From NCBI RefSeq assembly GCF_004762095.1, contig NZ_SIJH01000006.1, positions 124,001 through 188,000 on the forward strand: a stretch of DNA of 64,000 bases, read 5' to 3'. A program made the position numbers and the translations under genes. Positions 1 to 64,000 of this stretch are shown piece after piece. The number at the start of each line of letters is the position of its first letter. Position 1 is the first letter of the stretch. Source of the stretch: Tabrizicola caldifontis. Its GTDB lineage: Bacteria > Pseudomonadota > Alphaproteobacteria > Rhodobacterales > Rhodobacteraceae. The notes beneath the pieces are model-generated. The model was not told the origin of the DNA. It made no database searches and saw only the letters and a list, made by a program, of their open reading frames with translations.

Positions 1-2
1 CG

Positions 3-422
3 GGCGAGACCGCGCTTGCCCAGCTGGCCCGGTTGGGCGTGTCTCAGCGTCTTCTGGCCGAAGCCCTGGGGGATTTCGGCGCCAGGGTGCCCATGGAACT
101 GCCAGAGGCAAACGCCCCGATGCGGGCAATGCCGCCGCGCGAAATCGTCAACCGATGGCTGGCCGCCATCGCAAACGAGGGGTTCCGGCTTCTGGATCGT
201 GGGGTTGCGCGGCGACCTTCGGATGTGGATTGCCTGCTGGTCGCGGGCTACAGTTTCCCGCGGTGGCAGGGCGGACCGATGCATCAGGCAGAAGAGCGGG
301 GGCTCATGGTGCTGCGCCACGACCTGCGTCTGTGGTCGCAGGAACACCCGGTATGGGCACCCGCGTCCCTGATCGATCGGCTGATCCAGGACGGGTTGCG
401 GATTTCGGATCTTGACGGCTGA
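3..422 (+). CDS. 3-hydroxyacyl-CoA dehydrogenase, C-terminal fragment (FadB/FadJ type)
   Basis: The reading frame is open from the left edge and ends at 422, so only the last 139 codons are visible. The segment EIVNRWLAAIANEGFRLLD followed by DVDCLLVAGYSFPRWQGGPM is typical of the second C-terminal 3HCDH domain of multifunctional fatty-acid oxidation proteins. In these, a glycine/proline-rich FPxWxGGP loop closes the domain. Such enzymes carry out hydration and NAD-dependent oxidation in beta-oxidation. The catalytic hydratase and Rossmann parts lie outside the window, so the exact subfamily cannot be assigned. Confidence 0.8.
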   Translation, partial: GETALAQLARLGVSQRLLAEALGDFGARVPMELPEANAPMRAMPPREIVNRWLAAIANEGFRLLDRGVARRPSDVDCLLVAGYSFPRWQGGPMHQAEERGLMVLRHDLRLWSQEHPVWAPASLIDRLIQDGLRISDLDG

Positions 423-428
423 CCCACG

Positions 429-644
429 TCAGCCAAGCAATATGCCCGTCACGACCATGGCCAGACCAAGGGCAGAAACCCCCATGGCTGCCATGTTGAT
501 CAACACCACCCGTTGCAGTTCCGCGCGCATCGCCGTGTCGTCAAGCCCGGCATGCCTGGCCCGCATGGCCCTGACCACGCAGTAGCCAATGCCCGCCAGC
601 CCTGCCATCGTCAACGCTGCCCCTGCCCAGATCAATGCCTGCAT
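429..644 (-). CDS. Small conserved two-helix membrane protein
   Basis: This 71-residue protein has two hydrophobic segments, about residues 4-24 and 48-70. They are separated by a charged stretch (RAMRARHAGLDDTAMRAELQR). I recognise the pattern as a small uncharacterised inner-membrane protein seen in Rhodobacteraceae; no function is known to me. A longer in-frame start at 692 exists, but the extra residues are Arg-rich and unlike the rest. The internal ATG immediately before the first membrane helix is therefore preferred. It converges with the upstream dehydrogenase, leaving only a few bases between the two stop codons. Confidence 0.6.
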   Translation of the reverse strand: MQALIWAGAALTMAGLAGIGYCVVRAMRARHAGLDDTAMRAELQRVVLINMAAMGVSALGLAMVVTGILLG

Positions 645-781
645 GTATGCCGTTCCCAGTCGCCACCGGGGTCTGGCTACCCGGTTCGGCACTGCTTCGC
701 AAGCTGCGCGCGGATGCCGCTTGAACCTGCGGGGCGGGGCAGGGTAGGAACCGCCTGACCCCCAAGCACAAAGGACATGCG

Positions 782-1036
782 ATGGCCGATCCGACCGAGC
801 AATACGCCGTGACCGCGGACGAACTGCGCCAGTTCATCGAGCGCTACGAACAGCTGGAGGCCGAGAAGAAGGACGTCACCGAACAGCAGAAAGAGCTGAT
901 GGCCGAAGCCAAGGGCCGCGGCTACGATACCAAGGTGATGCGCAAGGTCATCGCCCTGCGCAAGCGCAAGCCCGACGAGATCGCCGAGGAAGAGGCGGTT
1001 CTGGAAATGTACAAGGCCGCACTTGGCATGACCTAG
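782..1036 (+). CDS. gapR: GapR family DNA-binding protein (DUF2312)
   Basis: This 84-residue protein has the full GapR/DUF2312 layout: an N-terminal coiled coil (about residues 10-50: TADELRQFIERYEQLEAEKK) followed by a basic segment (GYDTKVMRKVIALRKRKPDE) and an acidic tail. In Caulobacter GapR is a nucleoid protein that recognises overtwisted DNA and supports replication and transcription. The length matches the family. It has its own upstream gap and is likely monocistronic. The family call is strong; the function is by homology. Confidence 0.88.
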   Translation: MADPTEQYAVTADELRQFIERYEQLEAEKKDVTEQQKELMAEAKGRGYDTKVMRKVIALRKRKPDEIAEEEAVLEMYKAALGMT

Positions 1037-1059
1037 GGCCGCGAAGCGCGTCCCGCGCT

Positions 1060-1944
1060 TCAGGCTTCGATCAATCTGACACCGGCCATGCCGGAAATAT
1101 AGGCGACGTCGCGCAGATACAGATCGCTCAGCTGCGCGACGGTTTCATCGGTCCAGCCGGGCACGTCGATCTCGACCTCGACCCGCTCTGGCCTTGCAAA
1201 TTTTTCCAGGAAGGCCGTGACCACCCGCCGCCGCTGCGAAACGGACTGCGGTGGGTGTTCCTTGCAATAGTTGCGCATCCTTGCGATGCCGATGTCGGTC
1301 ATGATCTGCGCCAGCACCTCATCGGAATCGGCCAGCAATGTTCCTGCCGCATGCCCCGAGATCGCCTGCATGATTTCCGGTTCGATCAGTGGGGTTTCCT
1401 CGTCGCACCAGACCGTCAGGGGAACGCCCGGGTTGTTGCGCAGGATCTGGCGCACCGTGTCGGACCAGCGCAGGCTGAACGGATCAATCGCCGAAACCAT
1501 CGCCCGAGGGCCGGACGCGCTGCCCTTTGCGTCGATTTTTGCCTGCAGCGCCGGCAGGAACGTGGCAGGATTGCGGATGGCAAGAAAGAACTCGGAACTG
1601 TGGTCGGGGAAAATCCGCGTGATGGCGCGCATGATCTCGCCACCCCTGGGGTAGAAGGTCTCGCCCACAGCCCAGGTGGGAAATCCCATGAAACTGTCCC
1701 ATGACAGCACGATGCGTTCGCCTTCGGCATCATCAATGATCTGCTCGAGCATCATCGCCTGTGTCTCCGGTGTTGCCACCTGACCGCCAAGCTTGTCGGA
1801 TATTTCGCGCACCTGCCGACGATAGCGGGTCGGAGAGGGCACCAGAATGCCCTGTTCGGCAAGCACCGCACGATTCTTCAGAAAGCAGCGGATAAGTCGA
1901 TCCTCGTCGGTGCAGTGGGCACCAAGGTGATAGGCGATGCGCAT
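1060..1944 (-). CDS. Sulfotransferase-like protein with degenerate cofactor loop
   Basis: A 294-residue soluble protein with no signal peptide. Its start, MRIAYHLGAHCTDEDRL then FLKNRAVLAEQGILVPSP, has the register of P-loop sulfotransferase-like proteins. Those normally read H-x-G-A-H-K-T-G-T-T and then NR..L...GI.YP. Here the KTGTT phosphosulfate-binding loop is replaced by CTDEDR, so PAPS binding in the usual manner looks unlikely. A later FLAIRNPATFLPAL segment resembles the R-x-P region of the same fold. It starts after AAGGCCC, a fair ribosome site, and is divergent from the ABC permease. Function unknown; fold assignment is my inference. Confidence 0.55.
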   Translation of the reverse strand: MRIAYHLGAHCTDEDRLIRCFLKNRAVLAEQGILVPSPTRYRRQVREISDKLGGQVATPETQAMMLEQIIDDAEGERIVLSWDSFMGFPTWAVGETFYPRGGEIMRAITRIFPDHSSEFFLAIRNPATFLPALQAKIDAKGSASGPRAMVSAIDPFSLRWSDTVRQILRNNPGVPLTVWCDEETPLIEPEIMQAISGHAAGTLLADSDEVLAQIMTDIGIARMRNYCKEHPPQSVSQRRRVVTAFLEKFARPERVEVEIDVPGWTDETVAQLSDLYLRDVAYISGMAGVRLIEA

Positions 1945-2054
1945 GGGCCTTGCTTTCGGGTCGATCCCTGTATGGCTGGGGTGCAGCCTTTTTCCGCACT
2001 ATATGGGATGGGCTTTTCTGGACAGTCAAACGCCTTTCCTGTAAGCGGGTCGCA

Positions 2055-3713
2055 ATGACCGAGCATTTCAGTCAACTTGACCCACCGCGACCCCGGTTCC
2101 GCATGGATCTGTGGACACCCGGTGCCCTTCTGATCGCTGCGATCGTGCTTGCCCCGATCGGCTCGATCTTCTGGATCGCCCTTACCCCGACCGAGAACAT
2201 CTGGCCGCATCTGATGGCCACGGTGCTGCCACGCTATCTGGGCACCACGCTTGTGCTGATGCTGGGGGTTGCCGCCCTGTCGGCGGCGATGGGTACCGGC
2301 GCGGCCTGGCTGGTCAGCCAATACCGCTTTCCAGGCCGCAACTGGCTGTCCTGGGCATTGCTGTTTCCCCTGGCCATCCCGGCCTATGTCGGGGCCTACG
2401 CCCTGGTCGATTTTCTTGATTACGCGGGCCCGCTGCAAACGGCCCTGCGGAATACCTTCGGATGGACATCGGCCCGGGACTACTGGTTCCCCCAGGCGCG
2501 TTCGTTGCCCGGTGCGATCCTTGTGCTGTCCTTTGCCCTTTATCCCTATGTCTATCTGCTGGCGCGCGCAGCCTGGCGCGAACAGTCTGGCGCCACCTAC
2601 GAAGTGGCCCGTGCGCTGGGGTGCGGACCATGGGGCATGTTCCTGCGGGTCGGCCTGCCCCTGGCCCGCCCGGCGATCGCCGCAGGCGTTGCGCTTGCCC
2701 TGATGGAGACCGTAGCCGACTACGGCACCGTATATCATTTCGGGGTGCAGACGCTCACGACGGGGGTGTTCTCGACCTGGCTGAATGCCGGCAACGCAGG
2801 TGGTGCGGCGCAGATTTCCGGGGTCATCCTGCTGCTGATCCTGCTGCTTGTCGGGCTGGAGCGTGCCGGTCGCGGCGGCGCGCGCTTCCACCAGACCAGC
2901 CGGGCACTGCGCCCGGTGCAACGCCAGCAGATCCTGGGTGCCCGGCGCTGGCTGGCAACGGCGCTTTGCCTGCTGCCCTTTGCGGGCGGTTTCGTGCTGC
3001 CGGTGGCCGTGATGCTGGCCCATGCCATGCAGGCACCAGACGGCTGGCTGGCGCCAGGACTTGTGGAGGCGCTGCGGAATACTCTTGTTGTCGGGGGCCT
3101 TGCGGCGCTGGCGACGGTCGGCGCCGCGCTCTATCTTGTTTATGCGCTGCGGCTGGCCGGATCGGCCATGGTGCGCTGGCTGCTGCCCCTTACGCTGATC
3201 GGCTATGCCGCGCCGGGGGCGGTTCTGGCCTTGGGATTGCTGGTGCCACTCGCCGCTGTCGATCATCGCCTGGCTGATGCAGTCCTGTCCCTGACCGGCT
3301 GGGACCCCGGGTTGATGATCACCGGAACTGCCTTTGCCTTGGGGCTGGCCTACATGGTGCGCTTCTTCGGGATAGCTCAGGGGGCGGTGGATGCGGCTTT
3401 CGGCCGGGTCTCGCCCTCGCTGCCGATGGCGGCCCGGTCGCTGGGCAGGACGGCCGGCGGCACGCTGGGGGCGGTCTATCTGCCGCTGATGAAAAGTTCG
3501 GTTGTTACCTCGTTGCTGGTCGTTTTCGTCGATTGCGTCAAGGAACTTCCCGCAACTCTACTGCTGCGGCCCTTCAACTATAACACGCTGTCTACCCGGG
3601 TCTTCGAGCTTGCAAGCCTGGAACGTCTGTCCGAGGCGGCGCCGGCGGCGTTGCTGGTCATGGCGGTCGGGATGATTGCCGTGGTGATCGTTGCCAGGGG
3701 CGAGCGGGACTGA
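2055..3713 (+). CDS. Iron(III)-type ABC transporter permease (FbpB/SfuB family)
   Basis: A large inner-membrane protein of 552 residues with about 12 hydrophobic segments forming two tandem permease modules. Each has an EAA-type loop: YEVARALGCGPWGMFLRVGLP in the first half and AARSLGRTAGGTLGAVYLPL in the second. This duplicated organisation is typical of Fe3+ permeases such as FbpB, SfuB and FutB. The frame is open from 1950, but the ATG at 2055 begins directly before the short cytoplasmic tail and first helix. No binding protein or ATPase gene is adjacent, so its partners must be elsewhere. The substrate (iron or another ion) cannot be proven from sequence. Confidence 0.82.
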   Translation: MTEHFSQLDPPRPRFRMDLWTPGALLIAAIVLAPIGSIFWIALTPTENIWPHLMATVLPRYLGTTLVLMLGVAALSAAMGTGAAWLVSQYRFPGRNWLSWALLFPLAIPAYVGAYALVDFLDYAGPLQTALRNTFGWTSARDYWFPQARSLPGAILVLSFALYPYVYLLARAAWREQSGATYEVARALGCGPWGMFLRVGLPLARPAIAAGVALALMETVADYGTVYHFGVQTLTTGVFSTWLNAGNAGGAAQISGVILLLILLLVGLERAGRGGARFHQTSRALRPVQRQQILGARRWLATALCLLPFAGGFVLPVAVMLAHAMQAPDGWLAPGLVEALRNTLVVGGLAALATVGAALYLVYALRLAGSAMVRWLLPLTLIGYAAPGAVLALGLLVPLAAVDHRLADAVLSLTGWDPGLMITGTAFALGLAYMVRFFGIAQGAVDAAFGRVSPSLPMAARSLGRTAGGTLGAVYLPLMKSSVVTSLLVVFVDCVKELPATLLLRPFNYNTLSTRVFELASLERLSEAAPAALLVMAVGMIAVVIVARGERD

Positions 3714-3816
3714 TCGCCCCGCACCCCGCACGGGCCGCTGATCCTGCGCGCTTCACTCTCTCTCGCGACCACCCCTGCTGGCACACCGACCGGAAGCGCG
3801 GCACATTCAGAGCCGA

Positions 3817-3845
3817 TTGCACTTGCGGCGCCAATGGCATATCTA
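3817..3845 (+). promoter_or_regulatory. Candidate promoter of tRNA-Thr
   Basis: TTGCAC at 3817-3822 and TATCTA at 3840-3845 are separated by exactly 17 bp and end 11 bp before the tRNA. The placement is good; the -10 element is a weak match. Confidence 0.4.
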
Positions 3846-3856
3846 CGGCACGCGTA

Positions 3857-3931
3857 GCCCCTATAGCACAGCGGTAGTGCAGCGGTTTTGTAAACCGAAG
3901 GTCGGGAGTTCGAATCTCTCTGGGGGCACCA
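3857..3931 (+). tRNA. tRNA-Thr (anticodon UGU)
   Basis: The sequence folds as a standard cloverleaf. The acceptor stem GCCCCTA pairs with TGGGGGC (3921-3927). The D-stem is GCAC/GTGC, the anticodon loop TTTGTAA gives anticodon TGT, and the T-arm is GGGAG-TTCGAAT-CTCTC. The discriminator A is followed by an encoded CCA (3929-3931). Anticodon UGU reads ACA, so the charge is threonine. It stands alone between the ABC permease and the convergent TfoX-like gene. Confidence 0.96.
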
Positions 3932-3965
3932 GTTTACACTCAGAACTGCGGGCGTGGCGCAGGAC

Positions 3966-4304
3966 TCAGCTTCGCGCGACAACACCGAGCATGTCCAGCG
4001 CTTGTTCCAGATCGGCGCGCAGTTTTGCGTCGGACCGGTTGAAGGTGGCGCACAGGGCATCGAAACGTTTGCGGAGGGCCTTCTTTTCTTCGCCCTTGCA
4101 GTCGTTCCAGGGGCGGCCCTGCAAGCCCATCACCAGCACATAATAGCCAATGAAATGTGGCCGTGTGCCCGCAGCAAGCAGCCGGCGATAACCTTCATCG
4201 GGGCCAATGGCGCGAAGTTCCTCGGCGCTGGTGATGCCGGCACGCGCGAAGGCTGCCTCAGAAGCGGGGCCAAGGTTCGGGATCGTCGAGACAGGGCTGG
4301 TCAT
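3966..4304 (-). CDS. TfoX/Sxy family C-terminal domain protein
   Basis: A 112-residue protein matching the stand-alone TfoX C-terminal domain. It has a helix-hairpin-helix-like start (IPNLGPASEAAFARAGITSAEEL) and then the conserved core ALRAIGPDEGYRRLL..., with GYYVLVMGLQGRPWND near the middle. In gammaproteobacteria full-length TfoX/Sxy controls competence genes; stand-alone C-terminal domains in alphaproteobacteria have no proven role. It converges on the tRNA-Thr gene. The family call is good and the function is unknown. Confidence 0.8.
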   Translation of the reverse strand: MTSPVSTIPNLGPASEAAFARAGITSAEELRAIGPDEGYRRLLAAGTRPHFIGYYVLVMGLQGRPWNDCKGEEKKALRKRFDALCATFNRSDAKLRADLEQALDMLGVVARS

Positions 4305-4377
4305 GCTGGGCGCGGCCGAAACGAACAGGGGGCCAGACTTGCGGCTGGCCCCCGGCTTGTCAACGGCGCGCCAGGTA

Positions 4378-4509
4378 TCAGATCGACGCCCAGTCCCTGA
4401 AGACCGTCTGACCGGCCTGCTGGGTGGGGGTACCGGTCTGCTGACCCTGCTGCTGGGGGGTCTGACCCGAAGTGCCGCCTTGCTGGGGGCTTGCTGGGGA
4501 AGAGGCCAT
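4378..4509 (-). CDS. Small Gln/Gly/Thr-rich protein
   Basis: A frame of 43 codons from the ATG at 4509 (an earlier ATG at 4590 gives 70). The product is low-complexity, rich in Q, G, T, S and P (for example PQQGGTSGQTPQQQGQQTG), and ends in a distinct VFRDWASI tail. I have a weak memory of similar C-termini in Rhodobacteraceae hypotheticals. It lies head to tail behind the glycogen control region on the opposite strand to glgP. Start choice and even coding status are uncertain. Confidence 0.4.
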   Translation of the reverse strand: MASSPASPQQGGTSGQTPQQQGQQTGTPTQQAGQTVFRDWASI

Positions 4510-4871
4510 CTGACTGCTCCGTGCTCTGGCTCTGGTTGTCGCGTTCTGCATATATTGCGTCGCTTGCGAGCGTTGGCAAACCCGCTTCACGACGATCCTG
4601 CGGCGCTGTGGCAGGGTTGTGCGGGTTTCGCAACATCGACATGATCACATTTCCTTTCCCCCATGCCAGTTTGCGCGGCGATCACCCGGGTCAGGGCGAG
4701 AATCATGATGCTGCCGAAGGGCTGGGCAGGGTTGCATGTCTATCTGCGCTTGGCCCAGTCGTCCCGACTGGCCGAACGAATCCCGCTGTGGTGCGCCGCG
4801 GCATGGGCCGAGTCCGGGGTGTCCGTACCGGTTTCCCTTTTGGATCCATACCCTTGGCCCGACGCAATGAA

Positions 4872-4885
4872 TCAAACCGGTTTGA
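4872..4885. promoter_or_regulatory. LacI-type operator upstream of glgP, site 1
   Basis: TCAAACCGGTTTGA is a perfect 14-bp palindrome centred on CpG, the hallmark of LacI-family operators. Near-identical sites occur at 4951-4964 and at two places beside the LacI-type gene at 56534. Confidence 0.65.
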
Positions 4886-4950
4886 AACGGCATTAATCAG
4901 AGCAGACATTTGAAACATAACAGTAGACAGGAGTTATGGTTGCGGTAACA

Positions 4951-4964
4951 CAAAACCGGTTTGA
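4951..4964. promoter_or_regulatory. LacI-type operator upstream of glgP, site 2
   Basis: CAAAACCGGTTTGA matches site 1 at 12 of 14 positions. The two centres are 79 bp apart, a spacing that could allow repression by looping. It is 92 bp before the glgP start. Confidence 0.6.
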
Positions 4965-5055
4965 ATGGTCCTGTTCATGTTGGACACCCATCGCAGGGCC
5001 CGACTGACTGCTTGACCGCCGTCCTGCGGCGCTTAGGCTTTGCGAACGAACTGAC

Positions 5056-7464
5056 ATGCTGGACAGAACCGTGACCGATCTGAGCGTGACCCCGAACCTT
5101 CTGCAGGCCGATATCCTGCGCCATCTGATGTTCACGGTCGGCAAGGATGCTCCGCATGCCAGTGTGCATGACTGGCGCATCGCCTTGTCCCATGCGATCC
5201 GTGACCGCATCGTCGAGCCCTGGTTCGCATCGACACGCCGCACTTGGGCGGAAGACCACAAGCGTGTCTACTATCTTTCGATGGAATTCCTGATCGGCCG
5301 GATTCTGGAGGACGCGACGATCAACCTTGGTCTTTACGATGCCGCTCAGGATGCGATGGCAGCCTTTGGCGTCGATCTGCGCGCGGTGATCGACGACGAA
5401 CCCGATGCGGCTTTGGGGAACGGGGGGCTTGGTCGCCTTGCGGCATGCTTCATGGAATCGATGGCGACGCTCGGCTGCCCCGCCTATGGCTACGGAATCC
5501 GCTACGAGCATGGGCTGTTTCACCAGCGGTTCGACCACGGGCGCCAGATCGAGACCCCGGAGAACTGGCTTGCCCAGGAACATCCCTGGGAATTCGCCCG
5601 GCCCGAAAGTGCCTATACCATCGGTTTCATGGGCCATGTGGCATCGCGCGACGGACGCGAGGTGTGGCACCCGGGCGAAACCGTGATCGCCGAGGCGCAT
5701 GACACGCCGGTCATCGGCTGGCAGGGCAAGTGGGCCAATACGCTGCGGCTTTGGGGGGCCAAGGCGACAACGCAGTTCGATCTGGAACGCTTCAACCGCG
5801 GCGACTACACGGCTGCGGCCGAGCCCGAGACGCTGGCGCGCACGCTGAGCCGGGTTCTTTACCCGGACGATACGACCTACCAGGGCAAGGTGCTGCGGCT
5901 GAAGCAGGAATTCTTCCTGACCTCAGCCGCGCTGCAGGACATCCTGCGCCGGTTCCTGGCCAGCCATTCCGACCTGCGCGCGCTGCCGAGGCATGTTGCC
6001 ATCCAGATGAACGACACCCATCCCGCAATTGCGGGGCCAGAGCTGATCCGTCTGCTGACGGATGATCACGGCCTTCCGTTTGACGAGGCGCTGACCATTT
6101 CGCGGGCCTGCCTGGGCTACACCAACCACACGCTTCTGCCCGAGGCTCTGGAACGCTGGGCGACCTATACGTTCGGGACCGTTCTGCCGCGGCACATGCA
6201 GATCGTGGAACGGATCGACAGCTGGCATCGCCGCGCCTATCCCAGCCGTCCGCATTATGTGGGTATCGTCAAGCACCAGGAAGTGCGGATGGGAGAGCTG
6301 GCCTTCATCATGTCGCACAAGGTGAACGGCGTTTCCGCGCTGCATACCGATCTGGTGAAGAAGACCCTCTTTCCTGAACTGCACGCGCTGCATCCCGGTC
6401 GGATCGTGAACCAGACCAACGGCGTCACTCCGCGCCGCTGGCTGCGGATGGCGAACCGGCCGCTTTCGGCCTTGATCACCAAAACGATCGGAACCGGGTG
6501 GGAGGCCAATCTCGACCGCCTCCGCGAACTTGAGCCGCATGTCGAAGACGCCGGTTTCCGGGCCGATTTCGCGGCCGCCAAGCGGGCGAACAAGGTCGAG
6601 CTTTCAAACTGGATCGGGCGCCAATTGGGGGTGCAGGTCTCGCCCGATGCGGTTTTCGACGTGCAGGTCAAGCGCATCCACGAATACAAGCGCCAGCTGC
6701 TGAACATCCTGGAAACCGTCGCCCATTGGCATCGAATACGCGCGAACCCGAGGGAGCCCTGGGTGCCGCGCGTCAAGATCTTCGGTGGCAAGGCCGCACC
6801 CGGCTATGCCGTCGCAAAGGAAATCATTCGCCTTATCAATGATGTGGCATTGATTGTTAACAATGATCCGGTCACAGGGGATTTGCTGAAGATCGTCTAT
6901 CCGCCCAACTACAATGTCACGATGGCGGAACGGGTGATCCCGGCTGCCGACCTGTCGGAACAGATCTCGACCGCCGGCAAGGAAGCGTCGGGCACCGGGA
7001 ACATGAAGTTCATGATGAACGGCGCGGTGACAATCGGCACGCTGGACGGCGCGAATGTCGAGATATTGCAAGAAGTTGGCGCAGAGAACTTCTTCCTGTT
7101 CGGCTTGACCGCGGAAGAAGTGGCCAGGCGGCGCGAGGATCCCGACCATGCCAGAAAGGCCATCGAGGCAAGCCAGCCGCTGATGGATGTGCTGCAGATG
7201 ATCGCCGAGGGACGTTTCAGCCCCGACGAACCCGAACGTTATCATCAGCTGGTGCACAGGGTCTGGCACCACGACTATTTCCTCGTGGCATCGGATTTCG
7301 CGGCCTATCACGCGACGCAGGCGCAGGTGGATGCGGCCTATGCCGACCCGGCGCGCTGGTGGAAGATGGCGGCGCTGAACACGGCGCGAAGCGGGTTCTT
7401 CTCCTCTGACCGGACGATCCGCGGTTACATGGAAGAGATCTGGCAGACGACATCGGCGCTGTAA
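5056..7464 (+). CDS. glgP: Glycogen/alpha-glucan phosphorylase
   Basis: An 802-residue cytoplasmic enzyme that releases glucose-1-phosphate from glycogen chain ends using pyridoxal phosphate. Family signatures are [15 protein letters not shown] near the N-terminus, [17 protein letters not shown] around residue 540, and [19 protein letters not shown], whose Lys (about residue 650) should carry the PLP. The length is normal for GlgP. It is the first gene of the glgP-B-C-A-X-pgm operon, with 31 bp before glgB. Two palindromic operators lie 92-184 bp upstream. The start follows a weak ribosome site, but the N-terminal sequence fits the family from this ATG. Confidence 0.95.
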
Positions 7465-7495
7465 CACGCTCCGGCGGCTTTCGGGGGAGGGAAGC

Positions 7496-9667
7496 ATGGC
7501 TGAGACGACATTGGACCGGGGCGCAGCCGAGGCGATTGCCGGGGGCCGGCATGGCGACCCCTTCGCAGTGTTGGGGCCGCACAAGGTGGCGAAGGGCTGG
7601 GAGGTGCGCGCCTTCGTCCCGGGGGCAGAGCGCCTTTGGGTGCTGACGGGCAAGACGGCGGCAGAAGCATCGCCATATCCGGAACTTCCGGGTCTTTTCA
7701 CGCACCGTATGGCGCGCAGGACAGACTACAGGTTTCGCGCCGAAGGCAACGGAACCCAATGGGAATTTGACGACCCCTACAGGTTCGGCCCGGTGTTGGG
7801 CCAGCTGGACGAATATCTGCTGGGCGAAGGTACGCATCGCCGGCTGTGGCAGGCCCTGGGGGCGCATGTGATGACGCATGAAGGGGTCGAGGGCGTGCAT
7901 TTTGCCGTCTGGGCACCGAACGCAGAACGGGTCTCGGTCGTGGGCGATTTCAATGTCTGGGACGGGCGACGCAACCCGATGCGGCGGCGGGGCGCAACGG
8001 GGGTGTGGGAAATCTTCATGCCCGGCCTGGGCGAGGGCACGGCCTACAAGTATGAGATCAGGGGGCCGGGTGGGCAGATCGTGCCGCTGAAGGCCGATCC
8101 GGTCGGCTTCGGATCTGAACATCCGCCGGCAAATGCCTCGGTTGTCAGGACAATCCGCGGTGATTGGCATGATGGCGGCTGGATGGACGGGCGTGCTTCA
8201 AGGCAGACCATCGACGCGCCGATCAGCATCTACGAGGTCCATCTGGGATCCTGGAAGCGCGCGCCGGGCAACCGGATGCTGAGTTATCTGGAACTGGCCG
8301 AACAGCTGGTCGATTACGCCGCCGACATGGGCTTCACACATATCGAATGCCTACCGGTCAGCGAATATCCCTTTGATGGCTCATGGGGCTATCAGCCGGT
8401 AGGCCTGTTCGCCCCCACGATCCGCCACGGCACGCCATCCGAGTTCCGCGCCTTCGTCGATGCAGCGCACCGCAAGGGCCTGGGCGTGATCCTCGACTGG
8501 GTGCCGGGGCATTTCCCGACGGATGCCCATGGCCTAGGCCGCTTCGACGGCACGGCGCTTTACGAACACGCCGACCCGCGCGAGGGGTTCCATCAGGACT
8601 GGAACACCCTGATCTACAACTATGGCCGGACCGAGGTGAAGAACTACCTGGTCAGCAACGCCCTGTACTGGCTGGAGGAATACCACGTTGACGGGCTGCG
8701 GGTGGATGCGGTGGCCTCGATGCTTTACCGCGATTACAGCCGCAAACCTGGCGAATGGATCCCGAACCGGGATGGCGGGCGGGAGAACTACGAGGCGATC
8801 GACATGCTGCGGGCGATGAACATCACCGCCTACGGCGAATGTCCTGGCATCATGACCGTGGCTGAGGAATCGACGGCCTTTCCCGGCGTGTCGCGACCCG
8901 CAGACCTGGGCGGGCTGGGCTTCGGGTTCAAATGGAACATGGGCTGGATGAACGACACGCTGTCCTACATCCAGAAGGATCCGATCTACCGCAAGTACCA
9001 TCACCACCAGATGACCTTCGGCATGGTCTATGCCTGGTCGGAGAACTACATCCTGCCGATTTCCCATGACGAGGTCGTGCACGGCAAGGGCAGCATGCTG
9101 GCCAAGATGCCGGGCAATGCCTGGGAGAAATTCGCAAATCTGCGGGCCTATTATGGTTTCATGTGGGCGCATCCCGGCAAGAAGCTGCTGTTCATGGGGC
9201 AGGAATTTGCGCAAGGCGCGGAATGGAACCACGCGCAAAGCCTTGACTGGCACCAGCTGGACCTGACCGAACACCATGGCGTCCAGCGTCTGATCCGCGA
9301 CCTGAACCGGGTATATCGAGAGACCCCCGCCCTGCATGTGCATGATTGCCGCCCGGAGGGCTTTGACTGGATCCAGTCGAATGACGCCGAAGCGGGGGTC
9401 TTCGCCTGGGTCAGGAAAGGGCGCGACGGCGACCGGCCCGTAGTGGCGCTGATGAACATGACGCCGGTGGAGCGGCAGTATCGGCTGGGCCTGCCCTCGG
9501 CAGGCCGTTGGCGCGAGATCCTGAACACCGATGCCGAAGCCTACGGAGGAGGCAACCGCGGCAATCTGGGCGGTGTGGTCACGGAAGCCACGCCCTGGCA
9601 CGGGCAGACCCAGTCGGCGCTTGTCACGCTGCCGCCCTTGTCGGCACTTTATCTGCAACAGGACTGA
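7496..9667 (+). CDS. glgB: 1,4-alpha-glucan branching enzyme (GH13)
   Basis: A 723-residue enzyme that introduces alpha-1,6 branches into glycogen. It has an N-terminal CBM48-like region ([20 protein letters not shown]) and the GH13 barrel. Motifs seen are [29 protein letters not shown] (nucleophile Asp near residue 403), [12 protein letters not shown] (acid/base Glu near 456) and [13 protein letters not shown]. The start is preceded by a strong GGGAGGGAAG ribosome site. It is second in the glycogen operon and 31 bp ahead of glgC. Confidence 0.96.
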
Positions 9668-9698
9668 AGGGCGGGATACACCGCCAGGGGAGGGAAGA

Positions 9699-10970
9699 AT
9701 GAAACCAAGACCGAACCAGCGGTTGTCCAGTCAGGCGATGGCCTTCGTTCTGGCGGGGGGCCGAGGCAGCCGGTTGAAGGAGCTGACCGACCGGCGGGCG
9801 AAACCGGCGGTCTATTTCGGCGGCAAGACACGGATCATCGACTTTGCCCTGTCGAACGCGCTGAACAGCGGCATTCGCAAGATGGCGATCGCCACGCAAT
9901 ACAAGGCGCACAGCTTGATCCGTCACGTCCAGCGCGGCTGGGGCTTCTTCCGGGCCGAACGGAACGAATACCTGGACATCCTGCCCGCCAGCCAGCGGAT
10001 GGATGAAGTGAACTGGTATCGGGGCACGGCCGATGCGGTCGCGCAGAACATCGACATCATCGACAGCTACAGCGTGAAATACGTCATCGTCCTCGCCGGC
10101 GATCACATCTATAAAATGGATTACGAGGTCATGCTGCGCCAGCATGTCGAGGCGGGGGCCGATGTGACCATCGGGTGCCTTACCGTGCCACGCAAGGAGG
10201 CCACGGCCTTCGGTGTGATGCATGTCGATGCAACGATGCGGATCACCGATTTCCTGGAAAAGCCCAAGGATCCGCCAGCCATTCCGGGCGACCCCGATCA
10301 CGCGCTGGCCAGCATGGGGATCTATGTCTTCGACTGGGCCTTCCTGCGCGACCTCTTGATCCGCGACATGGCGGACGACACTTCGACCCACGATTTCGGC
10401 TTCGACCTGATCCCGCAGATCGTGAAGCACGGCAAGGCCGTAGCGCACCGCTTTGCCGACAGCTGCGTGACCAGCGGTCTGGAAACCGAGCCTTACTGGC
10501 GCGACGTGGGCACGATCGACGCCTTCTGGCAGGCCAACATCGACCTGACCGATTTCGTGCCCAAGCTCGACCTTTACGATAACGCCTGGCCGATCTGGAC
10601 CTATGCCGAGATCGTGCCGCCTGCGAAGTTCATTCATGACGAAGACGGCCGGCGCGGCATGGCGGTCAGTTCTCTGGTCTCTGGCGACTGCATCGTTTCG
10701 GGATCGGAGGTGCGGAATTCGCTGCTGTTCACCGGTGTGCGCACGCACAGCTGGTCTAGCCTGGAATATGTGGTGGCCCTGCCACAGGTGACGGTCAACC
10801 GGAAGGCGCAGTTGAAGAACTGCGTGATCGACCGCGGAGTGGAGATCCCCGAGGGCCTTGTGGTGGGCGAGGACCCGGAGGAAGATGCGAAGTGGTTCCG
10901 CCGGTCGGAGGGCGGCATCGTGCTGATCACGCAGGACATGATCGACGCCAGGGCGCGGGCACTGTCCTGA
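9699..10970 (+). CDS. glgC: Glucose-1-phosphate adenylyltransferase
   Basis: A 423-residue ADP-glucose pyrophosphorylase, the committed step of glycogen synthesis (glucose-1-P plus ATP to ADP-glucose). The N-terminal nucleotidyltransferase motif is [20 protein letters not shown]. Further signatures are [23 protein letters not shown] and a FLEKP segment, followed by a left-handed helix C-terminus. The frame is open from 9531, but the ATG at 9699 sits 6 bp after AGGGAAG and begins the family-typical N-terminus. Length and motifs are intact. Confidence 0.96.
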
Positions 10971-10985
10971 CGGCGCGCGGGCGGA

Positions 10986-11028
10986 GGCCCCGGGGGTTTC
11001 ACACCCCCGGACCCCCGTGGGATATTTG
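10986..11028. repeat. GC hairpin with GATATTT tail (dispersed-element type)
   Basis: CCGGGGG (10990-10996) pairs with CCCCCGG (11004-11010) around a 7-nt loop and is followed by ACCCCCGTGG-GATATTTG. From memory, GC hairpins ending in GATATTT are scattered between genes in Rhodobacteraceae. It fills most of the 80-bp glgC-glgA gap and could act as a processing or attenuation site. No second copy is in the window. Confidence 0.45.
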
Positions 11029-11050
11029 AGAACGGAAGAAAGAGGGCGCC

Positions 11051-12477
11051 ATGACAGTGCGCGGGCGGGTGCTATCGGTGGCGTCGGAATGTGTTCCGCT
11101 GGTCAAGACCGGCGGGCTGGCCGATGTGGTTGGCGCGCTACCCGGGGCCCTGACCGCGACCGGCTGGGAGATGCGGGTGCTTCTGCCAGCATATCGCACG
11201 GTCCGGGCCCGGGCGGCCGACTGGCCGGTTCTGTTGGAGGAGCCGGACCTCTGGGGCGGGCCGGGGCGGGTGCTGTCAGGCGAGGTAGCGGGCGTGCCGC
11301 TGCTGCTGCTGGACGCACCGCACCTTTATGACCGTGACGGCGGGCCCTATACGGGGCCATCGGGCGATCATCCCGACAATGCGGTGCGCTTTGCGGCTCT
11401 GTCCTGGATCGGGGCTCGTATCGCGCGCGAGGGGCTGGGCGGCTGGAAGCCGGACATCCTGCATGCCCATGACTGGCAGGCTGGACTGGCCCCTGCCTAC
11501 CTGGCCTATCACGGCGCCGGCGGGACAAGAACGGTCATGACCATCCACAACATCGCCTTTCAGGGCTGGGCACCCGCCCACATGCTGGGGGTTCTGCGCC
11601 TGCCTGGTCACGCCTGGCACCCCGAGGCGCTGGAATATTACGGGGGAATTTCCAGCCTGAAGGCAGGTCTGGTCACGGCCGACCGGATCACAACGGTTTC
11701 GCCCACCTATGCGGCGGAACTGATGCGGCCAGAATTCGGCATGGGGCTTGAAGGTGTGATCGCGGCACGGGCGTCGGTGGTCTCTGGGATCCTGAACGGG
11801 GTGGACACGCGCATCTGGGATCCCGCGCGGGAGGATCCGGGCTATGACCGCAAGTCCATCGCCGGCAAGGCCGCGCATCGCAAGGCCCTGTGCGAGGAGT
11901 TCGGGCTGGAGGTTCCCGGACCGCTGGCCATAGTGGTCAGCCGGCTGACCGACCAGAAGGGTATCGACCTTCTGCCGCTGGTGATCCCGGATTTCGTGCT
12001 GGGCGGCGGCGGACTGATCGTGCTCGGATCCGGCGATGCGGGGCTGGAGGGGGCGATGCGGCATCTGGCCGACCGGTTTCCAGGCCGGGTAGCCGTGCGG
12101 ATCGGCTATGACGAGGGGTTGAGCCACAGGCTGTTTGCCGGGGCGGATGCCGTGCTGGTGCCCTCGCGGTTCGAGCCCTGCGGACTGACGCAGATGTATG
12201 GCCTGCGCTACGGCACACTGCCGCTGGTGAGCCTGGTGGGCGGGCTTGCCGATACGGTGATCGGCGCATCGCCCGCAACTCTGGCGGTCGGGGCGGCCAC
12301 AGGGGTGACCTTTCATCCGGTCGATGCGCTTGCCTTCGGGCAAGCAATGGCAAGGCTGCTGGAGCTTTTCCGCCAGCCCAGGCTTTGGGCGAAGCTGCGT
12401 GCCAATGCGATGGCCCATCCCGTAGGCTGGGAAAACAGCGCCAAGGCCTATGCGCACCTTTACGAAGGGTTGGTGGC

Positions 12478-12481
<4 letters not shown>
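11051..12481 (+). CDS. glgA: Glycogen synthase (ADP-glucose, GT5)
   Basis: A 476-residue GT5 glycogen synthase that transfers glucose from ADP-glucose to the growing chain. The N-terminal VKTGGLADVVGALPGAL is the ADP-glucose binding signature. HAHDWQAGLAPAYLAYHG and VLVPSRFEPCGLTQMYGLRYG are the other GT5 blocks. Length matches bacterial GlgA (about 475-480). The stop codon overlaps the GTG start of glgX by 4 bp, indicating translational coupling. Confidence 0.96.
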
Positions 12482-16232
<3,751 letters not shown>

Positions 16233-16327
16233 CAAGATTTTAGTGGCTCGATGTCGCAAATGGACCAGACCCCAGTTCTCGATACGCCAAACCTGACACC
16301 CATGTCGAGTTTTCTGGAGGAGCGGCA

Positions 16328-17860
16328 ATGGGCGAGGGCAGGGTGCGGTCGGGCCGGCAGGCACGGCAGGCGGAACGGGCGGCAAAGGGGGGCGGCATGG
16401 GCCGGCCCTACATCGTGCGAAACATACCGACCTATGACGTGCTCTCTGAAGAGAACCTGATCCGAATAGAACAGGCAGCCGACCGGGTTCTGGCCGAAAC
16501 GGGGATCGAGTTCCGCGACGACCCCGCGGCGCTGGACCTGTGGCGCCGTGCCGGCGCAAAGGTCGATGGCGTGCTGGTCAAATTCGAACCCGGCATGCTG
16601 CGCGAGATCCTGAAGTCAGCTCCATCCGAGTTCACCCAGCATGCCCGCAATCCGTCCAATTCGGTTCGGATCGGGGGCAGGAACGTGGTGTTTTCCCCCG
16701 CCTATGGCAGCCCCTTCGTGATGGATCTGGACCGCGGCCGCCGCTTCGGGACGATCGAGGACTTCCGCAACTTCATCCGCCTGGCGCAATCTTCGCCGAA
16801 CTTTCACCATTCCGGCGGGACGATCTGCGAACCGACGGATCTGCCCGTGAACAAACGGCATCTCGACATGGTGCTTGCCCATATCGAATTGTCGGATCGG
16901 CCCTACATGGGCTCTGTCACCGCTGAAAGCCGGGCCGAAGACAGCATCCAGATGAGCCGGATCGTCTTTGGCGAGGCGTTTGTGAACGAAAATTGCGTTA
17001 TTCTGGGGAATGTGAACGTCAATTCGCCTTTGGTCTGGGATGGCACGATGACGCTGGCATTGCGCGCCTATGCCCGCGCCAATCAGGCGGCGGTGATCGT
17101 GCCGTTCATCCTGGGCGGGGCGATGGGGCCGGTGACGAATGCGGGCGGGATCGTGCAGGCCTTGGCCGAAACGATGGCCGGCTGCGCGCTGACGCAGCTG
17201 GAACGAAAGGGCGCACCGGTGATCTTCGGCAACTTCCTCAGCTCGATGTCGCTGCGATCGGGCAGCCCCACCTTCGGCACGCCAGAGCCAGCGATCGGTT
17301 CGCAAGTGATCGGGCAGCTGGCGCGTCGGCTGAACCTGCCGCTGCGGTGTTCGGGCAATTTCACCACGTCGAAGCTGCCTGACGCGCAGGCGATGATGGA
17401 AGGCACCATGTCCATGCTGGCAGCAATCCATTGCGGGGCAAACTTCATCCTGCATTCGGCCGGGTTCCTCGATGGCCTGTTGTCCATGTCTTACGAGAAA
17501 TTCATGCTGGATGCAGACCTGTGTGGCGCGCTGCACGCCTATCTGGACGGGGTCAGGATCGACGAAGACCAGCTTGCCGTCGAGGCCTTCGCCGAGGTGG
17601 GGCCCGGCAACCACTTCTTCGGTTGCAGCCACACGATGAAGCACTATGAAACGGCCTTCTGGGACAGCGAGCTGTCGGATAACGAACCGTTCGAGAAATG
17701 GGAGGCTGCCGGCTCAACCGATGCCGCGACGCGTGCCAACCGGCTTTGGAAGAAGCGGCTGGCAGAATATCAGCCGCCGCCGCTTGACGACGGCATCCGC
17801 GAGGCGCTGCATGACTTCGTCGCGCGCAGAAAGGCCGAAATGCCAGACGCCTGGCACTAG
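16328..17860 (+). CDS. MttB-family (trimethylamine methyltransferase-like) protein, no pyrrolysine
   Basis: A 510-residue member of the MttB/trimethylamine methyltransferase superfamily, a TIM-barrel group that moves methyl groups from quaternary or tertiary amines to a corrinoid protein. Seen here are the N-terminal RIEQAADRVLAETGIEFRDDP block, the GGTICEPTDLPVNKRHLDM segment and the C-terminal VGPGNHFFGCSHTMKHYET block. No internal UAG is present, so this is the non-pyrrolysine branch (compare MtgB for glycine betaine). The start has a GGAGGAGCGGCA ribosome site. No corrinoid protein gene is nearby, and the substrate is unknown. It follows pgm by 95 bp with no clear terminator. Confidence 0.85.
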   Translation: MGEGRVRSGRQARQAERAAKGGGMGRPYIVRNIPTYDVLSEENLIRIEQAADRVLAETGIEFRDDPAALDLWRRAGAKVDGVLVKFEPGMLREILKSAPSEFTQHARNPSNSVRIGGRNVVFSPAYGSPFVMDLDRGRRFGTIEDFRNFIRLAQSSPNFHHSGGTICEPTDLPVNKRHLDMVLAHIELSDRPYMGSVTAESRAEDSIQMSRIVFGEAFVNENCVILGNVNVNSPLVWDGTMTLALRAYARANQAAVIVPFILGGAMGPVTNAGGIVQALAETMAGCALTQLERKGAPVIFGNFLSSMSLRSGSPTFGTPEPAIGSQVIGQLARRLNLPLRCSGNFTTSKLPDAQAMMEGTMSMLAAIHCGANFILHSAGFLDGLLSMSYEKFMLDADLCGALHAYLDGVRIDEDQLAVEAFAEVGPGNHFFGCSHTMKHYETAFWDSELSDNEPFEKWEAAGSTDAATRANRLWKKRLAEYQPPPLDDGIREALHDFVARRKAEMPDAWH

Positions 17861-17898
17861 GGCCGGAAAGGGGGCGGCCGAAAACCCGGGGCTGGACG

Positions 17899-18474
17899 TC
17901 ATGGCCTGAGGATCAGCTTTCCGTCGGCAAATTCCATCCGGAACTGACCCAGGTAGTCCATGCCCAGAAGCGACTGTTCCAGCACGCCTTCGGTGACGAA
18001 TGCACGGAAATCCTGGTGCCGGAACGGGCCCAGTTCGACGATCGGCAAGGTCACCCGCGCCGTCCGCACCACGCCGTTTGCGGTGTTGGCCTGGCCAAGG
18101 AACATCAGGCTGTCCGGCGCGATTCCCAGCCGCTCGGCATCCCGGTCCGACAGCACCATGCCCGAGGCGCCGGTATCGACCATGAACCTGATCGGCGTGC
18201 CATTTATCGTAAGCGTCAGGTAATAATGCCCGTCCGGCGCGCGCGGCACCACGACCGATCCGGTCTGCGTCACCTCTTGCATGGGCAGGATGTCGCGGCG
18301 GATGTCGGACCAAAGGCCGTATCCGGCCACGATCCCGACGAAGATCAACCCCCAAGCCATGGCCATGCGCAGCGCCTGACCCATGCGCTGGCGGAATTCG
18401 ACCAGCACCCAGCCGCCAAGCGCCACCAGGATGATTGCCAGATAGCCCACGCGGGCCAGGGTTTCGCCGTCCAT
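17899..18474 (-). CDS. Retropepsin-like aspartic protease (TIGR02281 type), membrane-anchored
   Basis: A 191-residue protein with two N-terminal hydrophobic helices (YLAIILVALGGWVLVEF and AWGLIFVGIVAGYGLW) and a C-terminal clan AA protease fold. The catalytic Asp lies in IRFMVDTGASGMVLS. A second block, LLGMDYLGQFRMEFADGKLIL, closes the fold as in single-domain retropepsins that act as dimers. The domain should sit in the periplasm. The ATG at 18474 has GGAG about 7 nt upstream and is preferred over 18486. Its 3' end is close to the convergent MttB gene. Natural substrates are unknown. Confidence 0.82.
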   Translation of the reverse strand: MDGETLARVGYLAIILVALGGWVLVEFRQRMGQALRMAMAWGLIFVGIVAGYGLWSDIRRDILPMQEVTQTGSVVVPRAPDGHYYLTLTINGTPIRFMVDTGASGMVLSDRDAERLGIAPDSLMFLGQANTANGVVRTARVTLPIVELGPFRHQDFRAFVTEGVLEQSLLGMDYLGQFRMEFADGKLILRP

Positions 18475-18525
18475 GCCTGTCTCCATTCCCGCCTGATATG
18501 GGGGTAGGGGGCGGCGAAGGAAAGG

Positions 18526-19146
18526 TCAGCCGATCAGTCCCGTGCCGCGCACGCCATCGATCACGAACTGCACCGAAAGGGCCGCCAGCAGCATGCCCAG
18601 AAGGCGGGTGATGACGATGGTGCCGGTGCGGCCCAGCATCCGCTCCAGAGGCGGAGAGGCGAGCAGGAAGGCGAAGGTCACCGCCATCATCACCAACATC
18701 AGCCCCAGCACCCAAAGCGTGCCGGTCCAGTCAGGCCCGGCCTGGCCGACCAGCAGGATCATGGTGGCGATCGCCCCGGGCCCCGCGATCAGGGGTGTTG
18801 CCAGTGGAAATACCGAGGGGTCGTGGTCAGGCTCGGCCTGCTGCCCTTCGCGCCGCTGGGTACGGCGCTCGAACAGCATGTCGAGCGCGGTGAGAAACAG
18901 CAGGATTCCGCCTGCGATGCGGAAGGCAGGCATCGAGATGCCGACGAAGGCAAGGATCGCCTCGCCAGCCAGGCCGAAGATGAGTAGAAGAAAGGCTGCG
19001 ATCAGGCAGGCCCGCCGCGCCATGGCCCGCCGCTGGTCGGGCGCCATGCCGCGGGTCAGGGCGATGAACAGCGGCACAAGGCCCGGCGGGTCGATCACCA
19101 CGAACAGCGTGGCGAAGGCGGTGATGAGAAAGGCGGTTTCCGGCAT
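18526..19146 (-). CDS. MarC family integral membrane protein
   Basis: A 206-residue protein with six predicted membrane helices and the MarC pattern: FLITAFATLFVVIDPPGLVPLFIALT at the start, AFRIAGGILLFLTALDML in helix 3, PLATPLIAGPGAIATMILL in the centre and RLLGMLLAALSVQFVIDG at the end. MarC proteins were once linked to antibiotic resistance, but that has not held up and the function is unknown. The frame extends upstream, but the ATG at 19146 follows GGGGGAC and starts the family N-terminus. Confidence 0.88.
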   Translation of the reverse strand: MPETAFLITAFATLFVVIDPPGLVPLFIALTRGMAPDQRRAMARRACLIAAFLLLIFGLAGEAILAFVGISMPAFRIAGGILLFLTALDMLFERRTQRREGQQAEPDHDPSVFPLATPLIAGPGAIATMILLVGQAGPDWTGTLWVLGLMLVMMAVTFAFLLASPPLERMLGRTGTIVITRLLGMLLAALSVQFVIDGVRGTGLIG

Positions 19147-19205
19147 CTGTCCCCCGGGAGTTTCCCGCAGGCTAGGCGGCAACCCGCGCTTTGGGAAGCG
19201 GAACC

Positions 19206-19670
19206 TCAGACGATGCCCGGGCCGAGGGTCGCCGGATCCAGACCAGGGGTTGACCAGAAGTCGGCCGCGATGGGGGGCAGGGTGGCCAGCGCCCGCTCCT
19301 GATCCGCGCGCAGAACGGACTTGCGCAAGGCGTAGGCGGTCGCCGCGACGCAGATCGGCGGTGTCAGATTGTGGTGTGGGCGCAAGGCCATCGCCTCGGT
19401 CGTCCAGTCCGCGCGGATGCCGGGCAGGACGGGCGGCTCGATCTGCCAGTCGGCGACGAAAAGCGCACGCAGGACGCTGGGCAGGACCTGGGCGAGGTCG
19501 ATGGCCTGCTGCGCGGTCAGCCGTCGCCGGAAGGCCGGCAAGACGCCCCGGACGGCGGTGTAGGCAAGGTTGTCGGTCTCGAGATCCATCGCCTAGCGCG
19601 CGTGGGCAAGAAAGGCCTGCCATTCGCGCGTTGCCTGGCGGTAGGTCCAGGGTATCGGCGTCTCAGACAA
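19206..19670 (-). pseudogene. DUF2267 family gene interrupted by an in-frame amber codon
   Basis: Translation from a TTG at 19670, overlapping the end of the ABC-F gene by 8 bp, gives MSETPIPWTYRQATREW followed by QAFLAHAR and then TAG at 19595-19593. The same frame continues AMDLETDNLAYTAVRG to a normal DUF2267 core (FRRRLTAQQAIDLAQVLPSVLRALFVADW). A single G-to-T change of GAG would create the TAG. The downstream ATG at 19589 could restart a 127-residue product but lacks a good ribosome site. Either a nonsense mutation, a short N-terminally trimmed protein, or a base-call error. DUF2267 function is unknown. Confidence 0.65.
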
Positions 19671-21510
19671 CCGCCTCCAGCCGTTCCTGCGCGGCAAGCC
19701 ACAGCGCCTCGGCCTTGTCGAGCGCCTGCATCACCTCGGCATATTTCGCGTTCCAGGTGGCCAGTTCGCCCTTGCGCGCGTCCTCGTAAAGCGCGGGGTC
19801 GGCAAGCTTGGCCGAAAGCTTGTCGCGCATCTCGCTCAGCTTTTCCAGCCGCTCCTCGCACTTGCGGACCTCTGCCTTCAGGGCAAGGATCTCATCACGA
19901 CTGGTTTTCCTTGTTTTTTCCGTTGGTTTCGGCGCGGTTTTCACCTCGTCATCACCCGCCAGAAGCTGGCGGCGGTAGGCTTCCAGATCCTCGGTATAGG
20001 GCGTCACGGTCCCATCCTTGACCAGCCAGAGCCGGTCAGCCACGAGGCTGAGGAGATGCATGTCGTGGCTCACCAGGATCACCGCACCCGGATATTCGGT
20101 CAACGCCTCGACCAGTGCCTCGCGGCTTTCGATGTCGAGGTGGTTGGTGGGTTCGTCGAGGATCAGAAGATGCGGCGCGTCGATGGTGGCCAGAAGCAGC
20201 GACAGTCGCGCCTTCTGCCCGCCCGACAGACGACCCACTACCGTTTCCGCCTGGTCCGCCATCAACCCGAAGCCCGCCAGCCGCGCGCGCAGGCGGGCCT
20301 GCCCCTCGTCCGGGCGCAGGCGCACAACGTGCTGTAGGGGCGTCTCGTCGAGATGCAGCTCGTCAACTTGATGTTGGGCGAAATAGCCAATCCGCAGCTT
20401 TGACGAGCGGGCGATCCTGCCCTCGGACGGTTCAAGTTTACCCGCCAGAAGCTTGGAAAGTGTAGACTTTCCTTCGCCATTCCGCCCAAGGAGCGCGATA
20501 CGGTCGTCCTGGTCGATGCGCAGGTTTAGCCGGCGCAGGACCGGGGGGCCACCATAGCCCACCGCTGCCCCGTCCAGATTGATGATCGGCGGCGCGAGCT
20601 CCTCGGGGGCAGGGAAGCTGAAGGCGACCTTCTTCGCCTCTTCCGGCGGCGTGACCGGGGTCAGCTTCTCCAGCATCTTGACGCGCGACTGCGCCTGTGC
20701 GGCCTTCGTGGCCTTGGCCTTGAAGCGATCGACGAAGCTTTGCAGATGGGCACGCCGCGCTTCGACCTTCTTCGCCTCGGCCTGCAACACGGCGCGGCGC
20801 TCGGCCATCTGGCGTGCGAATTGGTCGTAGCCGCCTTGCCAGTAGGTGAGCTTGCGGCTGTCAAGATGCAGGATGCCCTGCACAGCGCGGTTCAGAAGGC
20901 CACGGTCGTGGCTGATGATGAGGACGGTGTGGGGGTATTTCTGAAGATAGCTTTCCAGCCAGAGCGCGCCTTCGAGGTCGAGATAGTTGGTCGGCTCGTC
21001 CAGAAGCAGATAGTCGGGCCGGGCAAACAGCACGCCCGCCAGCGCCACCCGCATTCGCCACCCCCCCGAGAACGCGGAACAGGGCATGCGCTGTTTGTCA
21101 GCATCGAAGCCCAAGCCCCGGAGAATGCTGGAAGCCCGCGCTTCGGCCGACCAGGCGTCGATGTCAGAAAGCCGGGCCTGGATCTCGGCAATCCGGTGCG
21201 GATCGGTGGCGGTCTCGGCCTCGGCCATCAATGCCGCGCGTTCGGTATCGGCGGCCAGCACCGTATCCACCAGCGAGGTGTCCGAGGACGGCACTTCCTG
21301 CGCGACGCCGCCAATGCGGGCACGCTGGGGCAGGGTGATCGTGCCGCCTTCCAGCGCAAGCTCTCCCCGGATCAGCCGAAAGAGCGTGGTCTTGCCCGCG
21401 CCGTTGCGGCCGACAAGGCCCACCTTGTGGCCGGTCGGTATGCTCGCGGTCGCGCCCTCGAACAAGGGGCGGCCCTCGACGCTGTAGGTGATGTCCTCGA
21501 TCTTCAGCAT
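19663..21510 (-). CDS. ABC-F family ATPase (YheS/Uup-like)
   Basis: A 615-residue soluble protein with two ATP-binding cassettes and no membrane segments. The Walker A motifs are GRNGAGKTTL (near residue 36) and GRNGEGKSTL (near 347). The signatures are FSGGWRMRVALA and LSGGQKARLSLL, and the linker between cassettes is charged, as in ribosome-binding ABC-F factors. A C-terminal coiled coil (about residues 535-615) resembles YheS/Uup. Such proteins act on the ribosome or on DNA structures; the exact role here is not known. The frame is open to 21753, but the ATG at 21510 begins the family sequence MLKIEDITYSVEGRPLF. Confidence 0.92.
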   Translation of the reverse strand: MLKIEDITYSVEGRPLFEGATASIPTGHKVGLVGRNGAGKTTLFRLIRGELALEGGTITLPQRARIGGVAQEVPSSDTSLVDTVLAADTERAALMAEAETATDPHRIAEIQARLSDIDAWSAEARASSILRGLGFDADKQRMPCSAFSGGWRMRVALAGVLFARPDYLLLDEPTNYLDLEGALWLESYLQKYPHTVLIISHDRGLLNRAVQGILHLDSRKLTYWQGGYDQFARQMAERRAVLQAEAKKVEARRAHLQSFVDRFKAKATKAAQAQSRVKMLEKLTPVTPPEEAKKVAFSFPAPEELAPPIINLDGAAVGYGGPPVLRRLNLRIDQDDRIALLGRNGEGKSTLSKLLAGKLEPSEGRIARSSKLRIGYFAQHQVDELHLDETPLQHVVRLRPDEGQARLRARLAGFGLMADQAETVVGRLSGGQKARLSLLLATIDAPHLLILDEPTNHLDIESREALVEALTEYPGAVILVSHDMHLLSLVADRLWLVKDGTVTPYTEDLEAYRRQLLAGDDEVKTAPKPTEKTRKTSRDEILALKAEVRKCEERLEKLSEMRDKLSAKLADPALYEDARKGELATWNAKYAEVMQALDKAEALWLAAQERLEAVV

Positions 21511-21634
21511 GCAGGCGAAGTGCCCTAAGCGCGCCCTGCAGTCAATGCTGCGGCACCTTTTCAAGCCGGGCAGGCCGTGGTAGCAGCCGCCCGTCCCATT
21601 CCGGCGTGCGCGCCGCAACCCCATGGAGAGCCCG

Positions 21635-22057
21635 ATGGCCATTGAACGCACCCTGTCGATCATCAAGCCCGACGCGACCAAGCGCAACCTTACCGGCAAG
21701 ATCATTGCCAAGTTCGAGGAAGCCGGCCTGCGCGTCATCGCATCTAAGCGCATCCACCTGACGCCCGCCCAGGCCGGCCAATTCTACGCCGAACACAAGG
21801 AGCGCCCGTTCTACGGCGAGCTTTGCGCCTTCATGGCGTCGGAGCCGGTCGTGGTGCAGGTGCTGGAGGGCGAGAACGCCATCCTGAAGAACCGCGAAGT
21901 CATGGGAGCGACCGATCCGGCCCAGGCCGCCGACGGCACGATCCGCAAGGAATTCGCGCTGTCGAAGGGTGAGAACTCGGTGCACGGCTCGGACAGCGAA
22001 GCGTCGGCCGCGCGCGAGATTGCGTTCTTCTTCTCGGGCCTCGAACTGGTCGGCTGA
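21635..22057 (+). CDS. ndk: Nucleoside diphosphate kinase
   Basis: A 140-residue enzyme that equalises nucleoside tri- and diphosphates through a phosphohistidine. The family start [20 protein letters not shown], the [10 protein letters not shown]-like segment and the active-site block NSVHGSDS are intact, and 140 residues is the standard length. An in-frame ATG at 21623 exists, but GGAGAGCCCG before 21635 makes the latter the better start. It is followed by a strong terminator and transcribed divergently from the ABC-F gene. Confidence 0.97.
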
Positions 22058-22076
22058 TCGAAACGCAATATCGAAG

Positions 22077-22110
22077 CGGCCCGGTTGAAGTGACCGGGCC
22101 GTTTCTGTTT
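22077..22110 (+). terminator. Rho-independent terminator after ndk
   Basis: CGGCCCGGT (22077-22085) pairs perfectly with ACCGGGCCG (22093-22101) around a 7-nt loop and is followed by TTTCTGTTT. Confidence 0.85.
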
Positions 22111-22134
22111 GGAGCAGGGAGTAAGCGCAAATCC

Positions 22135-22158
22135 GATTATCGCATAATCAGTATTATG
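22135..22158. promoter_or_regulatory. Overlapping inverted repeats upstream of rpe
   Basis: GATTAT-CGC-ATAATC (22135-22149) and CATAAT-CAGT-ATTATG (22143-22158) are two perfect 6-bp inverted repeats sharing bases in an unusually AT-rich stretch. They lie 73-96 bp before rpe. TATTAT at 22152 could be a -10 element. A regulator site is likely; I cannot name the regulator. Confidence 0.45.
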
Positions 22159-22230
22159 TAATGTAAAGGGCTCTGGCAAGCCGGGGCTCCCCGGGATATG
22201 ACGCGCCACACCCCCACAGGAGCCTGAGCC

Positions 22231-22920
22231 ATGTTCGATCGTTCCATCAAGATCGCCCCCTCTATCCTGGCTGCGGATTTTGCCAACTTCGGCGCGGAAT
22301 GTCGCGCGGTCGAGGCACAGGGTGCCGACTGGGTTCATGTCGATGTCATGGACGGCCATTTCGTGCCGAACCTGACGTTCGGACCGGCGATGTGTGCTGC
22401 ACTTCGGCCGCACATAAAAGGCGTGATGGACGTGCATCTGATGATCTCGCCGGTGGATCCGTGGCTGGATGCCTTCGCTCAGGCCGGTGCCGACATCATC
22501 ACCGCACATCTCGAGGCCGGACCGCACATTCACCGCACCTTGCAAGCCATTCGTGCACTTGGAAAAAAGGCCGGCGTTGCCCTGAACCCCGGCACCTCGG
22601 TCGAGGCGGTGTCCGATCTTCTTGACATTGTGGATCTGATTTGTGTCATGACGGTCAACCCTGGCTTCGGCGGTCAGGGCTTCATCGCCAGCCAGGTGGC
22701 CAAGGTGGAACGCCTGCGCGCCCTGATCGGCGACCGCCCGGTGCACATCGAGGTTGACGGTGGCATCACCGAAAAGACGGCGCCCTTGGTTGCAGCCGCT
22801 GGCGCCGATGTGCTGGTGGCCGGTTCGGCGGTGTTCAAGGGTGGCTCTGCTGACGCCCCGGCCGCCTATGGCGCCAACATCCGCGCAATCCGGGCAGCGG
22901 CCGAGGCAGCGCGTGACTGA
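22231..22920 (+). CDS. rpe: Ribulose-phosphate 3-epimerase
   Basis: A 229-residue TIM-barrel enzyme that interconverts ribulose-5-phosphate and xylulose-5-phosphate in the pentose phosphate and Calvin pathways. Signatures are IAPSILAADFANFG, WVHVDVMDGHFVPNLTFGP (metal and catalytic Asp), VMTVNPGFGGQGFI and VDGGITEKTAP. The ribosome site CAGGAG is 11 nt before the ATG. Its last 8 bp overlap the start of gph, an arrangement common in alphaproteobacteria. Confidence 0.96.
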   Translation: MFDRSIKIAPSILAADFANFGAECRAVEAQGADWVHVDVMDGHFVPNLTFGPAMCAALRPHIKGVMDVHLMISPVDPWLDAFAQAGADIITAHLEAGPHIHRTLQAIRALGKKAGVALNPGTSVEAVSDLLDIVDLICVMTVNPGFGGQGFIASQVAKVERLRALIGDRPVHIEVDGGITEKTAPLVAAAGADVLVAGSAVFKGGSADAPAAYGANIRAIRAAAEAARD

Positions 22921-23581
22921 TCTGCCTGCCTTGATATTCGATCTGGACAGCACGCTGATCGACAGCGCGCCCGATATCCATTGCGCGGCCAACAAGGTGT
23001 TCGGCGCCCGGGGCATGGAGCCCTTCCCCTTCGACGTGGTCCGGGGCTTCATCGGAAACGGCGTTGGCGTGCTGGTCAGCCGCCTTCTTGGCAGCCGAGG
23101 GATGACGGATAGCGGTGACCTGCATGCGGCAATGGTTTCGGAGTTTCTGAGTATTTACGAAGAAGCCTTTGCAATGACTTCGCTTTACCCATCTGTGGCA
23201 GAGATGCTGACCGATCTGCATGATCGCGGCTATCCCCTGGCTATCTGCACCAACAAGCCACAGGCACCTGCACGCGCCGCACTGCGCCATTTCGGAATTG
23301 ATCAGCTGTTCCGGGCTCTCATCGGCGGAGACAGTATGGCCGAACGCAAGCCACATCCTGCCCCGCTGCGGGCCGCCATCGCGGCAACGGGCGCACGCCG
23401 GGCGCTGTTCGTTGGCGACAGCGAGGTAGATGCCGAAACCGCCCACGCAGCAGACGTTCCGCTGGCGCTGTTCACGGGCGGCTATCGCAAGGCTTCGGCC
23501 GAGTCGCTTGGGGCGCGGATCATCTTCGATCATCATGATGCCCTGCCCCGTCTTGTGACACATCTGACACCAAGACTTTGA
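22913..23581 (+). CDS. gph: Phosphoglycolate phosphatase (HAD family)
   Basis: A 222-residue HAD phosphatase that removes phosphoglycolate. Motif I is IFDLDSTLIDSAPD (the usual Gly of DLDGT is Ser here), motif II is ICTNKP, motif III has Lys in AERKPHP, and motif IV is FVGDSEVDAETA. The GTG start at 22913 lies inside the end of rpe, so the pair is translationally coupled. The frame is open further upstream within rpe, but the start is fixed by the family N-terminus TDLPALIFDLD. Confidence 0.92.
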   Translation: MTDLPALIFDLDSTLIDSAPDIHCAANKVFGARGMEPFPFDVVRGFIGNGVGVLVSRLLGSRGMTDSGDLHAAMVSEFLSIYEEAFAMTSLYPSVAEMLTDLHDRGYPLAICTNKPQAPARAALRHFGIDQLFRALIGGDSMAERKPHPAPLRAAIAATGARRALFVGDSEVDAETAHAADVPLALFTGGYRKASAESLGARIIFDHHDALPRLVTHLTPRL

Positions 23582-23756
23582 TTTCCCGCCCCGGTGTCGA
23601 TGAAAAGTTCCGTCTTGTCGCGGCATCGCCGGCATTTCGCCATGCGAAGTCTCGACAGCCCGGCTTGCGTTCCGTATCACTCGCGCATCGCCGGGGTGTG
23701 CCCAGAGGCTGAGACCACCTCTCCGCAGGGCTGCGCTGGCGACAGGAAAGATTGCC

Positions 23757-24542
23757 ATGACAGATCATTCGATTTTGCCTCTCTTGAACCGCATCGCTGC
23801 CACGCAGAGCATTGATGAAGCCTGGGCGCTGGCGACCGCACATTTTGCCAGCCTGGGCTTTCGGCGCGTGAACTACGGCTTCACGCGGTTCCGCCATCTG
23901 AAGACGATCGGCGATCCGGACGATGCGCTGTTTCTGTCCACCTGCGACACTGACTATGTGAACCGCTATTTCCGCGGTGGATTCTATGCAAAGACCCCCG
24001 TCTTTCGCTGGGCCGAATGCAATTCGGGCGCCTGCACCTGGACATGGGTGAAGGAGGCGTTCGAAGCCGGACACCTTTCCGCAGAAGAAGCCGAGGCCGT
24101 GCGGCAGAACCTGGCCATGGGTGTCACTGCCGGGATCTCGGTCAGTTTCCCCGAGGTTTCGGCACGGTCGAAGGGCGCAATGGGCATGATTGCCGACCCC
24201 GGCCTGACCCACCAGGATGTGGACCGCATCTTTGCCGAAAGACGCGAAGAGATCCTGGCTGTCGCCAACATGATGCATCTGACGATTGTCCACCTGCCCC
24301 ATCTTTCCCGCCACCGGGCGCTAAGCCCGCGCCAGCGTGAAGCTCTGGAATGGGTTGCCGACGGCAAGACCACGCAGGACGTGGCGCTTCTCATGGGCGT
24401 CAGTCCTGCCATGGTCGAAAAGCTCCTGCGGCTTGCCAGAGAGGCGTTGTCCGTCGAAACCACGGCGCAGGCGGTGGCCAAGGGCGCATTGCTGAACATG
24501 ATCTTCCAACGACAGCCCGACGCGGCCCGCGCAGCGCGATAA
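23757..24542 (+). CDS. LuxR family regulator with autoinducer-binding domain (solo)
   Basis: A 261-residue regulator. Residues about 15-165 match an autoinducer-binding domain (conserved FASLGFRRVNYGFTRF, then YVNRYFRGGFYAKTPVFRWAE and AGISVSFPE). Residues about 189-245 form a LuxR-type helix-turn-helix beginning ALSPRQREALEWVADGKT. No LuxI synthase is present in the window, so it is a solo that may sense an acyl-homoserine lactone or another ligand. The ribosome site AGGAAAG is well placed. It is preceded by a 175-bp gap in which I see no lux-box-like palindrome. Confidence 0.88.
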   Translation: MTDHSILPLLNRIAATQSIDEAWALATAHFASLGFRRVNYGFTRFRHLKTIGDPDDALFLSTCDTDYVNRYFRGGFYAKTPVFRWAECNSGACTWTWVKEAFEAGHLSAEEAEAVRQNLAMGVTAGISVSFPEVSARSKGAMGMIADPGLTHQDVDRIFAERREEILAVANMMHLTIVHLPHLSRHRALSPRQREALEWVADGKTTQDVALLMGVSPAMVEKLLRLAREALSVETTAQAVAKGALLNMIFQRQPDAARAAR

Positions 24543-24740
24543 GGCCAGGTAAGGTTTCCCATACTGTCCTTACCCAAGGTCAGATGTATGGTCCGCCGAA
24601 TACGACGCAAGGTTCTCCGGTCCGTTTCTGGTGCGGCGGGAACCCGGTTCGTTCCATCGTGTCCTCATCCCCAGGGTCCCGGGACGAACCTGACGGCGCG
24701 GCTCTCCCCGGGGCTGCGCCGTTTGCATTTTCGGGGCGCC

Positions 24741-24780
24741 GAAAAGCAAAGGGGCCGGCACCTTGCGGCTCCGGCCCCTT
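24741..24780 (-). terminator. Terminator downstream of tsf
   Basis: Read on the minus strand, AAGGGGCCGG and CCGGCCCCTT (24749-24758 and 24771-24780) form a perfect 10-bp stem followed by TTTGCTTTTC. It closes the rpsB-tsf unit. Confidence 0.8.
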
Positions 24781-24798
24781 CCCCGTTCGTCCGGGCAA

Positions 24799-25707
24799 TC
24801 AGCCTTGCAGGGCCTTTGCCACTTCGGCGGCAAAGTCTTCCTGCTTCTTCTCGACGCCTTCGCCCACCGCGACGCGCGCGTAGCCGGTGATCTCGACCCC
24901 GGCTTCCTTGGCCGCTTGGGCCACCGTCAGGTCAGGGTTGATCACGAACGCCTGGCCAAGCAGCGTGTTCTCGGCCAGGAACTTCTTCATCCGGCCCGGG
25001 ATGATGTTTTGGTGGATCACCTGCTCGGGCTTGGGTTTGGCCGAAGCTGCGTTCTCTTCCAGGGCCTTGGCGGTCTGCACGGCCAGCTCGCGTTCCAGCA
25101 CGGCGGGATCGAGCGTGGCTTCCGACAGCGACAGCGGCGCGGTTGCCGCGATGTGCATCGCGAACTGCTTGCCGATCTCTTCCGCCTTGGCCTTGTCACC
25201 CTTCAGCGCGACCAGCACGCCGATCTTGCCCATGCCAGGAGCGGCAGCATTGTGTACATAGGACACCACGGTGTCGCCTTCCAGCACATGCATCCGGCGG
25301 AAAGTCATGTTCTCGCCGATGCGGGCAATGGCTTCCTGGATGACGGTTTCGACCGTCTTGCCGTTCAGATGGGCGGCCTTCACGACCTCGATCGAGTCGC
25401 CGGTGGTCAGCGCCACGTTCGCCACGTCGCGGACCAGCGCCTGGAAGTCCTCGTTCTTGGCGACGAAGTCGGTCTCCGAGTTGATCTCGATCGCCACGCC
25501 GCGGCCATCGGTGACGGCGACGCCGATCAGGCCTTCGGCAGCGACCCGGTCGGCCTTCTTGGCGGCCTTGGCCAGGCCCTTGGTGCGCAGCCAGTCAACG
25601 GCAGCTTCCATGTCGCCGTTGGTTTCGGTCAGGGCCTTCTTGGCATCCATCATCCCCGCGCCGGTCGATTCGCGTAGTTCCTTCACCATCTGAGCGGTGA
25701 CAGTCAT
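24799..25707 (-). CDS. tsf: Translation elongation factor Ts
   Basis: A 302-residue guanine-exchange factor for EF-Tu. The N-terminal UBA-like domain reads [22 protein letters not shown]. The EF-Tu contact motif is [16 protein letters not shown], and the C-terminal half contains [16 protein letters not shown]. The start follows AAGGAGAGAGAC. It lies 72 bp after rpsB on the same strand, with a perfect hairpin in the gap, the classical rpsB-tsf arrangement. Confidence 0.97.
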
Positions 25708-25731
25708 TGTCTCTCTCCTTGGAATCGATGG

Positions 25732-25754
25732 CCCGGCGGGATAGGCCCGCCGGG
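25732..25754. promoter_or_regulatory. Perfect hairpin between rpsB and tsf
   Basis: CCCGGCGGG (25732-25740) pairs with CCCGCCGGG (25746-25754) around a 5-nt loop. No U-tract follows on the minus strand, so it is more likely a partial attenuator or mRNA-processing or stabilising element than a full terminator. Confidence 0.6.
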
Positions 25755-25779
25755 TGAAAATTCGGTGACAGTCCGGGGC

Positions 25780-26538
25780 TCAGGCCTCGGCGACCGCCTG
25801 TTCCTCGGGGGCAGCTTCCAGAGCGCCCAGGTCGACACCGGCCGCGCCCATCTGGGCCGACATGCCATCAAGCGCGGCGCGGGCCACGAGGTCGCAATAC
25901 AGCGCGATGGCGCGCGCCGCGTCGTCGTTGCCGGGGATCACATAGTCAACGCCCTTGGGCGAGCAGTTGGTATCGACCACCGCCACCACCGGGATGCCCA
26001 GCTTTTGCGCTTCCTGGACGGCGAGGTCTTCCTTGCCCACGTCGATGATGAACAGAAGGTCCGGAATGCCGCCCATCTCGCGGATGCCGCCCAGGCTGGC
26101 CTGCAGCTTGGCCTGGTCACGCTCCATCCCAAGGCGTTCCTTCTTGGTCAGGCCCTCGCCACCCGCGCCCAGCACCTCGTCCAGGTGCTTCAGGCGCTGG
26201 ATCGACTGCGAGACGGTCTTCCAGTTGGTCAGCGTGCCGCCTAGCCAGCGGTGGTTCATGTAATACTGCGCGCATTTCTCGGCGGCTTCGGCGATCGGCT
26301 TCTGGGCCTGACGCTTCGTGCCGACGAACAGGATGCGGCCGCCCTTGGCCACGGTGTCGCGCACGACCTTGAGGGCCTGTTCCAGCATCGGAACGGTCTG
26401 GGTCAGGTCGATGATGTGAATGCCGTTGCGGTCGCCATAGATGTATTCCGCCATCTTGGGGTTCCAGCGGGCGGTCTGGTGGCCGTAGTGAACGCCAGCC
26501 TCAAGCAGCTGACGCATGGTGAACTCGGGGAGCGCCAT
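25780..26538 (-). CDS. rpsB: 30S ribosomal protein S2
   Basis: A 252-residue ribosomal protein with the S2 core: [72 protein letters not shown] and [11 protein letters not shown]-like [11 protein letters not shown]. The frame is open to 26640, but ATG at 26538 has AAAGGAAAAGGAC upstream and begins the family N-terminus [11 protein letters not shown] candidate promoter sits about 120 bp upstream, leaving a long 5' leader that could carry S2 autoregulation. Confidence 0.97.
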
Positions 26539-26877
26539 GTCCTTTTCCTTTCCGGTTTCGCGCCTCGGGCCAGTGATTTCAGGGCTATTGCCCCAACCGG
26601 TGGACCTGACGGGATTTCTCCCCGCCAAGGCCCGCACCAACCCTGTGAAGTGCCGAGCGTATAGACGGAAGCTGTGAGGGCATCAAGGCCCTGTTTCGCC
26701 CATCCTCTCGCAACCTCCCCCGACGGCTTCATGCAGTCGTCGCCTTTCGACAGGCGGTTGCAGGGCATGACCCGAGACGGGCCTTGCCGCTAGCCACGAA
26801 TGTCCAGACGCACGGGTGCGTTGCGCCTGCCCCCGGTCGGGCTTGCGCCGGTCGGGGCTTTCAGCAATCAAGGCGCC
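26539..26877. other. Divergent gap between rpsB and psuK
   Basis: About 340 bp. The left third is the rpsB leader, GC-rich and able to form local stems. The middle has the rpsB promoter. The right part leads to psuK; in-frame extension of psuK to 26800 is possible but lacks the family N-terminus. No RNA gene or other coding region was recognised. Confidence 0.5.
26658..26686 (-). promoter_or_regulatory. Candidate sigma-70 promoter of rpsB-tsf
   Basis: On the minus strand TTGATG (26686-26681) and TATACG (26663-26658) are spaced by 17 bp. Transcription would start near 26650, giving a leader of roughly 110 nt before rpsB. Confidence 0.5.
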
Positions 26878-27768
26878 ATGATGCCCGAAATCCTCTGCAT
26901 CGGTTCGGTCCTGTGGGACATCATCGGTCGCTCGTCCACGTCGATGCGGCTGGGTTCGGACATGCCCGGACGCATCAGCCGCCTGCCCGGGGGGGTGGCC
27001 ATGAACATCGCGATGACCCTTCGTCGCTTCGGCATGACCCCTGCCCTGTTGACAGCCATCGGTCGCGATGCCGAGGGCGACGAACTGCTTGCCGCCTGCG
27101 ACCGACTGGGGCTGGTGACGGACCATGTCTACCGGCCAGATGATCTGCCGACTGACCGCTACATGGCCGTCGAGGGTGCGAATGGCCTGATCGCGGCCAT
27201 TGCCGACGCCCGTTCGCTTGAGGCTGCGGGCGACAGGATCCTGCGCCCGCTGTCGGACGGGCGCCTTGGCACCGCAGCCAAGCCGTGGGGTGGGCCGATC
27301 GCCCTTGATGGCAATCTTACTGAGGCGCTGCTTGCCGCGATTGCGGCCTCTCCTCTCTTATCGGCCGCCGACCTGCGTGTGGCGCCTGCCTCGCCCGGCA
27401 AGGCCGGCCGTCTGCTGCCCCTGCTGGCCCATCCCTCGGCCACGCTCTACGTCAACCTGGAAGAGGCGAACATCCTGGCGCGCAGCGATGCATCCACCGC
27501 ACCCGAGGCCGCCGAGGCCCTGCTTGCCTGCGGCGCAGAGCGCGTTCTGGTGACAGATGGCAGCGCGCCTGCCGCGGACGGGCGCCGCGGCAAAGGTGTC
27601 ATCGCATCCGCCCCGCCGCAGGTGCAGGTGACACGTGTCACCGGTGCGGGCGATACGTTCATGGCCGCGCATCTGGTGGCCGAACGGCGCGGCGCCTCGC
27701 GTGCAGACGCCCTGGAACAGGCGCTGCGGGCCGCAGCATCCTATGTATCGGGAGATATCGGTTCATGA
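26878..27768 (+). CDS. psuK: PfkB-family kinase, probable pseudouridine kinase
   Basis: A 296-residue ribokinase/PfkB-fold kinase. The N-terminus ILCIGSVLWDIIGRS, the SRLPGGVAMNIAMTLRRFG substrate loop and the C-terminal VTRVTGAGDTFMAAH (catalytic Asp and anion hole) are all present. The next gene, psuG, overlaps its stop by 4 bp. That pairing is diagnostic: PsuK phosphorylates pseudouridine and PsuG cleaves the product to uracil and ribose-5-phosphate. A second ATG at 26881 is equally possible as the start. The kinase fold is certain; the substrate is inferred from context. Confidence 0.85.
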   Translation: MMPEILCIGSVLWDIIGRSSTSMRLGSDMPGRISRLPGGVAMNIAMTLRRFGMTPALLTAIGRDAEGDELLAACDRLGLVTDHVYRPDDLPTDRYMAVEGANGLIAAIADARSLEAAGDRILRPLSDGRLGTAAKPWGGPIALDGNLTEALLAAIAASPLLSAADLRVAPASPGKAGRLLPLLAHPSATLYVNLEEANILARSDASTAPEAAEALLACGAERVLVTDGSAPAADGRRGKGVIASAPPQVQVTRVTGAGDTFMAAHLVAERRGASRADALEQALRAAASYVSGDIGS

Positions 27769-28679
27769 CCCTGCCGCTTACCTATTCGCCCGAAGTGGCG
27801 CAGGCCCGAAAGGCCGGAGCCCCGGTTGTAGCCCTTGAAAGCACAATAATAACTCACGGCATGCCATTCCCGCGGAATGTGGAAACGGCCAGACAGGTGG
27901 AGGCCGAGGTTCGCGCCCATGGCGCCACGCCTGCCACCATCGCGATCATGGACCGGCAAATCCACATCGGCCTGACCGAGGCACAGCTCGACGCCCTGGG
28001 CCAGGCCCGGGACGTGGCAAAGCTTTCCCGGGCCGATCTGGCGGCCTGCCTCGCCTCGGGCGGCATCGGGGCCACCACGGTGGCCGCGACGATGATCTGT
28101 GCGCATCTGGCAGGTATCAAGGTCTTTGCAACTGGCGGCATAGGCGGCGTGCATCGGGGGGCGGAAACTACCTTTGACATTTCGGCCGACCTGAGAGAGC
28201 TGGCTGAAACCCCGGTCACGGTGGTCGCCGCCGGGGCGAAGGCGATCCTGGACCTGCCCAAGACGCTGGAATACCTGGAAACCATGGGCGTGCCGGTCAT
28301 CGCCGTGGGCCAGGACGACTTTCCAGCTTTCTGGTCGCGTTCTTCGGGTCTGAAAGCACCGCTGCGCATGGATAGCCCCGCCGAGATCGCCGCCGCCCAC
28401 CGCATGCGCGTCCGGCTTGGCCTGCCGGGTGGCCAACTGGTTGCCAATCCGATCCCGGCCGAGGCCGAGATCCCGCGCTCCGAGATCCTGCCGCATATCG
28501 AGGCTGCGCTGGCCGAGGCCGCGCGCGATGGGATCGCCGCGAAGGCCGTGACCCCTTTCCTGTTGCAACGCCTTTTTGAACGCACGGCCGGCCGGTCGCT
28601 CGCGGCCAATATCGCGCTGGTCCTGTCGAACGCCCGGCTGGCAGCAGCCATCGCCGCCCATCTGGACCGGCAAGACTGA
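27765..28679 (+). CDS. psuG: Pseudouridine-5'-phosphate glycosidase
   Basis: A 304-residue Mn-dependent enzyme that reversibly splits pseudouridine-5'-phosphate into uracil and ribose-5-phosphate. Family blocks seen are VALESTIITHGMPFPRN, ATGGIGGVHRGAETTFDIS, VVAAGAKAILDLPKTLEYLET and LANPIP-like VANPIPAEAEIP. The ATG overlaps the psuK stop (ATGA). The length fits the family. No nucleoside transporter is next to the pair in this window. Confidence 0.95.
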   Translation: MTLPLTYSPEVAQARKAGAPVVALESTIITHGMPFPRNVETARQVEAEVRAHGATPATIAIMDRQIHIGLTEAQLDALGQARDVAKLSRADLAACLASGGIGATTVAATMICAHLAGIKVFATGGIGGVHRGAETTFDISADLRELAETPVTVVAAGAKAILDLPKTLEYLETMGVPVIAVGQDDFPAFWSRSSGLKAPLRMDSPAEIAAAHRMRVRLGLPGGQLVANPIPAEAEIPRSEILPHIEAALAEAARDGIAAKAVTPFLLQRLFERTAGRSLAANIALVLSNARLAAAIAAHLDRQD

Positions 28680-28760
28680 AATTCTCGTGTGAAAGGCCCG
28701 GCCCCGTTGCGCGAGGCGCCCGGCTGACCCTAATGTGCCGCCTACTGGGGGCCTGACATC

Positions 28761-29477
28761 GTGAACGAACCGTCGCAACCGACCCGCCGCGGCTTTCTGG
28801 CCAGCCTGCGTGCCAGCTTCCTGACCGGTCTTGTCGTCGTCCTGCCCGTGGGGCTGACGATCTATGTCGTCTGGGCCGCGATCGGCTGGATCGACGGATG
28901 GATCCTGCCGCTTATTCCCGCCGCCTATCAGCCGGACGTACTGATCCGCGACTGGTTCGGACCGGATTACGAATTTCCCGTGCGGGGCATGGGGGTACTG
29001 GTCTTCCTGATCGGCACGATTCTGGTGGGCTGGCTGGCCAAGGGCCTTCTGGGCCGGTCGATCATCCGAAAGGGTGAAGATCTGGTTAACCGGATGCCGA
29101 TAGTCCGGTCGATCTACGGCGCCCTGAAACAGGTGGCCGAGACCTTCTTCAACAAGAAGGAACAAAGCTTCGACAAGGTCGTTCTGGTCGAATTTCCCCG
29201 CCCCAGCAGCTGGGCGCTGGGGTTCCTGTCAACCCGGCCAAAGGGCGAACTGGCCGCGCGGCTCGCGGCGCTCGGGCCCGACATGTCGGCCGTGTTCGTT
29301 GGCCTGACGCCCTTTACCAGCGGGATGCTGCTTTTCGTGCCGACGAAGGATCTGGTCGTGATGGACATGGGCGTGGACGACGCCGCCAAGCTGATCGTTT
29401 CGGGCGGGCTGGTCTATCCCATGCCCAGGGAAGCGCCGGCCAAGCCTGAATCCCCCGGCAGGTCTGCGCCGCGCTAG
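28761..29477 (+). CDS. DUF502 family membrane protein
   Basis: A 238-residue protein with two hydrophobic helices (about residues 20-45 and 74-95) and the DUF502 signature: FLTGLVVVLPVGLTIYVVW, RIP-like NRMPIVRSIYGALKQVAETF and TGFLSTRPKG-like ALGFLSTRPKG, then a soluble C-terminal half. The start codon is GTG at 28761 with only a weak ribosome site. Function is unknown; homologues are widespread in alphaproteobacteria. It converges on bdhA. Confidence 0.87.
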   Translation: MNEPSQPTRRGFLASLRASFLTGLVVVLPVGLTIYVVWAAIGWIDGWILPLIPAAYQPDVLIRDWFGPDYEFPVRGMGVLVFLIGTILVGWLAKGLLGRSIIRKGEDLVNRMPIVRSIYGALKQVAETFFNKKEQSFDKVVLVEFPRPSSWALGFLSTRPKGELAARLAALGPDMSAVFVGLTPFTSGMLLFVPTKDLVVMDMGVDDAAKLIVSGGLVYPMPREAPAKPESPGRSAPR

Positions 29478-29534
29478 GCCCCGATCTTTGCTTTGCCGTC
29501 GGCAAGGAAACCGCCTGCGCGCCCGGGAGGCGCC

Positions 29535-30308
29535 TTACAACGCCGTCCAGCCGCCATCGACGGAAATCGTCGTTCCGGTGATCTGATCCGCCGCCGGGCT
29601 GCACAGAAAGACAGCCGTACCACCAATCTGTTCGACCGTGGCGAACTGGCGCGAGGGCTGGCGTTGCAGCATGACCTCACGGATCACCGTTTCGCGGTCC
29701 ATCCTGTGGACCTTCATCTGTTCCGGGATCTGCGCCTCGACCAGGGGCGTCAGTACATAGCCGGGGCAGATCGCGTTGCAGGTGATGCCTTGGCCGGCAA
29801 CCTCCAGCGCAACGGTTTTGGTCAGTCCGACGACACCGTGCTTGGCGGCGACATAGGCCGACTTGAAGGGGCTGGCGGTCAGACCGTGGGCACTGGCAAT
29901 GTTCACGATCCGGCCCCACCCCCGTTCTTTCATCCCCGGCAGGGCAGCGGCGGTGGCATGAAAGGCGGAACTGAGGTCGATCGCCAGGATCGCATCCCAT
30001 TTTTCGACCGGGAACTCCTCGATCGGGCTGACGAACTGGATCCCGGCGTTGTTCACCAGGATGTCGCACCCACCGGCCTTTTCAACCAGGGCCCGGCATT
30101 CGGCCCCCTTTGACATGTCGGCCGCGATGTAACGCGCCGTCACACCGTGCCGGGCGCCCAGATCGCTGGCAAGCTCATGGTCCTCGGCGCGGTCGGTGAA
30201 GCTGTTCAGAACCACGTCGGCCCCAGCCGCCGCCAACGATTCTGCCACACCCAGACCGATTCCCGAATTCGATCCGGTGACGATGGCCCGCTTGCCCTTC
30301 AGCGTCAT
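29535..30308 (-). CDS. bdhA: D-3-hydroxybutyrate dehydrogenase (SDR)
   Basis: A 257-residue short-chain dehydrogenase that oxidises 3-hydroxybutyrate to acetoacetate with NAD, part of PHB and ketone-body use. The Rossmann motif is GSNSGIGLG, the catalytic Tyr-Lys lies in SAYVAAKHG, and the subgroup-specific blocks CNAICPGYVLTPLVEAQIP and TISVDGGWTAL are those of BdhA rather than generic SDRs. The ribosome site GGGAGAG is good. Upstream on the same strand is a promoter followed by a terminator (30383-30492), so expression may depend on read-through or on a separate start. Confidence 0.92.
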   Translation of the reverse strand: MTLKGKRAIVTGSNSGIGLGVAESLAAAGADVVLNSFTDRAEDHELASDLGARHGVTARYIAADMSKGAECRALVEKAGGCDILVNNAGIQFVSPIEEFPVEKWDAILAIDLSSAFHATAAALPGMKERGWGRIVNIASAHGLTASPFKSAYVAAKHGVVGLTKTVALEVAGQGITCNAICPGYVLTPLVEAQIPEQMKVHRMDRETVIREVMLQRQPSRQFATVEQIGGTAVFLCSPAADQITGTTISVDGGWTAL

Positions 30309-30382
30309 ATCGCGCTCTCCCGTGCTGCATCTGCGAAAAAAGCATACGGCGATTGCGGCGGACGGCGCCAGTCATTGCGCAC

Positions 30383-30409
30383 AAAAAAACGCCGGCGCGA
30401 GGCCGGCGT
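30383..30409 (-). terminator. Strong rho-independent terminator upstream of bdhA
   Basis: On the minus strand an 8-bp perfect stem, ACGCCGGC with GCCGGCGT (30389-30396 and 30402-30409), has a 5-nt loop and ends in a run of seven T. No annotated gene ends here, so it must terminate the short transcript described at 30383-30457. Confidence 0.85.
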
Positions 30410-30457
30410 CAAGTCTTTGAGGCAGGTTTCATACAGGCAAGAAACCTATCGAGCAGT
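30383..30457 (-). ncRNA. Candidate small RNA (about 75 nt) or bdhA attenuator leader
   Basis: A promoter (30464-30492) and a strong terminator frame a transcript starting near 30457. Its 5' part forms a 7-bp hairpin (AGGTTTC with GAAACCT, at 30447-30441 and 30430-30424). A single-stranded stretch (GCCTCAAAGACTTG) follows, then the terminator. This hairpin, linker, terminator layout is usual for trans-acting sRNAs. A 7-codon frame, MKPASKT (30432-30409), ends inside the terminator stem, so an attenuation leader for bdhA is an alternative. I do not recognise it as a named RNA family. Confidence 0.55.
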
Positions 30458-30463
30458 AACTTC

Positions 30464-30492
30464 CTTATAGTCGTCTCTTTGCCGATGGCCAA
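30464..30492 (-). promoter_or_regulatory. Promoter of the candidate small RNA / bdhA leader
   Basis: On the minus strand TTGGCC (30492-30487) and TATAAG (30469-30464) are exactly 17 bp apart. The -10 matches 5 of 6 consensus bases, the best-looking promoter in the window. Confidence 0.6.
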
Positions 30493-30548
30493 GCTAAAAG
30501 TTTGAATTGGCTGACGGACAAGCTTAGGCTCGGCGACCGGAACGACCT

Positions 30549-32402
30549 ATGAACAGGGACCCCAGAATGTTGCGCGACCTAGCCGCTGCCGTGATCCGTC
30601 TTGCCCTGCCGCTGGCCCTTGCCGCAAGCGCGACACTGGCGCATGCCGAACCGATGCATGGCATAGCTATGTATGGCATAGCTATGTATGGCGACCCCGC
30701 ACTTCCCCCGGATTTTGTGTCCCTGCCCCAAGCCAACCCTGATGCCCCCAAGGGCGGTCAGATCACCATGGCGGTGAACGGCAGCTTCGACACGCTGAAC
30801 CCCTTCATTACCGCGGGCAGCCCGGCCGAGGGTGTCGCGCCCCTGACATTCGAGACGCTGATGGCGCGAAGCTTCGACGAACCCTTTACCCTGTACGGCC
30901 TTCTGGCCGAATCGGTCGAGACTGACGATGCCCGGACCTACGTGGAATTTACCTTGCGTGAAGAGGCGCGATTCGCCGACGGCAGCCCTGTGACGGTCGA
31001 GGACGTGCTCTGGTCTTACGAGACGCTGGGCACGCTGGGCCATCCGCGATACCATGGTGCATGGAAGAAGGTCGCAAGCGCAGAAGCGACCGGCCCGCGC
31101 ACGGTGCGCTTCACCTTCAACACCGAAGACCGCGAACTTCCGCTGATCCTGGGCCTTCGTCCGATCCTGAAGAAGGCGGATTTCGACGGCAAGGATTTCG
31201 AGGCAACGACGCTGGACCGGCTGACCGGGTCGGGGCCATATGTCGTCGATCGCGTCGATCCCGGCGTGCAGATCACCTTCCGGCGCAACCCCGACTGGTG
31301 GGGAAAGGATCTGCCCATAAACCGCGGCCAGTGGAACTTTGATACGATCCGCTTCGACTATTTCGCCAACCCTGTCGCGGTCTTCGAATCGGTCAAATCC
31401 GGCGCGATCACTGCCTATCGCGAGGACAACCTTGCCCGCTGGGCCAGCCGCTACGACTTTCCGGCCATCACCAGCGGAGAGATGGTGAAGCTCGAGGTGC
31501 CGCACGACCGGCCCTCGGGGATCATCGGTTTCGTCATGAATACGCGCCGACCGCAGTTTGCCGACTGGCGCGTGCGCGAGGCGATGATCGAGATGTTCAA
31601 CTTCGACTTCATCAACCGCACGATCACCGGCGGCGCCGCGCCAAGGATCACCTCCTACTTCTCGAACAGCCCGTTCGCGATGGTTCCCGGCGCCCCGGCC
31701 GAAGGACGGGTGCTTGAACTGCTTGAACCATTCCGCGCCGATCTTCTGCCCGGCACGATCGAAGGCTACGCCCTGCCGGCCAGTGACGGAACCGAACGCA
31801 ACCGCGCCGGCCTGCGCCGCGCGCTGGCGCTTCTGGAAGAGGCCGGATGGACCATCGCCGACGACGGCCTTCTGAAAAACGCCGCCGGCCGGCCCTTCAC
31901 CTTCGAAATCCTGCTGACCATCGGCCAGGACGAGGCTGCCAGCATCGCCGCGATCTATGTCGAGGCGCTGAAGGACATCGGCGTTACCGCCACGGTTTCC
32001 ATGCTGGACAGCGCGCAGATGAAGACGCGCACCGACACCTTCGACTTCGACATGACCTACATGATCCGCACCATGTCGCTGTCACCGGGCAACGAACAGA
32101 ACCTCTACTGGTCATCGGAGGCGGCCGATACCGAGGGCTCGCGCAACTGGATGGGGGTGAAATCGCCCGCCATCGACGCGGTGATCGGCGCGATCCTGTC
32201 CGCCCGCAGCCAGGAAGAGGCCGCGGCCGCCGCCCAGGCGCTGGACCGGCTGCTGACTGCCGGGCGCTATGTGGTGCCCTTCTGGTATTCCGACCGCAAC
32301 CTGATCGTCCACCGAAAGGAACTGAAGCAGCCTGAAAGGGTGCAGCTTTACGGCGACTGGGGCTACTCCTATCTTCCCGCCCTGTGGTGGTATGAGGAAT
32401 GA
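30549..32402 (+). CDS. Periplasmic peptide/solute-binding protein (SBP family 5, YejA-like)
   Basis: A 617-residue exported binding protein. A signal peptide (LALPLALAASATLAHA) is followed by the SBP_bac_5 domain with DAPKGGQITMAVNGSFDTLNPF near its start and YVVPFWYSDRNLIVHRKELKQ near the end, features of YejA-type oligopeptide-binding proteins. An internal ATG at 30567 follows AGGGACCCCAGA and may be the true start, giving 611 residues. No permease or ATPase gene is adjacent. A perfect 15-bp tandem duplication (30660-30689) repeats five residues just after the signal peptide. Confidence 0.88.
   Translation: MNRDPRMLRDLAAAVIRLALPLALAASATLAHAEPMHGIAMYGIAMYGDPALPPDFVSLPQANPDAPKGGQITMAVNGSFDTLNPFITAGSPAEGVAPLTFETLMARSFDEPFTLYGLLAESVETDDARTYVEFTLREEARFADGSPVTVEDVLWSYETLGTLGHPRYHGAWKKVASAEATGPRTVRFTFNTEDRELPLILGLRPILKKADFDGKDFEATTLDRLTGSGPYVVDRVDPGVQITFRRNPDWWGKDLPINRGQWNFDTIRFDYFANPVAVFESVKSGAITAYREDNLARWASRYDFPAITSGEMVKLEVPHDRPSGIIGFVMNTRRPQFADWRVREAMIEMFNFDFINRTITGGAAPRITSYFSNSPFAMVPGAPAEGRVLELLEPFRADLLPGTIEGYALPASDGTERNRAGLRRALALLEEAGWTIADDGLLKNAAGRPFTFEILLTIGQDEAASIAAIYVEALKDIGVTATVSMLDSAQMKTRTDTFDFDMTYMIRTMSLSPGNEQNLYWSSEAADTEGSRNWMGVKSPAIDAVIGAILSARSQEEAAAAAQALDRLLTAGRYVVPFWYSDRNLIVHRKELKQPERVQLYGDWGYSYLPALWWYEE
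30660..30689. repeat. Perfect 15-bp tandem duplication in a binding-protein gene
   Basis: GGCATAGCTATGTAT occurs twice in a row, duplicating the residues GIAMY just after the signal peptide cleavage site. Because 15 is a multiple of three the frame is kept. It is AT-richer than its surroundings. Confidence 0.85.
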
Positions 32403-32430
32403 CCGACGGGCAACGATACGAGGCAGAACG

Positions 32431-32547
32431 ATGCAGAAATTCCTGATCCTGACCGCAACTCTGCTGGCGCTGGCCGGCTGCAACACGGTCGCCGGTGTGG
32501 GCGAGGATGTCTCGGCCGGCGCACGCAAGGTCCAGAGCATGTTCTGA
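32431..32547 (+). CDS. Entericidin-like small lipoprotein
   Basis: A 38-residue protein with a lipoprotein signal ending in LLALAGC (lipobox) and a short mature part, NTVAGVGEDVSAGARKVQ, typical of the entericidin A/B family (EcnAB). In E. coli these are stress-induced, membrane-associated toxin/antidote lipoproteins; in alphaproteobacteria their role is unclear. It lies 28 bp after the binding-protein gene, with a GAGGCAG ribosome site, and is followed by a hairpin. Confidence 0.85.
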   Translation: MQKFLILTATLLALAGCNTVAGVGEDVSAGARKVQSMF

Positions 32548-32550
32548 CGG

Positions 32551-32574
32551 CCCGGGAGAGGGTCCACTCCCGGG
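32551..32574. terminator. Hairpin after the entericidin gene
   Basis: CCCGGGAG (32551-32558) pairs with CTCCCGGG (32567-32574) around 8 nt. No T-run follows, so termination strength is uncertain. It lies between convergent genes. Confidence 0.5.
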
Positions 32575-32590
32575 TGCCTGCACCACTGTC

Positions 32591-33214
32591 TTAGACGAGG
32601 GACGTGACCCAGAGGATCGTCGCATCCTCTTCCGACAGACTGATCACGTTGTGGCCCATAGCCGCATCGTAATAGGCGCTGTCGCCCCGGCGCAGGTCGA
32701 CGGGTTCGTAGAATTCGGTATAAAGCCGCACCACGCCGGTCAGGACATAGAGGAATTCCTCACCGTCGTGGCGGACCCAGCCGTCGAATTCCTCGAAGGC
32801 CCGCGCCCGGATCGTGGCGCGGTAGGGCAGCATCTGCTTCTTCGTCAGGCTGGCGGCCAGAAGCTCGTGCTCGTAGGTGGCGGTTGCCTGGCTCTGGCCC
32901 TCGGCCGCCTTGGTTACCGCCATCCGCCCCATGACCTGCGCCTTGGATGGCGGCGTGAAAAGCTGCGGCACACCGATCGACAACCCCTGCGCCAGCTTCT
33001 TCAGCGCCTCGTAAGTCGGGCTCATCTGGCCGTTCTCGATCTTGGACAGGGTGGACCGCGCCAGGCCCGCGCGCGTTGCCGCCTCTTCCAGCGTCCAGCC
33101 CTTTGACCGGCGCAGCTCGCGCACCCTTTCGCCCAGGTTTACCGGTTCCACATGCACCTCGCCCCCGGCTTCGCGGGCGACACGGATCATGGTCTTTGGA
33201 TCGGTCGGTTGCAT
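32591..33214 (-). CDS. XRE-family regulator with C-terminal cupin domain
   Basis: A 207-residue regulator. Residues about 27-80 are a Cro/XRE helix-turn-helix (LGERVRELRRSKGWTLEEAATRAGLARSTLSKIENGQMSPTYE). The C-terminal half is a cupin sensor domain (GWVRHDGEEFLYVLTGVVRLY). This two-domain form is shared with PuuR-type repressors of amine and amino-acid catabolism. The start at 33214 has GGAGAACC directly upstream; longer in-frame starts run into the divergent gene. The target is probably the divergent ligase operon at 33279, by position only. Confidence 0.88.
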   Translation of the reverse strand: MQPTDPKTMIRVAREAGGEVHVEPVNLGERVRELRRSKGWTLEEAATRAGLARSTLSKIENGQMSPTYEALKKLAQGLSIGVPQLFTPPSKAQVMGRMAVTKAAEGQSQATATYEHELLAASLTKKQMLPYRATIRARAFEEFDGWVRHDGEEFLYVLTGVVRLYTEFYEPVDLRRGDSAYYDAAMGHNVISLSEEDATILWVTSLV

Positions 33215-33278
33215 GGTTCTCCGATAGTCCACAGGCACCGGCCTTGCAACTGCGCTGCGGCAATGCCACCCCTTGGCC

Positions 33279-34781
33279 ATGCTTTCAGTCATCGACACCC
33301 GCCCGCATCCGCCTGTGCCACCCGTGATGAACCTTGCGGCGCATGTACTGGGCCGCGCCAGGGCGCCCGATGAAAAACCTGCGCTGGTGATCCTGCATTC
33401 CGACCGGGACGAGACCCTGACCTACGCCCGACTTCAGGCCCTCGTCCTGGGTTGCGCGCGCCATCTCTTCACCCTTGGCCTCGCCCCCGGCGACCGCATC
33501 CTGATGCGACTGGGGAACGGCCCCGCCTTTCCCATCGTCTTTCTCGGGGCCATCGCGGCAGGCCTGGTCCCCGTCCCCACCTCTGCCGCGCTGACGGTGG
33601 CTGAGATCACGCGACTTGCCGGCCTTGTCGGGCCCCGCCTGATCGTGGCCGAGCCCGGAATCGCCCTGCCCCAGGGGGAAATCGCCACCATCGCACCCGA
33701 CCTCGCCCTGTGGGAGGCAATGCCGCCCCTGCCCCCTGTCGCCGCCGACCCGGAGACCGAGGCTTATGTGATCTTCACCTCTGGCACTTCGGGCAGGCCT
33801 GCCGCGGTCAGCCACGCCCATCGCGCAATCCTGGCACGGCAGCCGATGCACCAGGGATGGGAGGGGCTGACCCCCGAAGATCGGCTGCTGCACGCCGGGG
33901 CAATGAACTGGACCTACACGCTGGGCACCGGGCTGCTAGACCCCTGGACGGTTGGCGCCACTGCGCTGATCCCCGCACCCGGCACGCCGCCTGCCGCCTT
34001 GCCCACCCTGCTTGCCCGTAGCGCGGCCACGATCTTTGCCGCTGCGCCCGGCGTATTTCGCCAGCTGCTGCGCGCGCCCATCCCTGCCCTGCCCCGGATG
34101 CGCCACGCGTTATCGGCGGGCGAGGGTCTGCCACCGGCCACTCGCGCGGCCTGGGAAGATGCGACCGGCACCCGGGTGCACGAGGCGCTCGGGATGACCG
34201 AAATCTCGACCTATCTGTCCGGCTCTCCCGCCCGCCCGGCGCTGCCCGGCAGCGTGGGATATGTCCAGCCCGGCCGCCACGTCGCGCTGCTGGGCGAGGA
34301 CGGCCAACCCGTCACACGCGGCGCCCAGGGCGAACTTGCCGTCGCCACTACCGATCCCGGCCTGATGCGCGGTTACCTGGGGGCACCCGCCCCGCAAGGC
34401 CCCTGGTTCCGCACCGGTGACATGGCCATCATGGCGGCTGACGGCGCCGTAACCCACCTGGGCCGCAAGGACGACCTGCTGAACGCGGGGGGCTTCCGTG
34501 TCTCGCCTGTCGAGGTAGAGGCGGCCTTCGAGGGCCTTCCGGGCCTTCTGGCCTGCGCTGCGACCGAGGTCGAACCCGCACGCGGCACGAAGATCATCGC
34601 CCTTTTCTACGAAGCCCCGTGCGAAATCGGCGACGCGCTTCTGCGCCAGCGCGCGGAAAGCGCACTTGCCCGCTGGAAGCAACCGCGTCACTACCAGCAC
34701 ATCCCTGCCCTGCCCCGCACTGCGACCGGCAAGGTCATCCGCCGGGCCCTCGGCCCGCTTTACGCAAGGCCCGCCACATGA
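33279..34781 (+). CDS. AMP-dependent acyl-CoA synthetase/ligase
   Basis: A 500-residue member of the ANL adenylating superfamily. The phosphate-binding A3 motif is YVIFTSGTSGRPAAV, A5 is HEALGMTE, A7 is WFRTGDMA, A8 is LGRKDDLLNAGGFRVSPVEVE and the catalytic Lys is in RTATGKVIRRAL. The acid substrate cannot be read from sequence; a medium- or short-chain or aromatic acid is possible. An ATG at 33327 (NLAAHVLGRA) is an alternative start, and neither has a good ribosome site. The stop overlaps the DsbA-like gene (ATGA). Confidence 0.87.
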   Translation: MLSVIDTRPHPPVPPVMNLAAHVLGRARAPDEKPALVILHSDRDETLTYARLQALVLGCARHLFTLGLAPGDRILMRLGNGPAFPIVFLGAIAAGLVPVPTSAALTVAEITRLAGLVGPRLIVAEPGIALPQGEIATIAPDLALWEAMPPLPPVAADPETEAYVIFTSGTSGRPAAVSHAHRAILARQPMHQGWEGLTPEDRLLHAGAMNWTYTLGTGLLDPWTVGATALIPAPGTPPAALPTLLARSAATIFAAAPGVFRQLLRAPIPALPRMRHALSAGEGLPPATRAAWEDATGTRVHEALGMTEISTYLSGSPARPALPGSVGYVQPGRHVALLGEDGQPVTRGAQGELAVATTDPGLMRGYLGAPAPQGPWFRTGDMAIMAADGAVTHLGRKDDLLNAGGFRVSPVEVEAAFEGLPGLLACAATEVEPARGTKIIALFYEAPCEIGDALLRQRAESALARWKQPRHYQHIPALPRTATGKVIRRALGPLYARPAT

Positions 34782-35431
34782 TCCGCCAGCCCGTCCGCCT
34801 TGACATCTTTCTGGATCCGGTCTGCCCCTGGTGCCTTGTCGGCAAGGCCAATCTCGACCGGGCGCTCGCCGACCATCCCGACCATCCTTTCAGCGTCCAA
34901 TGGCACCCGTTCCAGCTCAACCCAGACATGCCGGCCGAAGGGGTGCCGAAGCGCGCCTGGCTTGAGGCCCGGTTCGGCGGGAAGGAGCGCGTGGACGCAG
35001 TCCACGAACGCCTGCGCGAGGTCGCCCGCTCCGCCGGCGTGACGCTTGATCCCGACAGGCCGCAGCGGATACCCAACACGCTGAACGCCCATCGCCTGAT
35101 CCACTGGGCCGGAATCGAGGGGTGCCAGTCCGAAGTCGTCAGCCGCTTGATGCGCGCCTATTGGGAAGAAGGCCGCGATATCGGCGAAATGGAAACCCTG
35201 GCGGCCATTGCGGGCGAGGCGGGCATGGATCCGGCAGCCACGCTGCGGCTGCTGCAATCCGACGCCGATGCCGACGACATCGCCGCCCGTGATGCCGATG
35301 CGCGGGCAAAGGGGGTCAGTTCGGTGCCCACTTTCCTTGTCGCCCAGACCTATGTGGTGACCGGAGCCCAGCCGCCCGGACTTTGGGCACAGGTCATCGC
35401 CGAACTTGCCGATCGCGAGCAAGCCAAGTGA
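34778..35431 (+). CDS. DsbA/FrnE family thioredoxin-fold protein
   Basis: A 217-residue cytoplasmic DsbA-like protein with active-site C-P-W-C in DIFLDPVCPWCLVGK, a helical insertion, and cis-Pro loop KGVSSVPTFLVAQ. No signal peptide is present, unlike true DsbA, so it belongs to the FrnE/2-hydroxychromene-isomerase-like branch. It is coupled by 4-bp overlaps to the ligase before it and the MFS transporter after it, so the three are one operon. The physiological substrate is unknown. Confidence 0.9.
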   Translation: MIRQPVRLDIFLDPVCPWCLVGKANLDRALADHPDHPFSVQWHPFQLNPDMPAEGVPKRAWLEARFGGKERVDAVHERLREVARSAGVTLDPDRPQRIPNTLNAHRLIHWAGIEGCQSEVVSRLMRAYWEEGRDIGEMETLAAIAGEAGMDPAATLRLLQSDADADDIAARDADARAKGVSSVPTFLVAQTYVVTGAQPPGLWAQVIAELADREQAK

Positions 35432-36651
35432 CTGACAAGGCCCAGGCCCCGACCCATAGACTTGGCCAGACCGAATTTGTCGCACTGATGGCGATGCTTT
35501 TTGCCACCATTGCCATATCCATTGACGCGGTGTTGCCGGCCCTGCCCGATATCGCGGCGACGCTGACCCCATCGGCGCCGAATGCCGCGCAGCTGGTGGT
35601 CACCAGCTTTGTCCTTGGCATGGGGCTTGGCACCTTCGCCGCGGGTCCGCTGTCCGACCGGTTCGGGCGCAAACGCGTGATCATGGCAGGCTCGGGTGTC
35701 TACGCGCTGGCGGCCCTGGCCTGTTATGTCGCGCCTACACTGGAAACCCTGTTGATCGCGCGCCTGGTGCAGGGGATCGGCGCGGCGGCGCCGCGAACCG
35801 TGTCGGTCGCCATGATCCGCGACCTGTTCCACGGGCGCGAGATGGCGCGGATCATGTCCTTCGCGATGATGATTTTCACCATCGTCCCTGCCATCGCGCC
35901 GCTCATGGGCCAGGGCATCATCGCGCTGGCCGACTGGCACGCGATCTTTCTGGCCTATGTCGCCTTTTCCGGTCTCACAATGCTGTGGCTTGGCCTGCGC
36001 CAACCCGAGACGCTGCCCGAAGACAGCCGCCGCAGCCTGCATCTGGGCGACCTTGCCGGCGCCATGATCGAGCTAGCCCGGCATCCGGTCGTGATCGTCT
36101 CGACCGTTTTGCAGACCCTGACCCTGGGCGCGCTGTTCGCCACGCTGTCCTCGATCCAGCCGATCTTCGAAACTGTCCACGGCCGCGCCGACAGCTTCCC
36201 GCTCTGGTTCGCGGTGATCGCGGTGGCCTCGATGTCGGGCAGCCTGCTGAACAGCCGAATTGTGATGACGTTGGGCATGCGCCGCGTGGTGCGGGGCACC
36301 TACGCCGCCCAGATCGGCCTGACGCTGGTTACGCTGGGGCTGCTGGGTCCGGGGCTGGTCACGGAGAATACGGCCTTTGTCGTGCATCTGGTGTGGTGCA
36401 TCGGGTTGTTCGCGATGATGGGCCTGACAATGGGCAACCTTAACGCGCTGGCCATGGAACCCGTGGGCCATATTGCGGGTCTTGCGGCATCGGTCATCCT
36501 GTCGCTGGCAACCGTGGGCTCGGTCCTGCTGGCAATCCCGGTCGGACTGGCCTTCGACGGCACGGTGATGCCGCTGCTGTGGGGCGTGGCGGTGCTGATC
36601 GGCCTGGCGCTGGCCCTGTCACTGGCAACCCTGGGCGAGCCGCGCGACTAG
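35428..36651 (+). CDS. MFS drug/metabolite exporter (Bcr/CflA type)
   Basis: A 407-residue transporter with 12 predicted membrane helices. The family start FVALMAMLFATIAISIDAVLPALPDI, the loop motif GPLSDRFGRKRVIMAGS and the helix 4-5 segment RLVQGIGAAAPRTVSVAMIRDL are those of the Bcr/CflA subfamily of proton-driven exporters (bicyclomycin, sulfonamide and others). The GTG start at 35428 overlaps the DsbA-like stop. Substrate unknown; the operon context suggests export of a product or side-product of the ligase, but that is speculative. Confidence 0.88.
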   Translation: MTDKAQAPTHRLGQTEFVALMAMLFATIAISIDAVLPALPDIAATLTPSAPNAAQLVVTSFVLGMGLGTFAAGPLSDRFGRKRVIMAGSGVYALAALACYVAPTLETLLIARLVQGIGAAAPRTVSVAMIRDLFHGREMARIMSFAMMIFTIVPAIAPLMGQGIIALADWHAIFLAYVAFSGLTMLWLGLRQPETLPEDSRRSLHLGDLAGAMIELARHPVVIVSTVLQTLTLGALFATLSSIQPIFETVHGRADSFPLWFAVIAVASMSGSLLNSRIVMTLGMRRVVRGTYAAQIGLTLVTLGLLGPGLVTENTAFVVHLVWCIGLFAMMGLTMGNLNALAMEPVGHIAGLAASVILSLATVGSVLLAIPVGLAFDGTVMPLLWGVAVLIGLALALSLATLGEPRD

Positions 36652-36717
36652 AGCCGTCGGGGGTGGTGCGCACGTCCTTGCCGGACAGATGCACGAAGTC
36701 GTCGGCAAGCGGGTTAG

Positions 36718-39700
36718 TTATCCCGCCTTTCCGACCTTTTCCGCCTTTCCCGCCCTGACCACCTCGGCCAGATCGCGGGCTATTGCGAAGGCACCCTTGA
36801 TGCGGTCTGCCTCCGACTTCATCTCGCCCGTCAGCACGATACGATTGCCGTTCACTTTTGCCGCCGGCCCCTGGGCCTTCAGGAAATCGACCAGACCGGC
36901 GGGATTGGCGAACTTGTCGTTGTGGAACTGGATCGTTGCGCCCTTCGGTCCCACATCCAGCCTTGCGATCCCTGCCCGCTTGCACATCGCCTTGATGCGC
37001 ACGATGAGCATCAGCGTGTTCACCTCTTTCGGCAGGGGGCCGAACCGGTCGATCAGTTCGGCCGCGAAGCCCTCCAGTTCCACCTTTGTCGTCAGCGACG
37101 ACAGCCGTCGGTAAAGCCCCAGCCGGATGTCGAGATCCGGGATGTAGTCCTCGGGGATCATGACGGGAACACCAAGGTTCAACTGCGGGCTCCAGTCATC
37201 GGAAATCGTGGACAAACCTTGCAATTCACCTGACTTGATCCTGGCGATCGTCTCTTCCAGCATCTGCTGGTAGAGTTCGTATCCCACTTCCTTGATGTGG
37301 CCGGACTGCTCCTCGCCCAGAAGGTTCCCCGCCCCGCGCAGGTCAAGGTCGTGGCTGGCCAGGTTGAAGCCAGCACCAAGGCTGTCAAGGCTGCCCAGCA
37401 GGCGCAACCGCTTCACCGCCTGAGGTGTCAGCGGCGCGCGCGGGTTGGTTGTCAGATAGCAATAGGCCCGCGTCTTTGACCGCCCAACCCGGCCCCGGAT
37501 CTGATACAGCTGGGCCAGACCGAACATGTCCGCCCTGTGAACAATCATCGTGTTTGCACGGGGAATATCCAGACCGCTTTCAACAATGGTTGTCGCCAGC
37601 AGCACGTCATACTTGCCATCGTAGAACTGGTTCATGCGGTCATCCAGCTCGCCTGCCGCCAGCTGACCATGGGCGATGACGTAGCTTACCTCGGGGACAT
37701 GGGTCTTTAGGAAGTCCTCGACCTCGTTCAGGTCTGAAATCCGGGGCACGACATAGAAGGACTGCCCGCCCCGGAACCTTTCGCGCAAGAGTGCCTCGCG
37801 AATGGTTATCGTGTCGAATTCCGAAACATAGGTGCGGATCGCAAGCCGGTCCACCGGCGGTGTCGCGATGATCGAGAGATCCCGCACCCCGGTCAGCGAC
37901 AGTTGCAGCGTGCGCGGAATCGGTGTGGCAGTCAGCGTAAGCACATGCACTTCCGACCGCATCTCCTTCAGGCGTTCCTTGTGGGCAACGCCGAAATGCT
38001 GTTCCTCGTCGATGATCAGCAGCCCGAGTTTCTTGAACGTCACCCCCTTTGCCAAGAGCGCATGGGTCCCGACGACGATATCTACCGATCCGTCGGCCAT
38101 GGCGGTGCGGGTCGCATTGGCGTCCCTTGCTGAAACAAAGCGCGACAAGGGTTTGACTGTTATCGGAAAACCCCGGAACCGCTCGGCAAAGCTGCGGTAG
38201 TGCTGTCGCGCCAACAGCGTCGTCGGACAGACCACGGCGACCTGCATCCCCGAAAGCGCGGCGATGAAGGCCGCGCGCATCGCAACCTCTGTCTTGCCGA
38301 AGCCGACATCGCCAACAATCAGCCGGTCCATCGGGCTGCCCTTTTCCAGGTCGGCCACCACATCTGCGATCGCGGCAAGCTGGTCGTCGGTTTCCTGATA
38401 GGGGAAGCGGGCAGCGAAGGCCTCCCACAGCGAGTGCGGCGCCTCCAGGATCGGGGCATGGCGCAGCGCGCGTTCCGCCGCCACCCGCATCAGGCGGTCG
38501 GCAATTTCCTTGATCCGTTCCTTTAGCCTTGCCTTCTTCGCCTGCCATGCCCCACCGCCCAGACGGTCCAGCAGCCCTTCCTCATGGCCGTAGCGGCTGA
38601 GAAGTTCGATATTCTCGACCGGAAGGTAAAGCTTTGCATTGTCGGCATATTCCAGTGCAACACAGGCATGGGGCGCGCCAAGCGCGGTGATCGTCTCGAT
38701 CCCCAGATAGCGACCCACCCCATGTTCGACATGCACCACCAGATCGCCGGGCGACAGGGTATCGACCTCGCGCAGAAAGTTGTCGGCCTTGCGCCTGCGG
38801 CGGGGTTTCCCCACCATCCGGTCGCCCAGCACATCCTGTTCCGAGATCACCGCAAGGCCCGGCGCCACGAAGCCGGCTTCCAGCGGCCAAACGACAAGAA
38901 AGAGCCCGCCCTTGCCTTCCGGCACCTCGCGGAAATCGGCAATTTCCCGTGCCCCGGTCAGGCCATGGTCGGCCAGAAGACCCTTCAGCCGCTCTCGCGC
39001 GCCCTCGGACCAGCTGGCGACGACGACCTGGGCCTCTTTCGAAAGCGCGCCGATGTGATCGGCCAGTGCGCCGAAAAGGTTTACGTTTTCCTGCTGACGT
39101 TCGGGTGCAAAGTTCCGCCCGGCCCGGGCGCCCGCATCCAGAACGCCAGGCCCTGGCGCCTGGGGCAACGGCGAAAGCTGCACCAGGCGGTGCCCGGCCA
39201 ATGCTGACTGCCATGCGGCGTCGTCAAGATACAGTTCCCCGGGCGGCACAGGCTTGTAGACCGTGTCGATGCGCCCCTTGGCACTCATCGCCTCGTGGCG
39301 CGCATCATAGCTGTCGTCGATCGCCTCCCAGCGAGCCAGACGCGCGGGTGTCACCTGGTCGTCCAGCATCACGCTGGCTTCGGGCAGATAGTCGAACAGC
39401 GTCTCCAGCCGCTCGTGGAAGAAGGGCAACCAGTGCTCCATCCCCTGGTGCTTGCGTCCCACGCTGACGGCTTCGTAGAGCGGGTCATCCGTGCCCGCCG
39501 CGCCGAATGCGATGCGGTAGTTCTGGCGGAACCGGGCGATAGCCGCCTCGTCCAGGATGATCTCGGACACAGCGGCGAATTCGACACGCTTCAGCTTTTC
39601 GACGGTCCGCTGGGTGGCGGCATCGAACCGCCGTGCGCCGTCCAGCACATCGCCGAAGAAATCCAGCCGGATCGGGCCGCCCGGCCCAGGCGGGTAGATG

Positions 39701-40182
39701 TCGATGATTCCTCCGCGCAACGCATAGTCGCCGGGTTCCGCCACGGTCGAGACAGGCGAAAACCCCATCCGTGCAAGGAAGCCCTTCAGCCGTGCCTCAT
39801 CGACGCGTTGCCCGACTTCAGCCCGGAACGAGGCAGCGCGCACCACGTCACGCGCGGGCACCTTCTGGGTCGCAGCATTCAGCGTGGTCAGCAGAACGAA
39901 GGGGCCGTTCAGCCCGTCGGCCAGCACCGAAAGCGTGGCCATGCGGCGGGCGCTGATGTCGGGGTTGGGGCTGACACGGTCATAGGGCAGGCAGTCCCAG
40001 GCCGGGAAATCCAGCACCGCGACCTCTGGCGCCATCACGGCCAGCGCCGCCCGCATAGCTTCGGCCCGCTTGTCGTCACGGGCGATGTGGATCACCGGGC
40101 GCCCGCGCGCCATTTCCTTCGCCACAAGCCGCGCGTCAAAACCTTCGGGCGCGCCGCCCAGGATGATGCGTTCTGCTGTCAT
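36718..40182 (-). CDS. mfd: Transcription-repair coupling factor
   Basis: A 1154-residue DNA translocase that removes stalled RNA polymerase and recruits UvrA. In order: the N-terminal UvrB-homology region, the RNA-polymerase interaction domain beginning DLVVHVEHGVGRYLGIETI, the RecG-like motor (GDVGFGKTEVAMRAAF, LIIDEEQHFGVAHKERLK, LTLTATPIPRTLQ, then VESGLDIPRANTMIVHRAD and QLYQIRGRVGRSK) and the C-terminal TRCF domain. Length is normal. It lies 10 bp downstream of a membrane protein gene on the same strand and probably shares its transcript. Confidence 0.97.
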   Translation of the reverse strand: MTAERIILGGAPEGFDARLVAKEMARGRPVIHIARDDKRAEAMRAALAVMAPEVAVLDFPAWDCLPYDRVSPNPDISARRMATLSVLADGLNGPFVLLTTLNAATQKVPARDVVRAASFRAEVGQRVDEARLKGFLARMGFSPVSTVAEPGDYALRGGIIDIYPPGPGGPIRLDFFGDVLDGARRFDAATQRTVEKLKRVEFAAVSEIILDEAAIARFRQNYRIAFGAAGTDDPLYEAVSVGRKHQGMEHWLPFFHERLETLFDYLPEASVMLDDQVTPARLARWEAIDDSYDARHEAMSAKGRIDTVYKPVPPGELYLDDAAWQSALAGHRLVQLSPLPQAPGPGVLDAGARAGRNFAPERQQENVNLFGALADHIGALSKEAQVVVASWSEGARERLKGLLADHGLTGAREIADFREVPEGKGGLFLVVWPLEAGFVAPGLAVISEQDVLGDRMVGKPRRRRKADNFLREVDTLSPGDLVVHVEHGVGRYLGIETITALGAPHACVALEYADNAKLYLPVENIELLSRYGHEEGLLDRLGGGAWQAKKARLKERIKEIADRLMRVAAERALRHAPILEAPHSLWEAFAARFPYQETDDQLAAIADVVADLEKGSPMDRLIVGDVGFGKTEVAMRAAFIAALSGMQVAVVCPTTLLARQHYRSFAERFRGFPITVKPLSRFVSARDANATRTAMADGSVDIVVGTHALLAKGVTFKKLGLLIIDEEQHFGVAHKERLKEMRSEVHVLTLTATPIPRTLQLSLTGVRDLSIIATPPVDRLAIRTYVSEFDTITIREALLRERFRGGQSFYVVPRISDLNEVEDFLKTHVPEVSYVIAHGQLAAGELDDRMNQFYDGKYDVLLATTIVESGLDIPRANTMIVHRADMFGLAQLYQIRGRVGRSKTRAYCYLTTNPRAPLTPQAVKRLRLLGSLDSLGAGFNLASHDLDLRGAGNLLGEEQSGHIKEVGYELYQQMLEETIARIKSGELQGLSTISDDWSPQLNLGVPVMIPEDYIPDLDIRLGLYRRLSSLTTKVELEGFAAELIDRFGPLPKEVNTLMLIVRIKAMCKRAGIARLDVGPKGATIQFHNDKFANPAGLVDFLKAQGPAAKVNGNRIVLTGEMKSEADRIKGAFAIARDLAEVVRAGKAEKVGKAG

Positions 40183-40192
40183 GCCGACCCGA

Positions 40193-40717
40193 TCAGTTCA
40201 GGACCGAAATGCTGAGGTTCTGCCACGTGCCATACATGCCGGTCACGAGTATCGAGACCATGCCGATCACCTGTGTCCAGAGCCGATGAACGATCAGGCG
40301 GCGGTACAACGCTTCGCCTGTGTCAGCACCGGCCCGGATGCGCCGACTTGCTCGTATGCTGAGCAGGACCACCAGGCTCAGCGGAAAGATCAGCAGAAAG
40401 ACAGCCTGAGCGAATTCGAAATCGTAGTAGAAGCCAGACACGGCAAGCACGCTCAGCCAGAAGCTTCCCAAGGCGACCAGCACCATCGCGCCCTGATCCA
40501 CCAGCGCAAGAAGCCGGTCGGTGTTTATCCGCACCAGGTCTTCCAGATCGGACTGCGCCTTGCCGCCCTCGCGCCGGGCGCGCTGGATCATGTCGTATGG
40601 CACGCCAAGCACCCAGTAGTTGACCGATGACCACATGACAGCCAGAGCGATCCAGTACCAGAGGTTCGAGAAGGACCGCATGTCGATCACTTCGAACGCC
40701 TTGTCGATAACGTCCAC
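40193..40717 (-). CDS. Conserved Rhodobacterales membrane protein
   Basis: A 174-residue protein with about four hydrophobic segments and the block AFEVIDMRSFSNLWYWIALA near the N-terminus. I recall close relatives annotated as a component of a SufBCD complex in Rhodobacteraceae, but I know of no evidence for that role and do not adopt it. The frame is open to 40918, but the GTG at 40717 begins DVIDKAFEVIDMRS and avoids an Arg/Ala-rich leader that overlaps the divergent hemB start. It is upstream of mfd in a two-gene unit. Confidence 0.75.
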   Translation of the reverse strand: MDVIDKAFEVIDMRSFSNLWYWIALAVMWSSVNYWVLGVPYDMIQRARREGGKAQSDLEDLVRINTDRLLALVDQGAMVLVALGSFWLSVLAVSGFYYDFEFAQAVFLLIFPLSLVVLLSIRASRRIRAGADTGEALYRRLIVHRLWTQVIGMVSILVTGMYGTWQNLSISVLN

Positions 40718-40770
40718 CTTTCGGATCGTCCTTTCCCTGGCTGCCCGTTTGGGAAGCACAGATAACTTGA

Positions 40771-43952
<3,182 letters not shown>

Positions 43953-44018
43953 GGCCGCCAAAAGGTTAACCGATGCTTAATCGCTTACGATACACACGCT
44001 ATGGTTGCAATACTTCGG

Positions 44019-45164
44019 TCAAGCTCGCCGCATTACCGCGAGAAAGAACCCGTCGCCGCCTGATATCGGTGTCAGCGAAAGCTCGCGTTCCTGCCGCCAA
44101 CCGGCGCTTGCTGCCAGGAAGGTCTGGATCTGAAGCTGGTTCTCGCGCCGGACAAGGGAACAGGTGGCATAGGCCAGAATGCCCCCTCGCGCGACCATGG
44201 CCGCCGCCCGAGCCAGGATCGAAGCCTGTTCGGCCACCAGCGAGGCCAGACGATCCGGCGTCAGCGCCCACTTCCCCTCGGGGTCGCGGCGCCAGCTGCC
44301 GGATCCTGAACAGGGCGCATCGACCAGGACCAGATCGAACGGCGCCGCCAACTCGGGCCGGTCGGTGAACGTAACCCGCACTCCCGCGCGCCGCGCCCGT
44401 TCGGGCAGATCGGCCATCCGCCGGGGCGCGATGTCATGTGCCCACAGCCGCAGATCGGCCCGTGCCGCCATGGCAAGCGTCTTGCCGCCGCCGCCGGCGC
44501 AATGGTCCAGCACGCGCATGCCATCGGCAAGGGGCAGCGCCTCGACCACCGCCTGGCTGGAGGCATCCTGAACCTCGACCAGTCCGGACAGGTAGGCCCG
44601 CGAAGTCTGGACCCTGCGCGCATTGGCGGTCACTTCCAGCGCAGTCGAAGCCAGCGGATGCGCCACTGCCACGATCCCTTCCTCTGCCAGCGCCGCGATG
44701 GCAGCCATACGATCGCCCTTTCGCAGGTTCACCCGCAGAAATACAGGCGCGCGGTGCCGCAGCGCCTCCAGCACGGCGGAACAGTCGGACCCCAGGCTTG
44801 CCTCAAGCTCGGGCAGCAGCCAGTCCGGCACGTCCAGCGCCTCGGCCCCCCCGGGTGGTCGGCCCTGGTCCTGCGGGCCAGGCGGTGCCGGGGCATGGCC
44901 TGCGCCGGAGAACAGCGTCTCCTGCCCCGCGGCGCGCATCAGGCCAAGGATCAGACCCCGCCCCGTCAGCCCGCCCCCCAACGCCGCCGCGGACCGGCGC
45001 TGGCGCAGCGCGTCGAAGACCAGATCCCGCACCGCCGCCCGGTCGCCCGAGCCGGCAAAGCGGCTGGCGCGGCCCCAGTTGGTTAGCGCGCGTTCCGCCG
45101 GCTCTCCGGCGAGGATCCGGTCGAGGATGGCGATGGCCGCCGAGGCACGCGCGCCGGGGGTCAT
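44019..45164 (-). CDS. RsmB/NOP-family RNA (cytosine-5) methyltransferase
   Basis: A 381-residue SAM-dependent methyltransferase. The N-terminus (AIAILDRILAGEPAERALTNW) resembles the NusB-like/FMU leader. The SAM site is VLDHCAGGGGKTLAMAA. Both catalytic cysteines of the m5C family are present, in VDAPCSGSGSWRRDPE and LAYATCSLVRREN. It probably methylates rRNA, but RsmB and RsmF-type substrates cannot be separated from sequence alone. It follows guaB on the same strand by 9 bp. Confidence 0.9.
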   Translation of the reverse strand: MTPGARASAAIAILDRILAGEPAERALTNWGRASRFAGSGDRAAVRDLVFDALRQRRSAAALGGGLTGRGLILGLMRAAGQETLFSGAGHAPAPPGPQDQGRPPGGAEALDVPDWLLPELEASLGSDCSAVLEALRHRAPVFLRVNLRKGDRMAAIAALAEEGIVAVAHPLASTALEVTANARRVQTSRAYLSGLVEVQDASSQAVVEALPLADGMRVLDHCAGGGGKTLAMAARADLRLWAHDIAPRRMADLPERARRAGVRVTFTDRPELAAPFDLVLVDAPCSGSGSWRRDPEGKWALTPDRLASLVAEQASILARAAAMVARGGILAYATCSLVRRENQLQIQTFLAASAGWRQERELSLTPISGGDGFFLAVMRRA

Positions 45165-45173
45165 GACCCGGCC

Positions 45174-47467
<2,294 letters not shown>

Positions 47468-47549
47468 GCGGTCACGGGCTTCCCGTTTGGCAGACGGTTG
47501 CTGCGGATGGTCGCCCCGGTGGGCCAGCAGCTGACGAATGGCGGACAAG

Positions 47550-48557
47550 TCACGCCTCGGCAGCGTTCGTGATCGCTGCCAGCCTGCCCCCCGGCCAAAG
47601 CTTCCAGACCCACCACAGGATCAGCGGAATCGCCACCAGGCCGCCGCCGACCAGGCCGAACCCGACCCACTGCCAACCGCCCCCCTTCACCAGCATTGCC
47701 GTGGCCAACGCCGCAAGCGGAAAGGTGAAGGCGCCCCACAGGGGCGAGATGCCCGTTTCCCCCAACCAGCGCCATGACAAGACCAGAACCGCCGCAAAGG
47801 CAGCCGCAAGCGCGACAAAGCCTGCGGCGATGTCCGGCATCCCCATCAGTGCCGCGGTCGTGGCAAACAGTGCTGCCGGGGAAATGTGGATCGCCAGCAG
47901 CGGCCGCAGCACCGCCGGCGGCGTCACGCGCAGGAACTGCAGGCCGCTCATCACCCAGATCGCCACTGCCACGGGCAGCGTGCCCCAGAACAGCACGGCA
48001 GCCAGATCAGCCCAGCCAAGGGCAAGTGCCGGCGGGGCAGCGACTATGAACCCGACAAAGCTAAGGTTCCAGGTCGGGTTCACCTCGCGCCCTGGCGGGG
48101 GAAGCGACACGAGAAGCCGGATCAACAACAGCGCAAGCACAAGGTGCCCGGACAGTGCCGCGACCAGCAGTACCTTGGCGATCTGTGCCGCATGCGGCGC
48201 CAGCAGCGCGGCCGCCGCCATGCCCCCCATGGTCATGGCCGCCAGCCCCGCCCGTCCGGGCAGAACCCGCAGATCCTCGACCACGACGCCTGGCCGGCGC
48301 GCGACCTTGGCAAGCCACGCCACCGTCGCAAAACCCCACAGCGCCACGGCGACCCCTGCCAGAAGATCGCCCGGCGCCTGATCCCATCCCAGCCGCCCCA
48401 ATGCCATGCGCAGCGCGATGGCAAGGCCCAAGAGACCCAGCGCCGGCGGGAACAGTGCCGGCGGCGTCCTTGCGAACAGGGCCGGCTGGCGGGGTGGAAA
48501 TTCTGGCGGCGGATAGCGTTTGGGGCGCGCGTCGAGACGGGGATCAGAGGGGGTCAT
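47550..48557 (-). CDS. SLAC1/TehA-like transporter
   Basis: A 335-residue membrane protein with about ten hydrophobic helices. The start FPPRQPALFARTPPALFPPALGLLG, the central HISPAALFATTAALMG and the C-terminal SPLWGAFTFPLAALATAML match the voltage-dependent anion channel/TehA (SLAC1) family, which moves C4-dicarboxylates, tellurite or other anions. The substrate is unknown. The ATG at 48557 follows GGAGACCTTCGA; the longer frame to 48605 adds an unlikely basic leader. Confidence 0.85.
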   Translation of the reverse strand: MTPSDPRLDARPKRYPPPEFPPRQPALFARTPPALFPPALGLLGLAIALRMALGRLGWDQAPGDLLAGVAVALWGFATVAWLAKVARRPGVVVEDLRVLPGRAGLAAMTMGGMAAAALLAPHAAQIAKVLLVAALSGHLVLALLLIRLLVSLPPPGREVNPTWNLSFVGFIVAAPPALALGWADLAAVLFWGTLPVAVAIWVMSGLQFLRVTPPAVLRPLLAIHISPAALFATTAALMGMPDIAAGFVALAAAFAAVLVLSWRWLGETGISPLWGAFTFPLAALATAMLVKGGGWQWVGFGLVGGGLVAIPLILWWVWKLWPGGRLAAITNAAEA

Positions 48558-48720
48558 TCGAAGGTCTCCTGCCCTCCTCATACTCATATCGCGCCCTTCG
48601 GCCAAGGCAATGGGGCGATCACGGCTGGCTCCGCTTCATCATACCGCAGCTGTCTCCCCAGGAGATGCCTTCCGGCCAAAGCCAGCGTCGGGGCAGGACG
48701 GCCGAAAGCGTTCCGTCGTC

Positions 48721-49506
48721 TCAGCCGCGCAGAACCGGGAACCAGTCCTCGCGCAGCCGCTGGCCAGGTCGCATGCCGTGCCCGGGAAAGGGCGGCGAGG
48801 TCGGGCCGGGCCTTTCGACATAGCGTGCGTCCTCTCCCACCAGGCGCAGGGAAAACGCCCGCCGCCGGTTCGTCGTGATGTTGCCGCGCGCCCCGTGCAG
48901 GGTGCGGAAGTTGAAGGCCACGGCGTCGCCGGGCTCCATCTCCCATTCCACGATCTTCATTCCCTCGGCCTCGGGGTCCGGCACCGGCAGATAGTCATTC
49001 TCGCCCGGGTAGAAGTCGGTCTCGCTGACCCACCGCGTCGGCAGCACATCCTTTTCCCACAGATGAGAGCCCACCACGCAACGCAAGGCTGCATCCTTCA
49101 CCGGGTCAAGCGGCGACCAGAAGCTGACGGTCTGCCTGCCCTCGACAAAGTAATACGGCCCGTCAGTGTGCCATGGCGTGGGCTTGGTCGTGCCGGGTTC
49201 CTTGACCAGAACGTGATCATGGAACAACTGCACCCTCTCCGACTGCATCAGCCGCGCCGCGACATCGGCCAAGGCCGACTGCCGGATCACCGCGGCAAAT
49301 TCCGGAATGCGCTGCCAGTTGCAGTAGTCGTCGAAGAAATACCCCGGTTCGCCCGGCTTCAGCGTCGCCATCTGCTGCGTCGGAGCAGCCATGTTCCGCG
49401 CAACGCCAGCACGCAGCATCTCTACCCAGTCGGCCCAGAGCCCCCTGACCAGAACGACCCCGTCGCGCTGGTAGGCCTCGACCATTTCATCCGTCACCGT
49501 GACCAT
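48721..49506 (-). CDS. Phytanoyl-CoA dioxygenase (PhyH) family protein
   Basis: A 261-residue Fe(II)/2-oxoglutarate oxygenase. The iron ligands are H and D in TPWHTDGPYYF and a distal His in FNFRTLHGARGNI; the Arg that binds 2-oxoglutarate is probably in RRRAFSLRLVG. PhyH proteins hydroxylate diverse small molecules, so the substrate is open. The start is uncertain. ATG at 49506 is taken, but a GTG at 49497 has GGGGGAG at a better distance (258 residues). It precedes the SLAC1-like gene on the same strand. Confidence 0.87.
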   Translation of the reverse strand: MVTVTDEMVEAYQRDGVVLVRGLWADWVEMLRAGVARNMAAPTQQMATLKPGEPGYFFDDYCNWQRIPEFAAVIRQSALADVAARLMQSERVQLFHDHVLVKEPGTTKPTPWHTDGPYYFVEGRQTVSFWSPLDPVKDAALRCVVGSHLWEKDVLPTRWVSETDFYPGENDYLPVPDPEAEGMKIVEWEMEPGDAVAFNFRTLHGARGNITTNRRRAFSLRLVGEDARYVERPGPTSPPFPGHGMRPGQRLREDWFPVLRG

Positions 49507-49620
49507 CTCCCCCCCCATGTCTGCGCGCACCCTGCCCGCCCTACCCGCGCCACGCAAGACCGGACAGGCCGCCCGCAAGATCGCCGATCGCCCGCTCTGT
49601 CCGGGGTCGATGGTACCGGC

Positions 49621-50706
49621 TCAGCGGTAAAGCAGCGACTTGCCGTTGGCGAACAGGTGAACCTTCCTGGGTTCGGCGGTCAGCTTCACCATCTGATAGC
49701 GCAGTCCTGACCGGATGCCCGGAAGCTTGGCCACCACCTGCGGCGCGTCGCCCTGCCGCTTGAAATAAAGCAACGTAACCTCGCCCAGGGCCTCGGTAAT
49801 CTCGACTTCGCCGGTGAAGATCGCGTCGCCATCTGTCTCGTGGAAGTCCTCCGGCCGGACGCCGACCTTGACCCGCAAACCCATGTCAGCGGCCTGCGTC
49901 GGCACCGCCGATCTCGCCATGCCGCCGTTGTCGAGGCGGATCATCGTCTCGGCACCAGTTGCCACCACCTCGCCGGGCAGAAGGTTCATCGAGGGACTGC
50001 CGATGAACTGGGCGACAAATTCGTTCTCGGGCTTTTCATACAGTTCCAGCGGCGTGCCTACCTGCGAAATCCCCCCGCCCGCCAGCACGACGATCCGGCT
50101 GGCAAGCGTCATCGCCTCTACCTGGTCGTGGGTGACGTAGATCATCGTCGAATTCGGCATTGCCTCCTTCAGCTGGGCAATCTCGATCCGGGTGGCCACC
50201 CGCAAGGCCGCGTCGAGGTTCGACAGGGGCTCGTCAAAAAGATAGACCTTCGGATCGCGCACGATCGACCGCCCGATTGCGACCCGCTGCCGCTGCCCAC
50301 CCGACAGGGCCTTGGGCAGACGATCAAGATAGGGTGTCAGTTGCAGGATGCGCGCGGCCTTTTCCACCGCCGCGGCAATTTCCTGCGGCGATTTCTTCGC
50401 CAGTTTCAGCGCAAAGCTCATGTTGTCGCGCACCGTCATGTGCGGATACAGCGCATAGCTCTGGAACACCATGGCAATGCCGCGCTGCGCCGGCGGCACG
50501 TCGTTCATTCGCACCCCGTCAATGCTGAAATCGCCGCCGGTGATCCTCTCCAGCCCCGCGATCATGCGCAACAGCGTCGATTTCCCGCAGCCCGAGGGGC
50601 CGACGAAGACGATCAGCTCGCCCGTCTTGATGTCGAGGTCGATGTCCTTCAACACCTTGACCTCGCCGTAGGCCTTTTCGACGTTCTTCAAGACCAGTTC
50701 AGCCAT
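49621..50706 (-). CDS. aglK: Alpha-glucoside ABC transporter ATP-binding protein (UgpC/MalK type)
   Basis: A 361-residue ATPase of the MalK/UgpC class. Walker A is VGPSGCGKSTL, the signature is LSGGQRQRVAIGRSIVRDP, Walker B is YLFDEPLSNLDAALR, and the H-loop is IYVTHDQVEAM. A C-terminal TOBE-like regulatory domain (about 240-361) is present. It is the last gene of the aglE-F-G-A-K transcript, 12 bp after aglA. By homology to the Sinorhizobium agl locus it energises uptake of alpha-glucosides (sucrose, maltose, trehalose). Confidence 0.93.
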   Translation of the reverse strand: MAELVLKNVEKAYGEVKVLKDIDLDIKTGELIVFVGPSGCGKSTLLRMIAGLERITGGDFSIDGVRMNDVPPAQRGIAMVFQSYALYPHMTVRDNMSFALKLAKKSPQEIAAAVEKAARILQLTPYLDRLPKALSGGQRQRVAIGRSIVRDPKVYLFDEPLSNLDAALRVATRIEIAQLKEAMPNSTMIYVTHDQVEAMTLASRIVVLAGGGISQVGTPLELYEKPENEFVAQFIGSPSMNLLPGEVVATGAETMIRLDNGGMARSAVPTQAADMGLRVKVGVRPEDFHETDGDAIFTGEVEITEALGEVTLLYFKRQGDAPQVVAKLPGIRSGLRYQMVKLTAEPRKVHLFANGKSLLYR

Positions 50707-50718
50707 AAGCCCCTCCCC

Positions 50719-52353
50719 TCAGGCCCGCTTGGCCAGACAGACGCCCCAGGGCCCCAGCGCCACGCGCCCGCCCGTCGCCGCCTGGCTGCCAAGTTCCGTT
50801 CCGACCGTTTCCCAGTTTCCCTCGGGCATCCTGACCTCGGCCAGCCTGTCACCCAGATTGACGGCGCAGAAGATCTCTTCCTCGCCCCGGCGCCGGAAGC
50901 TGACCACATCGCCCTGGGCGGCAATATCCTCCATCGTGCCCGTCCGCAGAACTGGATGCGCCCGACGAAAGGCCAGCACGGCGCGGTAATGCGACAGGAT
51001 GGAGCCAGCATCGCCTTCCTGCGCAGCGACCGACAGGGGCAGATGCGGTGGCTTCACCGGTAGCCACGGCGTGGCGTCTGAAAACCCGCCGTTCGCATTG
51101 TCGGTCACCCAGACCATCGGTGTTCTTGCCCCGTCGCGGCCCTTGAACTCCGGCCAGAACTGGATGCCGTAGGGATCGCGCAACTCCTCGAGGCTCAGCT
51201 CGGCTTCGGGCAGGCCCAGCTCTTCCCCCTGATAAAGGCAGATCGAGCCGCGCAGGCACGCCAGAAGCGTGGCGTAGGACTTGGCTGCCGCTGCCGTCAG
51301 CCCCCAGCGGGTGATGTGGCGCACCGTGTCGTGATTGGAATAGGACCAGCACGGCCAGGCATCGGGCGCCGCCGCCCGCATCCGGGCGAAGGTCTCCTCC
51401 AGCAGGGCAGCCGTCAGCCGCTTGGGTTGCAGCATCTCGAACGGATAGCACATCTGCACCTTGTCGCCGCCCGAGGTGTATTCGGCCATGATCTCAAGCC
51501 CCCGCTGGGCATCGCCCACCTCGCCCACGGCGGCGGCATTCCAGGGGTTCAGCACGGCGCGGAACTTCCTCAGGAAATCAAGGTTTTCCGGCTGGTTCTT
51601 GTCGAAAAGGTGCAGCTGGTGATTGTAGGGGTTCACGCCGGGCGCGATGCTGTCGTTGCGCAGCTCCTTCGGCAGGGGCGGGTTGTCGCGCAGATACTTG
51701 TCGTGAACATAGAAGTTGATCGTGTCCAGCCGGAAGCCATCGACCCCCCGCTTCAGCCAGAAGCGCGCCACGTCCAGAAGCGCTTCCTGAACCGGGGCGT
51801 GGTGAAAGTTCAGGTCAGGCTGCGAGGTCAGGAAGTTGTGCAGGTAATACTGCTCGCGCCGGCTGTCCCATTCCCAGGCGCTGCCGCCAAAGATTGACAG
51901 CCAGTTGTTGGGCGGCGTGCCATCGGGTTTAGGATCGGCCCAGACATACCAGTCTGCCTTCGGGTTGGTACGATCCTTGCGGCTTTCCCTGAACCAGGGG
52001 TGCTGGTCGCTGGTGTGGCTGAGCACCAGGTCGATCATCACCCGCAGGCCCAGGTCGTGGGCGCGCGCCACCAGCGCATCGAAGTCTACCAGGGTGCCGA
52101 ACATCGGATCGACGTCGCAATAGTCGCTGACGTCATAACCGAAGTCCTTCATCGGGCTGGTGAAGAACGGACTGATCCAGATCGCGTCGGCGCCGAGGCG
52201 CGCGACATGGTCGAGACGCCGGGTTATCCCGGCCAGATCCCCCACCCCGTCACCGTTCGAATCCTGAAAGCTGCGCGGATAGATCTGGTAGATCACCGCG
52301 CCACGCCACCATTCCGGGTCAGCCGCCAGCACCTTGCGTCCCTCGCGTTCCAT
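50719..52353 (-). CDS. aglA: Alpha-glucosidase (GH13)
   Basis: A 544-residue cytoplasmic GH13 enzyme hydrolysing alpha-glucosides to glucose. It has VIYQIYPRSFQDSNGDGVGD at the start, nucleophile Asp in GVDGFRLDTINFYV (near residue 206), acid/base Glu in AVGEVGDAQ (near 278) and the third acidic residue in YSNHDTVRHI (near 340). The frame is open far into aglG; the ATG at 52353, 5 bp after the aglG stop, begins the typical sequence. Its place between the permease and ATPase genes matches the agl operon of rhizobia. Confidence 0.93.
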   Translation of the reverse strand: MEREGRKVLAADPEWWRGAVIYQIYPRSFQDSNGDGVGDLAGITRRLDHVARLGADAIWISPFFTSPMKDFGYDVSDYCDVDPMFGTLVDFDALVARAHDLGLRVMIDLVLSHTSDQHPWFRESRKDRTNPKADWYVWADPKPDGTPPNNWLSIFGGSAWEWDSRREQYYLHNFLTSQPDLNFHHAPVQEALLDVARFWLKRGVDGFRLDTINFYVHDKYLRDNPPLPKELRNDSIAPGVNPYNHQLHLFDKNQPENLDFLRKFRAVLNPWNAAAVGEVGDAQRGLEIMAEYTSGGDKVQMCYPFEMLQPKRLTAALLEETFARMRAAAPDAWPCWSYSNHDTVRHITRWGLTAAAAKSYATLLACLRGSICLYQGEELGLPEAELSLEELRDPYGIQFWPEFKGRDGARTPMVWVTDNANGGFSDATPWLPVKPPHLPLSVAAQEGDAGSILSHYRAVLAFRRAHPVLRTGTMEDIAAQGDVVSFRRRGEEEIFCAVNLGDRLAEVRMPEGNWETVGTELGSQAATGGRVALGPWGVCLAKRA

Positions 52354-52358
52354 AAGGC

Positions 52359-53501
52359 TCACTTCACCGACCCCGTCAACAGGCCGCGCACCAGATAGCG
52401 CTGCATCAGGAAGAAGACGAGAAGCGGCACCGCGATCGACACGAAGGCCGCGGTTGCCAGGATCTCCCAGTTGCCGCCGCGGGTGCCCATCAGTTCGACG
52501 ATCTGCTTGGTCATGACCGTCGTCTCGCCGCTGGCATCCAGCAGGAACACCAGCGCCACCAGCAGGTCGTTCCAGGTCCAGAGGAACTGGAAGATCGCGA
52601 AAGACGCCAGCGCCGGGAAGGACAGAGGCAGCACGATCCTGGTGAAGATCTGGAAATCCGTCGCCCCATCGACCTTGGCATTCTCGATGATGTCGCGCGG
52701 CAGGCCGACCATGTAGTTCCTGAGCAGATAGATGGCCAGCGGCAGGCCGAACCCGGTATGGGCAAGCCAGACGCCCAGATAGCTTTTCCCGATGCCGACG
52801 TCGTTGTGCAGCTTCAACAGCGGGATCAGCGCCAGTTGCAGGGGCACCACAAGAAGGCCCACGATGGCCGCGATCAGCAGAGCCCTGCCAGGAAAATCCA
52901 TCCAGGCCAGCGCATAGGCTGCAAAGGCTGCCACCAGGATCGGGATGATCGTTGCGGGAATTGTAACGGTTAGCGTGTTGAAGAAGGCCTTGGCCATCCC
53001 GTCCACGTTCTTCGGATCGAAAAGGATCGCTCGATAGTTGTCCAGCGTGAATTCGGGCGGGGTGGTGGCCGTGGTGAATACCCGCGGCAGACGCTGGTCG
53101 CCGAAATCGGTGGCCGAGCTCAGGACGAAATCGCCGTTCTCCTGCACGGTGAGTCTTTGCCCGTCGCCGAGATCCACGGTCTGGCCCGGTGCATAGGCCT
53201 GGGGCTCGCGGCTGTTGGTGCCCCAGGCGCTGACCGTCACACCATGTCGGCCGAACAGGTTGCCCGAGATCGTGAATTGGCCGTCCGCCTCGACGACATC
53301 GCCCTCGATGCGGATCGCCGGGTTCTGCCGTTCCTGGGTGGCCAGAGATGACCACCAGCCGGACGTTGCGATCTGGTCGGCCGTTCGGAACGACGACACG
53401 AAAAGGCCCACTGTCGGGAACAGCCACAGCGCCACCAGAAGCGCCATCGAGATATGCACCGCCCAGGTCAGCCCGGATTTCTTGCCGACAATGTTATCCA
53501 T
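52359..53501 (-). CDS. aglG: Alpha-glucoside ABC transporter permease AglG
   Basis: A 380-residue inner-membrane permease of the MalG class. An N-terminal helix (AVHISMALLVALWLFPTVGLFVSS) is followed by a large periplasmic insert of about 120 residues. Four to five helices and the EAA loop IENAKVDGATDFQIFTRIVLP come next. The insert is typical of AglG. It lies between aglF (27 bp gap) and aglA (5 bp gap). Confidence 0.92.
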   Translation of the reverse strand: MDNIVGKKSGLTWAVHISMALLVALWLFPTVGLFVSSFRTADQIATSGWWSSLATQERQNPAIRIEGDVVEADGQFTISGNLFGRHGVTVSAWGTNSREPQAYAPGQTVDLGDGQRLTVQENGDFVLSSATDFGDQRLPRVFTTATTPPEFTLDNYRAILFDPKNVDGMAKAFFNTLTVTIPATIIPILVAAFAAYALAWMDFPGRALLIAAIVGLLVVPLQLALIPLLKLHNDVGIGKSYLGVWLAHTGFGLPLAIYLLRNYMVGLPRDIIENAKVDGATDFQIFTRIVLPLSFPALASFAIFQFLWTWNDLLVALVFLLDASGETTVMTKQIVELMGTRGGNWEILATAAFVSIAVPLLVFFLMQRYLVRGLLTGSVK

Positions 53502-53528
53502 GATTTGTTCCCCTCCGGTCGCGGGTCA

Positions 53529-54770
53529 TCAGCGCATCTCCTTGCGGGCGTTGTAGACGTTCCACACAAGGATCGGCGTCACCAGAAGCATGATGACCAT
53601 CGCGGCAGCCGAGCCCACGCCCCAGTCGTTCGCCCGGAACAGCTTGTCGTACATGTAGTTTGCCAGAACCTGCGTCTGCCATTGGCCGTTGGTCATCGCA
53701 TAGACGATGTCGAAGACCTTCAGCACGACGATGGTGATCGTGGTCCAGACCACGACGATGGTGCCCATGATCTGCGGCACCTTGATCTGGAAGAAGATCT
53801 GGAACGGGTTCGCCCCATCGACGATGGCGGCCTCGATCGAGTCCTCCGGTACACCGCGCAGAGCGGCCGACAGGATTACCATGGCAAAGCCAGTCTGGAT
53901 CCAGACCAGCACCGCCATCAGGAAGAAGTTGTTCCAGAACGGCATGGTCAGCCAGGTCTGGGGCTGGCCATAGGGCAGGTCGGCCATCGCGATCCCGATG
54001 ATGCCGCGCAGCGATTCATAGGCAAGCCACAGCGCCACCAGCGCACCAAGCGCCGCAGCGACGGTTCTTCCGGTGGACACCGGACCGCTGCGCCGCACCG
54101 CAGGTCTTGCCAGAACCCAGGCGATCCAGACCACGGCCAGCGCGAAACCTGCCACCAGAAGCACGGGCACCGCCTTGAAAAAGACGAAGGACCAGATGCT
54201 GCCTTCCTCGAAGGCCAGCCAGACCGCATTCATCACCCCGATCTGATCCTGCCCCTCGGGCCGGGTGTCATACACCAGCTTCCAGATCACAGCGGCGCCG
54301 ACGAAGGAAATGGCCATCGGCATGAAGATCAGCGACTTGGCGATGTTGCCCCACCTGATCCGGTCCGAAAGCTGCGCCGCCAGAAGCCCGAAGGCGGTCG
54401 AGGCCGCAGGCACCACGATCAGCCAGAGCATGTTGTTCTGCAGGGCTTCCCAGAACTTGGGCTCGGCGCCCATCTTCGCATAGTTGTCCAGCCCCACGAA
54501 ATCGTATCCGCCCCCGGTCACGCGCTGGGTCAGCGAAAGGTGCAGCGTGGCAAAGACCGGATAGGCCAAATACAGACCAAGCGCGATCAGTGCAGGTGCC
54601 AGGAACAGCCAGGGCCGGATCATGTTGGCCCGGTTGATGTTGCGCCCCGCCTGCGGACCCCGCGCCGGGAACAGCACCTTGTCGAGGAAGAGGTTCGAGA
54701 AATAGTAGTAGGCCACGCAGCCGCCGACGCCGACGACGATCGTGATCAGGCCCTGAAGCGCCGGATGCAT
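53529..54770 (-). CDS. aglF: Alpha-glucoside ABC transporter permease AglF
   Basis: A 413-residue permease of the MalF class with about eight hydrophobic helices. The EAA loop is SIEAAIVDGANPFQIFFQIKVP. The N-terminus (QGLITIVVGVGGCVAYYYFSN) matches the AglF branch. The ATG at 54770 has GGAGG 9 nt upstream; the frame to 54893 extends through a stem-loop and is not supported. It is separated from aglE by about 146 bp holding hairpins, so its level is probably lower than that of the binding protein. Confidence 0.92.
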   Translation of the reverse strand: MHPALQGLITIVVGVGGCVAYYYFSNLFLDKVLFPARGPQAGRNINRANMIRPWLFLAPALIALGLYLAYPVFATLHLSLTQRVTGGGYDFVGLDNYAKMGAEPKFWEALQNNMLWLIVVPAASTAFGLLAAQLSDRIRWGNIAKSLIFMPMAISFVGAAVIWKLVYDTRPEGQDQIGVMNAVWLAFEEGSIWSFVFFKAVPVLLVAGFALAVVWIAWVLARPAVRRSGPVSTGRTVAAALGALVALWLAYESLRGIIGIAMADLPYGQPQTWLTMPFWNNFFLMAVLVWIQTGFAMVILSAALRGVPEDSIEAAIVDGANPFQIFFQIKVPQIMGTIVVVWTTITIVVLKVFDIVYAMTNGQWQTQVLANYMYDKLFRANDWGVGSAAAMVIMLLVTPILVWNVYNARKEMR

Positions 54771-54862
54771 TCCGCTGATCCTCCCCCGAAACGTTTCCCC
54801 GATGCGACCGGCTGGCCCGGCTCTGCTGTTGAGGCCGCCCTTCAGCAGGCCCGGACGGTAAT

Positions 54863-54887
54863 CCGGGCGCTCCTGTGGAACGCCCGG
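54863..54887. promoter_or_regulatory. Hairpin between aglE and aglF
   Basis: CCGGGCG (54863-54869) pairs with CGCCCGG (54881-54887) around 11 nt. A second possible stem, CTGCTG with CAGCAG, follows toward aglF. Position and type resemble malE-malF stabilising elements. No U-tract is seen. Confidence 0.5.
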
Positions 54888-54916
54888 GGACACTCATACT
54901 GCCGGCATGCGCACGC

Positions 54917-56269
54917 TTACTTTAGCCCGTCCCAGGCAGCCTGGATCGCGTCGGCCACTGCCTGGGCCGACTTGCCGCCGGCAAAATCCACCATCCCGGT
55001 CCAGAATGCGCCGGCGCCCACGCCGCCCGGCATAAGGTCCGACCCATCAAAGCGGAAGGTGTCGGCGCCCAGCAGGATCTCGCCCATCTTCTTCAGTGTC
55101 GCGTCGCCGTAGAGATCGACATTTACGCCTTTGTGCGGGGTCAGGAAGCCCGACTTGGCCATCCAGACCTCGTGCGCGATCGGGGTCTTCAGCCATTCGA
55201 TGAAGAGGCGCGCCTCGGGGCTGTCCTTGGTGATGCCGAACAGCGTGCCCGCGCCCAGCACCGGCTTGCCGAGATCCTTTTCGGCATAGGCCGGGAAGTA
55301 GAAGAAATCGGCATCCACACCCATCTTCACGCCTTCAGGGAAGAACGAGGGGATGAAGCTGGCCTGACGGTGCATCATGCACTGCGGCGGCGAAGTGAAC
55401 AGGCCTTTCGGGCTGTCGCGGAAATCGGTGGTGGCAACCGCACCCTTGCCACCGGCCACGCGGCCATCTTCGATGAACCAGCCGAATTCCTCGATCGCGG
55501 CCACGACCTTCGGGTCGTTGAATTTCAGGTCGTTCCTGACCCAGGCATCATAATCGGCCGGGGGCTGGGTGCGCAGCATCAGGTCTTCCACCCAGTCGGT
55601 CGCCGGCCAGCCGGTCGCCCCGCCCGAACCCAGACCGATGCACCACGGCGTTACGCCATCGGCCACCATCTGGTCGGTCAGCGCCTTCAGTTCCTCCATG
55701 GTCTGCGGCACTTCATAGCCGGCATCCTCGAAGTTCTCGGGGTTGTACCAGACCAGAGACTTCACATCGACCTTATAGAAGAAACCGAACAGCGCGGGGT
55801 TTCCGTCGGGGCCGGGGAAACTGGCCAGATCTACCCAGGACTGGCCGGCGGCATAGTTGTCACGCAGCCATGCGGCATCGGCGTCGGTCAGGGGTGCCAC
55901 GAAACCCAGTTTTGCAAGGTCCGCGGTCAGGCCCGGCTGCGGGAAGACCGAGATGTTGGCCGATGATCCCGCCTCGGCGTCGATCCGCACCTGCTGTTCG
56001 AAGCTGTCCGAGCCGACATACTTGACGTCGACGCCGGTGGCGGCCTCGAAATAGGCCAGCATGGATTCCACCAGTTCCTGGTCGGGGCCCAGCCAAGGGC
56101 CGGCAATCGTCAGCTCCTTGCCGTCGTGGCCGCCGTTCGCGGCCTTGAATTCCTCGTAGGATGCCCAGTTGAACGCACCCTCGCCCACCGGGAACGCAAG
56201 GTCCTGCGCAAGCGCGCCGCTGCCAACCAGCGCCAGCGCGGCGACGCTGACGTAAAGTCCGGATTTCAT
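54917..56269 (-). CDS. aglE: Alpha-glucoside ABC transporter substrate-binding protein
   Basis: A 450-residue periplasmic binding protein of the SBP_bac_1 class. The signal peptide is LYVSVAALALVGSGALAQ. The mature part has TIAGPWLGPDQELVESMLAYF and PPQCMMHRQASFIPSFFP, shared with AglE. It captures alpha-glucosides for AglF-G-K. The ATG at 56269 follows GAGGACTACAG. It is the first gene of the agl transcript. An operator-like site lies 65 bp upstream and the regulator gene is divergent. Confidence 0.94.
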   Translation of the reverse strand: MKSGLYVSVAALALVGSGALAQDLAFPVGEGAFNWASYEEFKAANGGHDGKELTIAGPWLGPDQELVESMLAYFEAATGVDVKYVGSDSFEQQVRIDAEAGSSANISVFPQPGLTADLAKLGFVAPLTDADAAWLRDNYAAGQSWVDLASFPGPDGNPALFGFFYKVDVKSLVWYNPENFEDAGYEVPQTMEELKALTDQMVADGVTPWCIGLGSGGATGWPATDWVEDLMLRTQPPADYDAWVRNDLKFNDPKVVAAIEEFGWFIEDGRVAGGKGAVATTDFRDSPKGLFTSPPQCMMHRQASFIPSFFPEGVKMGVDADFFYFPAYAEKDLGKPVLGAGTLFGITKDSPEARLFIEWLKTPIAHEVWMAKSGFLTPHKGVNVDLYGDATLKKMGEILLGADTFRFDGSDLMPGGVGAGAFWTGMVDFAGGKSAQAVADAIQAAWDGLK

Positions 56270-56333
56270 CTGTAGTCCTCCCGATTCCCCCGCCCTATTG
56301 GCGGGGCGCTGTGCCAAGGGCGGCAGAATCGCT

Positions 56334-56347
56334 TCAAACCGCTTTGG
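56334..56347. promoter_or_regulatory. LacI-type operator upstream of aglE
   Basis: TCAAACCGCTTTGG matches the perfect glg palindrome (4872) at 12 of 14 positions and keeps the central CpG. It sits 65 bp before the aglE start. Confidence 0.55.
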
Positions 56348-56507
56348 ATAGCCAACCCTCGCCGATCCCGCCTTGCAAGTCAATCCAAAGCGCCTTCAAA
56401 CAACGCAAACTGCCTGTTGTGTGCGCCGAATCCGAACCGTAAACGGCAAAGGCCCATGGCGATACCTTTTGACGCTTGCTGCTCAAGCCGTCTATCTTCC
56501 GGGCGGT

Positions 56508-56521
56508 TGAAACCGTTTTGA
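56508..56521. promoter_or_regulatory. LacI-type operator just upstream of aglR
   Basis: TGAAACCGTTTTGA matches the glg palindrome at 12 of 14 positions with the central CpG. It ends 12 bp before the regulator start, which suggests autoregulation. Confidence 0.6.
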
Positions 56522-56533
56522 GCCAGCGAACCG

Positions 56534-57562
56534 ATGAATCTTAAGGAACTCGCCACCAAGCTGGGACTGTCGCCCACAACGGTGTCGCGCGCGCTGAACG
56601 GATACCCCGAGGTCAACGAGGCCACACGCGCGCGCGTCATAGCTGCCGCAAAACGGCACAATTACCACCCGAACACCCGGGCGATCCGCCTGGCCACCGG
56701 CCGCGCCATGGCCGTGGGTCATGTCATCCCCATCGCCACGCGACACGAGATCGTGAACCCGGTCTTCGCCGATTTCATCGCCGGGGCGGGCGAGATCTAC
56801 AGCCGCAACGACTATGACATGATCCTGTCTGTCGTCGCCGACGAAGATGAGGAGGCCACCTACCGCAGCCTGAAATCCAAGGGCAATGTGGATGGCGTCA
56901 TCATCCACGCCCCAAGGCTGAACGATGCCCGCATCCCGTTGCTGCGCGAGATCGGTCTGCCCTTCGTGGTTCATGGTCGTTCGACCGGGGCGGCCGAACC
57001 CTACAACTGGGTTGACGTGAACAACCGCCGTGCCTTTCAGCGTGCGACCGAATTCCTGCTTGACCTCGGCCATGTCCGCATCGGTCTGGTCAACGGGTTG
57101 GAGTTCATGGATTTTGCCATCCGCCGTCGCACCGGATATCTGGATGCGCTGGCCGCGCGCGGCATTGGACCGGACCCGTCGCTGATGTTCTCCGGGGAGA
57201 TGACCGAATTCTCCGGCTACCGTGCCTCGCAGGCCATGCTTGCCCTGCCCCGTCCGCCAACGGCGATACTCTGTTCCTCGATGATTTCGGGCATGGGTGC
57301 CCGCCGGGCCGTCGAAGGTGCCGGGCTAGTGATTGGCCGCGACATCTCGATCATCATTCATGACGACGACCTTTCCTACATGAAGAACGGCGAGGATGTG
57401 CCGATCTTTACCGCCACGCGATCCTCGGTGCGCGAGGCCGGTCGGCTAGCCGCCGAGATGCTGCTTCACGTCATCGCTCATCCCGACGCCGGCCCGCAGC
57501 AACGCCTGCTCGAGGCCGAGCTGATCATCGGCCAATCCACCGGCCCTGCCCCGAAGGCCTGA
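56534..57562 (+). CDS. aglR: LacI-family transcriptional regulator (AglR-like)
   Basis: A 342-residue LacI/GalR regulator. The N-terminal headpiece NLKELATKLGLSPTTVSRAL and hinge region (residues 1-60) are canonical, and a sugar-binding domain follows. It is divergent from aglE and 1 bp ahead of the beta-glucosidase gene, so it is co-transcribed with that gene and glk. Palindromic sites lie on both sides of the divergent gap and again upstream of glgP. It most likely represses glucoside uptake when inducer is absent; naming as AglR is by synteny with rhizobia. Confidence 0.88.
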   Translation: MNLKELATKLGLSPTTVSRALNGYPEVNEATRARVIAAAKRHNYHPNTRAIRLATGRAMAVGHVIPIATRHEIVNPVFADFIAGAGEIYSRNDYDMILSVVADEDEEATYRSLKSKGNVDGVIIHAPRLNDARIPLLREIGLPFVVHGRSTGAAEPYNWVDVNNRRAFQRATEFLLDLGHVRIGLVNGLEFMDFAIRRRTGYLDALAARGIGPDPSLMFSGEMTEFSGYRASQAMLALPRPPTAILCSSMISGMGARRAVEGAGLVIGRDISIIIHDDDLSYMKNGEDVPIFTATRSSVREAGRLAAEMLLHVIAHPDAGPQQRLLEAELIIGQSTGPAPKA

Positions 57563-57563
57563 C

Positions 57564-58889
57564 ATGCTGACACGTTTCGACTTTCCCGTGGGCTTCGTGT
57601 TCGGGGCCGCCACCGCCGCCTACCAGATCGAGGGCTCTGCCTTCGGCGGCTGCGGCCCCTGCCACTGGGACAGCTTCGCCGCCACCCCCGGCAATGTCGT
57701 GCGCGCCGAGGACGGCAGCCGCGCCTGTGACCATTATCACCGCTGGGAGGAGGACCTGGATCTGCTGAAGGCCGCAAACCTGGACGGCTACCGCTTTTCG
57801 ACCTCGTGGGCACGGGTCATGCCGGATGGGGTGAACGTAAACCCGGAAGGCATTGATTTCTATGATCATCTGGTCGACGGCATGCTGGCCAGGGGCCTGA
57901 AACCGTTTCAGACCCTATACCACTGGGAAATGCCCTCGGCACTTGCCGATCTGGGCGGATGGACCAACCGCGACACCTGCCACCGCTTCGCGGATTTTTC
58001 AGAAGCCATCACCCGCCGGCTGGGCGACCGCGTGTCCGCCATCGCCACGATCAACGAGCCCTGGTGCGTCGCGTGGCTTTCGCATTTCATGGGCGTCCAT
58101 GCGCCGGGCCTGCGCGATATCCGTGCCACCGCCCGCGCGATGCACCACATCCTTCTGGCCCATGGCCTGGCCGTTGAACGTCTGCGCTGCATGGGCCAGC
58201 CGAACCTTGGCATCGTGCTGAACTTCGACCATGCGACCCCGGCGACAGACAGCCCGGAAGACCAAGCCGCATCAGACCTTTGGGATGCGATCTTCAACCG
58301 ATGGTTCATCGAAGGCATCACCCGCCGGACCTATCCCGCCAATGTGCTGAAGGGACTTGGCCCGCACATGCCCGAAAACTGGCAGGACGACATGGCCTTG
58401 ATTGGACAGCCCCTCGACTGGCTGGGGGTGAACTATTACACCCGCCACCTGCACGCCCATGCCCCCGGCACTCCGTGGCCCAGCCTGCGCGACGTTCCCG
58501 GAGAACTGCCCCGCACGCAGATGGGCTGGGAGATCTATCCTGAGGGCCTGCACCATTTTCTGATCCGGCTGGCGCGCGACCATGTGGGCGACCTGCCGAT
58601 CTATGTCACCGAAAACGGTATGGCAAACGCCGATGTGGTTGAAGATGGCCAGGTAAACGACGACGTACGCGAGAGTTTCCTTTTCACCCACCTTGCTGCG
58701 ACAAAGCAGGCGATTGCCGACGGGGCCAATGTCAGGGGCTTCTTCTACTGGTCGCTTCTTGACAACTACGAATGGGCCGAGGGCTACGAAAAGCGCTTCG
58801 GCCTGGTCCATGTCGATTTCGACACACTGGCGCGCACGCCGAAATCCTCCTATCACGCCCTCGCCCGCGCCCTGGCGCGCAACGACTGA
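57564..58889 (+). CDS. bglB: Beta-glucosidase (GH1)
   Basis: A 441-residue GH1 glycosidase. The N-terminal FVFGAATAAYQIEGSAFGGCG, acid/base Glu in ATINEPWCVAWLSHF (near residue 165) and nucleophile Glu in IYVTENGMA (near 350) are all present, with WSLLDNYEWAEGYEKRFGL near the end. The substrate is a beta-glucoside such as cellobiose, or a related sugar. No signal peptide is present, so it acts on imported sugar. Its position beside an alpha-glucoside locus means the transporter may handle both anomers, or the operon may be broader than its name. Confidence 0.94.
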   Translation: MLTRFDFPVGFVFGAATAAYQIEGSAFGGCGPCHWDSFAATPGNVVRAEDGSRACDHYHRWEEDLDLLKAANLDGYRFSTSWARVMPDGVNVNPEGIDFYDHLVDGMLARGLKPFQTLYHWEMPSALADLGGWTNRDTCHRFADFSEAITRRLGDRVSAIATINEPWCVAWLSHFMGVHAPGLRDIRATARAMHHILLAHGLAVERLRCMGQPNLGIVLNFDHATPATDSPEDQAASDLWDAIFNRWFIEGITRRTYPANVLKGLGPHMPENWQDDMALIGQPLDWLGVNYYTRHLHAHAPGTPWPSLRDVPGELPRTQMGWEIYPEGLHHFLIRLARDHVGDLPIYVTENGMANADVVEDGQVNDDVRESFLFTHLAATKQAIADGANVRGFFYWSLLDNYEWAEGYEKRFGLVHVDFDTLARTPKSSYHALARALARND

Positions 58890-58898
58890 GGCCAAGCA

Positions 58899-59873
58899 AT
58901 GACGCTTTCCCTTCTTGCCGACATCGGCGGCACCAACACGCGAGTTGCCCTGGCCGAGGGGACAGAGGTCCGTATCGACTCGATACGACGTTTCCCGAAT
59001 GGCGACTATCAGGCGCGCGGTCAGGACATTGCCCACGTCTTGCGCGACTATCTGGATCAGACAGGCGCTCAGGTCTCTGGTGTCTGCGTTGCGGCGGCGG
59101 GGCCGGTGCAGGATGGTGTTGCCACGATGACGAACCTCGACTGGGTGATCGACGGGGCCAAGCTTACCGCCGCGACTGGTGCGGGCAAAGTCGCCATTCT
59201 GAACGACCTGCAGGCCCAGGGTCAGGCGCTGGGACATATCCGGGCCGAAAACCTTCGACGGGTGGTGGAAGGTCCGGTCAAGCGGGGCGCCCCGATGCTG
59301 GTCGTGGGGCTTGGCACCGGAGTGAATGCGGCGCCCGTTCATCCCGGGCCACAGGGTCGGGTGGTTCCGCCTTCGGAATGCGGCCATGTCAACATGCCGG
59401 TGCGCACGGAAGAGGATTTCCAGCTGGCCCGCTTCATCGAGGCGAAGCTGCGCGCTGCGGGCGAGCCCCCCCATGCCGGGGTCGAAGAGGTGCTGGCGGG
59501 ACGGGGCCTTGCCAACCTGCACGCCTTCGCGGCCCATGCCGCAGGCCATCCTGCAAGCCTGACTTCGGCCGAGGTGCTGAAGGCCGCCGAGGAACGCGAT
59601 ACGATCGCCATCCACGCCGCGCGGCTTTACGTTCATATTCTGGCCCAGATGTTGGCAGACCTCGCGCTGATCCACCTGCCCTACGGCGGCATCTACCTGA
59701 TCGGCGGAATGTCCCGCGCGATGACACCGCACATGGCAAGCTTCGGCCTTGGCGCCCAGTTCCGCGAACCGCGCCGGGTGGATCTTCTGGAACAGGACTT
59801 CTCGATCACCGTGGTCGAGGACGACTATGCCGCCCTGACCGGCTGTGCGGCCTATCTGCACGCGATCGGATGA
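58899..59873 (+). CDS. glk: Glucokinase
   Basis: A 324-residue cytoplasmic kinase of the bacterial Glk (ROK-independent) type, making glucose-6-phosphate. The phosphate loop is LLADIGGTNTRVALA. The substrate block AILNDLQAQGQAL and LVVGLGTGVNAA, and the GGIYLIGGMSRAM motif near the C-terminus, are intact. It follows bglB by 9 bp and completes the path from imported glucosides to central metabolism and, through Pgm and GlgC, to glycogen. Confidence 0.94.
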   Translation: MTLSLLADIGGTNTRVALAEGTEVRIDSIRRFPNGDYQARGQDIAHVLRDYLDQTGAQVSGVCVAAAGPVQDGVATMTNLDWVIDGAKLTAATGAGKVAILNDLQAQGQALGHIRAENLRRVVEGPVKRGAPMLVVGLGTGVNAAPVHPGPQGRVVPPSECGHVNMPVRTEEDFQLARFIEAKLRAAGEPPHAGVEEVLAGRGLANLHAFAAHAAGHPASLTSAEVLKAAEERDTIAIHAARLYVHILAQMLADLALIHLPYGGIYLIGGMSRAMTPHMASFGLGAQFREPRRVDLLEQDFSITVVEDDYAALTGCAAYLHAIG

Positions 59874-59908
59874 CAGCCGCAAGGCGGCACGTCGTGCCGG
59901 TCCGCCGG

Positions 59909-60835
59909 TCAGTCGCACCAGATCGGGTTGGACCAGGCGCGCCTGCCGGCCGCATCTATGACGGCCACGCGCACCCAGGGCGACTTGTTCAGCCGCGCCA
60001 ACGGAACACGCGCATGGGTCATGGAATGACCATGCACCGCCTTGGCCCCGGTGCCGTGTCCCATCGCCACGACCGAGACGGCAGCCGAACATTCCACCAC
60101 CACGTGGTCGCCATCCAGATACACGTCGCGCAGTTCCGGCCCCTGGCTTGAATAGAAGGCCCCGGCCTTCAGCGCCGCAAGCAGCGCCTCGGGCGTATTC
60201 TCCTCGGCCTTGACCATCACCCAGCCGCCGAAATGGTCGGGTTCAGAGAAATGCGCATCGTCGGTAGCGATCAGGGTCAGCCGGCGGCCCTCGGTCAGCA
60301 GCAGGTCGGCAATCGCCGCGCCGTCGGGACGATCGCAGCCCGTGGCGCAGCCGTGGTTGTAGATCTCCACGGCATGAGCGGCGGAGATGCTGCGGGCATC
60401 CTCGAGCGTCAGCCCCGACCACTGGGGATGAGCAATGGCCACGAAAGCCCCAGCCGCCACCGCGCGCGCCGCGATCTCGGGGCCTGTCTCCTGCCCCGGC
60501 ATCGGCTGAAAGGTCGGGCTGTCGGATGGCGCGAAGTCTGCCGGCAGTCCGACGGCAAGGATATGCCAGATCTCTCCATTCTTCATCGCCCCGGAATGCA
60601 GCTCGGCGCCCAGGATCGTGGTGAACCCCTCGGTCCGGAAGGGCACGGTATCGACAATCGGATAGCCGTAGCTGCCGATGAAATGGTCGGTCAGGGCAAG
60701 AAAGTCATACCCTTCGGCACGGTAGCGGCGGCAGACCTCTTCGGGGTCCAACACGCCATCAGAGCGCGTGGAATGCGTATGCAGGTTGCCGCGCCAGAAA
60801 CGGCCGGGCGCAGAAAAGGCAAGCGGGCGGGTCAT
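59909..60835 (-). CDS. PHP-domain metal-dependent hydrolase (CehA/McbA-like)
   Basis: A 308-residue PHP-fold protein. Metal-binding motifs are GNLHTHSTRSDGVLDPEE, FLALTDHF, IAHPQWSG and TDDAHFSEP. This set matches phosphoesterase/hydrolase proteins of the CehA/McbA group. No signal peptide is seen. The ATG at 60835 follows AAGGACGCATCCG and replaces a longer Arg-rich frame to 60940. It converges on glk. The substrate is unknown; a link to sugar use is only positional. Confidence 0.85.
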   Translation of the reverse strand: MTRPLAFSAPGRFWRGNLHTHSTRSDGVLDPEEVCRRYRAEGYDFLALTDHFIGSYGYPIVDTVPFRTEGFTTILGAELHSGAMKNGEIWHILAVGLPADFAPSDSPTFQPMPGQETGPEIAARAVAAGAFVAIAHPQWSGLTLEDARSISAAHAVEIYNHGCATGCDRPDGAAIADLLLTEGRRLTLIATDDAHFSEPDHFGGWVMVKAEENTPEALLAALKAGAFYSSQGPELRDVYLDGDHVVVECSAAVSVVAMGHGTGAKAVHGHSMTHARVPLARLNKSPWVRVAVIDAAGRRAWSNPIWCD

Positions 60836-61005
60836 CGGATGCGTCCTTTCAACGGATGGTGCTGACCGGTGCAGGTTTTCGTCCCCGGGGATCGGCACAA
60901 GATTCGGCAAGACCTTGCCCGCGCGCCTGCGCGGCTGCAAGTGGCCCTCGCACCCGGCCCGACCACATGCTAAGGTACCCGATCAGTATTGCATGGGATC
61001 CCCGC

Positions 61006-61377
61006 ATGTCGCTTGATCGATCGGCGCGCGAGACGGACGCCGCGCTTGAGTTGTTGGCAGCCGGTCTGCGCGATGCGCAGATCGAAGGATCCATCGCCGT
61101 CCGGATTTCGAAAGCGGCTGCATTCCTGAAGGCCCTCAGTCATGAAGGCCGGCTGATGATCCTCTGCCACCTCGCGTCGGGCGAAAGGTCGGTGACCGAA
61201 CTGGAACAACTTCTGGGCGCACGACCGGCCGCGGTCAGCCAGCAGCTGGCGCGTCTGCGGCTGGAAGGTCTTGTCACCACCCGGCGCGACGGAAAGACGA
61301 TCTACTATTCGATCCAGGATCCGAAGGTTCTGGCCCAGATCCGGCTGCTTCGGAACCTGTTCTCTGCCGAGGACTGA
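61006..61377 (+). CDS. ArsR-family regulator (BigR/SqrR-like), one cysteine
   Basis: A 123-residue winged-helix repressor. The core LKALSHEGRLMILCHLASGE and AAVSQQLARLRLEGLVTTRRDGKTIYYS is nearly that of BigR and SqrR, which sense sulfane sulfur through two cysteines. Only the first Cys (in ILCHL) is present; the C-terminal helix (QIRLLRNLFSAED) lacks the second. Persulfide sensing by a disulfide or tetrasulfide bridge is therefore not possible in one subunit as known. It converges on the SDR gene. Confidence 0.85.
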   Translation: MSLDRSARETDAALELLAAGLRDAQIEGSIAVRISKAAAFLKALSHEGRLMILCHLASGERSVTELEQLLGARPAAVSQQLARLRLEGLVTTRRDGKTIYYSIQDPKVLAQIRLLRNLFSAED

Positions 61378-61383
61378 TCCGCC

Positions 61384-62112
61384 TCAGCCCCGCCCAAGAT
61401 AGGGCATGTCGCGCGCCATGATCGTGACGAAAGGTGTGTTCACCTCCAGCGGCAGGCTGGCCATGTGCAGCACCATCCGGGCCACATGTTCGACATCCAT
61501 CACCGGCTCGGCCCGGATGCTGCCATCTGCCTGGGGCACGCCCTTTGCAAACCGTGCGGCCATGTCGGTCAGCGCATTGCCGATGTCGATCTGGGCGCAG
61601 GCGATGTCGAATGCCCGACCGTCCAGCGCCAGTGTCCGCGTCAGCCCCGTGACCGCGTGTTTGGACATGGTGTATGGCGCCGAGCCGGGGCGCGGCACAT
61701 GGGCCGAGATCGAGCCATTGTTGATGATCCGCCCGCCGCGGGGTGACTGGCGTCGCATCAGGCCGAAGGCCGCTCGTGCGCAAAGAAACATGCCGGTGAT
61801 GTTCGTGCGGCACACGTCCAGCCAGCGTTCGACCGGAATCTCGTCAATCGGCGCTGCGGCGGCCGAGATCCCGGCGTTGTTGAACAGGACATCTAGCCGC
61901 GAAAGCCGGGCAAAGGCGGCCTCGACCTGCCCGGGGTCGCCGACATCGCAAGCGATGATGCGCGCTGCAGGGTGACCCTCAGCGGTTTCGGCCAGCGTCT
62001 CGGTCCGCCGACCCAGCAACACGACCTCCCAGCCTTCTGCAAGAAACAGTCGTGCCGTCGCGCGGCCGATGCCAGCGCCGGCACCGGTGATCATGATGAT
62101 GCGTCGGGTCAT
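61384..62112 (-). CDS. Short-chain dehydrogenase/reductase
   Basis: A 242-residue classical SDR. The cofactor motif is TGAGAGIGRATA, then NNAG in DVLFNNAGIS, the catalytic Ser in NNGSISAHVP, and Tyr-Lys in SAPYTMSKHAV. The substrate is unknown. The ATG at 62112 overlaps the stop codon of the glycosyltransferase gene (ATGA) in the frame-restored reading. In the present sequence the glycosyltransferase frame runs through without a stop into this gene. Confidence 0.9.
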   Translation of the reverse strand: MTRRIIMITGAGAGIGRATARLFLAEGWEVVLLGRRTETLAETAEGHPAARIIACDVGDPGQVEAAFARLSRLDVLFNNAGISAAAAPIDEIPVERWLDVCRTNITGMFLCARAAFGLMRRQSPRGGRIINNGSISAHVPRPGSAPYTMSKHAVTGLTRTLALDGRAFDIACAQIDIGNALTDMAARFAKGVPQADGSIRAEPVMDVEHVARMVLHMASLPLEVNTPFVTIMARDMPYLGRG

Positions 62113-63816
62113 GGGGCCTCTTCCAGAAAGTGATACTTGAGCAGCCACAGGCTGATACCGGACACGACAACGCCGGGAAGGCCCACCCGTGCGGCGATTT
62201 CCGCCAGGGTGGCGCCATCCGGGCCCGCCTGTGCAAAGCCGTCGAGAACCGCCTGCACCCTTTCCGGTCGCTCGATGATGCGCCCGCCTTGCGCATAGCG
62301 CCGAAGCGCGAAGGTTGCTCCGACATCCGGACGATCGCCATACGCCACCGCACGCAGGCGGCGGGTCCGGGGATCGGGGTGCGGGGTGCGGGGTGCTCGG
62401 ATAAGCCGCGAACATCACCTCGGGCGCGGGACCGACCGGAATCCGGGCAGGATCCATCGCAGCGACAGGACGTCCGCCCCTTGCCCTGGCATGGGCCAGC
62501 ATGGCGGCCTGTTCGGCCCACAGCGCCTGGATCTGCGGAATGACCGCCTGCCAGTCGTATAGTCTTCTGGCCCTGGCCTGACCGGCTGCCCCCATCTTCA
62601 GACGCAGATCCCTGTCGGTGCCCAGCACCACCAGCGCCCGGGCAAGCGCGGTCACGTTGACCCGGGTCAGGGCGGCAATCTGGCCGACATACTGCAGATA
62701 GCTGTCGGTGCCACCCAGATGCCGCAGCGAAAGATGCGTCGCCGTGGCAGGTGCAGGCATCTCGACAGGCACACGGATGCCGGCATCCGTGCTTACGGTA
62801 TCCTTCATCCCGTCCCAGTCCGACACGATGACCGGCAGGCCGGCGGCCATCGCCTCGACCGGGGCAAGGCCGAAGGTTTCCTGCACATTGTCGATCGGGA
62901 ACACGAACATGTCGGCGCAGGACAACGTTGCCAGTCGCTCTTCCGTGCTGGTGCCGTCCAGCAGGTGATACCCCACCGATGGCATGAGCCGCGCCGCCGC
63001 TTCGGCAAAGGCTGGTCGCCAGGTCTCGTTACGGAAATACCCGCAGAGAACAAGGTGCAGTCGGCCACCCCGGGCCGCGATGTCGCGGGTTGCCATTTCC
63101 ATCGCCAGAAACAGCGGCAGGGGATCGAACTTTTCGTCAGGCGTCAGCCGCGCGATCGTGGCGACGACCACATCCTGCTGACCGATTCCCAGGCGGTCGC
63201 GCAGAGCCCTTCCTCTGCCTTCGTCCCTGCGGAAATCGTCGCAGTTCACGCCCAGCGGGATCACCGGCAACAGGGGCCGTGCGGGCATGACGGCCCCGGG
63301 GAAGCGATCGGCCAGATGCGCCTCGGCCAGCTCCATCAGTGTCCGCATCGACTGCTGAACCGCGTTCGAGGTGCAGATCAGGGCATCCCATGGCATCTGC
63401 GGCGCCGATCGCAGATCGAAGACCAGGTTCATCACGGTTGCCGTGGCCGTCGTATGGGTGATTCCGCAAAGGGCCCAGGCTGCCGTGCCGTAAGGGGCGC
63501 GCCGCCAGAACTCGACAGTTGGCGGGGGCGAGGGGTAAAAGACCAGATCGACCGGGGCGAGCTGTCTTGGCTGGTGCAAGGGAACGGCGCGCAAGGGCCG
63601 GGTGACGCGGCATTCGGCCGCCATTGCGGCAAAGGCAGCATGATCCGCAGCACGGTGGGCAAGGCTTACGAACTCGTCCACCGCGCCATGGGCAAAGAAG
63701 CCGCGCAGAAAACCTTCGCCCGCAACGCGGCGGCCGTTGATGCCCCTTGCCTTCGGGTCAAATCCATCGGCAGAGAACCAGATCGCGGCATTGGCCGAAG
63801 GCGTGGGGGCGGGCAT
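62109..63816 (-). pseudogene. Glycosyltransferase (GT4-like) frameshifted at a 7-bp repeat
   Basis: From ATG 63816 (after AGAGGAAGC) the reading gives a GT4-like protein: ALICTSNAVQQSM, LPVIPLGVNCDDFRRDEG, VVATIARLTPDEKFDPL and FPIDNVQETFGLAPVEAMAAGLPVI. At the (GGGGTGC)x3 repeat (62376-62396) the frame becomes Arg/Cys/Gly-rich nonsense. Removing one 7-bp unit joins PSTPHPDPRTRRLRAVAYGD to the open frame ending LLKYHFLEEAP at 62109, a 566-residue protein whose stop overlaps the SDR start. With three copies the frame reads on into the SDR (810 residues). A fixed mutation, a switchable gene or a sequencing error are possible. Confidence 0.75.
62376..62396. repeat. Three tandem copies of GGGGTGC inside a glycosyltransferase gene
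   Basis: Exact copies at 62376-62382, 62383-62389 and 62390-62396. A unit of 7 bp shifts the frame with each gain or loss, so copy number sets the reading frame of the gene. Confidence 0.9.
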
Positions 63817-64000
63817 CAGCGGCGCTTCCTCTGTGGCCGCGGGTCGCCACGCCTTTCCCGGCTGGGGCGGGATGGCTGGCAGTCAATCCAGGCGCGGCTC
63901 AGCTCTATAGCCCGGATCCAGGGACTGGGCAGATGGGTCATGTCCACATGGGTAAGGGCTGACCGGTCGCGGGTAAAGCAGGATCAGACGGCGCGGCGCA
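63817..64000 (-). other. Region upstream of the glycosyltransferase, unassigned
   Basis: On the minus strand one frame enters from the edge and ends in RRAV and a stop at 63986-63984, perhaps the end of an upstream gene. Another 41-codon frame starting MTHLPSPWIRAIELS ends in a TGATG overlap with the glycosyltransferase start. I cannot decide which is real, since the gene lies mostly outside the window. Confidence 0.3.

Follow-up and report, generated by a model that had tools for sequence, protein, structure and literature searches.

A short transcription unit between bdhA and a divergent transporter gene

The window analysed here is a stretch of 64,000 nucleotides from the genome of Tabrizicola caldifontis, a member of the family Rhodobacteraceae. 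Its minus strand carries, between bdhA and a divergent gene for an ABC-transporter substrate-binding protein, a compact unit consisting of a promoter, a hairpin, a linker and an intrinsic terminator. When the minus strand was read and recounted, all four parts were located where the original prediction had put them, and the predicted transcript, running from C30456 to T30383, came to 74 nt where about 75 nt had been proposed. The nearest upstream gene (30549-32402) is oppositely oriented, so that, again as predicted, no gene on the minus strand ends at the terminator. The features are listed below by position in the window, with promoter elements counted in 93 of the 94 extracted loci (one was left out for its short flank).

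29535..30308, minus strand: bdhA, 3-hydroxybutyrate dehydrogenase (TIGR01963, 367.8 bits), the next gene downstream and outside the unit; adjacent to the RNA at 73 of the 94 loci
30383..30456, minus strand: small RNA gene of about 74 nt; start placed at C30456 by its distance from the promoter, A30457 being possible
30383..30410, minus strand: intrinsic terminator, GC stem (30410-30388, 9 pairs) followed by seven T (30389-30383); the stem covaries
30423-30411, minus strand: linker
30424..30447, minus strand: 5' hairpin of 7 bp, AGGTTTC (30447-30441) with GAAACCT (30430-30424), enclosing the 10-nt loop TTGCCTGTAT (30440-30431); 6 of 7 pairs invariant among 61 distinct sequences
30428..30440, minus strand: TTGCCTGTATGAA, by sequence complementarity the putative main block for pairing with the mraZ (dcw) leader in the same genome
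30450..30456, minus strand: CTGCTCG, the putative second block for pairing, at the 5' end of the RNA; complement CGAGCAG in the leaders of the same genome and of R. sphaeroides
30464..30469, minus strand: -10 element TATAAG; T-13 in 87, A-12 in 89 and C-14 in 40 of 93 loci
30487..30492, minus strand: -35 element TTGGCC, with CTTG conserved; 79 of 93 loci have TTG at -36..-34
30496..30504, minus strand: element CAAACTTTT, adjoining the -35 element on its upstream side; conserved in 65 of 93 loci
30549..32402, plus strand: divergent gene for an ABC-transporter substrate-binding protein, outside the unit; oriented divergently next to the RNA at 87 of the 94 loci

Within the substrate-binding protein gene, positions 30660-30690 hold an in-frame 15-bp tandem duplication, such that IAMYG occurs twice; in the Cereibacter johrii relative, this segment is present in a single copy.

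Taken alone, the pattern of promoter and terminator is a weak signal. A sigma-70 scan passed over the promoter of the unit, and terminator-like sites number 2 in 9 kb versus a mean of 5.5 in shuffled sequences. The RNA folds better than its own shuffles (z -4.1, 0 of 200 as good). At gathering score, Rfam 15 reported nothing but one tRNA in the window; accordingly, an annotation relying on Rfam 15 would miss the gene here. We consider the unit real because it is conserved family-wide; the scans by themselves gave no support.

Conservation across the Rhodobacteraceae

With a 121-nt query, the unit was recovered in 289 of the 295 sampled genomes of the family, and in 258 of the 260 in the good-quality subset; the six genomes without a match are 71-92% complete. 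In a separate sample, matches were obtained in 35 of 37 genomes of the family and in 0 of 24 genomes from other families. In a class-wide sample, a covariance model (R1) matched 7 of 385 genomes; the five strong matches all fall in the same family, and the other two, which are weak (E 1.2e-4 and 8.8e-4), do not show the core. This core comprises the first 41 nt of the RNA, ACTGCTCGATAGGTTTCTTGCCTGTATGAAACCTGCCTCAA, and recurs unchanged in 83 of the 94 extracted loci, 30 of which belong to the genus of the window, as well as in 20 of the 30 weakest family matches, which we picked by E-value from the 295-genome search.

Downstream of the core, the sequence drifts and the terminator stem still pairs. 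Both helices together have 98.7% of their cells paired, and the terminator stem contains 61 cells changed on both sides versus 17 in shuffles. Less striking is that five pairs have such a two-sided change, since 49 of 500 shuffles reach as many. The 5' hairpin is almost invariant and hence uninformative for or against pairing there. One outcome that the original prediction had named as counting against it, flanks conserved and neither stem kept, is not what the comparison returned, and the unit survives this comparison.

Gene order can also be retained, as in Cereibacter johrii, where bdhA, the small RNA and the divergent substrate-binding protein gene follow one another in the same way. Additional matches within single genomes are of several kinds. 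One further full match lies at a contig end (L101 in G236), and the others are antisense matches to the dcw leader (L097, L098 and L115) or chance-like. Separately, genome G340 contains a decayed second copy of the small RNA (L102, G340:C15:38103-38172) approximately 1.7 kb from the intact one.

A putative promoter of the RpoH type

The -35 and -10 elements, TTGGCC and TATAAG, are separated by a spacer of 17 bp. Transcription starting at C30456 would put TTG at -36..-34 and C, T and A at -14, -13 and -12, respectively. According to the accessible text of a study of RpoHI and RpoHII promoters, TTG is common to both classes, C-14 and T-13 are over-represented among RpoHII promoters, and A-12 is highly informative (PMC3441632). 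The combination of TTG with T-13 and A-12 at the RpoH-type distance was found in 75 of 93 loci versus 9 of 18800 random positions from the same loci, and C-14 in just 40 of 93 loci. Judged by sequence, the promoter thus appears to fit the published RpoHI/RpoHII pattern. The conserved element CAAACTTTT is perhaps an UP element or the site of a regulator.

Complementarity to the leader of the mraZ (dcw) operon

In the genome of the window and in G106, the small RNA and the mraZ leader share two complementary blocks, TGCCTGTATGAA versus TTCATACAGGCA and CTGCTCG versus CGAGCAG; within the window, the TTGCCTGTATGAA block is the only 12-mer antisense to the leader. The two-block leader pattern occurs in 135 of the 295 family genomes, and the same pattern read backward in 0. 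One of the 135 pattern matches (in G281) is the small RNA locus itself rather than a leader. Among the 30 pattern loci returned out of the 135, mraZ lies 162-270 nt downstream in all 30.

For a closer comparison, a set of 73 leaders was used, of which 34 come from pattern loci, small RNA matches or the window's own genome, and 39 from other genomes. The latter derive from 40 added genomes, 39 of which have no match to the double pattern; 39 leaders were usable. One truncated leader (G072) and one locus without mraZ (L213) were left out. Pairing was scored as the longest gapless run, ignoring accessibility. By this measure, 63 of the 73 leaders, including 30 of the 39 added ones, beat all 20 of their own dinucleotide shuffles; the run is at least 12 nt long in 64 leaders and at least 16 nt in 45, and it falls within nt 17-37 of the small RNA in 66. 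When one threshold is applied throughout, the number of leaders out of 73 that pass is 63 for the core, 2 for SorX, 1 for SorY, 1 for the reversed core, 0 for its reverse complement and 0-1 for each of five scrambles.

The ten leaders that fail to beat all of their shuffles include that of R. sphaeroides, which has a 12-nt run, and pairing is weak in G084, G138, G157, G063 and G069. Given that the core is frozen, co-variation between the small RNA and the leader is uninformative in most genomes, and ranking a genome's own small RNA against those of other genomes mostly gave ties. The one clear case is G317, whose leader has a 22-nt match that includes the altered linker of this very lineage and is better than that to any of 30 other small RNAs; G138 is a weak case. 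For the G157 leader, by contrast, a G-U-rich run lets the small RNA of another genome reach a much higher score.

Six leaders upstream of mraZ (L182, L190, L191, L205, L207 and L210) have their best pairing at the arm and linker of the small RNA (CCTGCCTCAA...) rather than at the loop, as if the predicted contact had shifted along the small RNA in these few lineages.

A terminator scan of the dcw leader in the genome of the window found none. Its predicted fold does contain a long stem with four T after it, but this fold is little better than those of shuffled sequences (z of -1.95, 8 of 200 shuffles as good).

The R. sphaeroides leader and the mapped cleavage site

The leader match can be related to published work on R. 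sphaeroides through the coordinates of two small RNAs. The available text of PMC6238624 gives the SorX 5' end as 2,598,224 and the SorY start as 1,632,642, and in G106 the SorX and SorY models lie at 2,598,225 and 1,632,645, in agreement with the coordinates of R. sphaeroides 2.4.1; G106 can therefore be read as this strain. The same source maps at 694,720 the RNase E cut that yields the 130-nt UpsM product (PMC6238624). In R. sphaeroides 2.4.1, the leader blocks are located at 694,695-694,706 and up to 694,748, thus flanking the 694,720 cut. The accessible part of another report describes a long mraZ leader as typical of the Rhodobacteraceae and concludes that a partner RNA, transcribed from an RpoHI/RpoHII promoter, is very likely required for the cleavage of UpsM (PMC5089854). 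The R. sphaeroides copy of the present small RNA is found at approximately 1,444.0 kb on the minus strand of chromosome 1; counted in the same manner and with its run of eight T included, it measures 75 nt.

Relationship to known small RNAs and alternative explanations

The original prediction had left open whether the unit encodes a small RNA or an attenuator of bdhA. The small-RNA half of this proposal has good support in the conserved promoter and RNA, the covarying terminator and the antisense partner, likewise conserved, at another place in the genome; the attenuator half lacks such support. A leader-peptide mechanism, in which translation of MKPASKT would open the terminator and let transcription proceed into bdhA, draws on the frame ATG-AAA-CCT-GCC-TCA-AAG-ACT-TGA, which is indeed present and whose stop codon lies at the base of the terminator stem, and on bdhA, which 73 of the 94 loci have as their next gene in the same orientation. 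However, bdhA was not found in the downstream flank (857-1503 nt) of 21 of the 94 loci that keep the RNA, and the frame is not kept in 40 of the 94, running to at least 16 codons in 36 and lacking the ATGAAACC start in 4. In the other 54, the frame from the ATG closes within 11 codons, and MKPASKT itself is over-counted because 30 of the 94 loci come from the genus of the window. Moreover, the ATG is located inside the hairpin with no evident Shine-Dalgarno sequence before it, and the extreme conservation sits in the nucleotide sequence rather than in the downstream gene. Attenuation of bdhA is thus very improbable, with read-through into bdhA possible as a side effect.

Membership in SorX or mmgR/suhB is less credible still. 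The RNA shares with SorX (RF02784) a two-stem architecture, a GC terminator and the bacterial family, and with mmgR/suhB (RF00519) the two stems and a similar length, and both models produced matches below threshold. Yet the SorX score of 21.2 bits compares with a cut-off of 46.6, the RNA lacks the CCUCCC motif, and the genome of the window has a SorX match of 75.1 bits elsewhere (G000:C9); the mmgR/suhB score is 20.2 bits versus a cut-off of 41, and the core is not shared. We therefore reject both assignments. As an aside, SorX exceeds its Rfam cut-off in 232 of the 295 family genomes, and SorY in 1, with a weaker match in 279; the SorY cut-off looks as though it had been set for one species.

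With considerably more confidence, we regard the RNA as probably the orthologue of StsR from R. sphaeroides. As far as the accessible portions of the literature go, StsR is a 72-nt RNA under RpoHI/RpoHII control that is induced in stationary phase, binds UpsM and the dcw leader and promotes RNase E cleavage (PMC8307010, PMC11354728, PMC8625941); it is also reported to bind Hfq and has a further published target in the rpoE mRNA, just after the start codon (PMC8307010). The present RNA resembles it in length (74 nt here and 75 nt for the R. sphaeroides copy versus the published 72 nt), in having its own terminator and, in 75 of 93 loci, a putative RpoH-type promoter, and in the predicted complementarity, on either side of the mapped RNase E site, to the dcw leader and UpsM. 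For rpoE, the duplex with the small RNA in the genome of the window gave z values of -2.0 and -1.2; the stretches of the R. sphaeroides genome that were examined yielded no rpoE, and a search of G106 for ChrR returned nothing.

What sets the RNA apart from StsR is the old name of the latter, RSs0827, which suggests a different position on the chromosome. Provided that the RSs numbers count genes in order, RSs0827 would lie near 853 kb and the present RNA, at approximately 1,444.0 kb, near number 1367. The ordinal rule is our own reading of UpsM as RSs0682 near 694.6 kb and of RSs1624 at 1,724.5 kb, and RSs0019 is located on chromosome 2. We take SorX to be RSs2461, SorY to be RSs1543 and CcsR to be RSs0680a-d, and assume that RSs1368 exists as a number. 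This discrepancy is an argument for a second RpoH-dependent small RNA acting on the same dcw leader, with StsR encoded elsewhere, a reading that we consider rather unlikely. It gains from a terminated intergenic stretch on R. sphaeroides chromosome 1 near 858.08 kb (L225), which contains TTCACTGTCCC, 11 nt antisense to UpsM nt 13-23. However, this stretch has no RpoH-type promoter, and 11-nt matches to UpsM are frequent by chance in such GC-rich DNA; the stretch may be the 3' end of a gene, a chance match or StsR itself. In the stretches scanned (chromosome 1, 795-914, 1430-1448 and 2556-2600 kb; chromosome 2, 8-40 and 860-943 kb), the present RNA is the only terminator combining an RpoH-type pattern at small-RNA distance with a 12-nt UpsM run, and both the length and the regulation of StsR, as given in the available text on it, match. 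No position for StsR emerged from the open-access literature on RSP_0824 to RSP_0831, RSs1367 to RSs1371 and RSs1386. RSP_0829 is named lactate dehydrogenase in the accessible part of one source (PMC13027526), and inspection by eye near the R. sphaeroides copy of the small RNA revealed no lactate dehydrogenase gene.

Should StsR indeed be a separate RNA, an RpoH-dependent small RNA other than StsR would govern the dcw leader as an ancestral stress brake built of two co-evolving RNAs, with the pairing shifting between loop, arm and linker in some lineages and StsR forming a second, separate input; we put this forward as a speculative scenario, and an unlikely one. A further possibility, doubtful but compatible with our preferred interpretation, is that the RNA has broad targets, the dcw leader being one of many. 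The frozen block of 41 nt exceeds the pairing block, and StsR is reported, in the text accessible to us, to alter many transcripts and to act on rpoE; on the other hand, the leader match recurs throughout the family, its distance from mraZ varying little, and such constancy would be surprising in a minor target.

A proposed stress-responsive link to cell division

The interpretation that we favour, and consider highly probable, is that the unit encodes a trans-acting small RNA that acts on the dcw leader and has its own RpoH-type promoter and intrinsic terminator. In the proposed mechanism, the promoter would, under stress and in stationary phase, drive synthesis of the ~74-nt RNA, which would pair with the mraZ/dcw leader, in R. 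sphaeroides also the source of UpsM. Pairing may refold the leader such that RNase E cuts between the two blocks, and cleavage of the leader would lower dcw expression and slow down division under stress. By extension, in T. caldifontis the RNA would be expressed, bind Hfq and promote this cleavage.

If this is correct, the link from a stress sigma factor through a small RNA to the cell-division operon, known from one species, would be old and nearly universal in the family. Furthermore, the sequences of the small RNA and the leader together predict the pairing for each genus, so that the mechanism would be testable far from R. sphaeroides.
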